Assembly (NCBI GenBank): GCA_016785955.1
Contig: JAEUWH010000123.1
Location: 62,001-126,000 of the forward strand
DNA: 64,000 nucleotides
Origin: Pseudobdellovibrionaceae bacterium
GTDB taxonomy: Bacteria; Bdellovibrionota; Bdellovibrionia; Bdellovibrionales; Bdellovibrionaceae
Direction: 5' to 3'
Shown here: one piece after another, positions 1 to 64,000 of the stretch
Position numbering within the stretch: the stretch's first letter is position 1
Layout of the letters: each line of letters starts with the position of its first letter
The notes under the pieces: generated by a model
Told to the model about the DNA's origin: nothing
What the model saw: only the letters and a program-made list of their open reading frames with translations
The model's database searches: none
Made by a program: the position numbers and the translations under genes

Positions 1-144
1 ATTAATTGTATGTCCTTAAAAGATTTCAGTTAATGTAAAACCCGGCAAGGACAAAACATGGTAAAAACTCGTTTTTAGGTTTAAACAGATTAGCGAATAA
101 AAATATGGATGACAAGAATAAGCAAAAAAGACTAGCGTGAAGAG
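1..144. other. left-edge non-coding stretch
   Basis: I see no convincing gene here. The stretch contains TGTCCTT (11-17) and its inverse complement AAGGACA (47-53), a possible 7-bp stem with a 29-nt loop. The same short motif recurs in other intergenic regions of this window. No clear sigma-70 promoter for the gene at 145 was found. Confidence 0.4.
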
Positions 145-1245
145 ATGGAAATTGAGAGACATTGGAAACGGATTCCCAAGACCTCTGAAAGCCGTACTGA
201 AAATCATCAGTCACAGCCATTGCAGACCTATAAAATTTTTAACAATACTCGCATTGTTACGGAAGCTTGGTATCCAATCCTGCCGAGTCGAAAATTAAAA
301 AAAATGAAATCGCATTCTTTCAAAATCGGCGCGCAAAGAATTGTATTGTTTCGTGGAGACGATCGAGTTGTTCGCGCACTGGATGCATTTTGTCCTCACA
401 TGGGTGCAGACCTTGGTCGGGGTGAAGTGACTGGAAATGAAATTCGCTGTTATTTTCATCGTTGGAAATACGATGCGCAGGGAAATTTATCAGAAATTCC
501 CTGTAAATCAAAACTGCCGTTCAATTTGAAGATTCAAAATTATGACACTCAAGAAGCATACGGATTTATATGGGTGTATGCGGGAAAGAAAGCACCGTAT
601 CCTGTGCCTAAACCTCCGGGGCTTGAGGGGCTTTCCGTTGAAGGTCGACTATTGATAAAAACAAAACTATTTGTGCATCACCATGTTTTGATGGCATCGG
701 CGATTGATATTCAACATTTTGCCAGCGTACACAATTTGCACGCAGATTTTTCCCATGAAATAGAAATTCCGGTCGAAGACAATTATACCTGGAAAGTGAT
801 GGGAAAGCTGAATGAAAACGGAGTTCGCAATAGGATTGTCAGCTGGTTTTTGGGTCAACAATTTGGTTATCGTGCGCTATTTTCTGGTGGTTCGATCGTT
901 TCCATTTCCTATGGCGAGAACCAAAGATTTCGTGGACGAGTGAATGGGATGAAACTGCCGACTCCTCATGTACTTTGGGGATGTGTTCCTCATAGTGATG
1001 GTGTCAGTGATGCGTATGTTTTTATTGTTCAGAAAAAAAACAATGGTATTTGGGGGGAAGTAAAATCAAAGGTTAACTTTGTTTTCAGTATCGTCCTTTT
1101 AGCCTGGTTAAAAGATGACGATGTTAAAGCATTCCCTCGGATGCGGTTTCAGGCTCAGAATTTGATAGATTTAGATGCCTCGGTGGCTAAATTGATTTCC
1201 TTGACTGAAAAATTGAAGGTGTCTTTGTGGTCGTTCAAAAATTAA
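145..1245 (+). CDS. Rieske non-haem iron oxygenase (paralogue 1)
   Basis: Oxygenase component of a Rieske-type monooxygenase or desaturase, expected to be cytoplasmic and to take electrons from a ferredoxin. The Rieske 2Fe-2S site is complete: Cys83-Pro-His85 and Cys102-x2-His105. The mononuclear iron site follows as Asp188-x2-His191-x4-His196. At 366 aa it is the usual length for a single-chain alpha subunit. The N-terminus (MEI-x-R) matches the paralogue at 14830-15891, which supports this start, although the ribosome binding site (GAAGAG, close to ATG) is weak. Its 3' end overlaps the next gene by 19 nt, so the two are probably translationally coupled. From memory the layout resembles PrnD-like arylamine oxygenases and cholesterol 7-desaturases; the substrate cannot be read from sequence. 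Confidence 0.9.
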   Translation: MEIERHWKRIPKTSESRTENHQSQPLQTYKIFNNTRIVTEAWYPILPSRKLKKMKSHSFKIGAQRIVLFRGDDRVVRALDAFCPHMGADLGRGEVTGNEIRCYFHRWKYDAQGNLSEIPCKSKLPFNLKIQNYDTQEAYGFIWVYAGKKAPYPVPKPPGLEGLSVEGRLLIKTKLFVHHHVLMASAIDIQHFASVHNLHADFSHEIEIPVEDNYTWKVMGKLNENGVRNRIVSWFLGQQFGYRALFSGGSIVSISYGENQRFRGRVNGMKLPTPHVLWGCVPHSDGVSDAYVFIVQKKNNGIWGEVKSKVNFVFSIVLLAWLKDDDVKAFPRMRFQAQNLIDLDASVAKLISLTEKLKVSLWSFKN

Positions 1246-2012
1246 AGTTGCACGAATGGTTCTTGGTCTATCAACTGGACCAAATTAAAAAGACGATGCA
1301 TCATATACCCATTTATTTGAAGTTAGATATTTCTGCTTATGTTAACGAATACAAGGGTTTGAATACAAAAATTCCAACAACTGCATTGCTTATCAAAATC
1401 ATCGGAACATGGGCAGCCGCCAACCCCACAGTAAACAAGATGTTGTTTCGAACATTTTTTGGACTTCGGTTTTTAAAAGGTGATGAGATTCGTATCAATT
1501 TTCCTTTGGGTATTCAGTGGCAAGGGCAAACGGCTGTTACGGCGATCGTGATTAGAAACCCTCAATTGAAAACGATCGAGCAAATTCATGACGAAATCAA
1601 AATAGCAAAATCCAAACCCTTGTCTGCGTACCCGATAACTTATTGGGCGTATTCGCATGTGAATCATTTTTTAAACCGTTTTTTGTTGGGGGCGATTCAT
1701 ACGGTGATTAGCAACTTTCCAAGTATTTATTGGAGAAAAGGTGGCGGCTGTATCAGTATCTCCTCGCTTTCGAATTTTTTCGTCAAAGATCATTTATTCT
1801 CTGCATGTTCGTTTGGACCTACGGGCTTCACTTTTTTTTATAAGGATATCGAAGTTGTTGATGGGAAAACTTACCTCAACCTTAGTATAGCTGCTGATCA
1901 TAATACTTTTGCCGGTTATGAAATTGTTGAGTTAGTCAATAGACTGCTTGTGTTGCCAAAGATAGCCAAGGCCAATCGGTCGCAAAACATAACACAGGAC
2001 TTACATGTATAA
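1227..2012 (+). CDS. CoA-dependent acyltransferase-like protein (E2/CAT fold)
   Basis: This 261-aa protein resembles the catalytic domain of 2-oxoacid dehydrogenase E2 acyltransferases and chloramphenicol acetyltransferase, without lipoyl or subunit-binding domains. A central segment reads like the E2 TALLIKI...ANP region, and near the C-terminus the active-site HxxxDG motif appears as DHNTFAG. The catalytic His is kept but the motif Asp is Ala. It may transfer an acyl group in the oxygenase locus or be non-catalytic. The GTG start is preceded by GAAGG at 7 nt spacing and lies inside the end of the Rieske gene. The family assignment is by fold-like motif only, so function is inferred. Confidence 0.65.
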   Translation: MVVQKLKLHEWFLVYQLDQIKKTMHHIPIYLKLDISAYVNEYKGLNTKIPTTALLIKIIGTWAAANPTVNKMLFRTFFGLRFLKGDEIRINFPLGIQWQGQTAVTAIVIRNPQLKTIEQIHDEIKIAKSKPLSAYPITYWAYSHVNHFLNRFLLGAIHTVISNFPSIYWRKGGGCISISSLSNFFVKDHLFSACSFGPTGFTFFYKDIEVVDGKTYLNLSIAADHNTFAGYEIVELVNRLLVLPKIAKANRSQNITQDLHV

Positions 2013-2081
2013 ATTGTTTAACCCTATTTTGAGAATCGGTATACTCACAATATCAAAAAAATAACTATACAAGGAGCGTAT

Positions 2082-3587
2082 ATGTTTTTGAAATGCATCT
2101 GCACAAGTCTGGTGCTTGTCGGTCTAGTACACGCGGCAAAACCAATGGAGCCTGTGGATTTTCCGACCCCTAAAGTTAACGAGTATGCCGACATAGCCAA
2201 GAAGGCAAAAAAATCAAAACGGAAAGTTGCGGCGACAGGAACATCGGAAGCTTTTCAAAACGACATCATGAAACCTTGGTTAACGGTGACAACTCCGGAA
2301 GGTGTATCTGACTTATTGAAATCGTCGTATGACAATTATGACAAATACAGCAGCCCAGATGTAAAATATTTTCTAGCCCAGCTTCATACAATGATACCAC
2401 TTAAAGGAATCGTGTGGCGCTTGCGACCCCTATTCGATACAGGTTTCAAAGGAAATCGGGCGACACACGTAACGGCCGTTCAATTGGTTCGCAATATTAC
2501 GACGACCCTAAGTGCAGCTCTTCCAACAAAACAAACGGATGCTCTTATAAAATATTTCACGATGCCTGGTCCGGAAATGACTGAACAGAGTCAGTTTCAT
2601 GAAATGACTGATTTCCAAAATTTTTTGGTAAGTGATTTTGCTAAAGTGTTTATCACAAGCATTGGTCGAATTAAGGCTCTTCATGAAGCCAATCCAGAAG
2701 CCGTTTGGGTTTGGGATAACAAAATGTTTTTCGGGACTGCGGCATTCAAAAGTGGATTCAATCAGTTTGTTGGTCATGGCCCGGCCGAGCGCCACTTATC
2801 AATGGGTTTGATGTGGGAAGCTTTACATGATTCGTATGTTTTTAGTGCTTATAACCAGGATGAACTCATCAATATTGCGGGTAAATTGGGACGAGCTATG
2901 GGCATGGATGTATTTAAGGAATCAGACTCGGATGCGCTTGGTTTAACCGATAAAGAGCGTGTCACTATCATGAGACAAATCGCCAAAAGTAAAGGTTTCT
3001 TGGATTTAAAAGGTGAGCCGGGGACGAAGTCCGCAAAAAATTTCGCATCGGGGGAAGGCCGTGCGGTTATGTTGAAAGCTCACAATGCCAAGATTTGGGC
3101 TGCCATTGAGTTTGAGAAAGCTTATCGAAATGTGGTGGGGCAGCCCGCGAATATTGCTATGGCCATAAATCCAGCGCTATACCAAGCAAATGTTCAGAAT
3201 CGCTTGGAGGGTGGTGTCGAACGTATGCTGAGTGCTGTTCGAAGCCAGACCGAATTTCATGACACGGTTTCATCTGAAACCGTGGTTTTGAATGTTCCTC
3301 AATACTATAAAAATCCTCCGAAAAATCTTTCGGTTTTGATGGCAACTGATTTCGAAGGCGGAGAATTAGATGCTTCTATTCAGGGTGCGGATAAAAAGGA
3401 TTTAAAATATCGCAATTATTTGTTTAATCGATCAAATAAGTGGGACAACGCCGAATGGTCTAAGTATGTAATGATGAATGAAACGCAAAAAGCGGATAAG
3501 TCATACATGCTTAAAGCTAAACGTATTCTGCATTATTCTTTGGGTGCTAGCCCGGCATTTGGGGTTGTCGATATTTTCGTTAGATAA
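2082..3587 (+). CDS. secreted protein of unknown function
   Basis: I do not recognise this 501-aa protein. It begins with a short signal peptide (hydrophobic stretch to about residue 18, cleavage near HAA-KP) and then a Lys-rich segment. The rest is soluble-looking with no obvious membrane segment or metal motif. The start has a strong ribosome binding site (AAGGAG, 6 nt before ATG). It follows the acyltransferase-like gene by 69 nt, so it may belong to the same unit or have its own weak promoter (TATACT near 2040). Its last 55 nt overlap the convergent RND exporter gene, so the two 3' ends share sequence. A role in binding or handling a periplasmic substrate of the locus is a guess. Confidence 0.75.
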   Translation: MFLKCICTSLVLVGLVHAAKPMEPVDFPTPKVNEYADIAKKAKKSKRKVAATGTSEAFQNDIMKPWLTVTTPEGVSDLLKSSYDNYDKYSSPDVKYFLAQLHTMIPLKGIVWRLRPLFDTGFKGNRATHVTAVQLVRNITTTLSAALPTKQTDALIKYFTMPGPEMTEQSQFHEMTDFQNFLVSDFAKVFITSIGRIKALHEANPEAVWVWDNKMFFGTAAFKSGFNQFVGHGPAERHLSMGLMWEALHDSYVFSAYNQDELINIAGKLGRAMGMDVFKESDSDALGLTDKERVTIMRQIAKSKGFLDLKGEPGTKSAKNFASGEGRAVMLKAHNAKIWAAIEFEKAYRNVVGQPANIAMAINPALYQANVQNRLEGGVERMLSAVRSQTEFHDTVSSETVVLNVPQYYKNPPKNLSVLMATDFEGGELDASIQGADKKDLKYRNYLFNRSNKWDNAEWSKYVMMNETQKADKSYMLKAKRILHYSLGASPAFGVVDIFVR

Positions 3588-5704
3588 GATTTCAGTTGCA
3601 GGAGACCTTTTAGTATCCAAAGGTCTCCAAATAAGCTCAGCAAAAAACCGGCACTGAACAGTAAACCTAAAATTTTCATCGGAATCAGCGTCTGAAATAG
3701 GAAAAGTAAGCTGCTAATCACCGTGATCAGTCCAATAATGATGCTTGCCGGTCCATTTTCTTCGACGCCAGAATCGATATTGCCATCTTCTTTTGTAAAT
3801 AGATATTGAATGGCATTGTCCCCAGTAATACCGACCAATATGGCTAGGAACATGCTGTTGAATGGACTAATTGGCAGATCTAGTAACACCATCGCAGAAA
3901 TCAAAAAAAGTGGGCCTGCCAACAGCGACATTGGAACCAGAACATAGAGTTTGTTACCCAGGCTTTTCTGTAAATAATAAATGATGAACATTACGATTGC
4001 TAAACTGATCAAAAAACTTTCGCTGAGGGTATGACTTAAAACCTCTGAAGCTTCACGGTACACGTCGCTTTGGCCGACTATGGCGGCACCTGTTGGACAA
4101 TAGATTTGGGAAATTTTATGAAGTTCTGAAATATCATTTGGTGAATTGGATTTCAGATAAACGATGGCGCGTGTGTAGTCGCCAGAATTAAACAATTTAA
4201 GTGGGCCATATTTGGTAAGTTCGAACTGAACGCTGTCACGTCGAATTGGAGAAAGATTTTTTAATAGATAGTCCTCGATTTTAAAGGGATTATCTATTGA
4301 GGCTACAAGTTTAGATTTTTCTATTTCGCCCAAGCATTGTTCGATGCTTGCGCGAGTCAGGGTGTTGGGGAATTCTATAAACACCGAATTTTGCCAGCCA
4401 AGTGCTTGGTTAAAGTGATTAAGACTTTGCTTGATAGGGTGTTGACTAGGAAAATTTTTAGCCGGGTTTTCTTCGAATCTGAGTTTGAAAAACAGAAAAG
4501 GACCGGCGAATACGAAAAAGCAAAATCCAATAGTTAAAGCCTTTGGGGGTGTCCAGTGGTTAACTCTTTTTACATTTTGAATCAGTCTGTGATCAGTTTT
4601 CTTTGTTACAAACTCGGTTTGAAATTTACATTTTTCTAAAAATGCGGGAAAAACCATGAACGTGAAATACCATTCCAGCATTGCACCTAGCGCGGCGGCA
4701 AAGCCAAACCTTTGAATTGTAGTCAAGTCGGATACACATAACGAAATAAAACCAATTGCAGTTGTGAATGAGGTAAAAAAACCGGGTCGGCAATATCCCA
4801 TGACACTTTCTTTTAAAGTTTTACCTCGGGACATTCCCCAGCAAATAAAAATGTAATCGGCAGTTCCGGCAATTGCTGTGATCAAAAACAGGCTATTGGA
4901 TAAAATATCAACAGGAATTCCAAGGGTACCCATGATACCGGCAAGCGAAATCAGTGTCGCGATCACGGTTAACATATAATAAAACCCGGTTCGCCATGTG
5001 CCAAAAAAAATTTTGAAAAACACTAAGAAAAAAATAACCAATACTATATGCTGAAAAGAATCTTTTTTTAAAATTTCATTAACATAGTATTGAAAAACGG
5101 CAGGCCCGATTCCACTCGTTTTATACTCGGGGCTTTTGATGTCATAAAGCCAATGTTTTACAGTTTCGAGTGAAAAATCTGGTTCCAGTCTAACCTGTAC
5201 AAGTAGTTGCGAGTTATTGGGAGACAATCTGCAAAATGGGTGTTTTGTGTCTAGGCTTTTTTTTAAATCGGCAAGACCGACTCCGGCAGTGGCGCATGGA
5301 TCGGGAAGAGTCAGCGGGTACCAGTATTCCGTAGGATGTGATTCAATTCCACGTAGTTTAAAAATATGAAATGTGGACTTAGTCCCTTCCGCTGTGGTTT
5401 CGATGTCATTCACTTTAGAAATCAGTGAACAGACTTGCTCCGAGCTAGGTTCTTTTGGCCATTCTATAAGTAATGAAATTGTTGAGAAATCTTCAAACTC
5501 TTCCATCATGTCCCATAGACGAGTCAGCGAAGGGAAATCAGTATTGTGTGAATTATAAAGATCAAGCTCCACTTTCAGAGATCGGGCCCCAAATATCGAA
5601 AAAATCAGGACTAAAGCACTGATGACAAGTATCGTAGTTGGACGAGTGAATGCAACACGGGTCACTGTTTCTATAATTTGAAATGGCTTTTTTTTCTGCG
5701 TCAT
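3533..5704 (-). CDS. RND superfamily exporter, MMPL/HpnN-like
   Basis: A 723-aa inner-membrane transporter of the MMPL branch of the RND superfamily. It has one N-terminal membrane helix (about residues 18-38), a large extracytoplasmic loop, a block of five helices, a second helix and loop (with an ENP-x-K-NFP motif typical of the family), and a final five-helix block. Relatives such as HpnN, MmpL and BstA move lipids or polycyclic isoprenoids. Its position between oxygenase operons suggests it exports or relocates the lipophilic product. No Shine-Dalgarno sequence precedes the ATG; TAATCT ends 6 nt upstream, so the mRNA may be leaderless. The 3' end overlaps the convergent secreted-protein gene by 55 nt. 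Confidence 0.85.
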   Translation of the reverse strand: MTQKKKPFQIIETVTRVAFTRPTTILVISALVLIFSIFGARSLKVELDLYNSHNTDFPSLTRLWDMMEEFEDFSTISLLIEWPKEPSSEQVCSLISKVNDIETTAEGTKSTFHIFKLRGIESHPTEYWYPLTLPDPCATAGVGLADLKKSLDTKHPFCRLSPNNSQLLVQVRLEPDFSLETVKHWLYDIKSPEYKTSGIGPAVFQYYVNEILKKDSFQHIVLVIFFLVFFKIFFGTWRTGFYYMLTVIATLISLAGIMGTLGIPVDILSNSLFLITAIAGTADYIFICWGMSRGKTLKESVMGYCRPGFFTSFTTAIGFISLCVSDLTTIQRFGFAAALGAMLEWYFTFMVFPAFLEKCKFQTEFVTKKTDHRLIQNVKRVNHWTPPKALTIGFCFFVFAGPFLFFKLRFEENPAKNFPSQHPIKQSLNHFNQALGWQNSVFIEFPNTLTRASIEQCLGEIEKSKLVASIDNPFKIEDYLLKNLSPIRRDSVQFELTKYGPLKLFNSGDYTRAIVYLKSNSPNDISELHKISQIYCPTGAAIVGQSDVYREASEVLSHTLSESFLISLAIVMFIIYYLQKSLGNKLYVLVPMSLLAGPLFLISAMVLLDLPISPFNSMFLAILVGITGDNAIQYLFTKEDGNIDSGVEENGPASIIIGLITVISSLLFLFQTLIPMKILGLLFSAGFLLSLFGDLWILKGLLQLKSYLTKISTTPNAGLAPKE

Positions 5705-5710
5705 AGTTTT

Positions 5711-5741
5711 AGATTATTGGACTGGGTTTTAGTTTGCGCAA
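5711..5741 (-). promoter_or_regulatory. promoter of the RND exporter gene
   Basis: Read leftwards: -35 TTGCGC (5741-5736), 19-nt spacer, -10 TAATCT (5716-5711), then 6 nt to the ATG at 5704. The predicted start of transcription coincides with the start codon. It interlocks with the oppositely directed promoter at 5717-5747. Confidence 0.5.
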
Positions 5742-5747
5742 TATAAT
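5717..5747 (+). promoter_or_regulatory. promoter of the main oxygenase operon
   Basis: -35 TTGGAC (5717-5722), 19-nt spacer, perfect -10 TATAAT (5742-5747), then 6 nt to the ATG at 5754. No Shine-Dalgarno sequence lies in that gap, so the eight-gene operon is predicted to start with a leaderless mRNA. The long spacer is a weakness of the call. Confidence 0.6.
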
Positions 5748-5753
5748 TTTAGG

Positions 5754-6800
5754 ATGTCATTCGCAGATAAAATAAAAAAATTTGGTCAAGCGGATTTTGT
5801 ACCAGACGGTTGGTATTGGCTGCTGAGTTCCCAAGATGTAAAAGTACGTCAGGCCAAACCGGCCACATTTTTAAACTATGATTTTGTGGTTTACCGTGGT
5901 GAAGATGGAAAAGCTCACATTTTGGATGCATATTGCCCACATATGGGCGCTCACCTCTGTGATGGCAAAGTAGAAGGTAATTCTATTCGTTGTCCTTTTC
6001 ATTTTTGGAAATTTGATGTGAATGGTGTCTGCGAAAATATTCCCGCTCTGAAGGAAGTGGCGAAGGTTGAAAAGCTGGGTTCATATAAATGCACAGAAAA
6101 ATATGGACTGATTTGGTTGTGGTATGGCCAGGAAGAAAGTGATGTGGCGGTTCCTGTAGTACCCGAGCTTGAAGGTTTGCGCCTACAAAGTTCACTGGGC
6201 AAACCGTTCACGAAAGAATGTCATCCCAATGTAATGATGATTAATGCGATAGATGCCCATCATTTTCGATCTGTGCATAATTTAATTGTAGATCTGGAGA
6301 TGGAGCCTAAAGTATTAAATGCCAGTTGTATTCAATTTTCGAATACGACTCCGATGCCGCAAAAAAATTGGTTTTTGAGGTGGGCAACACGGTTCTATTC
6401 CAAAGCGTTGACTTATGAATTGACATACTGGTGGGGGCATAACGGTTCGGTTATGGTTGGTCCTGATTTTCTGCATTTTTATATAATCTTTGCGCTGCGC
6501 CCGAATAGTCACGGGAAAGCCGAGGGACAAACGATACTTGTCACCAAACATCGAAAAGGTGTTCGGGGGTTCATTTTCAATAAAATCGTTTTATATTTAA
6601 CGAAACTAGTAGGAAACTATTTCGCTAAAGGAGATACGCAGATTTTTTCACGTATCCAATACAGATTTAAAACACCTATCAAGGCGGATCGAGCGATTTT
6701 ACATTTTATCGATCATTACGAAAAACTGATGCAAATAGGATTTGCAAAAAAGGAAAAGGAATTCAAATCATGTTACCCAAGCGAACAGATGACGCTTTAG
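5754..6800 (+). CDS. Rieske non-haem iron oxygenase (paralogue 2)
   Basis: First gene of the eight-gene operon. The 348-aa protein has a complete Rieske site (Cys61-x-His63, Cys80-x2-His83) and a mononuclear iron triad (Asp167, His170, His175). It is closely similar in layout to the proteins at 145-1245 and 14830-15891; all three share a CPHMG-type Rieske loop and an xWY segment near the N-terminus. A perfect TATAAT box lies only 6 nt upstream of the ATG with no ribosome binding site, which suggests leaderless translation. The 3' end overlaps the next gene by 31 nt. Electrons could come from the ferredoxin encoded at 8367. Substrate unknown. Confidence 0.9.
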   Translation: MSFADKIKKFGQADFVPDGWYWLLSSQDVKVRQAKPATFLNYDFVVYRGEDGKAHILDAYCPHMGAHLCDGKVEGNSIRCPFHFWKFDVNGVCENIPALKEVAKVEKLGSYKCTEKYGLIWLWYGQEESDVAVPVVPELEGLRLQSSLGKPFTKECHPNVMMINAIDAHHFRSVHNLIVDLEMEPKVLNASCIQFSNTTPMPQKNWFLRWATRFYSKALTYELTYWWGHNGSVMVGPDFLHFYIIFALRPNSHGKAEGQTILVTKHRKGVRGFIFNKIVLYLTKLVGNYFAKGDTQIFSRIQYRFKTPIKADRAILHFIDHYEKLMQIGFAKKEKEFKSCYPSEQMTL

Positions 6801-7189
6801 AAAACTGGGATTTATTTGTTCTACGACATCAGCAAAAGGCAAATATTCGAATCCATTTCATTTCATTTTTGATGTTTTGGCTAGGGCCGATCTTGGCGTT
6901 GGCGATTCATCCGATATACTGGGTTCTTTTCTTTTTATCGGGCATGGTGGGTGTCGCCGGACACTATTTTTGTAAAGATGGAACGGTGGACAGAAAGGAA
7001 GCAACTTCTAGCGTTGAAGTGGTGGTGTTTTCTTCACTCATGGCGATTCTTTTTGTGAGTCAATCCTACGACCAAGAAATTGTACGGGTTAAAAGAAAGT
7101 ATCAGAGTTATTTGGTCGGCAACATCCCTAGTTATGCGGATCAAGATATGTTTAAGAAACTTGGACCAGGAGTTGGGCTATGGAAATAA
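6770..7189 (+). CDS. small membrane protein, Mpo1/DUF962-like
   Basis: 139 aa with two central hydrophobic segments (about residues 30-48 and 50-66). The pattern His-x4-Asn-x3-His before the first helix and Gly-His after the second match, by eye, the conserved positions of DUF962 proteins, whose yeast member Mpo1 is an Fe(II)-dependent dioxygenase of 2-hydroxy fatty acids. If correct, this is another iron oxygenase acting on an acyl chain in the membrane. It is embedded in the operon: the start lies within the preceding Rieske gene (AAGGA 9 nt upstream) and the end overlaps the next gene by 10 nt. The family call rests on a short motif and needs a profile search. Confidence 0.55.
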   Translation: MLPKRTDDALENWDLFVLRHQQKANIRIHFISFLMFWLGPILALAIHPIYWVLFFLSGMVGVAGHYFCKDGTVDRKEATSSVEVVVFSSLMAILFVSQSYDQEIVRVKRKYQSYLVGNIPSYADQDMFKKLGPGVGLWK

Positions 7190-8370
7190 TTTTTGCTAAT
7201 GAACCCAAAGAAAAGTCGTTAAAAGACGATATTAAAACATTAAAGCGTATCGAACTAGCCCTCAAGAAAAGTAAGCAACTAGATCAAACCGCGAACATGG
7301 AACTGGCATCGCAAAATTTTAAATATACGGATTGCCATCTGGCCAATTGGAATCCCGAGCGATTTTCCTTGTTGTATGGAACATGGCTTTGGAATCAATC
7401 GTCTGAATACCAAAAGACGATTTTGAACCAACTTTATTGGGTCGCCTATTATTCCCAAATTATTTCGGCGGAAATTGCGACAATATTTTTTAATCAAACC
7501 TGTGCAGCTTCTTTGTATGGGGTAGAGGACTTTCGTATTGTATGCGATACCTTGGATTTGGAATCAGCCCAGGAACGCGCGCACATAAATGCTTTCAAAA
7601 CTGTATCTGAAGAACTAGAGCAAACATTGTTTGGGGAGAGAATCTTCACTTATCCCATGCGCACTCCATTTGTGAAGACGATGATGTATTCTGATTTAAG
7701 TAAATTTCAACAATGGCTTCGGACCCAGCAGTTGCGGGCCTATACGGTATTGTCGTCGAATTCCGCTTTTGTCGGCTGCCAATATTTTACGGTTCGTGGT
7801 GTACGTACACTGAATGGTAAAATTGTCCAGCATCAGCTGTCTAAATTCTATTCTGGCATGAAGGACCCGGAACAAGCTCCCATTCCGGCAAAGATTTCCT
7901 ATTATCATTTTGTGGATGAAAGTTTTCATTTTAATACATCAACGGTGATTTCACATGATGTGATTAACAGTTTGAAACCGCCGACAAAATTTGAGTCGTA
8001 CATTGCTAACAAATCACTTTGGGGCTGTCAGAAAGATCACTACAATTTTTCGACGGCCATCAATGGGATTTTTTGGTATGATCCGGCACTATACAAGCCG
8101 ATGTATAAGATCTTGCGAAGTCCTGTTTTTGGTATGTCCCATGAAGAAGCCCTTGTCGCGATAGAGAAAAGCTTTTGTGAAGAATCAGAAGGTGCCACGG
8201 CTTCGGCCAAGACGCACTCGGAAGCGGTTGATTCCTATAAAGCCTATTTGGCGGATTTCAAGTATGTAGATAAAAGAAATCGGGATATGTTGTTAATGTC
8301 AGGCAATAATTTGCAAAAGCATTTACAAACCAACAAAAAATTCTTTGAAACATTCAGAAAATCAATATGA
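7180..8370 (+). CDS. di-iron oxygenase, AurF/CmlI-like
   Basis: 396-aa protein whose glutamate/histidine pattern fits a helical di-iron site: Glu98 in a SAEIATI helix, Glu132-x2-His135 (ERAH), and His243 with Glu247-x2-His250 (YYHFVDESFH). This spacing resembles the AurF family of arylamine N-oxygenases (PABA N-oxygenase, CmlI), which oxidise amino to nitro groups; some relatives act on other substrates. The start follows AGGAG at 7 nt and overlaps the previous gene by 10 nt; the stop overlaps the ferredoxin start in an ATGA arrangement. It is therefore certainly co-translated with the oxygenase genes. The presence of both Rieske and AurF-like enzymes makes an N-oxygenated product plausible but unproven. 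Confidence 0.65.
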   Translation: MEIIFANEPKEKSLKDDIKTLKRIELALKKSKQLDQTANMELASQNFKYTDCHLANWNPERFSLLYGTWLWNQSSEYQKTILNQLYWVAYYSQIISAEIATIFFNQTCAASLYGVEDFRIVCDTLDLESAQERAHINAFKTVSEELEQTLFGERIFTYPMRTPFVKTMMYSDLSKFQQWLRTQQLRAYTVLSSNSAFVGCQYFTVRGVRTLNGKIVQHQLSKFYSGMKDPEQAPIPAKISYYHFVDESFHFNTSTVISHDVINSLKPPTKFESYIANKSLWGCQKDHYNFSTAINGIFWYDPALYKPMYKILRSPVFGMSHEEALVAIEKSFCEESEGATASAKTHSEAVDSYKAYLADFKYVDKRNRDMLLMSGNNLQKHLQTNKKFFETFRKSI

Positions 8371-8663
8371 GCAAGTATAAGATATCGTTTGCGGATGATG
8401 AATTTGATCCTGTCGAGTTGCCAGAGCAAGCTAATCTGTCCGAGTACTTAACGGTACAAAATTCGCCCATTCTGTTTGGCTGTCGCATCGGAATTTGTGG
8501 GACTTGTCTGGTTGAAATTATCACCGAGGATGGGTCTTTGAACGAGCGCACCGAAAATGAAAGGGAATTTCTGGAAGCGGTATACCCAGAGGAAAAAAAG
8601 TGTCGGCTGGCTTGTCAGGTCAATTTGAATACGAACATTAAAGTAAAAAAAATCGAGCTCTAG
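8367..8663 (+). CDS. plant-type 2Fe-2S ferredoxin
   Basis: A 98-aa ferredoxin with the plant-type cluster motif Cys-x4-Cys-x2-Cys (CRIGICGTC, about residues 39-47) and the fourth Cys in CRLACQV about 30 residues later. It is the only small electron carrier in the locus and the likely electron donor for the Rieske and possibly the di-iron oxygenases. No flavin-dependent ferredoxin reductase is encoded in the window, so a general cellular reductase must feed it. ATGA overlap with the upstream AurF-like gene and a 1-nt gap to the downstream Rieske gene show tight coupling. Confidence 0.9.
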   Translation: MSKYKISFADDEFDPVELPEQANLSEYLTVQNSPILFGCRIGICGTCLVEIITEDGSLNERTENEREFLEAVYPEEKKCRLACQVNLNTNIKVKKIEL

Positions 8664-8664
8664 T

Positions 8665-9666
8665 GTGAATGTTAATCAATTTTGGTATATTGCTTGTGAA
8701 AGTCGTCAGCTAAAACCACTTAAACCTTTTGCGACCACTATATTGGATGAATGGATCGTTTTGTTCCGTGATGATTCGGGAAAGGTGGCCGCTTTGCAAG
8801 ATCGTTGCTTGCACCGGGCTGCCAGATTATCAACCGGGAATGTCAAGGATGGGAAAATTATTTGTCCTTACCATGGTTGGACCTATAGTTCGACCGGTGA
8901 CGTGGTACAAATTCCCTCGGAAACGGAAGTTGGCAGAAAACGTTGTTCGGTCAGATACAATGTCATTGAACAGGATGACTACATTTATGTTCAGTTAAAA
9001 GAAGGTGACGTGGTTCCGTTCAAAATGCCACACTATAAAGATCGTGGGTACACGACAATTCGGTTACAAAATACATTTGAAAATACGGTCACCAATTGTG
9101 TTGAAAATTTTTTGGATATTCCTCATACGACGTATGTTCATCCGACGATATTCAGGAACGCCAAACGGCAAAAAATGGGGGCTACGGTCGAACGTAAAAA
9201 GGGTCACGTAAAGGTTACCTATCTAGATGAAAAATCTGATTTTGGAATTTTTTCTTGGTTCCTTAATCCCAAAAACGAAAATGTGGGACATACCGATGAA
9301 TATTTCATGCCGAATATTTCGACGGTGAATTATTGGTTTGGAAAAAAGCATTTCATCATCACATCGCAATCAATTCCGGTAGATACAAAGACGACGTTGG
9401 TGTATACGGATTTGACTTACAACTATGGAATTTGGAACTGGATTTCACGACCGATTATTCGGTGGCAAGGGCAAACCATCATTGATCAAGATATCGTTAT
9501 TCTTAGGAATCAGTCCGAGACAATAAGAAAGTATGGTCAACAGTTTCAGAACTCTCCTTGTGATATAATACATACGTTTATCGAAAGCATTCGCAGCGAA
9601 ATAGAAAATGGTCGAGACCCTTTGGCACTGACGGAAAAAATGGAAAGGATCGAGTTTTGGGTATAG
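8665..9666 (+). CDS. Rieske non-haem iron oxygenase (divergent type, paralogue 3)
   Basis: 333-aa Rieske oxygenase of a different subgroup from its three neighbours. Rieske ligands are Cys48-x-His50 and Cys67-x2-His70 (CPYHGW), and the mononuclear iron motif is the classical NxVENFLDIPH-x4-H with His154 and His159. This form resembles VanA/choline-monooxygenase/pheophorbide-oxygenase type enzymes. It starts with GTG one base after the ferredoxin stop, so translation probably depends on coupling. Its 3' end overlaps the following hydroxylase gene by 10 nt. It probably performs a separate oxidation step on the same intermediate; substrate unknown. Confidence 0.9.
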   Translation: MNVNQFWYIACESRQLKPLKPFATTILDEWIVLFRDDSGKVAALQDRCLHRAARLSTGNVKDGKIICPYHGWTYSSTGDVVQIPSETEVGRKRCSVRYNVIEQDDYIYVQLKEGDVVPFKMPHYKDRGYTTIRLQNTFENTVTNCVENFLDIPHTTYVHPTIFRNAKRQKMGATVERKKGHVKVTYLDEKSDFGIFSWFLNPKNENVGHTDEYFMPNISTVNYWFGKKHFIITSQSIPVDTKTTLVYTDLTYNYGIWNWISRPIIRWQGQTIIDQDIVILRNQSETIRKYGQQFQNSPCDIIHTFIESIRSEIENGRDPLALTEKMERIEFWV

Positions 9667-10337
9667 TTCAAGTTTGGCAAAAAAAAACTCGAGATGAGAA
9701 GCTACTTGATATCACGGGTTTGACTATGCAGTCTTTTTTTGTGCCGGCACTTGCGACCTTTGTTGGCATCAAGGTGTTGCCACTATTTTTTACCTTAGAC
9801 AAAGACGTATGGTCATTGCCATTATGGGTGCAATTCTTATTGCCTTTTACCTTGATTGACTACCTTTACTATTGGAATCATCGCTTGATGCATCGATCCG
9901 AGTTCTGGTGGCTTCACCGCGTGCATCATACCTCTCGTCGAATGGATGTATTTGTAACGTCACGTAATTCTTTGTGGACGGTATTGTTCTTCATATACAT
10001 TTGGGCCCACGCATTTTTAATATTTTCGCAACAAGATCCATCTGGATATTTATACGGAATGTACGTATTAGCAGCGTTGGATTTATGGCGGCATTCAGGA
10101 TTTAAAACTCCGAATTTTTTGCGTAAAATGGGCTTAATATTTATTTTACCTGAAGACCACAGTTGGCATCATTCGACCGAAATGGTGGGAGTTAATTTTG
10201 GTGCGAATTTGAATTTATGGGATCGTATACACGGAACATTTTACCGCAATTGGGAGTTTCCCAAGGCGTTGGGTGAAAAAAATCCTGATCAGTCATTGTG
10301 GATAAATTTATTTTTTCCATGGAAAGCTAAATTATGA
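9657..10337 (+). CDS. fatty acid hydroxylase / sterol desaturase superfamily membrane enzyme
   Basis: 226-aa integral membrane protein with the three histidine boxes of the superfamily: HRLMH (75-79), HRVHH (87-91) and HSWHH (168-172), plus His146. These bind a di-iron centre at the cytoplasmic face and hydroxylate or desaturate lipid-like substrates. Hydrophobic segments flank the boxes (about 28-46, 55-74, 105-125). The TTG start is preceded by AAAGGA at 7 nt; the start is inside the end of the Rieske gene and the stop overlaps the next start (ATGA). It points to a hydrophobic, membrane-held intermediate in this pathway. Confidence 0.88.
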   Translation: MGIVQVWQKKTRDEKLLDITGLTMQSFFVPALATFVGIKVLPLFFTLDKDVWSLPLWVQFLLPFTLIDYLYYWNHRLMHRSEFWWLHRVHHTSRRMDVFVTSRNSLWTVLFFIYIWAHAFLIFSQQDPSGYLYGMYVLAALDLWRHSGFKTPNFLRKMGLIFILPEDHSWHHSTEMVGVNFGANLNLWDRIHGTFYRNWEFPKALGEKNPDQSLWINLFFPWKAKL

Positions 10338-10942
10338 CTATTGGTGGAATCCTCGCTAGTCTATTTCCTTTTTTCTATCTTGTAGTGAATATATATTTTG
10401 CAGTTCTTTTTTTGAAAAATCCCAGTGGAGTGACAGGATTGACATTGGTTTGCGGAATTTATTTGCTTCCACTGGCACTGTTTCGTCTGCATTCCTTGTT
10501 TTTCAGAGTCGAAGAAGGGGACTATGATCTGTCAAAGAAGGCTTACAATCCTTGGTGGACTGCCCACATGCTGCAATATCCATTTATTGCATTGCCATTT
10601 TTAGAATCTGTTTTGCATTTTGTGCCTGGTTTGTATTCTTGGTGGTTACGTGGTTGGGGAGCAAAGATTGGAAAAAAAATTTTTTGGACGCCACGAACAG
10701 AAATCTTGGATAGAAATTTGGTTGAAATAGGCAGTGGGACAATCATTGGCCATTTGACGGTGATGGTTTCTCATCTGGTCGAAACCAGGTCGGGTGTGCC
10801 GATGTTAGTAATTAAGAAAGTTCGCATTGGTGAGAAATGTCTTGTCGGAGCAGACGCCCAGCTAGGTCCTGGAACCGAAATTGCCAGTCGAACGAATCTG
10901 AAGCCTAAAGTTCGTTTATATTGGAAAGGTGAATGGAAATGA
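10334..10942 (+). CDS. membrane-anchored hexapeptide-repeat protein, acyltransferase-like
   Basis: 202 aa. Two hydrophobic segments occupy roughly residues 5-27 and 32-52, followed by a loop rich in aromatic residues. The C-terminal third carries imperfect hexapeptide repeats (IGSGTIIG, IGEKCLVG, LGPGTEI) that form left-handed beta-helices in acetyl- and acyltransferases. The usual catalytic His is not clearly placed; a His in IIGHL is a candidate. It may acylate the oxidised intermediate, but could be a scaffold. ATGA overlaps join it to both neighbours. Similar C-terminal repeats also occur in large adenylation-linked proteins, so the exact reaction is open. Confidence 0.6.
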   Translation: MTIGGILASLFPFFYLVVNIYFAVLFLKNPSGVTGLTLVCGIYLLPLALFRLHSLFFRVEEGDYDLSKKAYNPWWTAHMLQYPFIALPFLESVLHFVPGLYSWWLRGWGAKIGKKIFWTPRTEILDRNLVEIGSGTIIGHLTVMVSHLVETRSGVPMLVIKKVRIGEKCLVGADAQLGPGTEIASRTNLKPKVRLYWKGEWK

Positions 10943-12345
10943 GTGTGCGACTGTTTCTTGTGCGAATGGCTGTTCGTATACTGACGCGCCAGAAAAGACA
11001 GCGTTTTGAAAGAGCACTGCGGGAACCACAAAAATGTCAGCAAAAAGTTCTATCCGATATTCTGACGCTAACAGAACTGTCCAGATTGCCAGAGCAGCCA
11101 ACAGAATACGTCAGTTATCCAGATAATAAATCTTGGACCACCGAATCAGTAAAGTTCTATGAAACCACATCGGGCAATTCAGGAAAAAAGAAAACGATTC
11201 CGTATACTAGATCTTTACTTCAAAGTTTTCAGAATCTTTTTTTATTGTGGATCGATGATTTGATGACTGTTCAAAGGTTGAAGACGGGAAAACTATTTAT
11301 GTCGATTTCTCCGCGGTTAGAGTCATTGGGGATGAGTTCTGATTTAGATTATTTAAATCCTTTTTTTCGCTGGTGTATGAGTTCGTTCATTGTGGCTCGA
11401 CCATCAGATTTTTTGGCTCATGATGGGCATGAATTTTTTAAAAAAATAGCAATTCGGTTGTTAAATAGCCCTTATCTGGAAAGTATTTCTATCTGGAGTC
11501 CTACATACTGGATTTCGTTGACCCAATTTATGCAGCAAAACTTGCAGGTTCTTTCACTGCATATCGAGGCATCAACAATAAAGAAAATTCAAAATCAAGA
11601 TTGGCCAGCTATTTGGCCAAATTTAAAAATTATTTCCTGTTGGACAGACGGTAGTTCTTTGATGTCGTTGCGTAAACTCGAAGAGATGTTTCCGCAAGTC
11701 AGCATTCAAGGCAAAGGTCTATTGGCCACGGAAGCTCCGATGACGATACCTTGGACGTCCGCCGCAGGTTGTGTTCCTTTATGGAACGAAGTTTACCTGG
11801 AGTTTATCGATAAGGAGGGGTGCCTTAAGCCACTTCATACTATTCAAGCCCAGCAAGAAGTTGAATTGGTGATTTCTACTAAGGGAGGACTACTTCGTTA
11901 CAGGATAGGTGACATTGTCCGTTGTACACATTTCTATCGACAAAGTCCGGTGCTTAAGTTTGTTCGTCGGGTTGGTGAGGTGTCGGATTTGGTTGGTGAG
12001 AAGCTAGATGCGGCTATTTTGATGGACGTATTCGCTGATCTGCCGCGTGGCAAGTGGCTTTTGGTTGCTGATGGTGATCACTATGTTTTTGTCAGTGATT
12101 TCAAGGCCGATTTTCAAGATATTGATCGTCGATTGTGTCAGGCGTTTCACTATGGTCTAGCTCGTGAATTGAAGCAGCTAAAAGCTGTGCGAGTGAAGTA
12201 CTTTCCAGATTTGACATCGAAAATGATAAGTTACTACACTGCTCGTAAAATAAAAGTGGGAGATGTTAAAGAGCGTCTTCTATGGGCTGATCCTCGGATC
12301 TTGCTATTTCTAGAGAGTTCAAAATTATCTGACTCATATCTGTAA
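10939..12345 (+). CDS. GH3-family acyl-adenylate / amide-forming enzyme
   Basis: Last gene of the operon, about 468 aa. The N-terminal half has the adenylation-type motif TTSGNSGKKK (about residues 70-80), and a later RYRIGDIVR motif fits the GH3 (auxin-responsive) family, whose members activate a carboxylic acid with ATP and join it to an amine, usually an amino acid. In this locus it may condense an acyl acid with an amine. I prefer the ATG at 10939 (ATGA overlap with the previous stop, 9 nt after GGAAAGG) over the ATG at 10933, which is too close to the ribosome binding site. Its last 80 nt overlap, in the opposite strand, the convergent di-iron protein gene. Confidence 0.78.
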   Translation: MSVRLFLVRMAVRILTRQKRQRFERALREPQKCQQKVLSDILTLTELSRLPEQPTEYVSYPDNKSWTTESVKFYETTSGNSGKKKTIPYTRSLLQSFQNLFLLWIDDLMTVQRLKTGKLFMSISPRLESLGMSSDLDYLNPFFRWCMSSFIVARPSDFLAHDGHEFFKKIAIRLLNSPYLESISIWSPTYWISLTQFMQQNLQVLSLHIEASTIKKIQNQDWPAIWPNLKIISCWTDGSSLMSLRKLEEMFPQVSIQGKGLLATEAPMTIPWTSAAGCVPLWNEVYLEFIDKEGCLKPLHTIQAQQEVELVISTKGGLLRYRIGDIVRCTHFYRQSPVLKFVRRVGEVSDLVGEKLDAAILMDVFADLPRGKWLLVADGDHYVFVSDFKADFQDIDRRLCQAFHYGLARELKQLKAVRVKYFPDLTSKMISYYTARKIKVGDVKERLLWADPRILLFLESSKLSDSYL

Positions 12346-13198
12346 TAGAAAAAGGTGTCCATTGAAAGTGTTGCATTTGGTCGTCGGATAAAATTTTTCC
12401 TAAGTTTTGTTGAACGATTTTAAGCTTATTGGTTGTGGTTTCCATGGCTTTTATTGAACTTAGTAAAAATCCTACTTCGGTATAAGAACTCAACTTGTTA
12501 AGATGAGACAGCATATATGCCACTTGATAAGGACCGACGCGAATAGCATCGATGACCGATTGGATGTTTCCGATTAGCTCGGAACTGATGGCCAGTCCTA
12601 GATATTGGCTCAGAATAACTCCGCCTCCATGATGGCGAGTCTCATCAAAAACGATTTTCGAGAAAATGTTTTTTAATTCTATGTTGTCGGTTCCAGCCGC
12701 CAAGCTTTGATAGTGGCTAATACCCCAACCTTCGAGCAGGACTTGAATTAAAATTATACTGTCACGACGACTTTCTTTTTCAACCACGCGGGCAATCATG
12801 GTTGAAAAGCTGGGGGCATCTTTATCTATCGAAAATTCAAAATATGGCTGCAAAAGATACAGGTGTCCTAACTCTTCATAAGCCACTGTAGTATAATATT
12901 GTCGCTCTTCTTGAGATTCCGCTAACAAAGCCATCTTGTTTGCATACGCGATTCCGGCATGTTCAATAGATATGGCTTCTTTTAAAATACATTTAGAACT
13001 GAGTCTTAAGAATTGATCTCTTTTATCTTTGGACAGACGTGTCCAATAGGGACTGTCGTGTACACGATAGAAATCGGGACGCCATAGCGGCAGATCTTTT
13101 TTAACAATCCCAGTTGTTTCTAGAGATTGGTTAATCAAGCGTTGCAGGCGGCCTTTAAGTTCGGTCGGGGCCTGTGGAAGCAGAACAGAAAAATCCAT
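12266..13198 (-). CDS. ferritin-like di-iron protein
   Basis: 310-aa helical protein with an apparent di-iron carboxylate site: Glu79/His80 region, Glu109-x2-His112 (EELGH), Glu156 (LLEGWG) and Glu186-x2-His189 (DETRHH). The pattern ExxH twice with additional Glu residues fits ferritin-like oxygenases or desaturases. I cannot name a close relative. It is the last gene of a four-gene minus-strand operon that starts at the Rieske gene at 15891, one base downstream of the SDR gene. Its 3' end runs 80 nt into the convergent GH3 gene. Likely another oxidation step of the pathway. Confidence 0.7.
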   Translation of the reverse strand: MDFSVLLPQAPTELKGRLQRLINQSLETTGIVKKDLPLWRPDFYRVHDSPYWTRLSKDKRDQFLRLSSKCILKEAISIEHAGIAYANKMALLAESQEERQYYTTVAYEELGHLYLLQPYFEFSIDKDAPSFSTMIARVVEKESRRDSIILIQVLLEGWGISHYQSLAAGTDNIELKNIFSKIVFDETRHHGGGVILSQYLGLAISSELIGNIQSVIDAIRVGPYQVAYMLSHLNKLSSYTEVGFLLSSIKAMETTTNKLKIVQQNLGKILSDDQMQHFQWTPFSITDMSQIILNSLEIARSEDQPIEDAL

Positions 13199-13199
13199 T

Positions 13200-14045
13200 T
13201 TAGTGTTCCTTGTTAAACTGCGAGTACAAAGCCTTTCCTGAAATTCGATGAAATAATGATCGAGGCATTATCTTCTTCATAAATCGAACTAAGAAGGCAT
13301 CCTTGCCAAAACTATAGTTAATTTTAGGGTTATTTGTTTGAATGATTTTGATGACTCCCTGGACAACCTCTTCAGGACGTTGAGGATTGGGTCTGGTCGC
13401 CAGATTCTGTCGGAGGCGAGTGTAGTTTTTAACTTGCCGGCTATAAACTGAATTTGTCGATAGTTCCATTCCCCATTCAGCAGCATTGTTAAAGTTAGTG
13501 CGATAGCCACCCGGTTCGATCAAACTGACTTTGACGGAAAAAGGCTTGAGTTCGTAAGACAATGATTCTGAAAAACCTTCGATGGCAAATTTAGTGGCAC
13601 AGTAGGCACTGGATAAAGGAAAACCCATTAAACCAAAGGCGCTGGAAAAATTGATAATATGGCCTTTGGCGTGACGAAGCGCCGGAAGCAGTTTTTGCGT
13701 TAGTAGAAAAACTCCAAAGACATTCACTTCGAATTGCTTGCGTAATTTTTCTTCCGAGCATTCCTCGACTGGGCCGAAGATAGCGAAACCGGCATTGTTA
13801 ATTAAGACGTCAAGGGGACGTTGCCGAAAGTACTCTTCAATTGCTTTCATATCTGCTGCCGAGGTAACGTCTAAATCCAATTCCACTAACTGAGTTTTGT
13901 ATTTTTCTCGCTCATGGGCAAAAACATCTTGGCGACCGATAAGGCTGCGACCCGTGGCGACCACGTTATATCCTTTTTCTAAAAGAGCTGTTACAAGTCC
14001 TTTACCAAAACCTGAGGTTGCGCCTGTAACTAAAACTGTTTTCAT
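13200..14045 (-). CDS. short-chain dehydrogenase/reductase (SDR)
   Basis: 281-aa classical SDR. It has the nucleotide-binding GATSGFGKG motif (residues 8-16), the NNAG motif, and the active-site Ser with YxxxK (SSAFG...YCATK). Basic residues after the second strand (TGRS) suggest NADPH preference. It probably reduces or oxidises an alcohol/ketone formed by the oxygenases. The start overlaps the stop of the upstream GNAT-like gene (ATGA), and the stop is one base before the di-iron gene, so it sits inside a coupled operon. Confidence 0.88.
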   Translation of the reverse strand: MKTVLVTGATSGFGKGLVTALLEKGYNVVATGRSLIGRQDVFAHEREKYKTQLVELDLDVTSAADMKAIEEYFRQRPLDVLINNAGFAIFGPVEECSEEKLRKQFEVNVFGVFLLTQKLLPALRHAKGHIINFSSAFGLMGFPLSSAYCATKFAIEGFSESLSYELKPFSVKVSLIEPGGYRTNFNNAAEWGMELSTNSVYSRQVKNYTRLRQNLATRPNPQRPEEVVQGVIKIIQTNNPKINYSFGKDAFLVRFMKKIMPRSLFHRISGKALYSQFNKEH

Positions 14046-14848
14046 TGAGCCTTCTTGCTAAAAAATGTTTTTTTTATGAAGTATTGAAGTGGCATCAGCA
14101 ATGTCATTTCAGCAATACAGGCCAATTCATGTCCCCGATCCCAGTGAGGATTCATTTCTGCAAAATACTTTATTTTTTTATTCTTAAATAATTCGGTTGA
14201 AATTTCAGCAACTTTTTCTTTTAGACAACATGACTTGGAATCAAATTCGATCACGCCTAGGGATGGTTTATAGAAATCGGAAAAACGGTGGCTATAAAAT
14301 CGATCCATCAGCACTTTATAGTGAGTCGGTGTTTCCATTTCGACACGTGGGAAGTGGGTTTTAAAATTGTTAGCCATTAGTAGATAGGTTTTATAGCCCT
14401 TAGAAATTAGAAACCAATAGACCGGGCGAAATGGATTTTTGACTTTTTCCATCCATAAGTATTTAAGGAACGCGATTCCTAGGGCTTTGTTTCCCCAATA
14501 CTCTTTTTCAAGTACAGTATCACCACTGTAAATACCTAAGGCATTGAAACCCTGAAGAGCAAGGTCAACTTGAAGTAATGTTGAAAATCCTTGAATAGTT
14601 TTATGTTGGGCATCACGCAGTAAAATGACATGATTTTTCTCGAACAGGTCGATCGTAAATTGCTCTCGAGTGTGATTAACATAATACTTTGAGAAAATCG
14701 AATACATGCGCTCGATTTCCAAAGATGAAACATCTGATATAGGTTTTATTTCCGCAAAAACCGCAGGGCGTGGTGGTGCATATGTAATTTCAATTGGTGA
14801 TATTAGTACTTCTGGATTTGCTTCAATCATCATGACGGTTTCCCCCAC
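14042..14848 (-). CDS. GNAT-like protein of unknown substrate
   Basis: 268-aa protein I do not recognise with certainty. Its middle part (an ILLRD...IQGFSTLLQV strand pair, then a GNKALGIAFLKYLW segment) looks like the acyl-CoA binding core of GNAT N-acyltransferases, but the motif is weak. Two Cys-Cys and several Lys-rich stretches follow. The ATG is inside the 3' end of the Rieske gene (19-nt overlap) and the stop overlaps the SDR start. Operon position suggests an acyl or aminoacyl transfer step in the same pathway. The paralogous OlsB-like protein at 61669 is not obviously similar. Confidence 0.5.
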   Translation of the reverse strand: MGETVMMIEANPEVLISPIEITYAPPRPAVFAEIKPISDVSSLEIERMYSIFSKYYVNHTREQFTIDLFEKNHVILLRDAQHKTIQGFSTLLQVDLALQGFNALGIYSGDTVLEKEYWGNKALGIAFLKYLWMEKVKNPFRPVYWFLISKGYKTYLLMANNFKTHFPRVEMETPTHYKVLMDRFYSHRFSDFYKPSLGVIEFDSKSCCLKEKVAEISTELFKNKKIKYFAEMNPHWDRGHELACIAEMTLLMPLQYFIKKTFFSKKAQ

Positions 14849-15891
14849 AGACTTATTGGAATTTTATTTACATACTGAATATATTGTCCCACTGGTCGAT
14901 CCATGGGTAAAAGCTTGTTTGGATTAAACCGCATGTTCTCATAGACTTCCCCATCTTCCCCTTGCAAGGCCCGAAACCCCATTTGCGTAATCCAGATAAG
15001 TATTCGCGATGTCAATATACCAAAAACTCCGGTGCGTTTAGGAGTCAGAAATATTGGCTGCACTTGAGAGTGACCTCCAGCGAGTGGGCGATAGGCAAAA
15101 ATCATATACATACTGGGGATCTTTTTTTTTCCGCCAAACCAAAAACTATTCTTTACCAGGGTTAGAAATCCGTTGGAGGCATGATCATACAGCATAGAAT
15201 ATGAATAAAGTGGGCCGATAAAAAATTGGGTTATTCGAGAGGCCCAGGTTTTATTACCAATAGCGCCGGCCAAAGAAATTTGCATCTGACGCGCGGTTGA
15301 TTTTATGTCTACCGACATTTCGATGTTGATTTGATGAACCGTTTTAAGATGTTGAGGATCGATACCGTTGATCATTGTGACATGGTGGTGGCAACGTCGC
15401 TGATAAGTTTTTCCAAACGTCACGTATAGTGGGAGGCCTTCGAGTTCGGGATAATGCGCCAGGGGATGTGGTGCTTGGGATTTAGGAAATACCCAAATGC
15501 TTTCAAATTGTTCCATGACGGCATACGACTTTGTCTTAACGGTTCTGCAAAAGGTTGGGTCGGCAGGGATATCTTGGCAATGGCCTTCAGAATCAAATTT
15601 CCAATGATGAAAAAAACATTGGATTGTTTCCTTTTTAACAGTTCCCTTACCTAAATGAGTGCCCATGTGAGGGCAGTAGGCATCTACGATACCCAGTTTT
15701 CCTGTTTCGGTTCGCCATACGACAAGATCTTGATATCCAATGGAAAAAGAATGAATTTTTTTTGGTTTCAAAGAACGAGCCGGCATGACAAAGTACCAAC
15801 CTTCGGCAACGACGGCAGCATTGTTAAAGACGGGCATTTTTAAAGTAGGTTGAGAATTTTGATTTTTAATAAATTCTCGTTGGATTTCCAT
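14830..15891 (-). CDS. Rieske non-haem iron oxygenase (paralogue 4)
   Basis: 353 aa, first gene of the minus-strand operon. Rieske ligands are Cys73-x-His75 and Cys92-x2-His95 (FFHHWKFD); the mononuclear site is Asp178, His181, His186. It is most like paralogue 1: both begin MEI-x-R, have an FNN segment, a WY pair near residue 33 and a KIHSFSIG/MKSHSFKIG match. The duplication is therefore probably local. No ribosome binding site precedes the ATG; a TAAAAT box ends 6 nt upstream, so the message is probably leaderless. Product layout again recalls PrnD-type oxygenases. Substrate unknown. Confidence 0.9.
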   Translation of the reverse strand: MEIQREFIKNQNSQPTLKMPVFNNAAVVAEGWYFVMPARSLKPKKIHSFSIGYQDLVVWRTETGKLGIVDAYCPHMGTHLGKGTVKKETIQCFFHHWKFDSEGHCQDIPADPTFCRTVKTKSYAVMEQFESIWVFPKSQAPHPLAHYPELEGLPLYVTFGKTYQRRCHHHVTMINGIDPQHLKTVHQINIEMSVDIKSTARQMQISLAGAIGNKTWASRITQFFIGPLYSYSMLYDHASNGFLTLVKNSFWFGGKKKIPSMYMIFAYRPLAGGHSQVQPIFLTPKRTGVFGILTSRILIWITQMGFRALQGEDGEVYENMRFNPNKLLPMDRPVGQYIQYVNKIPISLWGKPS

Positions 15892-15897
15892 TGCACT

Positions 15898-15927
15898 ATT
15901 TTAAACAAGAGCAAGGGATGAAACCAA
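15898..15927 (-). promoter_or_regulatory. promoter of the minus-strand oxygenase operon
   Basis: Read leftwards: TTGGTT (15927-15922), 18-nt spacer, TAAAAT (15903-15898), 6 nt, ATG at 15891. The spacing predicts transcription beginning at the start codon. Confidence 0.5.
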
Positions 15928-15985
15928 ATAGGGAAACGATTTAAGCAGTGTATCAACTAAAGAACTAGACCAGGGAAAACGATTT

Positions 15986-16657
15986 TTAGGATTTGAAATA
16001 CGACCAATTTGAAAAATGCACGGGTGAGTGTACTTCGCATAGCCAAGGGCAATCCATAAGAATCCAATTTCTAACGCCACGACCGCGGGCGACCACTTGG
16101 ATTGGCTTGTTCTTGGCTTCTGATTTCAATTTTTCAAAAATTTTATATACATCTTCGCGTGAGCCAAAATCATAAAGAAAATAAAGCTGTGCTTGGGGCA
16201 GCTGAAAGTCTTCTTTTGATATATCCATATGTTTTATCTGTGCCTGTGTGAAAGACAACTGTTGCAAGACACGATTTCCTTCGTCGACTCGGGGCTGAAC
16301 ATATTCGTAACCTATAAAATTAACATCGGGAGCGATCAAGCCAAGAGTTATGCCCATGCGTCCATAGCCTGCTCCCAAGTCTATCCAGGTATCATCAGAT
16401 TTAGGTTTAATAAAATGAATCATTTCCACGATTTCAGAATAGGGTGTTTGTAGAGATTGAATATCCAAGCCGTACCAAAAATTTTGCCCTAATGAGGGGC
16501 CGAGTTTGTCCTTATTCAATTCAGAATTTATTTCAGATTCGATTTTTTCACATTGTAAGCCCAGTCGATCATCAATAATTTTTGCATGAATTTTGGCGGC
16601 AGCATAGTTGGGTTGGGGAATTAGAATCTGATCTTTGATAGAAATATCCAAATACAT
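15986..16657 (-). CDS. SAM-dependent methyltransferase
   Basis: 223 aa class I methyltransferase. The SAM-binding motif I reads DLGAGYGRMG (about residue 97), followed by an acidic residue at the end of strand 2 (IGYEYVQ) and a later FLYDFGSRED segment where motif IV is expected. The wording around motif I resembles DOT1-like and small-molecule methyltransferases; the substrate cannot be told. The start has AAGGA about 9 nt upstream. It lies 95 nt upstream of the Rieske operon on the same strand, separated by that operon's predicted promoter, so it may or may not belong to the pathway. Confidence 0.75.
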   Translation of the reverse strand: MYLDISIKDQILIPQPNYAAAKIHAKIIDDRLGLQCEKIESEINSELNKDKLGPSLGQNFWYGLDIQSLQTPYSEIVEMIHFIKPKSDDTWIDLGAGYGRMGITLGLIAPDVNFIGYEYVQPRVDEGNRVLQQLSFTQAQIKHMDISKEDFQLPQAQLYFLYDFGSREDVYKIFEKLKSEAKNKPIQVVARGRGVRNWILMDCPWLCEVHSPVHFSNWSYFKS

Positions 16658-16733
16658 CCCAATGCATCCTTTGTTTAAAAGAAGAAGAAACCGAAAGGCC
16701 TTCCTCTTTTATCATTGTAGTATTTTTTGTACA

Positions 16734-18236
16734 TTATAATTTTCTAGCGTCAGGCCTAACACTGGGCTGCGGAAAAATAACTCGAAATCCTGGCTCTAGA
16801 ATTTGGCCTCGCGGATTTTTTGATATTTCACTTTGAAAAACGGCAGCTCGATTTCGTAACATTTGCTGAAAGAAAATATCGCTTTGTCCAGACGCAAGTT
16901 GTTTCAATGTTTGCTGATACCACTGGGCCATTTTACTTTGGTAGAATGCGGGAGTGTAAGAAGAGTTGGTCATTCTTTGGTACATTGCTTGTGCGACTGG
17001 TAAATTGCTATTTTTCAAGTTTTGCATAAATCCTGCTTTCCAATTTGTGGTGTTTGGAACCAGCTTTAGTAGCGCGCATCGATCTTTATCCATAAGCGAT
17101 CCCATCGGGGCTGAGAAATGGATATCAAAGATGGTTTTGTCGTCTGCGACTCCGGAGGATCGAAGCGCAGTAAGGGCGACTAAGTCAGAGAATCCTTTTA
17201 CGGGTACTAACCAGGCGTGATCGGCATCTATGGCTTTATTTTCAGGAAATTGCATTTTGTATTTTTGTAGTAGCCCAGTGTATACGCCTTTTTGCAGCAT
17301 GAATGACGATGTTTTGACAAGAGGACTGCCGATACTTGAGGCCGGTATTTGAATGTGTGTTGTTTTGTCAAAAGGTGTTGTATCTGACTCGATGTTAATT
17401 TCCAAATCGCAGAACAAAGGCCTAAGCTGATTCTGTATTCCGAGGGAGCGTTTTAGCATTTGATAACGAGGGCTATTTTCCAATTTCTGAATTCCCGTTT
17501 TTACCTGTACGGCGAAATTTTCAGCAGTATCCAAAGATTGAACCTGTTGCATAAAGCTGCCCGACAGTGGATGTTCAAAAATTAGGGGGCGGGATTTAGT
17601 CCACCAGTCATTGTGGGGAAAATTAATTTCTTTCAAAATCGGTCCGCCAGAGATGTGGCATCCTGAGCAGCGCAGTGTCTGACCAATCGGTGGCTTTTGA
17701 GGTGTATTGTTCAAATATATAAGACGATTATCCATTAAGATGTCTTTGCTGTCTCCTCGATAGTACCATCGAGACGAGACGCCTTCACCAATAAGTTCAT
17801 AAAAATTGTAGTACCCCTTGACGTTATCCCAAGCGATAAGCTCGACCATCAGTTTTCCTTGATTAGGAGTTTGATCTAAATCAATCACGTGTTTTCCATT
17901 TTGATTACTTAGCTGAGTGAAGTGCCCTAAAAAAATTCCGGCATCATTCAACTGATTTTGGGTTGAATAAGTTTCAAAGATACTAAAACTACCCATTCTG
18001 GGGTTATTTCGTCCTCGGTTCGCGACAAGATATTTTTTGTTATGCAATGATGACCGAAGGATTTCATGAACGGCATTGATTTCACCAGGGCACGCCTGCG
18101 CTCCTGCGAGTGCCTTATAAAACTCGTCATTTTGTTTTACGACCACATTTTTAGTGGATGTATAAATCTGGCAGAATTGGGCGAATGTTTTGGTTGTAAG
18201 AAAAATTGAACCTAAAAAAATGAGTGATTTTAACAT
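16734..18236 (-). CDS. secreted haem-binding (cytochrome c-like) protein
   Basis: 500 aa with an N-terminal signal peptide (hydrophobic to about residue 19, cleavage near TFA-QF). A single CxxCH haem attachment motif (CSGCH) lies near residue 190, within LRCSGCHISGGPI. The rest has no recognised domain. A periplasmic mono-haem protein, perhaps an electron-transfer or oxidase-like enzyme, is likely. It is monocistronic by appearance, with 76 nt to the downstream methyltransferase gene. Function beyond haem binding is not evident. Confidence 0.75.
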   Translation of the reverse strand: MLKSLIFLGSIFLTTKTFAQFCQIYTSTKNVVVKQNDEFYKALAGAQACPGEINAVHEILRSSLHNKKYLVANRGRNNPRMGSFSIFETYSTQNQLNDAGIFLGHFTQLSNQNGKHVIDLDQTPNQGKLMVELIAWDNVKGYYNFYELIGEGVSSRWYYRGDSKDILMDNRLIYLNNTPQKPPIGQTLRCSGCHISGGPILKEINFPHNDWWTKSRPLIFEHPLSGSFMQQVQSLDTAENFAVQVKTGIQKLENSPRYQMLKRSLGIQNQLRPLFCDLEINIESDTTPFDKTTHIQIPASSIGSPLVKTSSFMLQKGVYTGLLQKYKMQFPENKAIDADHAWLVPVKGFSDLVALTALRSSGVADDKTIFDIHFSAPMGSLMDKDRCALLKLVPNTTNWKAGFMQNLKNSNLPVAQAMYQRMTNSSYTPAFYQSKMAQWYQQTLKQLASGQSDIFFQQMLRNRAAVFQSEISKNPRGQILEPGFRVIFPQPSVRPDARKL

Positions 18237-18516
18237 AAGGCCTCCACGAAGAGGCTTTTAGCAAGGTCTTAGAAAAATACAAAATTAATAGATCAGATGT
18301 AACTATCAGTAAAATTAATGATAGATTTTATACAAAAAAACCGCGATAAGTACATACTTTATCGCGGTGATGATATCACTCAAACGCGTGTCTTACCTTA
18401 CGCAACGGTGGTGTCCTTATCAGGACATGTTCTTGCCAGCGTCATTATATGTCATTGCCAACTGTCATTACCAACACAGAAGAGTTAGTAAGGACAGACG
18501 CATTTAAAGTGGGTAA
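18237..18516. other. non-coding region with structured and repeated motifs
   Basis: No gene. Besides the terminator at 18334-18367 it holds a perfect hairpin TGTCCT-TATC-AGGACA (about 18412-18427) and, on the minus strand, degenerate tandem copies of TTGGTAATGACA (18474-18463), TTGGCAATGACA just beyond it, and shorter partial copies. TTAGTAAGGACA occurs at 18485-18496 on the plus strand. These resemble motifs in other intergenic regions of the window. Confidence 0.45.
18334..18367 (-). terminator. rho-independent terminator of the NmrA-like gene
   Basis: Minus strand: CCGCGATAA stem (18367-18359) paired with TTATCGCGG (18349-18341), 9-nt loop, followed by seven T. It lies about 150 nt past the stop codon at 18517. 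Confidence 0.75.
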
Positions 18517-19353
18517 CTACTTTGTCCAAGCGGATTTGTAATCGATAGTGTATTGTTTTACTGTTCGGGGTTTGTTGCCGGTGATTTTCTCAACAGCGTC
18601 TGTAGTTCTCGCAGAGTATCCTTCCTTGAAAAATCCCAAAATAGTGATCAAAAACTCGCTATAGTCTTTAGGTAGACCGGCTTGCAACAGGCCTTGTCTC
18701 ATTGCCTCGGGTGTAATGTCCTGAAAGGTTATTGTCCGTCCCGTCGCTTGCGAAATCAGGCTAGCCACATGGTCGTGATCTAACGGTTCAGGTCCTGTGA
18801 GATCAAAATCTTGATTGTCAAATTTGTGTGACACCAGTAGTTCGGCTGCTACCGCTGCGATATCTCGTGCGTCAATAAAGCTTCCTTTTGCTTTGCCGAC
18901 AGGAAGATAGATTTTGTTATCGTTATTGATGCCTTGAATCCAAAATGTATTGAAGTTCTGCATAAACCAATTTGGTCGGATGATATTATATTTTAGACCA
19001 GATTTTTCTAGTTTAATTTCAGCTTGCCTCATCGGGGAGGTGTCGACCGCATTTGCCCCCATTGCGGTCATTAAAACCACCTTTTTGACATTTTTCTTTT
19101 TTGCCATATCAACGAGTGGAGCCAAAAGTTCATTTTGGTTCGTGTGACCGGGAGGAGATAATAAAAATAGTCGATCGATATTTTCAAATGCTTTCTCGAG
19201 ACCGGATTGATTGACTAGATTCAAATGAACTTGATCGGACTCTAAAGTTGTTTTACTGGTCGCCCTGAGGGCTTTTTGGCCTTTAGATTTTAGTATTTCA
19301 GATAACTGACTGCCAACAGTTCCGCTGGCTCCAACGATTAAAATTTGACTCAT
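18517..19353 (-). CDS. NmrA-like NAD(P)-binding protein
   Basis: 278-aa atypical SDR of the NmrA/QorB group: N-terminal GASGTVGSQL nucleotide-binding motif (residues 8-17) and later TAMGAN and NIIRPNWFMQN segments common in this family. Members are NADP-sensing regulators or quinone reductases. A strong ribosome binding site (AAGGAG, 7 nt) precedes the ATG. The gene is divergent from an AraC-type regulator across 99 nt containing a perfect palindrome, so the regulator probably controls it. Confidence 0.85.
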   Translation of the reverse strand: MSQILIVGASGTVGSQLSEILKSKGQKALRATSKTTLESDQVHLNLVNQSGLEKAFENIDRLFLLSPPGHTNQNELLAPLVDMAKKKNVKKVVLMTAMGANAVDTSPMRQAEIKLEKSGLKYNIIRPNWFMQNFNTFWIQGINNDNKIYLPVGKAKGSFIDARDIAAVAAELLVSHKFDNQDFDLTGPEPLDHDHVASLISQATGRTITFQDITPEAMRQGLLQAGLPKDYSEFLITILGFFKEGYSARTTDAVEKITGNKPRTVKQYTIDYKSAWTK

Positions 19354-19400
19354 TTTACACTCCTTATGTTTTGGTATATTGCTAATATATCGGAATTAAG

Positions 19401-19427
19401 TTATACTATTAATGGGTAATAGTATAA
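19401..19427. promoter_or_regulatory. perfect 11-bp inverted repeat, probable operator
   Basis: TTATACTATTA (19401-19411), 5-nt spacer ATGGG, TAATAGTATAA (19417-19427). It overlaps a TATAAA -10-like box (19424-19429) upstream of the AraC-type gene and lies between it and the divergent NmrA-like gene. A dimeric repressor or activator site is likely. Confidence 0.65.
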
Positions 19428-19452
19428 ATAACATGTCTAAAAGTATAAAATT

Positions 19453-20388
19453 ATGGACTTATTAAACGATATATTTACACAGGCAGATTTGAGACGTCGT
19501 ATTTTGAATCAACGATTGATTGTCGAGGGTTTGATTCTTAGATTTCCATGTGATCGTAGTATTGGATTCCACGTTGTCACTCGCGGCGAAATGTATCTGT
19601 ATGTAGAGGGTCAAAAGCAAATGATCGCTATTCGTAAAGGTGATCTTGTCGTGATGTCTCGTGGCCAAAATCATTATTTAAGTGCTAGTCCCAAGCTGAC
19701 CAACAAGGATCTTAGAACTGCTATCAGTTTGGATGAAGCGGATAGGAAACCAAAAGGCGAGGTTGTTGCAACTTTGGTCAGTGGGGCTTATCAGCTGTGG
19801 AATGAGCCCATTCATCCGTTATTTAGTGAACTTCCTGAGGTTTTTATTTTAAAAAATGAAGAGTTAGACAGTTTTGATCAAATTCAGTCAGCGTTAAATA
19901 TGTTAGCTCTCGAGACTAGTAAACCACAAATCGGAACGGAAGGAATTGTGCAGAACTTGCTAGATATTATTTTTGCGTACCTGATTAGAAAAATTGTCGA
20001 AGTACACAGTCACAAATCTAAAACATGGAGCCACGCGGTCAGTAATGAAGCGGTTAAAAAGGCAATTGAACTATTACATCAAGACGTTCAAAAAAATTGG
20101 ACTCTTGATTTACTTGCTAAAGAGGTCGGCTTATCACGTGCTGGTTTGGCGCAAAAATTTAAAAAGCACTTGGGTGATACGCCCCTGCATTATTTGACTT
20201 TAATTCGAATGCAAAAAGCGCGGGCTTTGTTGTCCAATACGGATAGTAATATTGAAAAAGTGGCGGAAGCCGTTGGTTATGGAGACGCTTTTAGTTTTTC
20301 TAAGGTATTTAAACGTATTACAGGAATACCGCCCCGTGATTTTAGAACTAAAGATCAAAGTGACAAAGCATTAGCGTACCGATTCTAG
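19453..20388 (+). CDS. AraC-family transcriptional regulator
   Basis: 311 aa. The N-terminal half looks like the cupin-type sensor domain of AraC regulators (GEMYLYVEGQ, GDLVVMSRG). The C-terminal 100 residues hold two helix-turn-helix motifs: LAKEVGLSRAGLAQKFKK, and IEKVAEAVGYGDAFSFSKVFKR followed by GIPPRDFR, the family signature. There is no clear ribosome binding site. It is divergent from the NmrA-like reductase and probably regulates it and itself through the palindrome at 19401-19427. The sensor domain is of the group found in AraC_binding_2/6 type proteins; inducer unknown. Confidence 0.9.
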   Translation: MDLLNDIFTQADLRRRILNQRLIVEGLILRFPCDRSIGFHVVTRGEMYLYVEGQKQMIAIRKGDLVVMSRGQNHYLSASPKLTNKDLRTAISLDEADRKPKGEVVATLVSGAYQLWNEPIHPLFSELPEVFILKNEELDSFDQIQSALNMLALETSKPQIGTEGIVQNLLDIIFAYLIRKIVEVHSHKSKTWSHAVSNEAVKKAIELLHQDVQKNWTLDLLAKEVGLSRAGLAQKFKKHLGDTPLHYLTLIRMQKARALLSNTDSNIEKVAEAVGYGDAFSFSKVFKRITGIPPRDFRTKDQSDKALAYRF

Positions 20389-20404
20389 TTCTTTGGTCTT
20401 TATC

Positions 20405-20433
20405 TTGCCATGCATTTGATCTATATCTATTTT
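20405..20433 (+). promoter_or_regulatory. promoter of the polysaccharide deacetylase pair
   Basis: TTGCCA (20405-20410), 17-nt spacer, TATTTT (20428-20433), 8 nt, ATG at 20442. No Shine-Dalgarno sequence, so the leader is at most one or two nucleotides. Confidence 0.45.
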
Positions 20434-20441
20434 AGATAACT

Positions 20442-21230
20442 ATGGAAAAGTATATTTGGATTTTCTTTTTGTGGTCGTTTCAAACGTTTGCAATTATCAG
20501 CGACTTTAGATACTTGAAAGCTCGAGATAGTCATTTAATTTTTGATGATAAACTTAACACACGTGAAGTGGCCATTACTTTTGCTGGAAGAATTGATTCT
20601 GATATCCTGTCTAAAATAGTCACCAAGTTGGAGGCCGAAAACCTGACCGCACATTTTTTTTTAAATGGTGATTCAGCGATGGAAAATCTGCAGATAGTGA
20701 ACCAGTTAGCCAGTCGGGGCCACGTGATTGGTTCACAGGGGCTGAGTGTTGCCAAAGTTAAATCACCAGTAGCGAACGAGCAAGAAATGCTGACAGAAAT
20801 TCAGATCGGTCATGAAGCTGTTTTTGCCAGTATTGGCTTTGTGTACCCTTTTATTCGATTGTCTCCTCGTCAAGGCAGTATTGCTGTTCGGGAAATGATC
20901 AAAGAAAGTGGTGCATTCGCATTTTATTGGAATATTGATTTCTATCCAGAGAATCCTGCCCAAAGTATGCGAGATAATCTTAAGCGCGAGGATTATCGTG
21001 GGATTGTGTCATTTCCTCTTTTTCGTGAGTCAACTTTAGTTGCCTTGGATACGCTGATAGAGGAAATTAAAAAAGAGGACCTGACTGTGATTACTGTTCT
21101 CCCCAGCGAAGAAAGTTCATGGCGAGAGCATCCGCCAATTGTACGTAAAGCCATTCGTGAAGAAATACAAAAAAATGGATCAATCTATCGTAGGAAAGTT
21201 GTAGAAAGACGGGATGAATATGAAATTTAA
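20442..21230 (+). CDS. NodB-like polysaccharide deacetylase homologue, probably inactive
   Basis: 262 aa, secreted (hydrophobic N-terminus ending near residue 17). The polysaccharide deacetylase (NodB, CE4) fold can be followed throughout, but the catalytic motifs are altered: the TFDD motif reads TFAG, the HxxxH metal motif (normally SHTxxH) reads SQGLSVAK, and the final His motif reads VSFPLF. The Asp-His-His metal triad is therefore missing. It may bind glycan or act as a partner of the apparently active enzyme encoded immediately downstream, with which it overlaps by 17 nt. Bdellovibrio uses periplasmic peptidoglycan deacetylases on prey cell walls; a link to that is speculative. Confidence 0.7.
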   Translation: MEKYIWIFFLWSFQTFAIISDFRYLKARDSHLIFDDKLNTREVAITFAGRIDSDILSKIVTKLEAENLTAHFFLNGDSAMENLQIVNQLASRGHVIGSQGLSVAKVKSPVANEQEMLTEIQIGHEAVFASIGFVYPFIRLSPRQGSIAVREMIKESGAFAFYWNIDFYPENPAQSMRDNLKREDYRGIVSFPLFRESTLVALDTLIEEIKKEDLTVITVLPSEESSWREHPPIVRKAIREEIQKNGSIYRRKVVERRDEYEI

Positions 21231-22488
21231 AATTATTTTCGCAGTGCTGTGGTTATCTTCATTGGGGTTTACCCAAGTTCTAGAGCGTCCCCCTCAATTT
21301 GTTTTAATCTCTTTTGATGGTTCAAAAAGTCATAATTTTTGGAAAGAGACTTTTAAATTAGGTCAGGAAAATAGGGCGCAGTTTACCTATTTCATTAGTG
21401 GCGTCTATTTTCTGCAAAAGAAAGATCGTTTGAATTATGCTCCACCTAAACGTAAAGTAGGGTCTTCCGATATTGGCTTTGCAGAAAATGATTTGACCGA
21501 TATTCAAAAACGTACCGAGTTGATGTGGAAAGGTATGATCGAGCAGGAGCCTCCGATCGAAATTGGATCGCATGTCAATGGTCACTTTGATGGCTCGCTT
21601 TGGACGCTAGCCGAGTGGACTCAAGAATTTACTGAATTTCATCGATTGGTGGAAAAAGTATTTAGCTTTTATCCGACAATGAAAACTCCTTTTAGCACAC
21701 AATGGCAAAGTACTTTAAACCAAATGATCAAAGGCTTTCGTGCTCCGTTGCTTGCCGGAAATCCAACGATTACGGCCGAAGTCATGAAAAATTTTGGATA
21801 TGTTTATGATGCTAGTCAAATGTTAAAGGGAAAATGGCCTAATAAACGCACGCCTTATATTTGGAACTTGGGACTTAGCCGAATTGGCTTAGCGGGAACA
21901 AGCCGGGAAACGGTGGCTATGGATTACAATATTTTGTACGGGCAATGCAATGGCGTATTCAACCCCAGTAACGCCGGAGAATGTAAAGACATTAATGATT
22001 CGTTGTTGGCATACTATGAAAAGCAGACCTATTTATCATACGCGCAAGCTTTCTTGAAAAATTATTATGGTAATCGTATGCCTTTAAGTATTGGTCACCA
22101 TTTTTCGTTGTGGAATAAAGGTATATACTGGAAAGCTTTGCAGCGTTTTGTGAAAGATGTTTGCACGCAGCCAGAAGTTGAGTGTGTTTCTCATCGGCAC
22201 CTCGTTGAATGGCTAAATGCTCAGACAGCAAAACATGGTTTCAGCTTTTTAGCTCAAATGAATCAAGCGACATTTTCTAAATCGGCGATTCCGTCGACCC
22301 CTAGAGACACCATTAAAGTTGATCTTGATTTGTTGAATAAAGTTAGCAATGGAAAAAGATTGGTCGTTCCGGAAATTTCAAGTTACACAGAAAAAGTCAT
22401 GTTAAAAGGAGACTTGCCACATGCTCATCAAGAGGCACCCAGCGAAGTTGATATGGACGCGTATCGTATCAAAGAAGAGTCTAACTAG
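21214..22488 (+). CDS. secreted polysaccharide deacetylase
   Basis: 424 aa with a signal peptide (to about residue 20). NodB-type catalytic motifs are recognisable: SFDGS (motif 1, one Asp kept), GSHVNGH (metal-binding His-x3-His), and GFRAP (motif 3). Expected activity is removal of acetyl groups from periplasmic or cell-wall glycan. The C-terminal 100 residues form an extra tail without known motif. It starts inside the preceding deacetylase-like gene, and its stop TAG shares a base with the GTG start of the LprI-like gene (TAGTG), so the three form an operon. Peptidoglycan or prey-wall modification is a reasonable guess. Confidence 0.8.
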   Translation: MNMKFKIIFAVLWLSSLGFTQVLERPPQFVLISFDGSKSHNFWKETFKLGQENRAQFTYFISGVYFLQKKDRLNYAPPKRKVGSSDIGFAENDLTDIQKRTELMWKGMIEQEPPIEIGSHVNGHFDGSLWTLAEWTQEFTEFHRLVEKVFSFYPTMKTPFSTQWQSTLNQMIKGFRAPLLAGNPTITAEVMKNFGYVYDASQMLKGKWPNKRTPYIWNLGLSRIGLAGTSRETVAMDYNILYGQCNGVFNPSNAGECKDINDSLLAYYEKQTYLSYAQAFLKNYYGNRMPLSIGHHFSLWNKGIYWKALQRFVKDVCTQPEVECVSHRHLVEWLNAQTAKHGFSFLAQMNQATFSKSAIPSTPRDTIKVDLDLLNKVSNGKRLVVPEISSYTEKVMLKGDLPHAHQEAPSEVDMDAYRIKEESN

Positions 22489-22895
22489 TGCTGCTTAGAA
22501 AATTAGTTTTCTTTTTTGTATTTTTATCTTTGTTTCAAGCTCATGCGGGTATTCCATTGGATTGTACTTTAGCTAATATGGAGATAGTTCCATTGGTTAT
22601 ATGTATTGATGACGAGGTCAGAGAACTAGATCAGATAAAAGAACGTATTCAGGCGCGTATTTTTTTGCGTATCGAGTATAAGTACGCCAAGAATGATCCC
22701 AAAAGAGCCAAGATATTAAAGGCAAAAATCGAAACGTCTATCAAAATCTGGGAAGCGTACCGAAGCTCATACTGTGATATGGAGTCGGTGTATTTGGAAA
22801 ACGATAGCAGTCGGGGAGAGTTCATCAAGCAATGCCTGGTCACCATCACCAAGATGCGCATTGAAGACCTACGCCTTTTGCAGATTAATATCTAG
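22488..22895 (+). CDS. small secreted LprI-like (DUF1311) protein
   Basis: 135 aa with a signal peptide (to about residue 20, HA-GIP). The mature part fits the LprI/DUF1311 pattern: early Cys, a helix with a Leu-Asp pair, then WEAYRSSYCDMES and a late Cys (KQC). Relatives include lysozyme inhibitors. The GTG start overlaps the deacetylase stop, so it is co-expressed with two glycan-modifying proteins. A role in protecting or handling peptidoglycan would fit. It overlaps the convergent EEP gene by 4 nt at the 3' end. Confidence 0.65.
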   Translation: MLLRKLVFFFVFLSLFQAHAGIPLDCTLANMEIVPLVICIDDEVRELDQIKERIQARIFLRIEYKYAKNDPKRAKILKAKIETSIKIWEAYRSSYCDMESVYLENDSSRGEFIKQCLVTITKMRIEDLRLLQINI

Positions 22896-23638
22896 ATTTC
22901 AAATTCCATATACATGGGTAAATGATCAGAAAGTACATTCCATGGCGTGCTGGACAAAGTTTCTACCAAAGTGGGCTTGATGTTTTTAGCATAGATGCGA
23001 TCAAGGCTCAGAATGGGAAAAAAACTGGGAAACGTTTTGGCATAATTTTTTTTGATATACTTGTGGCATTCAAAAAGATTCATATTGGCTTCTAGGTAGT
23101 GAGAGAGTTCTTTTCCCCAATCATTAAAATCTCCTGCTAAAATAAATGGGGCATCTTTGGGAATCAGTTTTAAATATCGAGAGATCACCCGTTCGACCTG
23201 CTTGACTCGATCATCATGGCGTAAATTTAAATGCACATTAAACAGGTGCAGCACTTGGCCATCGTCGAGTGGAATCTCGCAATGCAAAAGTCCGCGCTGT
23301 TCCCAACGATTGGTCGAGATATTTTCATTTTCCCATTTCGCGATAGGGAAACGACTCAGGATGGCGTTGCCGTGATGCCGATCTTTAAAAATCGCGTTTT
23401 TGCCATAGCAGTGATCTTTCCAAATAGAATCGGCAAGAACTTCAATTTGTGAAGAAACTTTAGAGGCGTATTCTTTTGGGATAAAATCAGGACCATTGCC
23501 GACTAGTTCTTGGATAAACATAAAGTCCACGGGCACGGAATCCGTCGCCTCTTTAATCTTCATTAGAGTGTTGCTCAGTAAAAATGTGGAACGAGCTTTA
23601 TGAATATTAAATGTAATGAATTTATATTTCATAACCAA
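22892..23638 (-). CDS. endonuclease/exonuclease/phosphatase family protein
   Basis: 248 aa of the EEP (DNase I-like) fold: FNIHKAR at the N-terminus (Asn metal-site region), FIQELVG (Glu), LAGDFNDWG (Asp-x-Asn) and SDHLPM (catalytic Asp-His) near the end. No signal peptide. Relatives cleave phosphodiester bonds in DNA or sugar phosphates or lipids. It starts within the last 10 nt of the phospholipase D-family gene, an arrangement also seen in other bacteria where both act on membrane phosphodiesters. Substrate not determined. Confidence 0.85.
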   Translation of the reverse strand: MVMKYKFITFNIHKARSTFLLSNTLMKIKEATDSVPVDFMFIQELVGNGPDFIPKEYASKVSSQIEVLADSIWKDHCYGKNAIFKDRHHGNAILSRFPIAKWENENISTNRWEQRGLLHCEIPLDDGQVLHLFNVHLNLRHDDRVKQVERVISRYLKLIPKDAPFILAGDFNDWGKELSHYLEANMNLFECHKYIKKNYAKTFPSFFPILSLDRIYAKNIKPTLVETLSSTPWNVLSDHLPMYMEFEI

Positions 23639-24732
23639 TTTTTAAACCAAAAACAGAATCGGCACAACATACGAGTAAAAAAAGAGTCTTTGTCGATATC
23701 GACTTTTGTAAGGGGACGAGAGTTTTCTTTTAGATGATTCCAATAGTTTTCTAGGGGAGCTAATTCGGTGGGTGTTTTAAGAATAACGTCTATTTCTAAA
23801 TCATGAACTAGGCTGCGGTGATTGAAGTTATGACTTCCTAGTGTAGCCCAGTCGTCTACAATGACGGCCTTTGCATGCATGAACGAGGGAGTGTACTGGG
23901 AAACATGGATATTATATTTCAACAGTCGTCGTACGACATGTCGTCCCGCTAGATCCACAATCAAAAAATCACTGCGATCAGGAAGAATAATCTCTAGGTT
24001 GATTTTTCTTTTGGCGATGGCGATCAACGCGCGAACAAATTTACGGGAGGGCACGAAATAAGGAGTCAAAATATACACGCGTTTGCTGGCTTCAGACATT
24101 TGGGTCAATAGCTGCTTTTTGGCGGCTCGTCGAGAGGCTATCGAGTGAGTAGAGCGGATACGCTCAAAATTTAATCGTTGCCGTCGTTTCATGATGGAAA
24201 ATGGAAAGCGTTTCCAGTAGGTGTTAGCCAGTGCAGAAATGGATGTAACCTCGGGTCCTTCGACTAAAAGAGCCAGGTCTTTCCAAGCCGCTTTTCCCAC
24301 TTCTTTTTCTGAATGCACTTTCGAAATATTAAAACTGGCAACAAAGGCCCGTGCGCGGTCGACAATCATAAGCTTTCGATGATTTCGGCGGTTCGCTGTT
24401 TTCAAGAAGCGAAAGAAGTGTCTGACGATGGAATTGATATAGGGAATAGCTCGATAGACTCTGAATTGTATCCCATTTTCCCGGCAAAATTTTTGAATCG
24501 AAGAAATACTTGCAAAGCTGCCGATCCCATCAATCAGCAGACGAACAGAAACCCCTCGTTTGGCGGCTTCGGCTAAAGCGGCCAAGACCCGCACACCGAC
24601 CACATCGAAATCAAAAATATAACTCTCGAATTGAATCTCGGTCTGGGCTTGATTGATCTCGCTGACGAGTGAATCAAAATATTCATCGCCAGATGAGATA
24701 AAACGAATAGATGTAAAACCGCCAGTAGCCAT
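23629..24732 (-). CDS. phospholipase D family protein (cardiolipin synthase-like)
   Basis: 367 aa with two HKD motifs: HRKLMIVDRA about residue 125 and HAKAVIVDDW about residue 287, each followed by a GSxNF or SFN element. Two motifs in one chain make an active phospholipase D/cardiolipin synthase-type fold. Membrane helices are absent, as in ClsB-type enzymes. Upstream is a promoter with TATAGT ending 9 nt before the ATG and no Shine-Dalgarno sequence. The EEP gene follows with a 10-nt overlap. Confidence 0.88.
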   Translation of the reverse strand: MATGGFTSIRFISSGDEYFDSLVSEINQAQTEIQFESYIFDFDVVGVRVLAALAEAAKRGVSVRLLIDGIGSFASISSIQKFCRENGIQFRVYRAIPYINSIVRHFFRFLKTANRRNHRKLMIVDRARAFVASFNISKVHSEKEVGKAAWKDLALLVEGPEVTSISALANTYWKRFPFSIMKRRQRLNFERIRSTHSIASRRAAKKQLLTQMSEASKRVYILTPYFVPSRKFVRALIAIAKRKINLEIILPDRSDFLIVDLAGRHVVRRLLKYNIHVSQYTPSFMHAKAVIVDDWATLGSHNFNHRSLVHDLEIDVILKTPTELAPLENYWNHLKENSRPLTKVDIDKDSFFTRMLCRFCFWFKNWL

Positions 24733-24741
24733 GCTGATAAG

Positions 24742-24769
24742 ACTATACCTTTTTCCTGAGCATATTCAA
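24742..24769 (-). promoter_or_regulatory. promoter of the phospholipase D-family operon
   Basis: Read leftwards: TTGAAT (24769-24764), 16-nt spacer, TATAGT (24747-24742), 9 nt, ATG at 24732. The predicted leader is only about two nucleotides. Confidence 0.5.
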
Positions 24770-24824
24770 AAATATCCTTTGGTCGGCCAGGTTTTATTTC
24801 GATTTTTCATAAAACAGAAAAAAA

Positions 24825-25253
24825 CTAGAACGTAATTTTAATCGATGCTGCAGATTTTTTTGCCGGCCCATGATAGACCGCTTCCACATTGTTGCCATCG
24901 GGATCAGTTAGAAACGCAGCAAAGTATCCGGGATGGTATGGTCTTTCACCTGGAGCGCCATTGTCCTTGCCGCCGTTTTCCAAGCCGACTTTATAAAACT
25001 TTTCCACGATTTCTCGGGAATTTGCCTGAAAAGCAAAATGACTTCGTCCGGTTAGTTTCCCTTGTGCGGCCAGGCTGTCTTTGGATGAAACAAAAAATTC
25101 ATCGGCCCAGAAATAAGTATCGGCCTCACCGCCCAGGGGGATGGAAAGGACATTGAATATAGCTTTATAAAACTTCTTACTTGCATTTAAATCCGTAACC
25201 ACGATTTGCAAATGGTCGATGAGTCGCCCTCGATATAGCTCGTTTGTTTCCAT
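24825..25253 (-). CDS. VOC-family (glyoxalase/bleomycin resistance) protein
   Basis: 142 aa, single VOC module: an N-terminal DHLQIVVTDLNASKKFY strand-helix, a central SHFAFQA and a C-terminal FLTDPDGNNVEAVYHG with the metal-ligand Glu. Members include glyoxalase I, dioxygenases and thiol transferases. I take the ATG at 25253, which has a strong ribosome binding site (AAAGGAG, 6 nt upstream), instead of a longer frame opening at 25316. A large imperfect hairpin lies just upstream (25279-25333). Confidence 0.85.
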   Translation of the reverse strand: METNELYRGRLIDHLQIVVTDLNASKKFYKAIFNVLSIPLGGEADTYFWADEFFVSSKDSLAAQGKLTGRSHFAFQANSREIVEKFYKVGLENGGKDNGAPGERPYHPGYFAAFLTDPDGNNVEAVYHGPAKKSAASIKITF

Positions 25254-25278
25254 AAAATCTCCTTTTACATTAACGTGT

Positions 25279-25333
25279 ATAGGTCCTGTCCTCATTTCCT
25301 CGCGACGGCTAGGCAAATGAGTATAGGACCTAT
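25279..25333. repeat. long imperfect inverted repeat upstream of the VOC gene
   Basis: ATAGGTCCT (25279-25287) pairs with AGGACCTAT (25325-25333); CTCATTT (25291-25297) pairs with AAATGAG (25315-25321); CCT pairs with AGG; the loop is about 10 nt. On the minus strand it would sit in the 5' leader of the VOC gene, 26 nt before its ATG. Confidence 0.6.
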
Positions 25334-25530
25334 TGAAGCTTCTTGAAAGAGTCTCGTTGTTTTATATGTTGTAGTCTTCTTTTTTTCTATAATGTGTTCA
25401 ACAGCAGTAGTCATGTTTTGAATCCTTTAAAAGGAAAACGCGCATGTTCATTTTTCATAGGCCTTTGTAGGCAAATGTCCTAAATTGAAACACTTGTGCT
25501 GCTGGTCAAAAATATATAGTTGTTGCGCTA

Positions 25531-25558
25531 TTAAGCTGGACTTTCCACTGTCCGACAT
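25531..25558 (+). promoter_or_regulatory. possible sigma-28-like promoter
   Basis: TTAAGCTG (25531-25538), 12-nt spacer, TCCGACAT (25551-25558), similar to the flagellar-type consensus TAAAGTTT-N11-GCCGATAA. It is followed by the palindrome GGTCTAAGACC. The match is partial. Confidence 0.3.
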
Positions 25559-25592
25559 AGGTCTAAGACCATTCGTCAGGACAGGATCAAGT

Positions 25593-26324
25593 ATGACTTT
25601 TAAGAAAATTTTATTCGTTACTCATATTTTATTTTTACAGGCAAAGGCGCAGGCAGATATTGAATTGCGAGCAAAAGTCTTGAATGCGCTGCGGACAAAG
25701 ACCGAAATTGCAGAAGTCAAAATTTCGCAGATAGGCTTGCCGATATCCAATCCTTCCAGTTCTTCAGCAAGCTCACCGGTCGATGCCCAGTACAGTTCTG
25801 AAGGAAATTCCCAGTCCAACTCACTGATGGATTCAAAGCCCGTGGCGTTTTTGCGATATAGCTTCACTGATTTGAATCCGGCAACATTGCAAATCCAAGA
25901 GACCGAGTCGGGCAAGGCAGTGGATCTTGGAGAATTGTTGAAATTAGGTATCAATGCGGATGTGCTGTCGTATTCATTTTTTAATAGTGTCAATCCAAAG
26001 CCATTTGGGATCAATAAAACTTATCATATTACTTATACGGCGGTAAAAACAGACAACAATAGTTTGAGTCACTTTCTAGTTTATTACGATAAAAAAAATT
26101 TCTACCCTGTTAAAGTAGCCTATTATAACGGAAGTAAAAAAGTAACTACCATTGAATATTTGGATTACAAGAAGCTGAAAGATAAAGTGTGGCGTGCCCA
26201 TGTGATTACGGCAGAGAATCATTTAAATCAAAAACGAATTCGTGTTGAGTTTACAAAAATTGAGATCAATCCGGACCCCTCGAAATTGCGCATAGGCAAG
26301 GGCGTCTCGGCTAATCCTGTTTAG
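25593..26324 (+). CDS. secreted LolA/outer-membrane-lipoprotein-sorting-like protein
   Basis: About 243 aa from the ATG at 25593, which begins a clear signal peptide (to about residue 21, AQA-DIE); a longer frame opening at 25485 would add a non-hydrophobic N-terminus and is rejected. A Ser-rich linker (SSSSASSP) is followed by a C-terminal part with YPVKVAYYNGSKKVTTIEYLDYKKL, wording typical of DUF4292/outer-membrane lipoprotein-sorting relatives with a LolA-like half-barrel. A periplasmic lipid- or lipoprotein-binding role is plausible. The 3' end overlaps the convergent pseudouridine synthase gene by 14 nt. Confidence 0.65.
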   Translation: MTFKKILFVTHILFLQAKAQADIELRAKVLNALRTKTEIAEVKISQIGLPISNPSSSSASSPVDAQYSSEGNSQSNSLMDSKPVAFLRYSFTDLNPATLQIQETESGKAVDLGELLKLGINADVLSYSFFNSVNPKPFGINKTYHITYTAVKTDNNSLSHFLVYYDKKNFYPVKVAYYNGSKKVTTIEYLDYKKLKDKVWRAHVITAENHLNQKRIRVEFTKIEINPDPSKLRIGKGVSANPV

Positions 26325-26958
26325 CTAACGAAAATAAATCGAAAAAGGTTTTGGGGACGGAGTCCTCCACAAAAATCTTATCGCCACTCCATGTGAATTC
26401 GGTCTTCCACGCATGCAAAGCCATGCGTTGGAAACCATACATTTTGGCGATACGTTGATTGTCTTTTGGATTTCCATAGCGGGTGTCTCCGACGATGGGG
26501 CGATCTCCTAGTCGACTGTGTTTGCGGATTTGGTGTTGGCGCCCGGTAATCAGCAGGCACTCGACTGCAGAAAAGTAGGGATTGCTTTGCAGAACTCGAT
26601 AGCGGGTTTTGGACTGCTTTTGGTCTTGAACCAGCCCTTGTGGCAGTTCGCGTCCTTCTCCTTTGTCGGAAATAGGATAGGTCCATTCATGCCACAGATC
26701 GGGGTTTTGAGGCATATTACCTCGCAAGACGGCAAAGTATGTCTTTTTTCCTTGGGCAAGGGCATTTTGGATATCATGTTGCAGAATTGAGTTGCGTGTA
26801 AGGACGACTAAGCCGCTGGTTTCACGGTCAATACGATTTACCAAGTGCCAATCTTTACCATACTTTTGCAGTAGGGATTCGTTGTCGTTGTGGCAACTGA
26901 GGCCTTCTGGTTTGCTGACGATAGTGAAGTCTTTGTGTTGGTAGAGTTCGCGAATCAT
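26311..26958 (-). CDS. RluA-family RNA pseudouridine synthase
   Basis: 215 aa with the family signature around the catalytic Asp: HLVNRIDRETSGLVVLTRN (about residues 37-55) and the later GRQHQIRKH motif. It lacks an S4 domain, like RluA, TruC and YqcB-type enzymes that modify rRNA or tRNA. Substrate position cannot be assigned. The ATG has no strong ribosome binding site. Convergent with the LolA-like gene, overlapping by 14 nt; divergent from glnS. Confidence 0.88.
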   Translation of the reverse strand: MIRELYQHKDFTIVSKPEGLSCHNDNESLLQKYGKDWHLVNRIDRETSGLVVLTRNSILQHDIQNALAQGKKTYFAVLRGNMPQNPDLWHEWTYPISDKGEGRELPQGLVQDQKQSKTRYRVLQSNPYFSAVECLLITGRQHQIRKHSRLGDRPIVGDTRYGNPKDNQRIAKMYGFQRMALHAWKTEFTWSGDKIFVEDSVPKTFFDLFSLAKQD

Positions 26959-27016
26959 TTAGTTTGAGTTTAATTACATAAAAAGTTAAACTTGTTAAGC
27001 ACTTAGTGGGATTTAT

Positions 27017-28672
27017 ATGGAACAAAAAATAGAAGCACAAAATTTTTTAAGACAAATTGTTGAAAAAGATATTAAGAACAACACATATGGTGGCCGGGTG
27101 GTGACACGTTTTCCACCAGAGCCTAATGGTTATCTGCACATTGGTCATGCAAAGTCGATCTGTTTGAATTTTGGATTGGCGGCGGATTATAAAGGCCAAT
27201 GTCATTTGCGTTTTGATGACACAAATCCAGAAACCGAGGACGTCGAGTATGTGGAGTCGATCAAAGCCGACGTAAAATGGTTGGGTTTTGATTGGAACGA
27301 TCATCTTTTCTATGCGTCTGATTATTTTCAACAGTTGTACGACTGGGCGGTGTATTTAATCAAGAACAATAAGGCCTATGTCGATTCCTTAAATGAAGAG
27401 CAAGTGAAAGAATATCGTGGAGATTTCAATCGGCCGGGTAAAGATTCACCTTACCGAGATCGATCTGTCGAAGAAAATTTGGATTTGTTCGAGCGTATGA
27501 AAAATGGCGAATTTTCTGAAGGCCAACACACGTTGCGTGCAAAGATTGATATGCAATCACCGAATATAAATATGCGTGATCCATTATTGTATCGAATAAA
27601 AAAAATGAAGCATCATAATACGGGGGATAAATGGAATATTTACCCGATGTACGACTATGCTCATCCTCTGAGTGATGCGATCGAGAAAATCACGCATTCG
27701 ATTTGCACTTTGGAATTCCAAGATCATCGTCCATTTTATGATTGGTGTGTGGATAATGTTCCTGTGCCGGCCAAGCCTCGGCAGTATGAATTTGCCCGTT
27801 TAAACATGACTTACCTAGTAATGAGCAAACGTAAACTTTTGCAGTTAGTTAAGGAAAAGTTAGTGAGTGGTTGGGATGATCCTCGTATGCCGACAATTTC
27901 GGGGATCCGTCGTCGTGGTTATACGCCCGAGGCGATGAGAAATTTTGCCAAACGTATTGGTGTGGCCAAGGCGGAAAGTCTGATTGATGTGGAAATTCTT
28001 GAGGATTGTGTGAAAGAAGATTTAGATCGAGTCGCTTATCGTGCGATGGTTGTGTTGGATCCGATCAAAGTCACGATCACAAATTACGAAGCGAACAAAA
28101 CGGAAGAGCTTAATGTATCTAGTCATCCGAAAAATGAAGCCTACGGAAAACGTAAAGTTTATTTTTCAAACGAAGTATTTATCGAACGTGCTGATTTTAT
28201 GGAAAACCCGGATGCCGATTTTTTCCGATTAGCCCCGGGAAAAGAGGTCCGTCTTAGAAATGCGTACGTCATTCGCTGCGAAGAGGTGCTCAAAGATCCT
28301 GCGGGTCGCGTGATCGAACTGAAATGTGTATACGATCCTGTAACATTAGGTGGTAAGCCCACGGCCGAGGGAAAAAAGGTGAAGGGCATTATCCACTGGG
28401 TTTCGGGCAAGCACAGTATCAGTGCGGAAATACGGTTATATGGTCGATTGTTTAAAGTTCCAGATCCTGAAAATGTTCCTGCGGGGCAAGATTTCAAAGC
28501 GAATTTAAACCCGAACTCGTTGACGGTCATTAAGACGGCAAAACTGGAGCACAGCCTTTCTGAAGCCGATGTCGCCAGGAAATACCAGTTTGAAAGAACG
28601 GGTTATTTCTGTATAGACAGCAAGGACTCGCAACCAGGGGCTTTAGTTTTTAATCGCATAGTTGAACTATAA
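27017..28672 (+). CDS. glnS: glutaminyl-tRNA synthetase
   Basis: 551-aa class I aminoacyl-tRNA synthetase. The HIGH motif is present as [13 protein letters not shown] (residues 35-47) and the KMSKS-type loop as VMSKRKL (about residue 270). GlnRS-specific DTNPE and the C-terminal anticodon-binding beta-barrels are recognisable, and the length matches GlnRS. It charges tRNA-Gln directly. Its stop codon lies inside a three-copy 12-bp tandem repeat. No adjacent gene suggests an operon. Confidence 0.97.
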
Positions 28673-28699
28673 AGCGAACTATAAAGCTAACTATAAGGC
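28664..28699 (+). repeat. 12-bp tandem repeat, three copies, across the glnS stop codon
   Basis: GAACTATAAAGC at 28664-28675, identical at 28676-28687, and TAACTATAAGGC at 28688-28699. The glnS stop TAA (28670-28672) is inside the first copy, so copy number does not change the protein. Confidence 0.9.
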
Positions 28700-28835
28700 T
28701 AGGAATTGCCCTCCATGAGTGGACCTAAAGCAAATACCAATTGGTAGGGCATGGCTCGGATGGCGAACCGATGTTGTGTGCGTGTTGTGTTCAAAGCCAT
28801 AGAGTTCAGTCTTGTCATTCAGTCTGGCGTTTCAT

Positions 28836-31800
28836 TTATTTTATTTCCTGCGAATGAGCGTCTTCCAGCGAGTGTTCACTTTCCATTCGGCTCATCATCA
28901 GGTACAGCGCGGGAACTACGAACAAGGTAAAAAAGGTGGACACAATCGAGCCTCCAATGATCGTAAGACCCATGGGCAGTCGAGTTTCCGAGCCCATGGC
29001 ATTCCCAATGACCAATGGCAGAGCCGCGGCCACTGTCGCAACGGACGTCATTAAAATTGGCCTTAAGCGAATGGGGCAGGCCTCAAGCAAGGACCTCTTA
29101 ACAAGTTCGCGATCTTTACTGCTTTTATATTCCTTGGGATTACCGATTCGTTCACGCATTTGATTTGTGAACTCCACCAGTAAGATCGAGTTCTTTTTGG
29201 CAATACCCATTAAGACGATGATTCCGATAAAGCTAAATAAATTTAAAGAGGCACCGGCCATCCACAAAGCTAAAAAGGCGCCCGTGATACTGAATGGCAA
29301 GGCGACCAGAATAACGATCGGATGGATAAATGAATTAAACTGAACAGCTAAAATCATGTAGGCGACTAGGATACCAATTAACAAGGCCGACGTGAGCGTG
29401 CGGAAGGCTTCTGTTAAACCAGAGGCGGCTCCTTCTAGGGCGAAGGTGTAACCATCGGGTAATTCCTTTTCTGCGATTTCTCGCGCTTTGTTCAGAATAT
29501 CACTTTGCGAAGTTCCGGGTACCAAAGAGCCAAAAACGGAAACTGTGCGCTGCCGATTAATACGAGTAATCGACTGCATGGATCCAACGGTTTCCATATT
29601 CACGGCGCTCGAGAGAGGTACAATATTTCCGATAATATTGCGTACCCCCAGGGCGGCGATATCTTGATCGGCTTTAATTTCCATGTCGGGGACTTTGACA
29701 CGAATGTCATAGCGTTTGCCGTCAGCCGTGTATCGTCCTTGCCGAACTCCACCGACAGAGGCGGCCAGTGTTCGACTGATGGCTTCTTTCGTCAAGCCCA
29801 TATTGTATAACTCGCCTTGAGTTTTCGGGATAATTTTCAATTCGGGCAGACCCAGTTTAAAATCGGTGTCTAAATCCAAAGCCAGTTGTTGCTCGGTCAG
29901 CTTTTGCATAATCAGCTCGGCTTTGTCTTTCAAGACTGTCAAATCAGGACCGCGCAGATTAAAGGCCACGGGGAACGATCGACCCGAGGTGATTCCTCGC
30001 GATGAAATATCACGCATTTGGATTCGCACACCTTTTAGTTTTTTAAATTCTTCTCGCAGTTGATCCATGACTTGCAGGTGAGTGAATTTTCTAGTTTCTT
30101 TGGGTTTTAAATAAAGCGGTACATTGATATTGTTTACCGAGGGACTCCAGCCGCCGACCCCGACGCTGACCAGGTAGTTGGCGATATTATCGTTCTTGCT
30201 GACAATCTCTTCGATCTCTAAAGATTTTTTGTAAGTCGCCTCAAGCGAGCTGCCTGGAGGTGTTAGTCCTGTCAATAAGATCACATTTTGATCTTGCGCG
30301 GGCAGAAGTTCTTTTTTCACTAAGGGCAGCATTTTCAGAGAAACTAAAAATATTCCAAGCGAAATAAATACGATTGTTTTTGGATAGGCTAAGCATTTAA
30401 CGAGCACCCGTTGATAAAAATGAGCGGCTTTTTCAGAAAGATGATCCACGTATCTTTCAAAGCGTGACACTTTGGGGCTTGAAGACAAAAATGCGGCTGC
30501 CCGCATGGGGGTGATCGTCACCGCTTCCAAAAGTGACAACAGAATTGCGGCGGACATGGTCACGCCGAATTGGTAAAAGAATTTACCCCAAATTCCTTCC
30601 ATGAAAATCACCGGCACAAAAATCGCGATAACAGAAAGAGACGCGGCAACGGCCGAAGGCAGGATTTCCTTGGCGCCATCTGAAGACGCCTTTTTAGGAC
30701 TTTTGCCCATTCTAAAGTGGCGGACGATGTTTTCTAAAAGCATGATGGCGTCATCGACGACGATAGATATGGCCAGGGTTAACGCCAGTAACGTAAACAA
30801 ATTCAGCGTCATTTTAGAAAAATACAAAATAATAAATGTTCCCAAAATGGACGTCGGAATTGAAAACAAAATATTGATGGCGGACTGAAGGCTGCCTAAA
30901 AACAGGAAGCAGATGATGATAGTAATCGCGCCGGCAAAGACAAGCTTTTCTAATGTAGAATGGACGGTTGCCTTGGTGGGCAATGTAAAATCGATGTTCA
31001 CTTGGGCCAAATATCCGTCAGGAAAATTTCCTTTTATATCGTCCATTTTTTTGCGGACACTTTGCGCTAGGGTTACTTCATTGGTACCCCGCTGTTTTTT
31101 TACACTGACAAAGATAGCATCTTTCCCTTGGATGCGTGCCAAACGACGGATATCACTAAGACCTTCCTCAACTCGGGCGACATCTTTGATTCTAAGTGCG
31201 GCTTGTGGTTGCACCGTTTGTCCACCGCGACGAAGAATACGAATATTACTGAACTCTTCAACATTGACCAATTCACCTTGCCACTTAACCCGTAGCTCTT
31301 GTGATTGATGGACAAATTGTCCCGCGGCTGATTCTCGATGCTGTGTCGAGATGGCATCCAGGACATCGATCACAGTCAGATCGTTTTTTTTCAATTTCAC
31401 TGGATCTACCCACACGCGCAGATTCCGAGTCGAAAAACCAGCAATAGAGACTTCGCCAATATTAGGAACGAAGCGGATTTGATCCAGGAAATAATTGTCG
31501 ATCCATTTGATCATGTTCAGTTTAGTGTCTTCGGAATAGACTCCTAAAATCATGATCGGATCTTCTTCTGGGTTTGATTTTTTGATGACGGGTAGATCAA
31601 TTTCAGCCGGAAGAACAAGCTGAGACAAATTAGACTGAACTTCTTGTAAAGCGACATCGATATTTTTGTCGATGTTGAAATCTAATCGAATATTGCCGGT
31701 GCCTTGCCGGGCCGTTGATTTCATTTCGATGATTCCTTCGACATTTAACAAACGCTGCTCGATGGGATCTAAAATTTCTGTTTCAATCAATTCGGGGGCG

Positions 31801-31961
31801 GCGCCTTCATAGGTGACGGTGATATCCAGGACGGGAAAGTCGACGTCGGGTAATTGGCTGACCCCCATTCGATTCAGGCCAACGGCCCCAAAGATGATCA
31901 AGGCACTCATCAGAATCCATGCAAACACTGGTCTTTTAATAGATATATCAATTAAATTCAT
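28836..31961 (-). CDS. AcrB/HAE1-type RND efflux pump
   Basis: 1041-aa inner-membrane transporter of the hydrophobe/amphiphile efflux RND family: N-terminal helix (residues 12-30), large periplasmic domains, helix block with DDAIMLLEN-type proton-relay acidic residues (about 405), and a second half that repeats the layout. It exports drugs or hydrophobic compounds together with an adaptor and outer-membrane channel. Neither partner is next to it in this window, so it is an orphan here. The upstream promoter puts TAATCT 9 nt before the ATG with no Shine-Dalgarno sequence. Confidence 0.93.
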   Translation of the reverse strand: MNLIDISIKRPVFAWILMSALIIFGAVGLNRMGVSQLPDVDFPVLDITVTYEGAAPELIETEILDPIEQRLLNVEGIIEMKSTARQGTGNIRLDFNIDKNIDVALQEVQSNLSQLVLPAEIDLPVIKKSNPEEDPIMILGVYSEDTKLNMIKWIDNYFLDQIRFVPNIGEVSIAGFSTRNLRVWVDPVKLKKNDLTVIDVLDAISTQHRESAAGQFVHQSQELRVKWQGELVNVEEFSNIRILRRGGQTVQPQAALRIKDVARVEEGLSDIRRLARIQGKDAIFVSVKKQRGTNEVTLAQSVRKKMDDIKGNFPDGYLAQVNIDFTLPTKATVHSTLEKLVFAGAITIIICFLFLGSLQSAINILFSIPTSILGTFIILYFSKMTLNLFTLLALTLAISIVVDDAIMLLENIVRHFRMGKSPKKASSDGAKEILPSAVAASLSVIAIFVPVIFMEGIWGKFFYQFGVTMSAAILLSLLEAVTITPMRAAAFLSSSPKVSRFERYVDHLSEKAAHFYQRVLVKCLAYPKTIVFISLGIFLVSLKMLPLVKKELLPAQDQNVILLTGLTPPGSSLEATYKKSLEIEEIVSKNDNIANYLVSVGVGGWSPSVNNINVPLYLKPKETRKFTHLQVMDQLREEFKKLKGVRIQMRDISSRGITSGRSFPVAFNLRGPDLTVLKDKAELIMQKLTEQQLALDLDTDFKLGLPELKIIPKTQGELYNMGLTKEAISRTLAASVGGVRQGRYTADGKRYDIRVKVPDMEIKADQDIAALGVRNIIGNIVPLSSAVNMETVGSMQSITRINRQRTVSVFGSLVPGTSQSDILNKAREIAEKELPDGYTFALEGAASGLTEAFRTLTSALLIGILVAYMILAVQFNSFIHPIVILVALPFSITGAFLALWMAGASLNLFSFIGIIVLMGIAKKNSILLVEFTNQMRERIGNPKEYKSSKDRELVKRSLLEACPIRLRPILMTSVATVAAALPLVIGNAMGSETRLPMGLTIIGGSIVSTFFTLFVVPALYLMMSRMESEHSLEDAHSQEIK

Positions 31962-31970
31962 AGTCTTATG

Positions 31971-31998
31971 AGATTAGTATGATTTATCGAGAGTGCAA
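31971..31998 (-). promoter_or_regulatory. promoter of the RND efflux pump gene
   Basis: Read leftwards: TTGCAC (31998-31993), 16-nt spacer, TAATCT (31976-31971), 9 nt, ATG at 31961. The leader would be about two nucleotides. Confidence 0.45.
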
Positions 31999-32281
31999 GC
32001 TTGAATCCAGCGAATAGCTGAGGTTGATAATGACACACTGAGGGTGGAGAAGTTGGAGAAGTGAGATCAGATGAGAGCAAATATGATCAAATGATAAGAT
32101 TAAATGATTCCATTATGGGACCGTTTTAGATCGAAATTTTTAAGAGCGCGTTAAAATGATATCGATACGGACTTTCGTCTGAGTTAAAATTTTTGCGAGA
32201 TACCAAGAATGATTTAATGTAATGACATTAAATTAGTACCCTCTTAGCATTAAATAATCATTTTTCAGAAGAGGATTATAT
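31999..32281. other. intergenic region upstream of the M13 peptidase, with operator-like repeat
   Basis: No gene in the 320 bp between the pump and the peptidase. ATTTAATGT (32212-32220) and ACATTAAAT (32225-32233) form a perfect 9-bp inverted repeat with a 4-nt spacer, and a third half-site CATTAAAT lies at 32248-32255. Farther left are several ATGAT repeats (about 32070-32110). A regulator site for the peptidase gene is likely. Confidence 0.5.
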
Positions 32282-34297
32282 ATGAACGCAATTATACTAG
32301 CGGGTTTGTCCGCACTGGTTTTTACCAATGTGCAGGCTCATCAAAGCACCGATACTAAAAATTTGCCAATGAGCACGAAATCCAGTGCTATTCCCGATCG
32401 TCGAACCTTTCCATTGAGTACCAAAATTTCGGCGTGTGAAAATTTCCATGATTACGTATGTGATAACGTAGAAAATTCGTTCGAACTAAGACCCGATCGA
32501 AGTTCGCATACATTTTCATTCAGCGATTCCTTCGAGCGTATTTTAAATAAGAAGAAAGAATTTTTTTCAAATATTGAAAATGAAAAGAAATTAACTCCGC
32601 GTGCGCAGCAGATTAAAAATTTTTACTTAGCCTGCATGAATGAGTCTGCGGGAGCGAAAGAGGAAAAAGATACCGTGGCCACTCGAATCAAAGCGATTGA
32701 AAAAGTAAAAACGATTGCTGATTTCTTGAAATTGGATACACAGAATTTTTTCGAAGGGAAAGCCAATCTGTTGGTGTTTGATAGTTCGGCTAATGCTGAT
32801 GATCCGGACAAATATGATATGTACGTGGCCGTTAGTTTCATGAATTTGCCAGATCATGGTTATTATGAAAAACCCGAGCTTGTCGCGGATTATAAAACGT
32901 TAATGACTGATTTTTTTAAAGTCGTCTACCCAAACCTGCCCGCCGAAGAAGTGAAAGTCCGCGTAGAGAAAATGTACAACTTGGAAACAGAATTTGTTAA
33001 TCGTTACCCTAAGGCGGCCGAGCGTCGTCAACGTTGGGGTGAAAAGCGTGATATGCCTCAAAAGAAATTCTTGGCTGATTTCCCTAACATTAAAGCCCAG
33101 CCATTCTTAAGCAAAGCTCCAAAAAATTTGAATGTTCGAGTGAATATTCCGGAATCATTTCAGTTTTATAACGAGTATTTAACGGAAAAAAATTTAGACA
33201 CCTTGAAGGATATCTACTTATACCGAACGACGTCTCATATTATGGATGATGGTTACCCTGATTTCTTCGCGAAAAAATTCGCTTTTAATAAAAAGCACCT
33301 TGGCGGGCCCGAGTCACGCCCTGTGCGCCAAGAACGTTGTACCTTAAAAATGATGAGTGAGTTCGAAAAGGAAGTGGATGAAGTGTTAATGGCGCGCCTA
33401 TTTCCGAATTTCCCAAAACAGAAGGTAGTCGAGATTTCAGAAAAAATTCGCACTTCGATTTTGGATGGCATCAATAAAAGTACATGGTTATCGGCCGAAG
33501 CTAAAGAGACGGCAAAAAAGAAAATTAATAGTTGCCGGTTGCAAGTGGTAGCGCCACAGAATGATCGCGAATGGAACTTCAACCCAATTCAAAAATACTC
33601 GGCAAATGAACCTTTGAAAAATCAGCAAAAATTGCGAGTGGCCTTGATCAAGAAAACGATCAAGGAAATGTATGCTCCGGTGAACAAAGACGCCTGGGGC
33701 ATGGGTCCATTGACGGTCAATGCGTATTTTTCTCCCAGCGAAAATAAGTTTGTGATGCCAATGGGTATTTTACAGTATCCATTCTTTGATGACAAAAACA
33801 CGTTAGAGGAAAACTTAGGAGCGGTCGGAGCGGTGATGGGCCATGAGCTTGGTCACGGTATTGATGATCAGGGTTCTCGGTTTGATGACAAAGGTCGCTT
33901 GAAGGTGTGGATGAGTATGGCTGATCTTACCGAATTCCAAAAACGTGGTGAACGTATGGTTGCTCAGTTTGAAAAGGCGGGGCATAATGGAAAATTGACT
34001 TTGGGTGAAAACGTAGCGGATCTGGTTGGGCTCAGTTTTGCTTATAAGGCCGCGTTTAAAGACAACAAAGGTACCAAAGAAGATAAGCAAAAATTCTTCG
34101 TGTCGTACGCGCGCACATGGTGCGAAGTGAAACGTGATGGCTACAGAGAAAAGCAGTTAAAAACAGATCCTCATGCCTTGGGGTGGGCGCGTATTAACGA
34201 GCAGGTGAAACATCAGCCGGGTTTTCAAGAGGCATTCGATTGTAAGCAAGGCCAACCCATGGTGCTTTCTGATAAAGATCGTATTGTTATTTGGTAG
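32282..34297 (+). CDS. M13-family zinc metallopeptidase (PepO/neprilysin-like)
   Basis: 671 aa, exported (signal peptide to about residue 19). The zinc site HELGH is near residue 521 and the downstream GENVADL (third ligand Glu, with Asp) near 575; an NAYFSP-type substrate-binding motif (NAY) is also seen. These define M13 oligopeptidases, which cut short peptides in the periplasm or outside. A Cys near the start (CENFHDYVC) is typical of the family. Strong ribosome binding site (GAGGA) before the ATG. A terminator follows at 34331. Confidence 0.95.
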   Translation: MNAIILAGLSALVFTNVQAHQSTDTKNLPMSTKSSAIPDRRTFPLSTKISACENFHDYVCDNVENSFELRPDRSSHTFSFSDSFERILNKKKEFFSNIENEKKLTPRAQQIKNFYLACMNESAGAKEEKDTVATRIKAIEKVKTIADFLKLDTQNFFEGKANLLVFDSSANADDPDKYDMYVAVSFMNLPDHGYYEKPELVADYKTLMTDFFKVVYPNLPAEEVKVRVEKMYNLETEFVNRYPKAAERRQRWGEKRDMPQKKFLADFPNIKAQPFLSKAPKNLNVRVNIPESFQFYNEYLTEKNLDTLKDIYLYRTTSHIMDDGYPDFFAKKFAFNKKHLGGPESRPVRQERCTLKMMSEFEKEVDEVLMARLFPNFPKQKVVEISEKIRTSILDGINKSTWLSAEAKETAKKKINSCRLQVVAPQNDREWNFNPIQKYSANEPLKNQQKLRVALIKKTIKEMYAPVNKDAWGMGPLTVNAYFSPSENKFVMPMGILQYPFFDDKNTLEENLGAVGAVMGHELGHGIDDQGSRFDDKGRLKVWMSMADLTEFQKRGERMVAQFEKAGHNGKLTLGENVADLVGLSFAYKAAFKDNKGTKEDKQKFFVSYARTWCEVKRDGYREKQLKTDPHALGWARINEQVKHQPGFQEAFDCKQGQPMVLSDKDRIVIW

Positions 34298-34330
34298 ATT
34301 GAGACTTTGGTAATAAATCGAGACTTTAAA

Positions 34331-34355
34331 AAAGCAGCGCTTTGGCGCTGCTTTT
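34331..34355. terminator. terminator between the peptidase and histidine kinase genes
   Basis: AGCAGCGC (34333-34340), TTTG loop, GCGCTGCT (34345-34352), with A-rich flank on the left and T-rich on the right. It can act for both convergent genes; its right side touches the histidine kinase stop codon. Confidence 0.8.
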
Positions 34356-36873
34356 AATCGTTGATATGTCTGCTTAACACCCGCATCAGCAAATCGATAT
34401 GAATCGGTTTAGTCAAATAATCGGTGCAGCCGGCATCCATGCAGCGGGCCCGGTCATCTTGCATGGCATGGGCCGTGAGGCCAATAATGGGGCGAGAATA
34501 TTTTTTCTCACGTAAAATTCGAATTGCCGATAATCCATCTAAAACAGGCATCTGGATATCCATTAAAATTATATCGTAGTCGTTCGCTAATGCCTTGTTG
34601 ATTCCAATTTGGCCATTCTCGGCGGTATCCACGATGACGCCTCGAGATTTCAAAATATGTTCGATCAGCAAGATGTTATCGCCGGAATCATCCACGACTA
34701 GAATACGACGGTTTTCAATTGATCTTTCGGGAACAAGCACCGGGGTTTCAATCGTCGAGTTTGGTTTCAGATCGGCAGCGATTTCAATAACAAATGTGGC
34801 CCCGACAGAATCGCTGGGGATTTTTAAAGTTAAGTCTCCACCCAGTCGCTGCGCCAAGCGTTTAGACAAAATTAAACCCAAGCCTGTGCCACCGAACTTT
34901 CGCGTAACCGAAGCATCTGCCTGGCTAAAGGGTTGAAATAATTTTTCTCGGTCACTGGCTTGAATTCCAATTCCGGTATCGCTGACCACAAAAACGAGGC
35001 GGTTAGTGAGGGGGTTCATTTGCACGGTTGTTTTTACATAGCCAGTCGAAGTGAACTTAATCGCATTGCCGATAATATTGTTTAAAATCTGTTTCAGTCG
35101 CAGTGGATCGGTTACGAACAGAGGCGGAATTTCTCCGATAATGTCCATAATAAATTGCAGACCTTTGGCCGACGCCTTGGCCGTCTTAAACGATTTAATG
35201 TCGTTCAATAAATCTGGTAACGAAATAGTGACGGTTTCTAAATTAAGATGGCCCGCTTCGACTTTGGATAAATCCAAAATATCATCAATTAAATGCAGTA
35301 AAAGGTCTCCATTGCGCTGAATGATATTATGATATTCTTCACGATCTTCCTTGGTAAGGGAATTTGAACGCAAAAGTTCATTGAAACCAATCAGTGCATT
35401 TAACGGCGTGCGAATTTCATGAGACATATTGGCTAAGAATGTCGATTTCGAATTGTTGGCGTTCTCGGCCAGCTCTCGCGCTTTGCGCTCGCTTTCGTAC
35501 AAAATTGCTTTTTCGATGGCCAGACCAGCCCGCCGTCCCAGGTCTTCGGCCAGGGTTAAATCAAAACTAGAAAACTTGCGTTTTGATTCCGAGGCAATGA
35601 ACGTAATCGCGCCGACCACAGTGCGATTACCCAGAATTGGTACGATCATCACTGAACTCATGCCCAGTTTTTTTATATCTTCTAAGTGGTCCGTATTTTC
35701 AGTTGAAGCTTGCAACATTTCGTCAGTGATAACTTCGATTCTTTCGGCGGTTCCCGTGTTAATAACACGGGATACTCCAAGGTCAGATCGCCAATCAGGG
35801 CGATATTTTTTTTGTTTTTCAGCAGCCCATTCGCGCATCTCGGGATTCCAATGCCAGACAATCATTTGGGGCTCACTGTTTTCTGAAATAATATCGATAA
35901 CACACCAATCAGCTAGAATTGGAACAATTAATTCACATAGCTTTTTCAATGTGACCAAGTAGTCCATCGAGGAATTCAGAATAACACCAGCGTCGGCAAT
36001 TAAGCGAAACGTTGATTCACGATTTTTAAGCGAGTTCTCGTTTTCTTTATGAATTGTAAAATCGCGAAAAATAGAAACGGCATACAAGACTTCACCATGG
36101 TCATCAAAAATAGGTGCCGAGTTAACAATGGCCCAGCTCCGTTTCCCGGTGTTTTTCATTTCAATCTGCAAAATAGTTTCGGGAGGATTCTTTATACCCT
36201 TGAGCGCCAGGCGACCGGGAAGTTTTTCATTGGGGAAAACTTGGCCGTTCTCGTCTAGGATTATATATTTATCCATGACGGCCGATGTGGGTGTCGCCAA
36301 CATTTCTTCGACAGATTTAAACCCACACATGCGTGCGCCAACCTGGTTGGCATAAATAAAGCGGCCTTCCCGGTCAAATACACTGACGCCATCGGTGATG
36401 CCTTCCAAAATAATTTCCAATTTATCGCGTGATTGTTGTAAATCACTTAATAGTTTTTTTTGTTTTTCTATATTTGTGGCTGTGCCAATCCAACGTTGAA
36501 TTTTACCGTGTTCATCACGAATAGGCACGGCTCGTCCCAAAAACCATTGGTAAGCACCATCGTGCCTTTTTAAACGGTATTCTTTTTCAAAAACCGAGCT
36601 GGTGCGCAGACTGTAAGCCCACTTTGCGTACGAATCTGGGCGATCGTCTTCGTGAAGTGAATTTAACCAATGTTCAATACCATCTTCGGTCGATTTCGAT
36701 CCGCTGTACTCAAGACATTGTTTGTTAATGTAATCAATCGTACCGTCGGCATCGGTTGTCCATACTAAATTAGGAACTGCCTCTGCAAGGATGTGAAAAT
36801 CAATGGGACTTTTCATCTTTTTTTGTGAAAAATTTGCTTCTGGGACATGGTTTGTCTCACCTATGTTATCCAA
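34354..36873 (-). CDS. hybrid sensor histidine kinase/response regulator (PAS-PAS-GAF)
   Basis: 839 aa without membrane helices, so a cytoplasmic sensor. Order: PAS domain (about 25-145, with the PAC-type WIGTATNIE), second PAS (about 155-275), GAF (about 290-455), HisKA with MSHEIRTPLNAL (phospho-His near 484), HATPase (NIIGNAIKF, DTGIGI, GTGLGL) and a C-terminal receiver (DDSGD acidic pocket near 727, MDIQMP phospho-Asp, TKPI Lys). The TTG start has AAAGGTGGG 6 nt upstream. It can relay phosphate internally; no dedicated output partner is adjacent. Confidence 0.93.
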   Translation of the reverse strand: MDNIGETNHVPEANFSQKKMKSPIDFHILAEAVPNLVWTTDADGTIDYINKQCLEYSGSKSTEDGIEHWLNSLHEDDRPDSYAKWAYSLRTSSVFEKEYRLKRHDGAYQWFLGRAVPIRDEHGKIQRWIGTATNIEKQKKLLSDLQQSRDKLEIILEGITDGVSVFDREGRFIYANQVGARMCGFKSVEEMLATPTSAVMDKYIILDENGQVFPNEKLPGRLALKGIKNPPETILQIEMKNTGKRSWAIVNSAPIFDDHGEVLYAVSIFRDFTIHKENENSLKNRESTFRLIADAGVILNSSMDYLVTLKKLCELIVPILADWCVIDIISENSEPQMIVWHWNPEMREWAAEKQKKYRPDWRSDLGVSRVINTGTAERIEVITDEMLQASTENTDHLEDIKKLGMSSVMIVPILGNRTVVGAITFIASESKRKFSSFDLTLAEDLGRRAGLAIEKAILYESERKARELAENANNSKSTFLANMSHEIRTPLNALIGFNELLRSNSLTKEDREEYHNIIQRNGDLLLHLIDDILDLSKVEAGHLNLETVTISLPDLLNDIKSFKTAKASAKGLQFIMDIIGEIPPLFVTDPLRLKQILNNIIGNAIKFTSTGYVKTTVQMNPLTNRLVFVVSDTGIGIQASDREKLFQPFSQADASVTRKFGGTGLGLILSKRLAQRLGGDLTLKIPSDSVGATFVIEIAADLKPNSTIETPVLVPERSIENRRILVVDDSGDNILLIEHILKSRGVIVDTAENGQIGINKALANDYDIILMDIQMPVLDGLSAIRILREKKYSRPIIGLTAHAMQDDRARCMDAGCTDYLTKPIHIDLLMRVLSRHIND

Positions 36874-37039
36874 AAATTACCCACCTTTTAATCAAGAGAT
36901 TGTGCAGTTACTTTAGTTACCTTAGCCAGACAGAAAAGTCTACTTCTACAGGTGCTTTATAGTTTTAGAGGACACGAGAAACGTGTTTAACTACATATGG
37001 CTCAGCAGATAATACCTAGATGTTCAAAATGTTTACGGC

Positions 37040-37939
37040 TTATTTCGATGTCTTGGTCTTGCCTTTATAGAGAACAGAAATATTTCCAAGAAGGCACAGG
37101 GCAATGCCAAAAAGCATTTCTGGGTATAAGTGTAAATTTTCAAAAAGATACGACAGTAGGATGGCTAACACGGGTGAGATAATCGTTGTGTAGGCCGCTT
37201 TATCCGCCCCTAATGTTTTGAGTAGAGTATTGTACGCTGTAAAGGCGACAACTGTTCCGAAAATGCTTAAGTACGCTAAGCTACTTACAAAGCTTGTACT
37301 GGTAGGCAGGGACCAAGGTGCTTTCAATATGCCAATCATGAAAAGTGTGAACAGCGTGCCATACAGCATAGCAAAAGAGATCGCCGCTCTTATATTGATT
37401 CCGGCACGAATGTTTCGAACTGACACCATGTTGCCTATCGAAGCGGATAGCGCCGCCAGCAAACCCAAGCTCAAGCCAAACAGTTCGTTACTGGATGAGG
37501 TGTGAATTAAATCATTTTTAAAAATTAGCAATATCCCTAGTCCCCCCAGCAATGAGCCAAACAGTACTTGGCGCGAGATCTGACTCTTAAAAAAGAACCA
37601 AGAGAAGACGATATTAAAATACACCATCGAAGTAAATGCGATGGCTAAAACTCCAGATTTGATAAAGGTTTCCGCCCAGTAGGTCAGCATGTAGTTAATC
37701 GAAAAATTGAATATACCCTGCAAAAAAAACCAAAAATGTGTTTTAGAGTCAAAGGACAGATTTTGCTTTGACCATTTTAGAAACATAAACATGATCAGCG
37801 TAGAAATTAAAAAACGCCAAAAAATAGAAACCAGTGGGTGAGCCTGGCTGATCTGGATGGTTATGACATAGTACGTGGAACCCCAAATCAGCGAGGTTGC
37901 AATAAAAAGAAAAATATTTTGAATCGAGGAGCGACTAAT
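37040..37939 (-). CDS. DMT/EamA-family transporter with probable ATT start
   Basis: Ten-helix drug/metabolite transporter of the EamA family. The first in-frame ATG (37792) would remove the first membrane helix. Codons upstream, back to 37939, encode a typical EamA N-terminus (SLIWGSTYYV, then HPLVSIFWRF), giving 299 aa, the family norm. No ATG, GTG or TTG exists in that part. An ATT codon at 37939-37937 overlaps the stop of the upstream gene as TAATT, the position where TAATG is usual, with GAGGA 9 nt upstream. I therefore infer an ATT start or a start-codon mutation. Substrate unknown. Confidence 0.75.
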   Translation of the reverse strand: MSRSSIQNIFLFIATSLIWGSTYYVITIQISQAHPLVSIFWRFLISTLIMFMFLKWSKQNLSFDSKTHFWFFLQGIFNFSINYMLTYWAETFIKSGVLAIAFTSMVYFNIVFSWFFFKSQISRQVLFGSLLGGLGILLIFKNDLIHTSSSNELFGLSLGLLAALSASIGNMVSVRNIRAGINIRAAISFAMLYGTLFTLFMIGILKAPWSLPTSTSFVSSLAYLSIFGTVVAFTAYNTLLKTLGADKAAYTTIISPVLAILLSYLFENLHLYPEMLFGIALCLLGNISVLYKGKTKTSK

Positions 37940-38337
37940 TACTCGTCATCCTCGTCTGATGAGTCTTCCTCATCGTCATCTTCGTCTTCATCCTCGTAAT
38001 CGTCTTCGTCCTCATCTTCGTCATCGGTTGTTTCGATACGCAAAAGCCATCCTTCGTCATAAGGGTCTTCTTGAATTAGCGACGGGGTTTCTAGAACTTG
38101 AGGATTAATTTCTAAAATTGTACCATTTACAGGCGCATAAATATCGAGAGGACCATCATCAGTTTCTATTGTGCCAATGACAGTATCGGCCTCTACTTTT
38201 TCATTTTCAGGAGGAAGTTCAATGGATGTGATCTCGTCAAAATCTTGTAGGCCTTCTTCATTAATGCCAACTGTGATAACGCCATCTTCTTTTTGGATCC
38301 ACATGTAACCCATGAAATTTACTGTATCTTCACTCAT
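37939..38337 (-). CDS. GcvH-like lipoyl-domain protein lacking the lipoyl lysine, with acidic tail
   Basis: About 132 aa from the ATG at 38337, which follows GAGGGAAATC (a good ribosome binding site); an upstream ATG at 38361 lacks one. Residues to about 100 match the glycine cleavage H protein/lipoyl fold (VGINEEGLQDFDEI, DIYAPVNGTILEIN, DEGWLLRI). Where GcvH has the lipoylated Lys (ESVKA), this protein has ETDDG, so lipoylation is not possible. The last 28 or so residues are almost only Asp and Glu. It is translationally coupled to the DMT transporter downstream. It may be a structural or binding relic; function unknown. Confidence 0.8.
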   Translation of the reverse strand: MSEDTVNFMGYMWIQKEDGVITVGINEEGLQDFDEITSIELPPENEKVEADTVIGTIETDDGPLDIYAPVNGTILEINPQVLETPSLIQEDPYDEGWLLRIETTDDEDEDEDDYEDEDEDDDEEDSSDEDDE

Positions 38338-38381
38338 GATTTCCCTCGTAATTTGATTCAATTAATAGCAAACAATTTTTG

Positions 38382-38394
38382 TCTTAGACTAAGA
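38382..38394. promoter_or_regulatory. short perfect palindrome between divergent genes
   Basis: TCTTAG-A-CTAAGA, between the GcvH-like gene (minus) and the AIG2-like gene (plus). It could be a regulator half-site pair; the short length leaves chance possible. Confidence 0.35.
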
Positions 38395-38511
38395 AATATT
38401 TCAGATAACGCAAAACAGTAATTCAATCTCTCTGTCTGGTTGCTTGCCCAATCGAAACGGCTCTGGTAATTACCGACCTTCGCAATTTGGAGTCTTAATT
38501 GGAGGGGAATT

Positions 38512-39105
38512 ATGTCGACAAATTCTGTTTTTATCTGTGATGCTTTGACGGGCGGAGATTTATTTTTAAATAAAGTTCAAAATCTTATTGTTTCGTCTGA
38601 AGAGGCGACTGTTCAAGGGGCTGTCTATCGTTCGAAAGTGGGTTTTCCATTTTTAGCAAAGTCAGGAACAGATTCAGTTCAGGGGCTTTTGGTTCGCTTA
38701 AACCCATCGGATATGTGTATTCATATTTTAGATGAGTTAATGGGTTTTTTTCCACAAAATCCTGCACAGGGTTTAACCCATCGTGAAGTTGTTAAGGTGA
38801 GTACGAGCAATGGCAGTGTTGAGGCATTCGTTTATTTTTTAAACTCTGAAAAAATAAGTTCTGAACTTAAATATATTGAAAATGGAGATTGGCAGCGAGT
38901 TCTCGTCGAGAAACCACCACTACCTCAAAAGCTGACCGAGCGACAAAGAAACTATATCCAAAAATTAGGCAAAAGTTCGGGGCGTGATATTGTGCCTATT
39001 GATCTGGCACTTTATCGTGAGCTTATGAATTTAGAACTCGTGATCGATAAGGGGCGTCGCATCGCTTTGACCAAATTAGGTCAGGAAGTATACCGTTATT
39101 TATAA
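38512..39105 (+). CDS. gamma-glutamylcyclotransferase (AIG2)-like protein
   Basis: 197 aa. The N-terminal 130 residues follow the GGCT/AIG2 fold pattern: an ICDALTGGDL opening, VQGAVYRSKVGFPFL, VQGLLVRL, ILDELMGFF and YFL strands. The C-terminal 60 residues (RDIVPIDLALYRELMNLEL..LTKLGQEVYRYL) are a conserved extension. The strong ribosome binding site is GGAGGGG. Members of the superfamily split gamma-glutamyl amines or form 5-oxoproline; here the substrate is not known. trmL follows after 4 nt, so the two are likely co-transcribed. Confidence 0.75.
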   Translation: MSTNSVFICDALTGGDLFLNKVQNLIVSSEEATVQGAVYRSKVGFPFLAKSGTDSVQGLLVRLNPSDMCIHILDELMGFFPQNPAQGLTHREVVKVSTSNGSVEAFVYFLNSEKISSELKYIENGDWQRVLVEKPPLPQKLTERQRNYIQKLGKSSGRDIVPIDLALYRELMNLELVIDKGRRIALTKLGQEVYRYL

Positions 39106-39109
39106 TCCA

Positions 39110-39562
39110 TTGTTTCACGTTGTATTAGTTGAGCCTGAAATTCCTAATAATACGGGCAATGTTGGCCGCACATGTGTGGCCACTGAAACGACGTTAACAT
39201 TGATCAGACCACTTGGGTTTGAAATCACCGATTCGCAACTCAAACGTGCCGGCCTAGATTATTGGCAGCATTTGCAGTGGAAAGAGCTGGATTCTTTAAG
39301 TGAATTGCCTTCTGAGGCGCGCAGAGTGTACTTCTCGGCGCATGCAAAAAAATCAATTTATGATTTCCAATTCAAAGAGGGTGATCATTTAGTATTTGGC
39401 AAAGAGTCAAAAGGCTTAAGTCCAGATCTTATCCGTGACAATCCTGAAACCAGCGTATTTATCCCTACCCCAGGTCTGGTGAGGAGTCTAAATATGGCGA
39501 CCGCCGTTGCCGTTTCAGTATACGAAGCCTTCAGGCAGATCCGACATACTGCTAGAAGTTAA
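39110..39562 (+). CDS. trmL: tRNA (cytidine/uridine-2'-O-)-methyltransferase TrmL
   Basis: 150-aa SPOUT methyltransferase with the TrmL signature: EIPNNTGNVGRTC at the N-terminus, VFGKESKGLS in the middle, and SLNMATAVAVSVYEA near the end, which make the trefoil-knot SAM site. It methylates the wobble base of tRNA-Leu species. The TTG start lies 4 nt after the previous stop, so it depends on coupling. Length fits TrmL closely. Confidence 0.93.
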   Translation: MFHVVLVEPEIPNNTGNVGRTCVATETTLTLIRPLGFEITDSQLKRAGLDYWQHLQWKELDSLSELPSEARRVYFSAHAKKSIYDFQFKEGDHLVFGKESKGLSPDLIRDNPETSVFIPTPGLVRSLNMATAVAVSVYEAFRQIRHTARS

Positions 39563-39627
39563 AACAAATACGAATACGCCGTAGTTCCAAGTTGCTGTTT
39601 TAACTTAAGGAAGTTATTCTTTTTGCT

Positions 39628-42288
39628 ATGATTCAAAACTTATTAAAATCCATTTTTGGTACCAAACACGATCGTGAAATGAAATCCATTCAACCTATTA
39701 TTGATCAGGTCAATTCATGGGAAGAAAAAATCAAGGCTCTGTCTGATGATCAGCTAAAGGCCAAAACACCCGAACTGAAGGAACGACTGACGAAAGGTGA
39801 AACGTTAGATGATATTTTACCTGAAGCGTTTGCTGTTTGCCGAGAGGCTTCTCGGCGTGTGCTGGGTATGCGTCACTACGATGTGCAATTAATTGGTGGT
39901 TATACTTTACATAAAGGCCGGATCTCTGAAATGAGGACGGGCGAAGGTAAAACATTAGTGGCGACATTGCCGGTATACTTGAATGCATTGAGTGGTAAAG
40001 GCGTGCATGTCGTTACAGTGAATGATTATCTTGCGAAACGGGATGCCGAATGGATGGGCCGTCTGTACACCTGGTTAGGTCTAAGTATTGGGATCATCGT
40101 TCATGGGTTGACGGATATGGAGCGAAAGCAATCATACGGTAGTGATATAACTTATGCGACCAATAATGAATTGGGTTTTGATTACTTGCGCGACAATATG
40201 AAATTTGATCTGTCCGAGTATGTTCAGCGAGGGCATAATTTTGCGATTGTCGATGAATGCGATTCGATTTTAATCGATGAGGCCCGAACGCCGTTGATTA
40301 TTTCTGGCCCGGCCGAAGCCTCGACGGATAAATATGTCATAATTAACAAGATTATTCCTCAGTTGAAAGACAAAGAACATTTTACGACCGAAGAAAAATC
40401 TAAATCTGTATCGTTAACGGATGAAGGCAATCGTAAAGTCGAGCAGCTTTTGGGCTTAGGTAATTTATATGATGCGGAAAATATCGAAATTTTGCATCAT
40501 GTGATTCAAGCGTTAAAAGCTCATCATATGTACCGTCTGGATGTCGAGTACATGATTCAAAATGGCGAAGTGGTCATTGTTGATGAATTCACAGGTCGTC
40601 TGATGCCGGGGCGTCGTTGGAGTGATGGTATTCACCAAGCCATCGAGGCCAAAGAAGGCGTCGAGATTAAAAACGAAAATCAAACGCTAGCGTCTATTAC
40701 TTTTCAAAATTATTTCAAAATGTACGGTAAGCTTGCGGGGATGACGGGAACGGCTGACACGGAAGCTGTCGAGTTTAAAAAGATTTATGATTTGGATGTA
40801 TCTGTTGTTCCTACTCACCGTGCGATTGCCCGGCAGGATAAAAATGACGTGATCTACAAAACAGAGCGAGCAAAGTTTAACGCCATAGTCTCTGATATTA
40901 AATCTCGTGCGGAACGGGGCCAGCCGATTTTGGTGGGAACAATCAGTATCGAGCGTTCAGAATTATTAAGTCAGTTTTTGAAAAAAGAGGGTGTTCGCCA
41001 TCAAGTGTTGAATGCGAAACACCACGAACGTGAGGCGGAAATTGTTGCTCAGGCGGGGCGTAAAGGTGCGGTCACGATTGCGACAAACATGGCTGGTCGG
41101 GGAACTGATATTGTTTTGGGTGGAAATGCGGAAGGTCTGGCTCGGCGAGAGGTGAATGCCGAAGAAGGACCAGAGTTTGAAGCGGCACTGGCAAAGTACA
41201 AAGGGGAATGTGAACGCGAAAAGAAAGACGTCGTTGCCGCTGGCGGTTTGTACATCATCGGTACAGAAAGACATGAATCTCGTCGTATTGATAATCAGTT
41301 GCGTGGTCGTTCTGGGCGTCAAGGCGATCCGGGCGAGTCTCGATTTTATTTATCGTTAGAAGATAATTTACTTAGAATTTTTAACGGTGAAAAAATCCAG
41401 AAAGCGATGACATTTTTGAAGATCGACGAAAATGAACCGATCGAAGCAAAAATGGTGACGTCTCAAATCGAAAGTGCGCAGCGAAAAGTGGAAGGACATC
41501 ACTTTGATGTTCGTAAAAATCTTTTTGACTATGACAATGTCATGAATATCCAAAGGAACGCGATCTATCAAATGAGGCGCAATGTTTTGGAGGGAAATGA
41601 TGTTACGGGAACAACTCTGGAAATGTTGGGTGATACGACATCGCAAATTTTAGATACCTATTTGCCAGAGGGTGCGCCTCGTGATCAATGGAATTTGGAA
41701 GGTCTGAATGTTTCGTTGTCACAAACATTCGGTTTCAAACTAGATGGCGATATATTGAACGGCAATGCCGAGACCATTACCGAAAAAATTAAACACGACA
41801 TTAAACGTATTTATGAAGCTCAAAAACAGAATATGGGTGCGTACTTTGAAGAAATGCAGAAAATGGTTTTGTTGCAAAGTATTGATTCGAAGTGGAAAGA
41901 ACATTTGCTGGTGATCGATAAATTGAAAGAAGGTATCGGTCTTCGGGGATATGCGCAGAAAGATCCCTTGATTGAATATAAAAAAGAAGCGTTTTCGGCT
42001 TTTGAAAATCTGAATACATTGATTCGCCAAGAGGTAGTAGAGACTTTGATGAGGGTCAGACTTGTTGCTCAGCAGCCTCAGCAGGTACTTGAATCGCTTA
42101 TGCCCGAAGAGCAAGACTTAAGCGAATTGAATTATCAATCGCCCCAGGAGCAGGACATTGGTCATGGTATGATGTCCGACGAAACTAAACCAAAGAACAA
42201 GATGACCTACAGTAGTGGTCCATCTGATGAGCCTAAAATGAATCGCGAGCAGCGACGTCGTTTACAAAAGGATCAAAAAAGAAGATAA
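39628..42288 (+). CDS. secA: preprotein translocase ATPase SecA
   Basis: 886-aa SecA with all major motifs: Walker A GEGKT (105-109), DECDSI Walker B near 209, the preprotein cross-linking domain, and the second helicase core ([31 protein letters not shown]). It drives Sec-dependent export at the inner membrane. The C-terminus ends in a basic stretch ([12 protein letters not shown]) and lacks the CxCxSG...CHG zinc-binding tail that many SecA proteins carry. It is followed after 8 nt by a small zinc-ribbon protein gene. Confidence 0.98.
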
Positions 42289-42296
42289 TTAGGATA

Positions 42297-43013
42297 ATGG
42301 CTCAATGTCCAAATTGTTCTAAAAGTATTGCGATCACGGAAGACCATTTTGGTACCTTGTATCGATGCGAACACTGCAAAAGCGAATTCTTTATTGGCTT
42401 TGACGGTGTTCCAGAGAACTCAAAAGAAGCCCCTGTTGTGGAGGGTGAACCGGCGATGCCGCCGGTATCAATCAGTCCAGAGCCGACGGCAATAGATTCT
42501 GTAAATAATATGATGGCACCAGTGGCATCAGAGGTTGCCATGCTTGAACCTGTGGCTACGGCCGAGGATAGTTCCGCGAGTCTTTTCAATATCGAACCGT
42601 CCACTCAGGGTTTTTCGCCACCCTTTATGGAGCCATCTTCTTTGCCTGCGGAGGATGTGGCTTCGGCGAACGATTTGTCACCAGAAGGGGAGAATCGACC
42701 TCAGCCGACGAGTAACTCATTTCAAGAATTTGCCGACGATGTAAAAAACTTTGGTAATGATGCCGCGTTTTCAGGAGTTCTGTCTTTTGATATCGAAATT
42801 TCCGGTATTGATTTAGGTGACATGAAACGAGATCTTTTGGAGGCACTAGACGACAAGCGATTTGGTTGGAACTTGGATGAGCTAAGTCAAAACATAAAAG
42901 ACGGACTGTTGAAGTTAGAAAATGTTTCTGCTCCCAAAACAGTTGTGTTGGTCAAGCGAGTGATTCCAATTGGACTTAGTGTGCATTGGAGGCATCATGT
43001 ATCAGTTCAATAA
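42297..43013 (+). CDS. zinc-ribbon protein, hypothetical
   Basis: 238 aa. The N-terminus holds a CPNC...CEHC zinc ribbon (MJ0042-like, residues 4-26). A Pro/Ser/Glu-rich low-complexity middle (about 45-145) is followed by a C-terminal globular part of about 80 residues with LSFDIEISGIDLGDMKRDLLEAL and the final LVKRVIPIGLSVHW, a pattern compatible with a conserved gliding/adventurous-motility type domain, though I cannot prove it. Directly downstream of secA, overlapping the next start by 17 nt. Likely co-transcribed with secA; function unknown. Confidence 0.65.
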   Translation: MAQCPNCSKSIAITEDHFGTLYRCEHCKSEFFIGFDGVPENSKEAPVVEGEPAMPPVSISPEPTAIDSVNNMMAPVASEVAMLEPVATAEDSSASLFNIEPSTQGFSPPFMEPSSLPAEDVASANDLSPEGENRPQPTSNSFQEFADDVKNFGNDAAFSGVLSFDIEISGIDLGDMKRDLLEALDDKRFGWNLDELSQNIKDGLLKLENVSAPKTVVLVKRVIPIGLSVHWRHHVSVQ

Positions 43014-43596
43014 AATTGTGATTTCATTTTTATTAGCATTTGCCGTGCTTTCTGAAGGTAACGAAGGTGGTGGCGAGCATGGTGCTGCGGCACCTGCGGC
43101 TGGAGCTTCGGCCGAAACGATTCCTTATGAGGATAAAAAGCAGCAAGAGCGAACTAAAGAATGGATGGATGTTGTATCGTCATTAAGTTCTTTGAAGACT
43201 AAAATTAAGTCCAAAGAAGATTCAATAAAAGAAATTATTCATCATAAGCGCCAAACTAAAAATAAGGCTCAAGCCGAAGAGCTTGTAGCCGAGTTGGTCC
43301 GAGAACATAAAGAACTCACAAAACTGTTGGAGGAATATAATCAAAGCGCACAGTTACTGAAATATCGTTATCCCGATGTCGGACTCACCGAAAAAAGAAA
43401 ATATGAAAAGATCGAAATTAAAAGTTTGGATGATTTCGAGCAAACCCAAACTATCGAGGGGCAGCTAAAGCGTACGGTTTCTAAATTGAAAAATCACTAT
43501 GGTATCAAAGATCAGCCCACACCAGAGTTGGAAGCTGGCAAAAAGCCAAGTGTGGACAACAACACATTGGCACAGCCAAAAATTTTAAAGAAGTAA
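42997..43596 (+). CDS. exported coiled-coil protein
   Basis: About 199 aa from the ATG at 42997, which has GGAGG 6 nt upstream; a frame opening at 42970 is less likely. A hydrophobic N-terminal signal (to about residue 18) is followed by a Gly/Ala-rich stretch and then a long charged helix rich in Lys and Glu (about 45-165) typical of a coiled coil. No known domain. Overlap with the zinc-ribbon gene suggests one operon with secA. Confidence 0.65.
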   Translation: MYQFNKIVISFLLAFAVLSEGNEGGGEHGAAAPAAGASAETIPYEDKKQQERTKEWMDVVSSLSSLKTKIKSKEDSIKEIIHHKRQTKNKAQAEELVAELVREHKELTKLLEEYNQSAQLLKYRYPDVGLTEKRKYEKIEIKSLDDFEQTQTIEGQLKRTVSKLKNHYGIKDQPTPELEAGKKPSVDNNTLAQPKILKK

Positions 43597-43658
43597 ATCA
43601 TTGTGTTTTTGGAGCTTCGTCTACTCGCGTGTGCCTGTGTGTCATTACCAATCTATAT

Positions 43659-44102
43659 CTACTCGAGGGGCTCGAAATCTGGAAGATATTGAACTTCATC
43701 TTCTTTTTTAAGTTTTTTTTGGTATTTCATATAATTAGTATAGGCATTTTTAGAAGCTTCTTTGCGGCGATCGGCTTCGTCATCAAGTTGTTTGTTAACG
43801 GCTGCATTTTTTGCATCAACAGCGACGGGGTCGATTTCTGGCGTTGGCTTTTTCCGTTCACCAACATAGATAACTAGTCCATCACGAAAATGAATTTCTT
43901 TTTGCTGTCGAATATCATCTTGGTAGTACATATAATACCACCGGTCTTCTCCGCCCATTCGTGTGATATTACGTGGGTTACCTAGAGAATCTAGAACAGA
44001 GTCCTTATCAGAGCCGAGTTTAATTTTGTCGAATTGCTTGGCCATATTGGTTTGGCATGAGACTAGAAAAAGACAAAGTGAAATAAATAGTAGAAGTTTC
44101 AT
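43659..44102 (-). CDS. BamE/SmpA-like outer-membrane lipoprotein
   Basis: About 147 aa. The N-terminal hydrophobic segment ends in a lipobox (LFLVSC), giving a lipid-anchored Cys near residue 16. The following region (KIKLGSDKDSVLDSLGNPRNI...WYY..Y...FRDGLVIYV) is the SmpA/BamE-like fold. The second half is a Lys/Glu/Asn-rich helix. I choose the ATG at 44102, with GAGGGG 4 nt upstream; the ATG at 44114 is part of that site. A role in outer-membrane protein assembly is plausible but other SmpA-fold lipoproteins exist. Confidence 0.75.
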   Translation of the reverse strand: MKLLLFISLCLFLVSCQTNMAKQFDKIKLGSDKDSVLDSLGNPRNITRMGGEDRWYYMYYQDDIRQQKEIHFRDGLVIYVGERKKPTPEIDPVAVDAKNAAVNKQLDDEADRRKEASKNAYTNYMKYQKKLKKEDEVQYLPDFEPLE

Positions 44103-44248
44103 TGTGCCCCTCATAACTCATTATATCTGGTTCGATTTAACAAATAAAAGTATATTTTTGTTTGTATCAATTTGAGCGTAACGCTTGCATTCTGTTTTGT
44201 GTCGGTTTGAGACAAGTAAGTTCTTAAGAAATTTGTAGAGAAATTTAT

Positions 44249-45700
44249 TTATGCCTTAGTGACGATTGGCAGTCTGACGATGAATTCCGTATTGCCAGAT
44301 TCGATACTGTAGATCAATTCACCTTTATGTTCTTCAATAATCCCTTTAGAAATACTGAGTCCCAGTCCAGTGCCTTTGCCAATAATTTTTGTGGTAAAAA
44401 ATGGAGTCATCATTTTTTTTTGAACATCTTCCGGAATGCCTTGGCCAGAGTCCTTGACGCTGAAAACGATGTGTCCGTCTTTATCGCTAATGGTCAGTTC
44501 GACCCACTTGTCCATAGCATTTTCAACTGCATCGGCGGAATTATTAATGAGGTTGATAATGACTTGAGACAAAGGAATTTCTTTTCCGTAAATTTTTAAC
44601 AAACTGGAATGATTTTGCATCCGAAAATTAATCGCTTTTTTGTCCAGTTTTAGGCGTGTCAGCTCACCAATATCTGATAAAAATCGATTGAGTTCGAAAG
44701 AATCGAATGGGTCATTAGAGCCGTCGCGTGCATAGGCTCTTAAGTTTTTGATGATTTTAGAAATACGATCGCACATTTCTGTAATTTTAATGAAATGTAT
44801 CTCATATTCCGGGGCGATAAGCCCTTTGCCGACAAACGTTCTTAAAATCGTCGCTTTGCCAATGATTACAGCAAGAGGATTGTTAATTTCGTGTGACATA
44901 CCCGCGGAAAACTCTCCGAGTGCTGCCAAACGGGCCGAATTGATCATATTAGCGCGTTGCTTGTCTAGTTCGATAGTCCTAAGGCGGATGATTTCTTCCA
45001 ATTGGTTATTGTGTTCTAAAAGGCGTTGATCGCGGTCTTGGATGGCGTTCATCGTTTTGTTAAACTCTGAGGCTAACATCCCGATTTCCCCCACCGCATC
45101 TTCGGGGACACGGATTGTATAGTTTGAATTTCTGGCTGCTTGTGTGCCAGAAATTAGATTTTGGAGAGGGCGGTGTAGAAACAGTGATAAAAAGTGATTG
45201 GAAACCAGACTTAATATAAAAGCGAAAATTAGGCTGCCAAGTATCGATTTTATGTACGTGAAGTTGTTTTGCTCGACGATATCGGCGTTCGAAAAGATAA
45301 CTTCGACAAAACCGATGTGTTGGCGATTGTCGTGGGTGATTTTTTCCTTTTTCAAAATGGTATGAGGTTGCTTGAGCAGTAGATCAAATAATTTATTTTC
45401 TTTCGTCTTTTGCACGATAAGATTTGAAGCCTCATCGGTTACCCGAATGGCGAGTACTCCGGAGCGGGTTTGTAACCATGTATCGGTAACTGTGATGATG
45501 CCATGATAATCCAAATTCCAGACCGGTATTTGATAGTAGCGATTAATGTTGCTTAGAATTTCTGTAGTTTGAAGATTAAACTGATCTTCGCTTTGATTCT
45601 GTAAAACGATGAAGAACGTTGAATTCATTACGAATGTCGATACGCACACAACGAAAAATAGATAGACCGAAATACGCTGAGACAGGCTAAGGTTTTTCAC
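44249..45700 (-). CDS. membrane sensor histidine kinase
   Basis: 483 aa. Two membrane helices (about 10-30 and 155-178) bracket a periplasmic sensor of about 120 residues; a HAMP-like linker and coiled coil follow. HisKA has MSHEINNPLAVIIG (phospho-His near 267), and the ATPase domain has the N box (INLINNSADAV), DSGQGI and GTGLGLSIS. The GTG start has only a weak ribosome binding site. No response regulator is adjacent, so its partner is elsewhere. Confidence 0.92.
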   Translation of the reverse strand: MKNLSLSQRISVYLFFVVCVSTFVMNSTFFIVLQNQSEDQFNLQTTEILSNINRYYQIPVWNLDYHGIITVTDTWLQTRSGVLAIRVTDEASNLIVQKTKENKLFDLLLKQPHTILKKEKITHDNRQHIGFVEVIFSNADIVEQNNFTYIKSILGSLIFAFILSLVSNHFLSLFLHRPLQNLISGTQAARNSNYTIRVPEDAVGEIGMLASEFNKTMNAIQDRDQRLLEHNNQLEEIIRLRTIELDKQRANMINSARLAALGEFSAGMSHEINNPLAVIIGKATILRTFVGKGLIAPEYEIHFIKITEMCDRISKIIKNLRAYARDGSNDPFDSFELNRFLSDIGELTRLKLDKKAINFRMQNHSSLLKIYGKEIPLSQVIINLINNSADAVENAMDKWVELTISDKDGHIVFSVKDSGQGIPEDVQKKMMTPFFTTKIIGKGTGLGLSISKGIIEEHKGELIYSIESGNTEFIVRLPIVTKA

Positions 45701-45908
45701 GTCTTACTGCTCGGAATTTGACGGTTGAACTTGGCAGGTTATTGTAACGCAGTTAATTTTATAACAAACAATCTGCCATTACCGTTTATTCGTCCAGTCG
45801 AGTTCCTCTTATCCGTCTACTTTCCTCGTCTCTAGTCTATCTTCTCGAGATCTCGTCTAGACCTTTTCGCATCCTTATCTTTTCTACTCGAGCATCTCGA
45901 TAGAGGTT
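45701..45908. other. non-coding stretch with a purine-rich strand
   Basis: Between the acyl-CoA ligase and kinase genes. From about 45790 to 45905 the minus strand is strongly A/G-rich with repeated GACGAG/CGAGA-type units and palindromes such as TCTCGAGA (45844-45851). No gene, terminator or promoter could be assigned. Confidence 0.4.
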
Positions 45909-47435
45909 CTAATTTGGATACATTTCCAAGAGTTTTCGTTTCAAGATTTTCCCAGATTCACCCTTCGGTAGATCGTCGACAAAGACAAAGTACTTAGGGA
46001 TTTTGAATTTAGCTAAATTCTTAGAGCAATGTTCGTTGATTGCTTCGGGAGTCAGTTCCAAACTTGAAGACTCTTTTACGATAAACGCTTTGCCGACTTC
46101 GCCCCACTTGGAATCAGGTACTCCAATGACGGCCACTTCTCGTACTCCCGGTAAATGTCGCATCACCTGTTCTAGTTCAGTAGGGTACACGTTTTCGCCG
46201 CCCGATTTGAACATGTCTTTTTTGCGACCGACAACATAGAAATAGCCTTCGCTGTCTTTACGAACTAAGTCTCCTGTGTGCAGCCAGCCATTTTTAATGG
46301 TTTCTTGTGTGGCTTTTTCATTTTTCCAATAGCCGTTCATGCACATGGGGCCTTGAAGAATCAGTTCTCCGATTTCATCAACGCCCAGCTCTTTTCCGTT
46401 ATCGTCTACAATTTTGGCTTCTGAGTAAAAATTAGGAAAACCGATCGAGCCGATTTTGCGAATAGCATCTTCTTGGTTCAAAGAAAACACATTGGGACCA
46501 AATTCGGTCAGTCCATACCCCTGACGTATTGGAATGCCTTTGTTGTGCCATTTATGAATTAAATCCACTGGCATGGGTTCGCCGCCCACAATGGCGTAGC
46601 GTAGGGATGTCAAATCGACGCTGTCAAAAACGCGTGAACGAGACATCATATCCATGGTTGTCGGCACGCCGAAAAGCAAAGTCGCCTTGTGTGATTCGGA
46701 AAGCTTTAAAATTTGATCGCCATCAAATTTTTTAATAAAGACCAACTTGGCGCCCCGATGAAAGAAAGGCGTGGTTAAAACATTCCAGCCGCCAGTATGG
46801 AAAAACGGTAAAAAGATAATGGCGCAATCCGATTGAGAAATATTCAGCCTTAGGCTGGTGTTGACCGAATTCCAAAACAACATTGAAAACGAAATAATAG
46901 CACCTTTTGGCGCTCCTGTTGTTCCGGATGTGTATATAATCATGGATGGATCATCGGGATTGCTGACGAAATCTCGAGGCGTCACATTATCCGTGTATGT
47001 TTGGTTCGGCGACATTGTGCCCAGATCTTGTGTCCATTGGGACATGGAGTACTTTGATTGAGGCTTGATGTGTGCCGGCAGATTTTGAATCAATTCGTTG
47101 AACGCTTCTTGGTAGACAACCAATCTTGGGCTGCAATCGCTGATGATGTGATCCACTTCTCGTTGGGTCAGTCGAAAATTAATTGGGACAAGAATCGCTC
47201 CCAGGCGTTGTAATGCAAAAAACAAGAAGATGTATTCCAACTCATTGGTGGACAGAATGGTGACGCGATCTCCGCGCGAGACATTGAACTTTTGACTTAG
47301 GATCTGCGCGCCTTTTTGTGAGATTTTGTAAAGTTGAAGGTACGTAAATTCACGACCCGAGTCACCGTCTACAACGGCGGTCGAGTTCGGCGCATAAAGA
47401 CTCCATTTTTTTAACCAATCTAGCTCAGCAATCAT
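45909..47435 (-). CDS. acyl-CoA synthetase (AMP-binding)
   Basis: 508-aa ANL-superfamily acid-CoA ligase. Core motifs: YTSGTTGAPKG (P-loop, about residue 168), YGLTEFGP, the GWLHTGD motif and the C-terminal KGESGKILKR with the catalytic Lys. It activates a carboxylic (probably fatty) acid to its CoA ester; chain length cannot be read. Strong ribosome binding site AAGGAG. It lies 9 nt downstream of the KASIII-like gene, so the two form one operon. Confidence 0.93.
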   Translation of the reverse strand: MIAELDWLKKWSLYAPNSTAVVDGDSGREFTYLQLYKISQKGAQILSQKFNVSRGDRVTILSTNELEYIFLFFALQRLGAILVPINFRLTQREVDHIISDCSPRLVVYQEAFNELIQNLPAHIKPQSKYSMSQWTQDLGTMSPNQTYTDNVTPRDFVSNPDDPSMIIYTSGTTGAPKGAIISFSMLFWNSVNTSLRLNISQSDCAIIFLPFFHTGGWNVLTTPFFHRGAKLVFIKKFDGDQILKLSESHKATLLFGVPTTMDMMSRSRVFDSVDLTSLRYAIVGGEPMPVDLIHKWHNKGIPIRQGYGLTEFGPNVFSLNQEDAIRKIGSIGFPNFYSEAKIVDDNGKELGVDEIGELILQGPMCMNGYWKNEKATQETIKNGWLHTGDLVRKDSEGYFYVVGRKKDMFKSGGENVYPTELEQVMRHLPGVREVAVIGVPDSKWGEVGKAFIVKESSSLELTPEAINEHCSKNLAKFKIPKYFVFVDDLPKGESGKILKRKLLEMYPN

Positions 47436-47444
47436 CGGCTCTCC

Positions 47445-48446
47445 TTATGTATTATATCCCCACTCCATAGCGATAGCGACCATAGACATTCCTCCACCGG
47501 AACCCAGCATAAGTACTAAGTCGCCTTTTTTAATTTTATGAGAACGGGCGGCATCGGCCATACACATCCCAATAGCGGCAGAGCCCGTGTAGCCATAGCG
47601 ATCCATAACATAGTGAGCGCGATCGCGAGGTAATTTTAAGGTGTCTAGGGTTTCGTAAATACTTTGAACGTTAAATTGAGTCATGAAGAAATGTTTCACA
47701 TCTTCGGGACGTTTTTGAATTTTATCCAGCACGGTGTGGGTTAAACGTGGCCAGTGAATACCATTTGTTTCGGGCGGGATGCGTTTAGGGAACGCTAAAA
47801 GATGTTCCTTCTTTTCAATCACTTCGTGAGTGATGGGTTTATAACTGCCGCCGGCATAGATCCCCATATAATCATGATATTGAGCGTCCGTATAAAACGT
47901 GGAAGCAAGAAAGCCCTGAGTGTTCGGTGCCGCATCGGTTAACACGGCCGCGCCCGCGCCATCGGCAAACAGCGAAGCGATTTTATAATCATCAAAATTT
48001 AGCCATTTGCTCATGGCGTAGGCGCCAACGACCAAAACATATTTGAATTGATTGTCGGTTTTCATCATTTTCTGACCGACTTCTAGGGCGGTGACAAAAC
48101 CTGCGCACGCGGTATTAAGATCAAATGTACCGGCTTTGGTTGCCTGTAACTTGTGGGAAACAACGGCCGCGGTGGAAGGGGAAATATAGTCGGGCGTATC
48201 TGTTGCTACGATAATAAGGTCGATATCTTTAGCCGTGATGCCGGCATTTTTCATCGCTTCTTCCGCAGCGGGTACAATCAGATCACTGGTTGTTTGAGAG
48301 TCCTCCATCCAGCGACGTTCGAAAATATTTCGACTATTTTGCAAAAATGTACCGATGTCTTTCTTGTAGAGTTCGTCAAAATACGAGTTTTTTACTACGC
48401 GAGATGGAGCATACATTCCAGTTCCGGCAATTGATATTGTTCTCAT
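47445..48446 (-). CDS. KASIII/FabH-like protein with altered active site
   Basis: 333 aa (337 if the ATG at 48458 is used; both starts have a distant AGGA). The thiolase-fold KASIII pattern is clear: nucleophile Cys in NTACAGF near residue 108, and the C-terminal GSGGGMSMVAI loop. Compared with FabH, the His of PHQAN is Thr (MTQFN) and the Asn of GNT is Tyr (GYT). Only the Cys of the Cys-His-Asn triad remains, so normal decarboxylative condensation is doubtful; an acyl-transfer reaction or unusual substrate is possible. It is co-transcribed with an acyl-CoA ligase and divergent from an FabG-like reductase. Confidence 0.85.
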   Translation of the reverse strand: MRTISIAGTGMYAPSRVVKNSYFDELYKKDIGTFLQNSRNIFERRWMEDSQTTSDLIVPAAEEAMKNAGITAKDIDLIIVATDTPDYISPSTAAVVSHKLQATKAGTFDLNTACAGFVTALEVGQKMMKTDNQFKYVLVVGAYAMSKWLNFDDYKIASLFADGAGAAVLTDAAPNTQGFLASTFYTDAQYHDYMGIYAGGSYKPITHEVIEKKEHLLAFPKRIPPETNGIHWPRLTHTVLDKIQKRPEDVKHFFMTQFNVQSIYETLDTLKLPRDRAHYVMDRYGYTGSAAIGMCMADAARSHKIKKGDLVLMLGSGGGMSMVAIAMEWGYNT

Positions 48447-48680
48447 TTGATTTTCCATCCTTTCAAAATCCTGATTTTATTTTTTTCACCAAAGACGTTA
48501 CATCTTTAGGATTAAAAATTTTGCATTAGTGCTCTTGGTCTAGCGCTCAAAAATACGGTTTGTCCAGTAAATGTTTTTAGAGCAAAAAATCTAATTTCGC
48601 TCGTTCACTCGCATAAAGATTTATTGTCAATTTTATTTTGATATGAAATACAAAATGAAAATTTTTTGAAAAGGAATAGT

Positions 48681-49430
48681 ATGCAAAATTTAACTTTTAA
48701 TTTTTCAGGTCAAGTGGCTTTGGTTACGGGTGGGGCTGCTGGTATCGGATTTAAACTGACAACTTCATATTTGGAAGCCGGCAGCAAGGTTGTCGTATGG
48801 GACTATTCACAAGAGGCTTTAAACAATGCTCAAAAAGAATTATCAAAATATGCTACGCAGGTTACCTTTCAACAAGTCGACGTGACTCAGCGGACATCGG
48901 TTGAAGCCGCGATCAAGGCATTGCCTCAGCCGATTGATATTTTGGTGAACAATGCGGGGATCACTCGTGATAAGTCATTTGGTAAAATGTTGGATGCGGA
49001 TTGGGATGCGGTTATTCAAACAAATTTAACGGGTGTATATAACGTGACAAAAGGTTTGTTGGAAAAATTTAATCCACAAACACAAAACAAACGTATCATT
49101 ACAATTTCCAGCGTGGTGGGAATTTACGGAAATTTTGGTCAAGCTAACTATGCTGCGACTAAGGCGGGCGTAATTGGTTTCACAAAAACTTTGGCGAAAG
49201 AATTGGGCCGTAAAGGTTTTGCCGTCAATGCGATTGCGCCGGGATTCATCAAAACGGCGATGACCAATGCGATGCCAAAAGAAGTCTTGGATGCTATGGC
49301 TGCCAAAGTTCCGGTTCAACGTTTGGGTGAAGTGGATGACATCGCGAATGCGTGCTTGTTCTTATCGTCACAACAAGCTGGCTATATTAACGGAACGGTC
49401 ATCAGTGTTGATGGTGGAATTGTTCTGTAA
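48681..49430 (+). CDS. 3-oxoacyl-ACP reductase-like SDR (FabG family)
   Basis: 249 aa classical SDR: GGAAGIG nucleotide-binding motif, NNAG, the Ser of SSVVGIYG, YAATK active site and the C-terminal YINGTVISVDGG typical of FabG. The ATG at 48681 has AAAAGGA 6 nt before it; an in-frame TTG at 48666 is rejected. It is divergent from the KASIII-like gene, and together with the CoA ligase suggests an acyl-chain pathway. It could also be a PhaB-type acetoacetyl-CoA reductase. A terminator follows at 49502. Confidence 0.88.
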   Translation: MQNLTFNFSGQVALVTGGAAGIGFKLTTSYLEAGSKVVVWDYSQEALNNAQKELSKYATQVTFQQVDVTQRTSVEAAIKALPQPIDILVNNAGITRDKSFGKMLDADWDAVIQTNLTGVYNVTKGLLEKFNPQTQNKRIITISSVVGIYGNFGQANYAATKAGVIGFTKTLAKELGRKGFAVNAIAPGFIKTAMTNAMPKEVLDAMAAKVPVQRLGEVDDIANACLFLSSQQAGYINGTVISVDGGIVL

Positions 49431-49501
49431 ATTTTTTTTTAGATTCGTAAAGATGTGCGAGAATTGTGACTTGGCAACATCGGTTTTATGGTTAGCATAC
49501 G

Positions 49502-49535
49502 AACGCTAAAGCAAAAGCTTTAGCGTTTTTTATTT
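49502..49535 (+). terminator. rho-independent terminator after the FabG-like gene
   Basis: Perfect 11-bp stem AACGCTAAAGC / GCTTTAGCGTT (49502-49512 and 49517-49527), AAAA loop, followed by a T-rich tract. Confidence 0.9.
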
Positions 49536-49553
49536 CTTATCGAAAGGATCGAT

Positions 49554-50375
49554 TTGATCGAGTCGAAATATTTTTACTTGGCTCCGGACAAAAAAAATTA
49601 TCTTCACTATGAAGTGATTAAAAATATTGTTCCAAAGACGACGTTGTTTATTCACGGTAACTTGTCGTCAAACCGGTGGTGGCGTCCTCTATTTCAAAGT
49701 TCGCAGCTGCCTGTTCGTGGTGAGCTGGCGGGTGATATCATATTGGCCGAGATTCGTGGTTGCGGGTGCAGCTCTGATGTGGATCCTGACGAAGTGATTA
49801 CGATTCCTTCGCTGGCAGAAGATTTTATTCGGTTGGTAGACGTTTTAGAATTAAGTGAATTCAACATTGTTGGTCACTCGACCGGTGGGAGTATTGCTTT
49901 GGTGATGTTGTCACGAATGGCAGAGAAAATAGCGCGGGCGGTTTTGATTGATCCCGTCGGGGTACGTGGGCGGGCGTTTGAGCCGCCGATGCTTAAAGCT
50001 TTTCAGCGGATGAGGACCGAGTTAAATTTGGTGGCAGAGATTATGAGAACGACGATCAGTGCGCCTGATATCGACCCCAAGTTTTTCGAAGACGTGGTGG
50101 TCCCGGATGCGTTCCGGGCGGTGCAGGTGGTGGGTTTGAAAATAGCCCAAGCGTTCGCCAATTTTAACGTGGCCGATCAGCTGTCTCATGTTCAAAATCC
50201 AGTGTTGGTTCTTCATGGCGATCAAGATCATGTTTTGCCGCTGGCTGATTCGCAAGAGTTGGCGCGATTGTTGCCCAACGGGCGTTTGGACGTGCTGTCT
50301 AATACGGGACATTGCCCAAATTTACAGGATCCTTATGGGCTATGGCTGCGGCTTTCCCAATTTCTGCAATTCTAA
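49554..50375 (+). CDS. alpha/beta hydrolase
   Basis: 273 aa. Hydrolase-fold elements: FIHGNLSSN (oxyanion region), the nucleophile elbow GHSTGGS (Ser near residue 107), HGDQDHVL (Asp) and NTGHCPN (catalytic His) near the end. Substrate unknown; many relatives hydrolyse acyl esters or thioesters, which would fit the neighbouring acyl genes. TTG start with AAAGGA 5 nt upstream. It has its own leader after the terminator, so it is a separate unit. A TG dinucleotide repeat follows the stop. Confidence 0.87.
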   Translation: MIESKYFYLAPDKKNYLHYEVIKNIVPKTTLFIHGNLSSNRWWRPLFQSSQLPVRGELAGDIILAEIRGCGCSSDVDPDEVITIPSLAEDFIRLVDVLELSEFNIVGHSTGGSIALVMLSRMAEKIARAVLIDPVGVRGRAFEPPMLKAFQRMRTELNLVAEIMRTTISAPDIDPKFFEDVVVPDAFRAVQVVGLKIAQAFANFNVADQLSHVQNPVLVLHGDQDHVLPLADSQELARLLPNGRLDVLSNTGHCPNLQDPYGLWLRLSQFLQF

Positions 50376-50381
50376 TCCTTA

Positions 50382-50414
<33 letters not shown>

Positions 50415-50666
50415 GTTGAGAGTGGTCGTGTTTATCGATTTTACCAATGTGCTTAAAATTTAGGCTGCTCTAATTAGGGATGTAAGTGGTAGGGATTCGA
50501 TGGATCGATACTGGATCGATACCGGGTCGACAAAAGCGTTTTTTATTCTGCGGCATAACACAAATTTTTTTGTCATACATAACAGCTTTTTATTGCTCAC
50601 GGTTTTTTTTTACGCTACTTATCAAAGTAAACAGTTTTGATACTTACATTTTATATTGGAGAATCT

Positions 50667-51203
50667 ATGTCTGAATCCTCTGATGTCCATAACAGAGGCG
50701 GATTTGCTGCCTTCCTCTTCTCGATGGTATTCGTATTTGCATTTTTCGCATACATTGCGCTTATTCACCCCGGTGTTGAATTGGGTGAAAATGTGGTTGA
50801 TCCCAATGCGCCAGCATCTCAAGGTGGTGGTCCCGTTTTCAAAATGGCTGATGTTAAAGAACCTTGGATTTCAACTCCCGAGATTGTTGCTTATGGAGCC
50901 AAAGCCTACAAATCGAATTGCGCTACTTGTCATGGCGATTCGGGAAAAGGTGATGGGCCTGCGGGTGGTGGTCTGAATCCAAAACCTCGTAATCTTGTCG
51001 AGGGTAAATGGACACAAGGGACGGGTACGATGGCTCACTTTAAAGTTGTGGCCGAGGGGATTCCCAACAGTTCGATGGCTTCTTTCAAGCATATCAAGTT
51101 GAATGATCGCTGGGCTATTCTTCATTATATTGATTCTATCACAGAGAATAAATCTAAAGACGACCCAGCTAAAGTGGCTGAGTTCGCTAAAACTGCGCAG
51201 TAA
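50667..51203 (+). CDS. membrane-anchored cytochrome c
   Basis: 178 aa, first gene of the cytochrome oxidase operon. One membrane helix (about residues 16-36) anchors a periplasmic mono-haem domain with the haem motif CATCH followed by GDSGKGDGPAG, and a distal Met in a SMASF segment as the probable sixth ligand. It probably carries electrons to the caa3 oxidase. The ATG at 50667 has GGAG 6 nt upstream; an earlier frame opening at 50637 is less likely. Confidence 0.88.
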   Translation: MSESSDVHNRGGFAAFLFSMVFVFAFFAYIALIHPGVELGENVVDPNAPASQGGGPVFKMADVKEPWISTPEIVAYGAKAYKSNCATCHGDSGKGDGPAGGGLNPKPRNLVEGKWTQGTGTMAHFKVVAEGIPNSSMASFKHIKLNDRWAILHYIDSITENKSKDDPAKVAEFAKTAQ

Positions 51204-51218
51204 TAGTTTAAGGAAATC

Positions 51219-52121
51219 ATGTTAAAGTCAGGACGAGGAAAAAGACGAAGTTGGAACTGCGAGAATCAAATGATTTTTGTGTTCCTATTTTTATTTCTTT
51301 TTTCGTTCGTGACCTATTCTCGTGAAGGTCAGCCGACCGAGGGTTATACAGGCAAGCCAGCGCCAGAGGCATCGAATGTCAGGCCTAAAGAACTTGAAGG
51401 TGTTGGTATTGATCAAAAGTTAGGCGCTCAGTTGGATATGGACTTGACGTTCAAAAACGAACAGGGTCAAGACGTGAAGTTGGGTCAGTTTTTTGATGGT
51501 AAGCATCCGGTGATTATTTCTTTGGTATATTATTCTTGTCCGGGTTTATGTAATTTTCATCTCAATGGTTTAACTGAAGGTTTGAAGGGGCTGGATTGGA
51601 ATCCGGGTGAAAAATTTCAAGTTTTGGCAATCAGTTTTGACGCTAAAGAAACTTATGATTTAGGGGCCTCTAAGAAAAAATCGTATATGAAGGTTTACGG
51701 TCGGCCGGGGGCGGAAGATGGCTGGCATTTTTTAACAGCGGATCAGAAGACAATTACTCAAATTACGGACTCTGTTGGCTTTAAGTTTAAATGGAATGAA
51801 GAAGAAAAAGAATGGGCTCACGCTTCGGCGGCGATAGTCACAACACCTAAGGGTATTATTTCTCGGTACTTGGGTGGTATCATGTTCGATCCTAAAGACG
51901 TGAAGTTGGCTTTGAATGAAGCCACGAACGGTAAGATTGGCAATTTTGTAGATAAAATGCTGCTTTATTGTTTTCACTATGACCCTAAGGAAAATAAATA
52001 CTCACTCGCGGCCTTTAATTTGGTCAGAATGGGTGGGGTTGCAATTGTAGTTATTTTAATGATTTGGCTTTTACCCTTCTGGCTTCGTAATCGTAAGCGT
52101 GAAGGAACAACGGGGAGATAG
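51219..52121 (+). CDS. SCO1/SenC-family copper chaperone
   Basis: 300 aa with an N-terminal membrane segment (about 20-35), a thioredoxin-like domain, and a C-terminal membrane helix (about 270-290). The copper site is the CPGLC motif near residue 110 with a His (HASA) about 85 residues later. SCO proteins deliver copper to the CuA site of oxidase subunit II, and this gene sits 2 nt upstream of that subunit's gene. The ribosome binding site is AAGGA. The second membrane helix is unusual for SCO1 but occurs in related bacteria. Confidence 0.9.
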   Translation: MLKSGRGKRRSWNCENQMIFVFLFLFLFSFVTYSREGQPTEGYTGKPAPEASNVRPKELEGVGIDQKLGAQLDMDLTFKNEQGQDVKLGQFFDGKHPVIISLVYYSCPGLCNFHLNGLTEGLKGLDWNPGEKFQVLAISFDAKETYDLGASKKKSYMKVYGRPGAEDGWHFLTADQKTITQITDSVGFKFKWNEEEKEWAHASAAIVTTPKGIISRYLGGIMFDPKDVKLALNEATNGKIGNFVDKMLLYCFHYDPKENKYSLAAFNLVRMGGVAIVVILMIWLLPFWLRNRKREGTTGR

Positions 52122-52123
52122 AC

Positions 52124-53083
52124 ATGTTCTGGATCAGTAGTACGGCCCATGCGAAAAAGTTGATGCCGACAGCAGCTACCGATATCGCATACCAAGTGGA
52201 TAATTTGTATAGTTTCTTGCTTATATCCAGCTTTATTGCGTGTGCGATTTTAATTGGTGGGATGATTTTTTTCGCTCACAAATACAAAAGAAAATCTGTG
52301 CATGCTAAATCGGCGTACATCACACACAATGTGTTTTTAGAATTTTTGTGGTCATTTATTCCGCTTGTTATTTTCTTGGCGGTGTTCGCATGGGGTTGGT
52401 TGATATTCCACGATATGCGCTCAATGCCTAAAGATGCTTTGGAAATTCACGTGCGTGGAAAGCAGTGGGCTTGGGAAGCGGAATACAAGAGCGGTGTTAA
52501 AGCGGCAAATTTGATCAAAGTGCCTATTAATAAAGACGTAAAGTTAATACTAACTTCAACGGATGTTCTGCACAGCTTTTACGTACCGAGCTTTCGTATT
52601 AAGCAAGATGCGGTTCCGGGGCGTTATACGGCGTTGTGGTTCAATGCGAATAAATTTGGTGAGTTTCATATTTTTTGTACAGAGTATTGTGGCACTCAGC
52701 ACTCCGGCATGATCGGTAAACTTCATGTTGTGACCCAGCAGGAGTACGACCAGTGGTTAGAAGAAGAGTCTAAATTTAATACGCTTCCTCTGGCACAAAA
52801 AGGTGAAAAACTGTTTCAACTGAAAGCCTGTTCGGGTTGTCATTCGGTGAAAAACAGTGCGGTTTTGGCTGGCCCATCACTGTATAAGAAGTTTGGTACT
52901 GAAGAAGAATTAAAAGACGGAATGAAAATAGCCGTCGATGAAAGCTACATTCGTGAGTCAATCTTGACCCCGAATGCTAAGATCGTAAAAGGTTTCAATG
53001 CGGGAGTGATGCCGACATTCCAAGGCCAATTAAGTGAAGATGAACTAGCGGCTCTCATCGAATATTTGAAAACGACTAAATAG
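52124..53083 (+). CDS. ctaC: cytochrome c oxidase subunit II with fused cytochrome c (caa3 type)
   Basis: 319 aa. Two membrane helices (about 28-50 and 72-92) are followed by the cupredoxin domain with the CuA ligands in the CTEYCGTQHSGM motif (about residue 185). The C-terminal 90 residues carry a cytochrome c domain with CSGCH and a later Met (MPTFQG). This fusion defines caa3-type oxidases. Subunit II accepts electrons and passes them to subunit I. Confidence 0.95.
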   Translation: MFWISSTAHAKKLMPTAATDIAYQVDNLYSFLLISSFIACAILIGGMIFFAHKYKRKSVHAKSAYITHNVFLEFLWSFIPLVIFLAVFAWGWLIFHDMRSMPKDALEIHVRGKQWAWEAEYKSGVKAANLIKVPINKDVKLILTSTDVLHSFYVPSFRIKQDAVPGRYTALWFNANKFGEFHIFCTEYCGTQHSGMIGKLHVVTQQEYDQWLEEESKFNTLPLAQKGEKLFQLKACSGCHSVKNSAVLAGPSLYKKFGTEEELKDGMKIAVDESYIRESILTPNAKIVKGFNAGVMPTFQGQLSEDELAALIEYLKTTK

Positions 53084-53096
53084 TTAAGGAGATATT

Positions 53097-54689
53097 GTGG
53101 CATCTACTACTCACAATCCCGATGTAAATTACTTGAACGAGTTTAAAGGTATAGGATCTTGGTTTACAAGTCTTGACCACAAGAGAATCGGACTCTTGTA
53201 CATGGTTTCAATTTTCTTCTTCTTTCTTTTGGGTGGTATTTTCGCGTTGTTAATTCGTTTAGAATTATTCAGCCCTGGCGCCCAATTTTTAACTCCAGAT
53301 CAGTATAACCAAGTGATGACTTACCACGGGGCGATCATGGTTTTCATGGTTATCGTTCCTGGAATTCCCGCCATCCTAGGTAATTTCTTTTTGCCTCTGC
53401 AAATTGGCGCAAAAGACGTGGCTTTTCCGCGTTTGAACTTGGCCAGTTGGTATGTTTTTATGACGGGTGCCTTGATCGCGATGTCGACACTGTTTCTTGG
53501 TAAAGTCGATACGGGCTGGACATTTTATACTCCGTACTCGATCAAGACTGGAACAGCGGCAACGATCATGGTATTGGCCGCGTTCGTGATGGGTATGTCC
53601 TCGATTCTTACGGGACTTAACTTTATCGTTACGACTCATAAACTAAGAGCGCCGGGCATGACAATGCATCGAATTCCATTGTTTTGCTGGGCACTTTATT
53701 CGACAGCGATCCTTCAGGTTTTGGCGACTCCGGTTTTGGCAATTACATTATTGTTAATTGCCGTTGAGCGTGCAACGGGCGTTGGAATCTTTGACCCAGC
53801 ACTGGGTGGCGATCCGGTGTTATTCCAGCATTTCTTTTGGTTCTACTCGCATCCAGCGGTTTACATCATGATTTTACCTGCGATGGGTGTTGTTTCCGAG
53901 GTGATCGCGGCGTTCTCGAGAAAAACAATTTTTGGTTACACGGCGATTGCATATTCGTCTTTGGGTATCGCAGCGGTATCGTTCTTCGTATGGGGTCACC
54001 ATATGTTCGTGTCGGGGCAGTCAGAAATTGCGGGTGTGGTGTTTTCATTCCTGACAATGCTGGTTGGGGTGCCAACAGCGATCAAGATGTTCAACTGGCT
54101 GGCGACACTGTATAAAGGAAATATTTCGTTTGAGTCGCCGATGTTATTTGCACTTGGATTTTTGTTCTTGTTTGCCATCGGTGGTGTGACAGGAATTATG
54201 CTTGCGGTTCTGGCGACGGATGTTCATTTTCACGACACTTACTTTGTTGTGGCGCACTTTCACTATGTGATGGTGGGTGGAACATTGATGGCTGTTATGG
54301 GTGGTATTTATTACTGGATTCCGAAAATGTTCGGAAGAATGTACAACGAGTCTTTGGCGCGTTTGACGTTTATTTTTATCTTTATCGGTTTTAATGTGAC
54401 GTTCTTCCCTCAATTTGTTTTGGGCGCGATGGGTATGCCTCGTCGTTATTTCGATTATATCCCGGCGTATGAGTCCTTGAATAAAATTTCAACGATGGGA
54501 TCTTGGTTGATCGGTATTGGGTTTTTTCTTTCACTTTATGTTATTATCAGCGCTATTCGAAGTGGAGCGAAAGCATCCGCTAATCCTTGGGGTGCTAAAA
54601 CATTAGAGTGGCAAACATCTTCACCTCCGCCTCATTTTAATTTTGAGACGGAGCCAGTCGTAACTGCGGGGCCTTATGAGTACAAATAG
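53097..54689 (+). CDS. ctaD: cytochrome c oxidase subunit I
   Basis: 530-aa haem-copper oxidase core with twelve membrane helices. Conserved sites: the haem a His in MTYHGAIM (about 82), the HPAVYIMILP segment with the CuB His cross-linked to Tyr, the CuB pair WGHHMF (about 301), and the haem a3/a ligands in HDTYFVVAHFHY (about 379-387). Reduces O2 and pumps protons. GTG start with AAGGAG. Overlaps subunit III by 14 nt. Confidence 0.98.
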   Translation: MASTTHNPDVNYLNEFKGIGSWFTSLDHKRIGLLYMVSIFFFFLLGGIFALLIRLELFSPGAQFLTPDQYNQVMTYHGAIMVFMVIVPGIPAILGNFFLPLQIGAKDVAFPRLNLASWYVFMTGALIAMSTLFLGKVDTGWTFYTPYSIKTGTAATIMVLAAFVMGMSSILTGLNFIVTTHKLRAPGMTMHRIPLFCWALYSTAILQVLATPVLAITLLLIAVERATGVGIFDPALGGDPVLFQHFFWFYSHPAVYIMILPAMGVVSEVIAAFSRKTIFGYTAIAYSSLGIAAVSFFVWGHHMFVSGQSEIAGVVFSFLTMLVGVPTAIKMFNWLATLYKGNISFESPMLFALGFLFLFAIGGVTGIMLAVLATDVHFHDTYFVVAHFHYVMVGGTLMAVMGGIYYWIPKMFGRMYNESLARLTFIFIFIGFNVTFFPQFVLGAMGMPRRYFDYIPAYESLNKISTMGSWLIGIGFFLSLYVIISAIRSGAKASANPWGAKTLEWQTSSPPPHFNFETEPVVTAGPYEYK

Positions 54690-55335
54690 TCATTCTCACG
54701 GGGGCGGTCACGTCGCTCACCATTTTCGCGATGCGGAACACCAGTTTGATAGCGGTAAACAAGGAATTTGGTTGTTCATGGTTACCGAGATCTTGATGTT
54801 CGGTGGTCTTTTCGTTGGGTACGCGATTTTTCACTCGCTTTATCCTAAAATGTTTGCGGAAGGTGCCAGTCACTTAGATTGGAGAATGGGTTCATTGAAC
54901 ACGTTGGTACTGATTGTGTCCTCATACACGATGGCAATGTCGATTCACCATCTTCAAAAAGGGGAGTCAAACAAGGCGTTCACTAAACTTTGGATTACCG
55001 TCGTTTGCGGTGCCATTTTTATGGTGATTAAGGCGTTTGAATACTCAAGTAAATTTCAACATGGTCTGTTGCCTGGTCACTTGTTAGACGTTGCAAAGAC
55101 GCACGCGGAACATGCGAACTTGGGCATGTACTATGGTTTTTATTTCTGTATGACGGGTCTGCATGGTTTGCACGTACTGATCGGTATGGGCTTAATCATC
55201 TGGTTAGCGATTCGTACGAAACGTGGCGAGTTTGGTCCTGATTATTTCTTGCCGGTTGAGGGCGTTGGAATTTTTTGGCACATCGTCGATTTGATTTGGA
55301 TTTTTCTATTTCCGTTACTTTATCTTGTTGGGTAA
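54676..55335 (+). CDS. ctaE: cytochrome c oxidase subunit III
   Basis: 219 aa with five membrane helices. Typical features are the ESALFAGLF-like TEILMFGGLFVGY helix, the GLHGLHVLIG motif and the C-terminal WHIVDLIWIFLFPLLYL. It stabilises subunit I and proton entry. Starts inside ctaD (14-nt overlap), so it is coupled. The first 20 residues are His/Ser/Gly-rich. Confidence 0.95.
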   Translation: MSTNSHSHGGGHVAHHFRDAEHQFDSGKQGIWLFMVTEILMFGGLFVGYAIFHSLYPKMFAEGASHLDWRMGSLNTLVLIVSSYTMAMSIHHLQKGESNKAFTKLWITVVCGAIFMVIKAFEYSSKFQHGLLPGHLLDVAKTHAEHANLGMYYGFYFCMTGLHGLHVLIGMGLIIWLAIRTKRGEFGPDYFLPVEGVGIFWHIVDLIWIFLFPLLYLVG

Positions 55336-55352
55336 AAAATTAGGAGTTAAAC

Positions 55353-55703
55353 ATGGGATCACATTCAGATAAACATTCCGGCGGTGGACATCACTCGCAC
55401 CACATTATTCCTCAGGAAATTTACACACGTGTCATGTGGGCATTGATTGTACTGACAGCATTCACGGTGGGATTTCACTATTTGTTTCACGTTGTCATGC
55501 ATGGTTCTGTATTGGCGGCGCCAGTTGCCTTCCTTATTGCGGCAATTAAAGCGGCATTAGTTTTAATGTTTTTCATGGGTTTAAAATACGATAAGCCTGA
55601 AAATCGTTGGATTTTTTCGACGGGATTTATTTTTCTGGCTCTTTTATTTGTCATTTGCATGCTAGATATTTTCACGCGAATTTCTGAAACAAGCACTCTG
55701 TGA
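55353..55703 (+). CDS. ctaF: cytochrome c oxidase subunit IV
   Basis: 116 aa with a His-rich N-terminus and three membrane helices (about 28-50, 54-76, 84-108), the COX_IV type small subunit found in caa3 operons. The MFFMGLKYDKPENRWIF segment is characteristic. The TGA stop overlaps the GTG start of ctaB, so the two are coupled. Confidence 0.88.
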   Translation: MGSHSDKHSGGGHHSHHIIPQEIYTRVMWALIVLTAFTVGFHYLFHVVMHGSVLAAPVAFLIAAIKAALVLMFFMGLKYDKPENRWIFSTGFIFLALLFVICMLDIFTRISETSTL

Positions 55704-56575
55704 AGCTATTTTCTGACCTTACAAAGCTGGGGATTACAATATTTGTAGTCCTTGCTGCTATTTCTGGTTACGCGACAGGATTTGAATCCGAACAAGTTTT
55801 TAATGCTCTTCATTTTATAAAAATGATTGGTGGTGTTTTTTTACTTAGCTCGGGTAGTTTGGCGTTAAATCAAGTTCAAGAATATAAATTAGATGCGCAA
55901 ATGCCAAGAACGGCGAAACGTCCCGTGGCTTCGGGGCAGATCACGCCGATGGCGGCGGGTGTTTTGGCTGGTTTTTTATTATTCGGTGGCTGTTACTTGT
56001 TGTACATGGTGGCGCCGGTGTCGATGTTTTTGGGTGTATTAACCGTTGTTTTATACAACGTCGTTTATACTTATGTTTGGAAACCTAAATGGATTTATGC
56101 GGCTGTTCCCGGCGCGATCCCGGGAGCTTTGCCAGTAACTATTGGCTATGCTGCAGTTAATGAAAATATTTTCTCGACGGAATCTATCTATTTATTTTTG
56201 ATTTTGTTTTTATGGCAGATGCCACACTTTTGGGCGCTAGCGATTCGCTATAAAGATGATTATCGCGAGGGTGGAATTCCCACGTTGCCGGTGGCCTTGG
56301 GAATGGAGCGCACATTGTACCAGATGGGTATGTATACGTTTGCGTACGTGGGGTGCGCGGTTTTATCGCCCGCTTTTTATAAAGCCTCTTGGTTTTATTT
56401 GCTTTTAGTTGTTCCAACCTCGGCCAAGCTTTTGTACGAATTTTACAAATTTAATAAAACCCATGGCCAGCAAGGTTGGCTAAAGTTTTTCATGTGGATC
56501 AATGTCAGTGTTCTGCTTTATTTGATCGTTCCAGCCCTTGATAAATGGAATTTTCTTTTTACCGATACTAACTAA
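55700..56575 (+). CDS. ctaB: protohaem IX farnesyltransferase
   Basis: 291-aa UbiA-type prenyltransferase with eight or nine membrane helices. The first diphosphate-binding motif appears as NQVQEYKLDAQMPRTAKRPV (about residues 53-72) and a DDYREGGIPTLP motif follows near residue 185. It converts haem B to haem O, the first step to haem A for the oxidase encoded upstream. The second enzyme, CtaA, is not in the window. The GTG start overlaps the ctaF stop. A terminator overlaps its own stop codon. Confidence 0.95.
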   Translation: MKLFSDLTKLGITIFVVLAAISGYATGFESEQVFNALHFIKMIGGVFLLSSGSLALNQVQEYKLDAQMPRTAKRPVASGQITPMAAGVLAGFLLFGGCYLLYMVAPVSMFLGVLTVVLYNVVYTYVWKPKWIYAAVPGAIPGALPVTIGYAAVNENIFSTESIYLFLILFLWQMPHFWALAIRYKDDYREGGIPTLPVALGMERTLYQMGMYTFAYVGCAVLSPAFYKASWFYLLLVVPTSAKLLYEFYKFNKTHGQQGWLKFFMWINVSVLLYLIVPALDKWNFLFTDTN

Positions 56576-56593
56576 TCATCGGTATAGTTTTTG
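56560..56593 (+). terminator. terminator of the oxidase operon
   Basis: TACCGAT (56560-56566), 11-nt loop, ATCGGTA (56578-56584), then TAGTTTTTG. The ctaB stop codon lies in the loop. Confidence 0.65.
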
Positions 56594-56619
56594 TTATAGT
56601 CTTTCTCAGTCCATACAGA

Positions 56620-57573
56620 TTATTGGCAGTTTGTAAGCTCAAGCGATGATGATCCTTCGGGCGTTGTGAACGCGGCTGTTCCGCATACGGTAGAAAAAGT
56701 TAAACTGATTGATCCCGACGGTGCGCCTGCGCCAGAAAATGTGGTCGAAATTGTTCCCGAGGTGGGATAGCAGCAATTTGCATCAGACCAAGTTACGGCC
56801 GAGAAGGTGTTCGTAGCAGTATAATTAGCGAGCATATGGTGAACCGTCATTGTGCCTGAAATCGCGCGATTGGCCGAACTTGAGCCCAGTCCGCTGTTTG
56901 TTCCATTCACCTTGGCGCCCGTAATTGTCAGGCTGGGAATCATAAAATATTCATACAAAATCGATCCGCGTCGGCCTTTGAAAACTTTGTGGATAGCCGA
57001 GTTTGCGGGAGTCATAGCGACCGCGCGATTGTTGGTATTCGATCGAGTCGTGATGATCCCCCCAGCGGCGAATACCGTGCCGTCATAAGATTTACCGCCG
57101 TTGGTGTCAGTGGTGATCGTAGCGCCGCCGGAAAAGTTCAATGTCGAGCCAGTGGTTGTTCGAGTCACACTGTCCGAAGTGCTGAGGTATCCGTTCGTGC
57201 AATCGCCAACATTTGTCCATGTTTCTTTCCAGCCGCCCGTCATAGTGGTCGTTAATCGAGGAGTGACTAGCGAGCAACCATCCCAATTGATAGTCCCGGT
57301 GTTAGACGTGCATTGACGACTGGATAAACGACATCCCGTAGAGGCCTGTTGGGCTTGGTCGTCTTCCATGATGTCGATTTGCGAAGTGTATTGAGCCGCG
57401 ATGAAACCCGCGCCACCTTCGGACGCAGCCGCGTGTGCCGAGGCCTCGGAAAGTGCTGCGGTGATAATTGTCTCTGAACTGTTTGCTTCTTCGGTAGAGT
57501 CTTCTTTTGCCTTGTTGCATGAAAATGTTAGGGTCGCAATGAGTACCGTTAAGATTAAATTTTTCCACGTCAT
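56620..57573 (-). CDS. lipoprotein of unknown function
   Basis: 317 aa with a signal peptide ending in a lipobox (LTFSC, Cys near 19). The mature part is Thr/Ser/Gly-rich and repetitive, with paired Cys residues (CRLSSRQC; CCYP), a style common to secreted beta-rich surface lipoproteins. No known domain. The gene is monocistronic by position, and its start has CGGAG 5 nt upstream. The leader upstream is A/G-rich with AAAAGAACA-type repeats (about 57590-57630). Confidence 0.75.
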   Translation of the reverse strand: MTWKNLILTVLIATLTFSCNKAKEDSTEEANSSETIITAALSEASAHAAASEGGAGFIAAQYTSQIDIMEDDQAQQASTGCRLSSRQCTSNTGTINWDGCSLVTPRLTTTMTGGWKETWTNVGDCTNGYLSTSDSVTRTTTGSTLNFSGGATITTDTNGGKSYDGTVFAAGGIITTRSNTNNRAVAMTPANSAIHKVFKGRRGSILYEYFMIPSLTITGAKVNGTNSGLGSSSANRAISGTMTVHHMLANYTATNTFSAVTWSDANCCYPTSGTISTTFSGAGAPSGSISLTFSTVCGTAAFTTPEGSSSLELTNCQ

Positions 57574-57830
57574 AAAAACTCCGTCGTCGTCTTGTTCTTT
57601 TCTTCTTCTTTGTTCTTTTCTGTTCTTCTTGGAATGCGAAAATTTATTCTAGTCTACGCCTGTCTTTGAGAGGGGCAAAGCGATTCCGGACCAGACTTTG
57701 GTCTGAAAAAGGGTGCAAGAGCAGTAACCTTCATCGCATATCGCATGATAAAGACATTCATCGCCTGGTAAGGACACCGCCGGATAAAGGTATCAGATGC
57801 TGAACAACGGAACAAACCCTCTTAAAATTG
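57574..57830. other. intergenic region between the lipoprotein and maiA
   Basis: No gene found. It contains a hairpin CAGAC-TTTG-GTCTG (about 57694-57707) and CTGGTAAGGACA at 57767-57778, one of the recurrent TTGGTAAKGACA-type motifs. Confidence 0.35.
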
Positions 57831-58496
57831 TTATGTGATTTTGAGTTCGGCAGGAGTGTCAATTTGACGAAACGGATGAGCGTGTTTAAAAGCCTCTAGT
57901 TTTAAACAACGTTCATTAACATTCAAAATATTTTTATAGGGAGTCAGATCGACATTAAATCGTTCGCTTGTAAAAACCAGTGGAACCAGAAAACAATCAG
58001 CAACGGTGACTTGGTCCCCGAAACAATAGTGTCCCATGTTTTTTTGTAGCCATGTTTCGGAGGCCAATAATCCCTTCTGGTACCAATGGTTAATCCATTC
58101 TTCTTTTTGTTTTTGGTCATAGCCGTGAGTTTGTTCTAAATATTTCAAAACTTTTAAGTTCGAAAGTGGATGCAAGAACGAATTTATATTTTCGCAAAAC
58201 TGTCGAATTTTGCCGCGCTTTTGTATGTCTTTGGGAAACAAGCTGGGATTTGGGAATTGTTCCTCGAGATATTCGATGATAGCGACGGATTGACCCAAAG
58301 CTAGTCCGTCGTGTTCCAAAGTTGGGACTTCAGACATAGGATTAAGGGCTTGGTAAGCAGAAGAGAACTGTTCGCCGCCATTGTTTATCAGATGAACGGG
58401 TTGATACACATACTCGATATTTTTCAAATTGAGGGCGATGCGAACGCGGTAAGATGTCGAGCTTCGGAAATAATTGTATAAAATAATTTTCGACAT
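57831..58496 (-). CDS. maiA: maleylacetoacetate isomerase (GST fold)
   Basis: 221-aa glutathione transferase of the zeta class. The hallmark SSTSYRVRIALN sits at residues 13-24, and the NPMSEVPTLEHDG and LGQSVAIIEYLEE segments make the glutathione site. MaiA isomerises maleylacetoacetate in tyrosine breakdown; a fumarylacetoacetate-hydrolase family gene lies 1.5 kb away on the other strand, so both final steps may be close. Strong ribosome binding site GGAGGA. Confidence 0.9.
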   Translation of the reverse strand: MSKIILYNYFRSSTSYRVRIALNLKNIEYVYQPVHLINNGGEQFSSAYQALNPMSEVPTLEHDGLALGQSVAIIEYLEEQFPNPSLFPKDIQKRGKIRQFCENINSFLHPLSNLKVLKYLEQTHGYDQKQKEEWINHWYQKGLLASETWLQKNMGHYCFGDQVTVADCFLVPLVFTSERFNVDLTPYKNILNVNERCLKLEAFKHAHPFRQIDTPAELKIT

Positions 58497-58573
58497 AAAT
58501 TTGTCCTCCAGTCTGGAGCATAGTTGAGGAAAGCCTTGCCAATCAAGTACAACCTGAGAATACTTTGTTGAAT

Positions 58574-59278
58574 ATGAAAGTTAAAACAAATCCCGCAAAT
58601 TTTCTTATGAATTCGATTCTCTATTTTCTGCTTTTCTTGGCTCCGTTCTCGGTGAGCCGTATTTATATTTATTTCAATTATTATTTTTCGTCTCATGATT
58701 TTCAATGGGCCGATTTTTTTTGGATGCTTGTATTGGGGTTCCGTTTTGATTTGTGCGTGATCGGATTTTTGTTGATTCCGATTTATCTGTTGTATTGGGT
58801 GGCTTACATTCCAAAGTTGCGCACTTTCGCATATCTCATCGCACAGGCCTACAAGCTGCTAGCGTTGCTGGTGACGTTCTTGATTTTTCATTTTAATATT
58901 CCATTTATCTCGAAGAATACGCCATTTGACTTGCCCTATTGGATGCATTGGCCAGACTACAAAAGTATGCTGTTTCTAGATTGTACGACCTGTTTTTGGG
59001 ATTATGACTATATGAGTACCGTATATCCGCTGCAAATCGTCAGTGGCGTGATGTTTCTGATCGTCGTGTTTGGTTTTTTTTCTGGATGGAATTTTTTTTC
59101 CGAAAAGATGAGTTTCAAACGAGAGATTTTAATTTTCAGTGCTCTTGTTTTAATGGCGCGAGGCAAAGTGGGGCAGCACCATTTACGGTACGAAGATTCT
59201 ATCTGGCATAAAGATGCTCTGATTAACACGTTGTCGAACAACCCGTTGTGGTTGATGGACAAGATCCGCAGGCCCTAG
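58574..59278 (+). CDS. membrane protein resembling the N-terminal domain of LTA-synthase-like proteins
   Basis: About 234 aa from the ATG at 58574 (a TTG at 58565 is possible). Five or so membrane helices (about 12-28, 42-60, 66-82, 92-112, 155-178) make up most of the protein. The end, ARGKVGQHHLRYEDSIWHKDALINTLSNNP, resembles the link between the membrane and sulfatase domains of LTA-synthase/phosphoglycerol transferase proteins, but no sulfatase domain follows. It may be a truncated form or a stand-alone membrane half. A TACTTT box ends 7 nt before the ATG. Confidence 0.55.
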   Translation: MKVKTNPANFLMNSILYFLLFLAPFSVSRIYIYFNYYFSSHDFQWADFFWMLVLGFRFDLCVIGFLLIPIYLLYWVAYIPKLRTFAYLIAQAYKLLALLVTFLIFHFNIPFISKNTPFDLPYWMHWPDYKSMLFLDCTTCFWDYDYMSTVYPLQIVSGVMFLIVVFGFFSGWNFFSEKMSFKREILIFSALVLMARGKVGQHHLRYEDSIWHKDALINTLSNNPLWLMDKIRRP

Positions 59279-59357
59279 CGTCGGCACGCCTCATATAAAT
59301 GAAATTCATAGACGGTCCTAGATCAATTCGTTAGGATGAGGCCTAAAGAGGTGCTTT

Positions 59358-59909
59358 ATGAAAAGTATTAAAATTTTTGCCGTCGTAACACTGATTTCAG
59401 CTTATTCTTTGGCAATTGGTTTTGGATTAGAAGGCGGCTTTCGACAACAATCTGGAGATGCTCCGGCAGGAATGTCAACGTCATCCGAAGTTGGCTTCAC
59501 ACTTGGGGCCACGGGTATTTTTGATCTGACCGAAATGTTGGCGCTGCGTTCAGGGGTTATGTACACGCAAAGGCCTTTGAAGGTTACAAACGACATTACC
59601 AAAGATTCAGCGACGGTGACATTGACATATTTTGATATTCCAATTGGATTAATGGTGAAGTTTGAGGATTGGATGGGCGTTTATGCGGGCATCGCTTTGT
59701 CATTAAACTTGGATAAGAATTCTAATAATTCAAATGTTGTTCAATTGCGCGATGTTAAATCCATGGTTACCCCGGTGCAATTGGGTGTGACATTCAAATT
59801 TTTACCCGAGATGGGTTTGAATTTGTATTTTGAACAATTTGGTGACGTAGCTGATGGCTTGAAATCGTATCGCTCGGTCGGTGCCAATTTATTGTTTACA
59901 ATGGAGTAA
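59358..59909 (+). CDS. outer-membrane beta-barrel protein
   Basis: 183 aa with a signal peptide (to about residue 19) and alternating strands of aromatic and Gly residues (GFGLEGGFRQQ, LALRSGVMYTQRPL, GVYAGIALSLNL, VQLGVTFKFLPEMGLNLYFEQF), ending in a hydrophobic residue pattern typical of small eight-stranded outer-membrane proteins. Function unknown. It shares an upstream element (GGTC...ATTCGTTAGGA) with the LolA-like gene at 25593. The FAH gene follows after 3 nt. Confidence 0.75.
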   Translation: MKSIKIFAVVTLISAYSLAIGFGLEGGFRQQSGDAPAGMSTSSEVGFTLGATGIFDLTEMLALRSGVMYTQRPLKVTNDITKDSATVTLTYFDIPIGLMVKFEDWMGVYAGIALSLNLDKNSNNSNVVQLRDVKSMVTPVQLGVTFKFLPEMGLNLYFEQFGDVADGLKSYRSVGANLLFTME

Positions 59910-59912
59910 ATT

Positions 59913-60890
59913 TTGAAACTGGGTTCACTGAAAGATAAAAATCGAGACGGACGTTTAGTCGTCGTTTCACGCGATTTAAAAAAATATGTGGAAGTGTCCG
60001 ATATAGCGCCTACGCTGATGTACGCAATTGAAAATTGGCATCACGTCGAGACTTCGCTGAGCACTCGTTATAACCAGCTTAATAGCGGCACTTTAAAAGA
60101 TGCTTTGGATTATGATGAGTCCCTAATGTCATCTGCGATGCCTCGGACTTGGCTATTTGCAGATGGGTCTTCGTTTATTTATCATGTGAAATTGGTGCGT
60201 AAGGCGCGTAAAGCCCCATTGCCAGAGACGTTGCAAACAGTGCCGTTAATGTATCAGGGCGAAAGCGGTCGGTTCTTGGCGCCTACGGAAGATATTCCTC
60301 AGGTTGATTTTTCTCATGGGACCGATTTCGAAGGCGAAGTGGCCGTGATTGTGAATGATGTACCTATTGGGGTGTCTGCCGAGTCAGCCTTGAAACATAT
60401 TAAACTAGTTGTATTAATGAACGACGTATCATTGCGTGGGCTCATTCCGGAAGAGCTGGCGTCAGGGTTTGGATTTTTCCAAAGTAAACCGAATTCGGCA
60501 TTGTCGCCATTGGCCTTAACGGTCGACGAGTTCGGTGCCGCGTGGAAAGAAGGTCGGCTGCACTTGCCGTTGACGGTAAATTATAATGATAAGTTTTTTG
60601 GAATAGCCAATGCGGGTGAAATGTATTTCCATTTTGGACAATTAATTGCACATGCTGCGAAGACTCGGCCATTGGTGGCCGGTACCATCATTGGCAGTGG
60701 AACTGTCTCGAATGAAGATCACAGCAAAGGTTCTAGTTGTTTGGTTGAAAAACGAACTATTGAAGTGATCGAAAAAGGTCAGGCCGAAACACCGTTCATG
60801 AAGCCGGGTGATTCTGTAGAAATTTTCATGAAAAATGAAAAAGGTGAGAATTTATTTGGTCGGATTTATCAAAAAGTGTACAAAGTTTAA
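59913..60890 (+). CDS. fumarylacetoacetate hydrolase family protein
   Basis: 325 aa. The catalytic core is seen in the DFEGEVAVI metal motif (about 150-158), MNDVSLRG (about 170) and the GSGTVSNEDHSKGS segment (about 269), as in FAH and related C-C bond hydrolases or decarboxylases. In a window that also has maiA this suggests tyrosine breakdown, but the family has many substrates. TTG start with GGAG about 8 nt upstream; coupled to the beta-barrel gene by position. Confidence 0.88.
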   Translation: MKLGSLKDKNRDGRLVVVSRDLKKYVEVSDIAPTLMYAIENWHHVETSLSTRYNQLNSGTLKDALDYDESLMSSAMPRTWLFADGSSFIYHVKLVRKARKAPLPETLQTVPLMYQGESGRFLAPTEDIPQVDFSHGTDFEGEVAVIVNDVPIGVSAESALKHIKLVVLMNDVSLRGLIPEELASGFGFFQSKPNSALSPLALTVDEFGAAWKEGRLHLPLTVNYNDKFFGIANAGEMYFHFGQLIAHAAKTRPLVAGTIIGSGTVSNEDHSKGSSCLVEKRTIEVIEKGQAETPFMKPGDSVEIFMKNEKGENLFGRIYQKVYKV

Positions 60891-60934
60891 TATGGGGCAT
60901 TTGCATTTTGAAGCTGAGTCAGGAAGTGGCTTAG

Positions 60935-61723
60935 CTATTTTTGAACGGGCTTAAATTTTTCTACGATCATTTGGCGAATTTTGTCAGCGACGTCGGCGCG
61001 GTCTTCATCAGGTTTAGGATAATAGGGCTCAAGAAAAATCACTTCGGTTACAACTTCTTTCAATCCGCAAGATCTGATGAACGACGCGAAGAACGTCATG
61101 TCGCCATACCAGCAAACAGAATCTCGATTCTTCATACTGAATGGTTGACCATTGATAGATTTAAAATTGAAACAATAAGGAAATATTGGCTTTTGGGCCA
61201 AAGTCGCAGCGCTGAGCAGTGTGCGTTTAAAGGGGAGAACTTCCTCGCCATTATGAGATGTGGCCTCGGGATAAAGTGTGACCCGGAACCCGTCATTGAG
61301 TGTGTTTACAATACTGCCCAGTTCGCCTTTAATGTTAGCTCGGTTTTTACGATCGACGTACATGCAGCCAGCCATTTCGGTGATGATGCCTAACAGTGGT
61401 GTCCGCCGCATTTCTTCCGAGGTTATGAATAAGGCTTTTGTTAATGAATGCATAACTAAAATATCGATAAACCCCAGGTGATTGCCGACGATCAAGCCGG
61501 CTTCGTGACTAATGGGACTGTTGTGGACCTCAATTTTGATGTTGTACAGCTGACAAACAAGTTTTGTGTATTTGGCGGCATTGTCTGAAAAACGCCGGCG
61601 TCTGTTGTTGACGCCTTTAACAGTCAAATGAATCCAAAATGAAGATGTAAAATAGACCGCGGCAACAGTTAAGAAAATGACAACTTTGCCGATGATTCGC
61701 AAGGGGAGAACGATTTTTTCCAC
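60935..61723 (-). CDS. PlsC-type acyltransferase (OlsA-like)
   Basis: 262 aa with a membrane helix at about 10-30 and the acyltransferase motifs NHLGFID (NHxxxxD) and LYPEATSHNG (EGTS-type, here PEATS) about 70 residues later. It transfers an acyl chain from acyl carrier protein or CoA to a hydroxyl. The GTG start lies inside the 3' end of the OlsB-like gene (55-nt overlap), which marks it as the second enzyme of ornithine lipid synthesis (OlsA), acylating lyso-ornithine lipid. A PlsC role in phosphatidic acid synthesis is the alternative. Confidence 0.85.
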   Translation of the reverse strand: MEKIVLPLRIIGKVVIFLTVAAVYFTSSFWIHLTVKGVNNRRRRFSDNAAKYTKLVCQLYNIKIEVHNSPISHEAGLIVGNHLGFIDILVMHSLTKALFITSEEMRRTPLLGIITEMAGCMYVDRKNRANIKGELGSIVNTLNDGFRVTLYPEATSHNGEEVLPFKRTLLSAATLAQKPIFPYCFNFKSINGQPFSMKNRDSVCWYGDMTFFASFIRSCGLKEVVTEVIFLEPYYPKPDEDRADVADKIRQMIVEKFKPVQK

Positions 61724-62505
61724 AGTGATTTATTTAAATCGTTTTTATCCAGTATCGTCAAGAAATCTATACGGTTAGTCCGTCGATCAAGCGCCGGAAT
61801 TGCACTTACCGTGGCTCCCATAAGAAGGCTTTCTTGAAACCCTGTGGATAACAGGGTCGAGCATTCTTGAATTTCATTCTTTGAAAGTTGTTCATTAAAA
61901 TGCTTGTACCAATGCTGGAAGTTTGGAACGTGACAAGATTTTGAAACGGGGCAAGTGAATTTGTTATTTATTAGACCTTGTCGTGCAAAATAGCGTGCGG
62001 ATAACGCGGCTAATTGACTGGCGCTGGTATTAAGACTTTGGCAGCTGATGATAGTTTTGGATTGAGTTAAGCCGCAATACTCATGAACAAATGTGGCGAC
62101 AAATTGAAGTAAACCTTTATGTTTATGCTCGGGCAGCAAAAACATCCGGCTCATTTCTAAAATTTTTCCAGAATCCTCTTTTAATACACTGATATCGAAA
62201 GTGGATTCACTAGAAAACAGGGTTGCGCCGGAGGTTTGAATCAGGCGAAAGCCACCGATAAGCATATTATTTTTCTTATTTCGAACCATCACATGCCGAG
62301 CCGTTAAATCATATTTATCTGTGGTTGAAAGGGCGTTTAATATATAGCAGGGATTGGTCTTTGAAGTTTCAATTGCACGGCGGAGTTTGAACAAAAGAAG
62401 AAAGTCTTTGGCGGACGATGCTGATTCCAATGCATACTGAGCGTCTTGCAAGGAAAATGAATTCGTAGAACGTTTTTGGGTATCAAACGAAAGCGCATTC
62501 AACAT
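61669..62505 (-). CDS. OlsB-like N-acyltransferase (hemolysin family)
   Basis: 278 aa. The central pattern ESTFDISVL-x-GKILEMSRMFLLPEHKHKGLLQFV resembles OlsB/hemolysin-family acyltransferases, which attach 3-hydroxyacyl chains to the alpha-amino group of ornithine. It overlaps the PlsC-like gene by 55 nt, the usual olsB-olsA arrangement. Ornithine lipids are membrane lipids made without phosphate. N-terminus starts at an ATG whose upstream region is free of a strong ribosome binding site. Confident about family, moderately about pathway. Confidence 0.75.
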   Translation of the reverse strand: MLNALSFDTQKRSTNSFSLQDAQYALESASSAKDFLLLFKLRRAIETSKTNPCYILNALSTTDKYDLTARHVMVRNKKNNMLIGGFRLIQTSGATLFSSESTFDISVLKEDSGKILEMSRMFLLPEHKHKGLLQFVATFVHEYCGLTQSKTIISCQSLNTSASQLAALSARYFARQGLINNKFTCPVSKSCHVPNFQHWYKHFNEQLSKNEIQECSTLLSTGFQESLLMGATVSAIPALDRRTNRIDFLTILDKNDLNKSLWKKSFSPCESSAKLSFS

Positions 62506-62574
62506 ATAGAAAAATCGTAGCGTATTTTATGTCAACACAGTGTTAAGAGTTGATCTTATTTTTATCAAGAAATG

Positions 62575-62657
62575 ATAACTATGGTAGTTGGTGACATCCT
62601 TTGTCCTTACCAACCTATCTAGGTCGATTTAATCGAGGACAGGCCTACTATGGTTAT
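62575..62657 (+). ncRNA. candidate structured RNA (three-way junction)
   Basis: A 13-bp closing stem pairs 62575-62587 with 62645-62657 and includes two G-U pairs that become A-C mismatches on the other strand, favouring the plus strand. Inside are a hairpin TTGGTGACA-TCCTT-TGTC(CTT)ACCAA (62588-62613) and a stem TCGAT-TTA-ATCGA (62624-62636). The region lies between olsB-like and sua5, both minus strand. No promoter or function is assigned; an inverted repeat in DNA is the alternative. Confidence 0.5.
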
Positions 62658-62693
62658 TAAAATAAAAATCAGAGTTGTTCGAAACGTCGGACG

Positions 62694-63722
62694 CTAAAGA
62701 CCAGCAGAATAATGTAAACTAGACGCCTTGGTAAGGCGTTCTAGAAAGGCTTCCCAAAGTTCGCCCTGCATATAATTCTGTTTTTCAAATACTAATAATT
62801 GAGCCGATGTTGTGGCCGATTGTTTCAATTTGCCATAGAGTTCGCGACAGGCAATAACGGGGTCGCTATTGAACTGAAGCTTTTCGATGCGTTCGAGTGG
62901 GGCGATTGGTTTGATGATTGTCACATCTTCGACCTTGTCAGGAATTTTTTTAAAATCAGCTAATATGGTGGGAATATACTTTTCGATGGGGGCGGGCTGT
63001 TCAAAAAATACGATCGGGATGTTCGGCATATAGTGATGCTTCATATGACCCGGAGAATGTTTTTTGTCCAGGTGGGTGTTCCAAATAAATGCGCCTGTGT
63101 AATTTGATAGCGCGGATTGAATTGCGGATTGGGTAATGACGCCTTTTCTTAAAATCGAGAGTGAGATTATATGATCGCTTGTGGGCTGCACTTTTAAAAC
63201 GGTGGATTCAATTCCAATATCACAAGGGCCGCCATCCAGAATTTTAAGTTGAGGAAAATCCCTTTCCACGTGAGCAGCGGTGGTGGGGCTGGTTTGTCCA
63301 AAAAAATTAGCGCTGGGCGCGGCCAGTGGTACGTCGATTTGTTTAAGCAATTCTTGCGCAAGTGGGTGCAGGGGAAGACGAATCCCCACAGAGTCTAATC
63401 CCGATGTGACCAAATCATTAACCTGGCTGCGCTTGGGTAAAACAAGTGTCAGTGGGCCTGGCCAAAAGGTGTCAATGAGTTGATCTAAAAGTGGTGACTT
63501 GAATGGAGACAAAAACGAGATTTGTTTGCGATCGTAAATGTGTACAATTAAGGGATCAAAAAATGGACGTCGCTTGTAAAGAAAAATTTTTTCCAGGGCT
63601 TTCAAATCATCTATTTTTGCAGCTAAACCATAGACCGTTTCGGTCGGCATCACGACGGGTTCAGATTCATTTAAAGAACGAATCAGCTGGGGAATGCCTA
63701 GATTTGAGTCACTGAAAATCAT
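62694..63722 (-). CDS. sua5: threonylcarbamoyl-AMP synthase (Sua5 type)
   Basis: 342 aa. The YrdC-like domain (residues 1-200) has the PTETVYGLA motif (about 26-34), the KRRPFFDPLIVH motif and APSANFFGQ; a shorter C-terminal Sua5 domain (about 230-342) is present, as in Sua5/YwlC instead of TsaC. It makes the threonylcarbamoyl-adenylate used for t6A37 of tRNA. The gene appears monocistronic. Confidence 0.93.
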   Translation of the reverse strand: MIFSDSNLGIPQLIRSLNESEPVVMPTETVYGLAAKIDDLKALEKIFLYKRRPFFDPLIVHIYDRKQISFLSPFKSPLLDQLIDTFWPGPLTLVLPKRSQVNDLVTSGLDSVGIRLPLHPLAQELLKQIDVPLAAPSANFFGQTSPTTAAHVERDFPQLKILDGGPCDIGIESTVLKVQPTSDHIISLSILRKGVITQSAIQSALSNYTGAFIWNTHLDKKHSPGHMKHHYMPNIPIVFFEQPAPIEKYIPTILADFKKIPDKVEDVTIIKPIAPLERIEKLQFNSDPVIACRELYGKLKQSATTSAQLLVFEKQNYMQGELWEAFLERLTKASSLHYSAGL

Positions 63723-63816
63723 TCAGTTCGTTTACTTGAGAGTCTCATTCAAGGTCAACAAGAATAGATAATTTGTAAACGTAGGAGGGATCTTTTAAGA
63801 TTATCTAAAGGTGAAA

Positions 63817-64000
63817 ATGAAATTATTGTACGTATTTTTTACTCTTTTATTTTCCGATCTAGCGCAGGCAAACGAGTTCAGATTTATTAAGAAATTCCAC
63901 TTCACGCAAGGCCGTTTTAAGGTTGATTCTGGAAAATACAAATACATTGATTCAAATATTGTGACTGTTTTCAAAGGTCCTAAAGATCAGACGTTTGAGC
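63817..64000 (+). CDS. exported protein, truncated by the window edge
   Basis: The first 61 codons of an exported protein: a hydrophobic signal (to about residue 18, AQA-NEF) then KKFHFTQGRFKVDSGKYKYIDS. AAAGG lies 5 nt before the ATG. The rest is outside the window. No family can be assigned. Confidence 0.65.
   Translation, partial: MKLLYVFFTLLFSDLAQANEFRFIKKFHFTQGRFKVDSGKYKYIDSNIVTVFKGPKDQTFE

Follow-up and report, generated by a model that had tools for sequence, protein, structure and literature searches.

The 49-bp gap between the start of an RND-like transporter gene (CAT, 5702–5704) and the ATG (5754) of a divergent Rieske oxygenase gene, R2, carries two promoter sequences, one for each direction, that are superimposed on the same short stretch of DNA (Table 1). 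It lies in a 64,000-nt window, by which we mean the whole stretch of DNA analysed, and this window is a piece of a 156-kb contig in a 4.3-Mb genome. We consider it fairly probable that these sequences are overlapping sigma70-type promoters for leaderless or nearly leaderless mRNAs, that they admit one polymerase at a time, that the transporter and oxygenase genes are co-expressed, and that the overlap arose by shortening of the spacer.

Table 1. Coordinates of the genes, promoter elements and conserved blocks at the transporter/oxygenase locus.
Feature	Position	Strand	Remarks
P3, convergent to transporter	2082..3587	+	directly upstream of R2, same strand, in Bacteriovoracaceae-type relatives L028, L031, L033
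RND transporter, HAE3-like, 723 aa	3533..5704	-	TIGR00921 E=5.6e-21, below curated cut-off; 65% identical orthologue in G001
Intergenic spacer with both candidate promoters	5705..5753	.	81.6% identity to sister species vs 64-73% in flanking coding starts
Conserved block 1, TAGATTATTGGACTGG	5710..5725	.	16/16 identical in Bdellovibrio sp. 28-41-41
Candidate minus -10, AATAAT	5713..5718	-	5/6; 17-nt spacer; ends 8 nt before ATG 5704; conserved in L027
Plus -35, TGGACT, corrected register	5718..5723	+	4/6; 18-nt spacer; TGGACA-18-TATACT in G059
Spacer centre, unconserved	5726..5732	.	3/7 identical
Conserved block 2, TTTGCGCAATATAATTTT	5733..5750	.	18/18 identical
Candidate minus -35, TTGCGC	5736..5741	-	3/6; conserved in L027
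Plus -10, TATAAT	5742..5747	+	ends 6 nt before ATG 5754; start predicted at or next to 5754
Rieske oxygenase R2, 348 aa, first gene of plus operon	5754..6800	+	PF00355 2.5e-22
Remaining plus operon, tightly packed	6770..12345	+	P6, AurF-like P7, ferredoxin, Rieske R3, fatty-acid-hydroxylase family, acyltransferase, GH3

The promoter for the oxygenase operon, TGGACT-18-TATAAT-6-ATG, agrees with consensus at 10/12 positions and ties for the best among the sites listed between 3000 and 9000. A first-pass annotation of this DNA had placed its -10 box 6 nt before the ATG, as the bases confirm, but had set the -35 element one base off, choosing TTGGAC (3/6 at 19 nt) over TGGACT (4/6 at 18 nt); the latter register is also the one kept in the relative G059. 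The candidate transporter promoter, TTGCGC-17-AATAAT-8-ATG, scores 8/12 with a spacer of optimal length. Here the -35 element of the first-pass annotation stands, and its -10 box, TAATCT at 5716–5711, which matches at 3/6 positions (T1, A2 and T6), gives way to AATAAT. The two spacers, both put at 19 nt originally, thus become 18 and 17 nt, and a gap of 6 nt between -10 box and ATG holds for the plus gene but becomes 8 nt for the minus gene with AATAAT. Once the registers are corrected, the interlock that had been described is real and can be read directly from the sequence: block 1 combines the plus -35 with the minus -10, block 2 combines the minus -35 with the plus -10, and the outcome is a sigma70-type pair on opposite strands with overlapping predicted footprints, both members of which are conserved. 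Arrangements of this kind are already known.

As a guide to chance expectation, we generated 20,000 simulated 49-bp spacers with the dinucleotide composition of this genome's own upstream regions, scored against thresholds that were set post hoc, so that the resulting percentages serve as guides. A plus promoter of at least 10/12 at this distance from the ATG occurred in 0.12% of simulated spacers, making the observed one unlikely to arise by chance on score. By contrast, 4.7% of simulated spacers contained a minus promoter of at least 8/12; the transporter promoter is therefore unconvincing by score, and the case for it would rest mainly on conservation. One promoter of at least 10 together with another of at least 8 was seen in 0.01%. 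When we examined further short spacers between divergent genes across 0.9 Mb of this genome, none had a similar start-proximal promoter pair at the score threshold used, and the interlock is therefore not a routine local arrangement.

Conservation was assessed against a sister species, Bdellovibrio sp. 28-41-41 (G001; NCGL01000074.1), of the order Bdellovibrionales. Both blocks appear to be under selection, because every base in them is kept, compared to fewer than half of those in the spacer centre and to 39–51% identity at third codon positions of R2, P7, R3 and the transporter gene. If each base were kept with a probability of 0.5, retention of 34/34 would have a probability of ~6e-11, a value calculated for block limits that were chosen after alignment. 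Conservation of the 37 bp in relatives, proposed earlier as a check, was thus borne out for both shared blocks in the sister species; in the collections searched the interlock is confined to these two species, and the conservation amounts to one pairwise comparison. Coding constraint on the spacer is ruled out by in-frame stops, which lie at 5730–5732 in the R2 frame of the window and as a TAA in the transporter frame of both species. The Rieske gene R4 (14830–15891, minus strand; upstream region 15892–15930) has a leaderless-type promoter, TTGGTT-18-TAAAAT-6-ATG, that is also conserved in the sister species. It served as a one-way control: both of its hexamers are conserved, unlike much of the sequence separating them, and conservation ends at the -35. 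At R2, conservation extends 8 nt upstream of the plus -35 and across the minus -10, which we regard as the best evidence for a real transporter promoter. The conservation of block 2 could instead serve the plus promoter alone, through contacts upstream of its -10, or a regulator bound at TTGCGCAA.

Because the -10 boxes end 6–8 nt before ATG codons, both predicted mRNAs are probably leaderless or nearly so, starting at or beside the first codon. Transcription from the plus promoter would begin at or next to the A of the R2 ATG, and transcription from the minus promoter would begin near 5706, giving the transporter mRNA a leader of 0–2 nt. Neither start is preceded by a Shine-Dalgarno site, and both mRNAs would be translated without one; elsewhere in the cluster, an AGGAG is conserved at P3. 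Across 0.9 Mb of genome sequence, TANNNT at a 6-nt gap precedes 32 of 488 genes compared to 12.6 expected (p=3e-6), and boxes matching at least 5/6 positions at gaps of 5–9 nt number 31 compared to 16.8 expected (p=0.001). Calling gene starts with a simple ORF rule, as we did, should smear the 6-nt peak, not produce it. Leaderless genes have been predicted in 8 of 33 delta-proteobacterial genomes, where they average 15.8% of genes (PMC3160421), and TA-led leaderless genes at such a distance also occur in Deinococcus-Thermus (PMC12340547). R2 resembles these genes in having TANNNT with its first T at -12, no Shine-Dalgarno site and an ATG start, and the same gap is found in G001 and G059. The transporter has its better box, AATAAT, at 8 nt, and TAATCT at 6 nt also fits TANNNT. 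The locus differs from typical TA-led leaderless genes in that the pattern is a minority one in this genome and in that two divergent genes share a common spacer.

The transporter/oxygenase pair is spread more widely than the interlock, as judged from gene order and spacer sequence: the P3/transporter/R2 arrangement occurs in two further lineages of the order, and we see the interlock in just the two species that represent this genus. The plus promoter is conserved in another family, represented by G059 (R2 61% identical), where TGGACA-18-TATACT-6-ATG precedes R2 in the same register as in the window and TAGACT-6-GTG precedes the transporter; the G059 spacer is 92 bp and its promoters are not interlocked. 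The spacer of L034/G105 is 227 bp, also without interlock, and R2 there has a Shine-Dalgarno-like GAGG. Because the pair is kept with both of these longer spacers, it does not require interlocking, and the overlap would most likely have arisen in this genus, when an older divergent arrangement of transporter and oxygenase lost spacer length. In L028, L031 and L033, no transporter lies between P3 and R2. In L029, L030 and L032, the R2 orthologues' own promoter has TAAAAT ending 9 nt before the ATG (position 5001), a good -35 (TTGTAA/TTGAGA), a 17-nt spacer and implied leaders of ~2 nt.

The P3 and transporter ORFs overlap by 55 bp, and a perfect hairpin with a 10-bp stem (GGAGACCTTT...AAAGGTCTCC, 3601–3628) lies within the 3′-terminal part of the transporter ORF, immediately beyond the stop codon of P3. 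It is conserved in L027, lacks a T-run, and has counterparts at the same convergent junction in relatives. Transcription running on from P3, antisense to the transporter and into R2, as in a non-contiguous operon, is disfavored by strong hairpins (one with a T-run) at the P3/RND junction of two relatives, G059 and L034, though less firmly for the window, where the hairpin has no T-run.

The genes on both sides belong to a multi-Rieske cluster (145–15891) with four Rieske proteins, AurF-like diiron proteins, a ferredoxin, a fatty-acid-hydroxylase family member, GH3 and SDR, many genes of which are common to Bacteriovoracaceae and many Nostocales cyanobacteria. The gene order of the plus operon is the same in relatives, and R2 orthologues are 81%, 61%, 55% and 48% identical. 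The transporter scores 74.3 bits against TIGR00921 (HAE3), short of the curated cut-off of 351.9, has no Pfam match, and gave an AlphaFold2 model from 3 sequences with a pLDDT of 41, too poor for use. By sequence it appears RND-like, with membership in the HAE3 subfamily unproven; calling it an exporter, as was done originally, is reasonable for an RND-like protein but likewise unproven, as it depends on the sub-cutoff HAE3 match only. Rfam and tRNA scans of the window returned no matches. P6 (6770–7189), a small membrane protein, shows weak similarity to Mpo1-like 2-hydroxy-palmitic acid dioxygenase (PF06127, E=0.019). Among NCBIfam models, R2 best matches SdmA, a sterol demethylase of bacteria, at a score far below cut-off (7.9e-22), and in Methylococcus the sdm/bst sterol genes also have an RND neighbor, the RND-like BstA (PMC10942540). 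We dropped a sterol chemistry for R2 because the genome has no match to squalene/oxidosqualene cyclase (PF13243).

A bound RNA polymerase usually covers about -55 to +20. Given this footprint and predicted starts ~50 bp apart, two polymerases could hardly bind together, and the spacer would hold a single polymerase at any time, as the first-pass annotation had proposed. Its further proposal, that the interlock is a selected switch in which binding in one direction shuts off the other so that export and synthesis are mutually exclusive or alternate, strikes us as improbable. In its favor, the promoters do overlap completely and the sister species keeps them; E. coli bidirectional promoters can be repressed in one direction when the other is activated (PMC12825309), and overlapping divergent core promoters have a precedent in the EcoRV restriction-modification system (PMC5333194). 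At five E. coli bidirectional promoters, however, basal transcription is too low for polymerases to compete, and competition appears only on strong activation (PMC12825309), which makes basal co-expression the better expectation here. Neither -35 is near consensus, the same gene pair exists without interlock, and a transporter and an oxygenase from one conserved cluster are more simply expected to be expressed together; mutually exclusive or alternating expression is therefore unsupported. At ordinary initiation rates, both genes would be expressed together, with one side repressed only under strong activation of the other. A more extreme version, in which the interlocked leaderless promoters form a selected competition element through which, with no regulator protein involved, expression of the transporter in single cells would be anticorrelated with that of the oxygenase, we judge to be a long shot.

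Two other readings retain the plus promoter and account differently for the minus side. The transporter might be transcribed from a shared, pseudo-symmetric -10 of the type described by Warman and colleagues, either TATATT (5745–5740) or TAAAAT (5751–5746), with a start near 5733 or 5739 and a leader of roughly 30 nt. Each hexamer matches at 5/6 positions and overlaps TATAAT, and the predicted starts, ~15–21 bp from the plus start, fall within the 7–25 bp class (PMC10268837); yet no -35 better than 3/6 accompanies them, the resulting leader has no Shine-Dalgarno site, and the conserved bases 5710–5717 are left unexplained, so we think this explanation unlikely. Quite unlikely, in our estimation, is that only the plus promoter is real and the rest of the conserved DNA is a regulator site (TTGCGCAA, with ATTG/CAAT inverted arms), the RND gene being expressed through an activator or from a promoter elsewhere. 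The low score of the minus promoter and the presence of TTGCGCAA, a perfect 8-bp palindrome, within the conserved block are in keeping with a regulator site. Against it, AATAAT is conserved and stands both at an ideal spacing (17 nt) and at a distance from the ATG that suits a leaderless mRNA, and we recognised no gene for a regulator in the cluster (145–15891). A search of the genome with TTTGCGCAATATAAT, rather than with the bare palindrome, returned just 3 further sites, each with one mismatch, which gives no hint of a regulon, and a TTTGCGCAATATAAT regulon was rejected.

Overlapping promoters for leaderless or near-leaderless mRNAs, the reading we prefer, have close parallels. Like EcoRV PCR/PM (PMC5333194), this short spacer carries a divergent pair of core promoters whose polymerase sites overlap, so that it would admit one polymerase at a time; EcoRV differs in having a dedicated C-protein regulator and experimentally mapped starts, whereas starts and leaderless mRNAs are predicted here. 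The bidirectional promoters of Warman and Grainger (PMC12825309, PMC10268837) similarly serve two mRNAs from short shared DNA with steric exclusion of polymerases, and one of them, PacrA/acrR of an RND efflux operon, resembles this locus in having an RND transporter gene on one side. In that class, a -10 is shared and starts lie 7–25 bp apart, whereas here each -10 lies across or against the -35 of the opposing promoter and the best-scoring pair predicts starts ~50 bp apart, with weaker shared -10 candidates on the minus strand. A map of another species, B. bacteriovorus, lists 140 attack-phase promoters and gives the FliA attack-phase consensus of Bdellovibrio as TTAAG-N16-CCGATA (PMC3627812); this motif is absent from both strands of the 49-bp spacer, and FliA control of the spacer was rejected.

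The spacer looks like a condensed form of an arrangement already known; as a kind of system it is not new. Its 49 bp offer a clean, natural test of whether promoters that are fully superimposed would compete at physiological rates. Leaderless initiation, which the first-pass annotation had missed, is a more useful point than the switch. The locus bears on the extent of leaderless initiation in Bdellovibrionota, and the -10 boxes found 6 nt before start codons in this genome bear on the annotation of start codons and promoters in the group.
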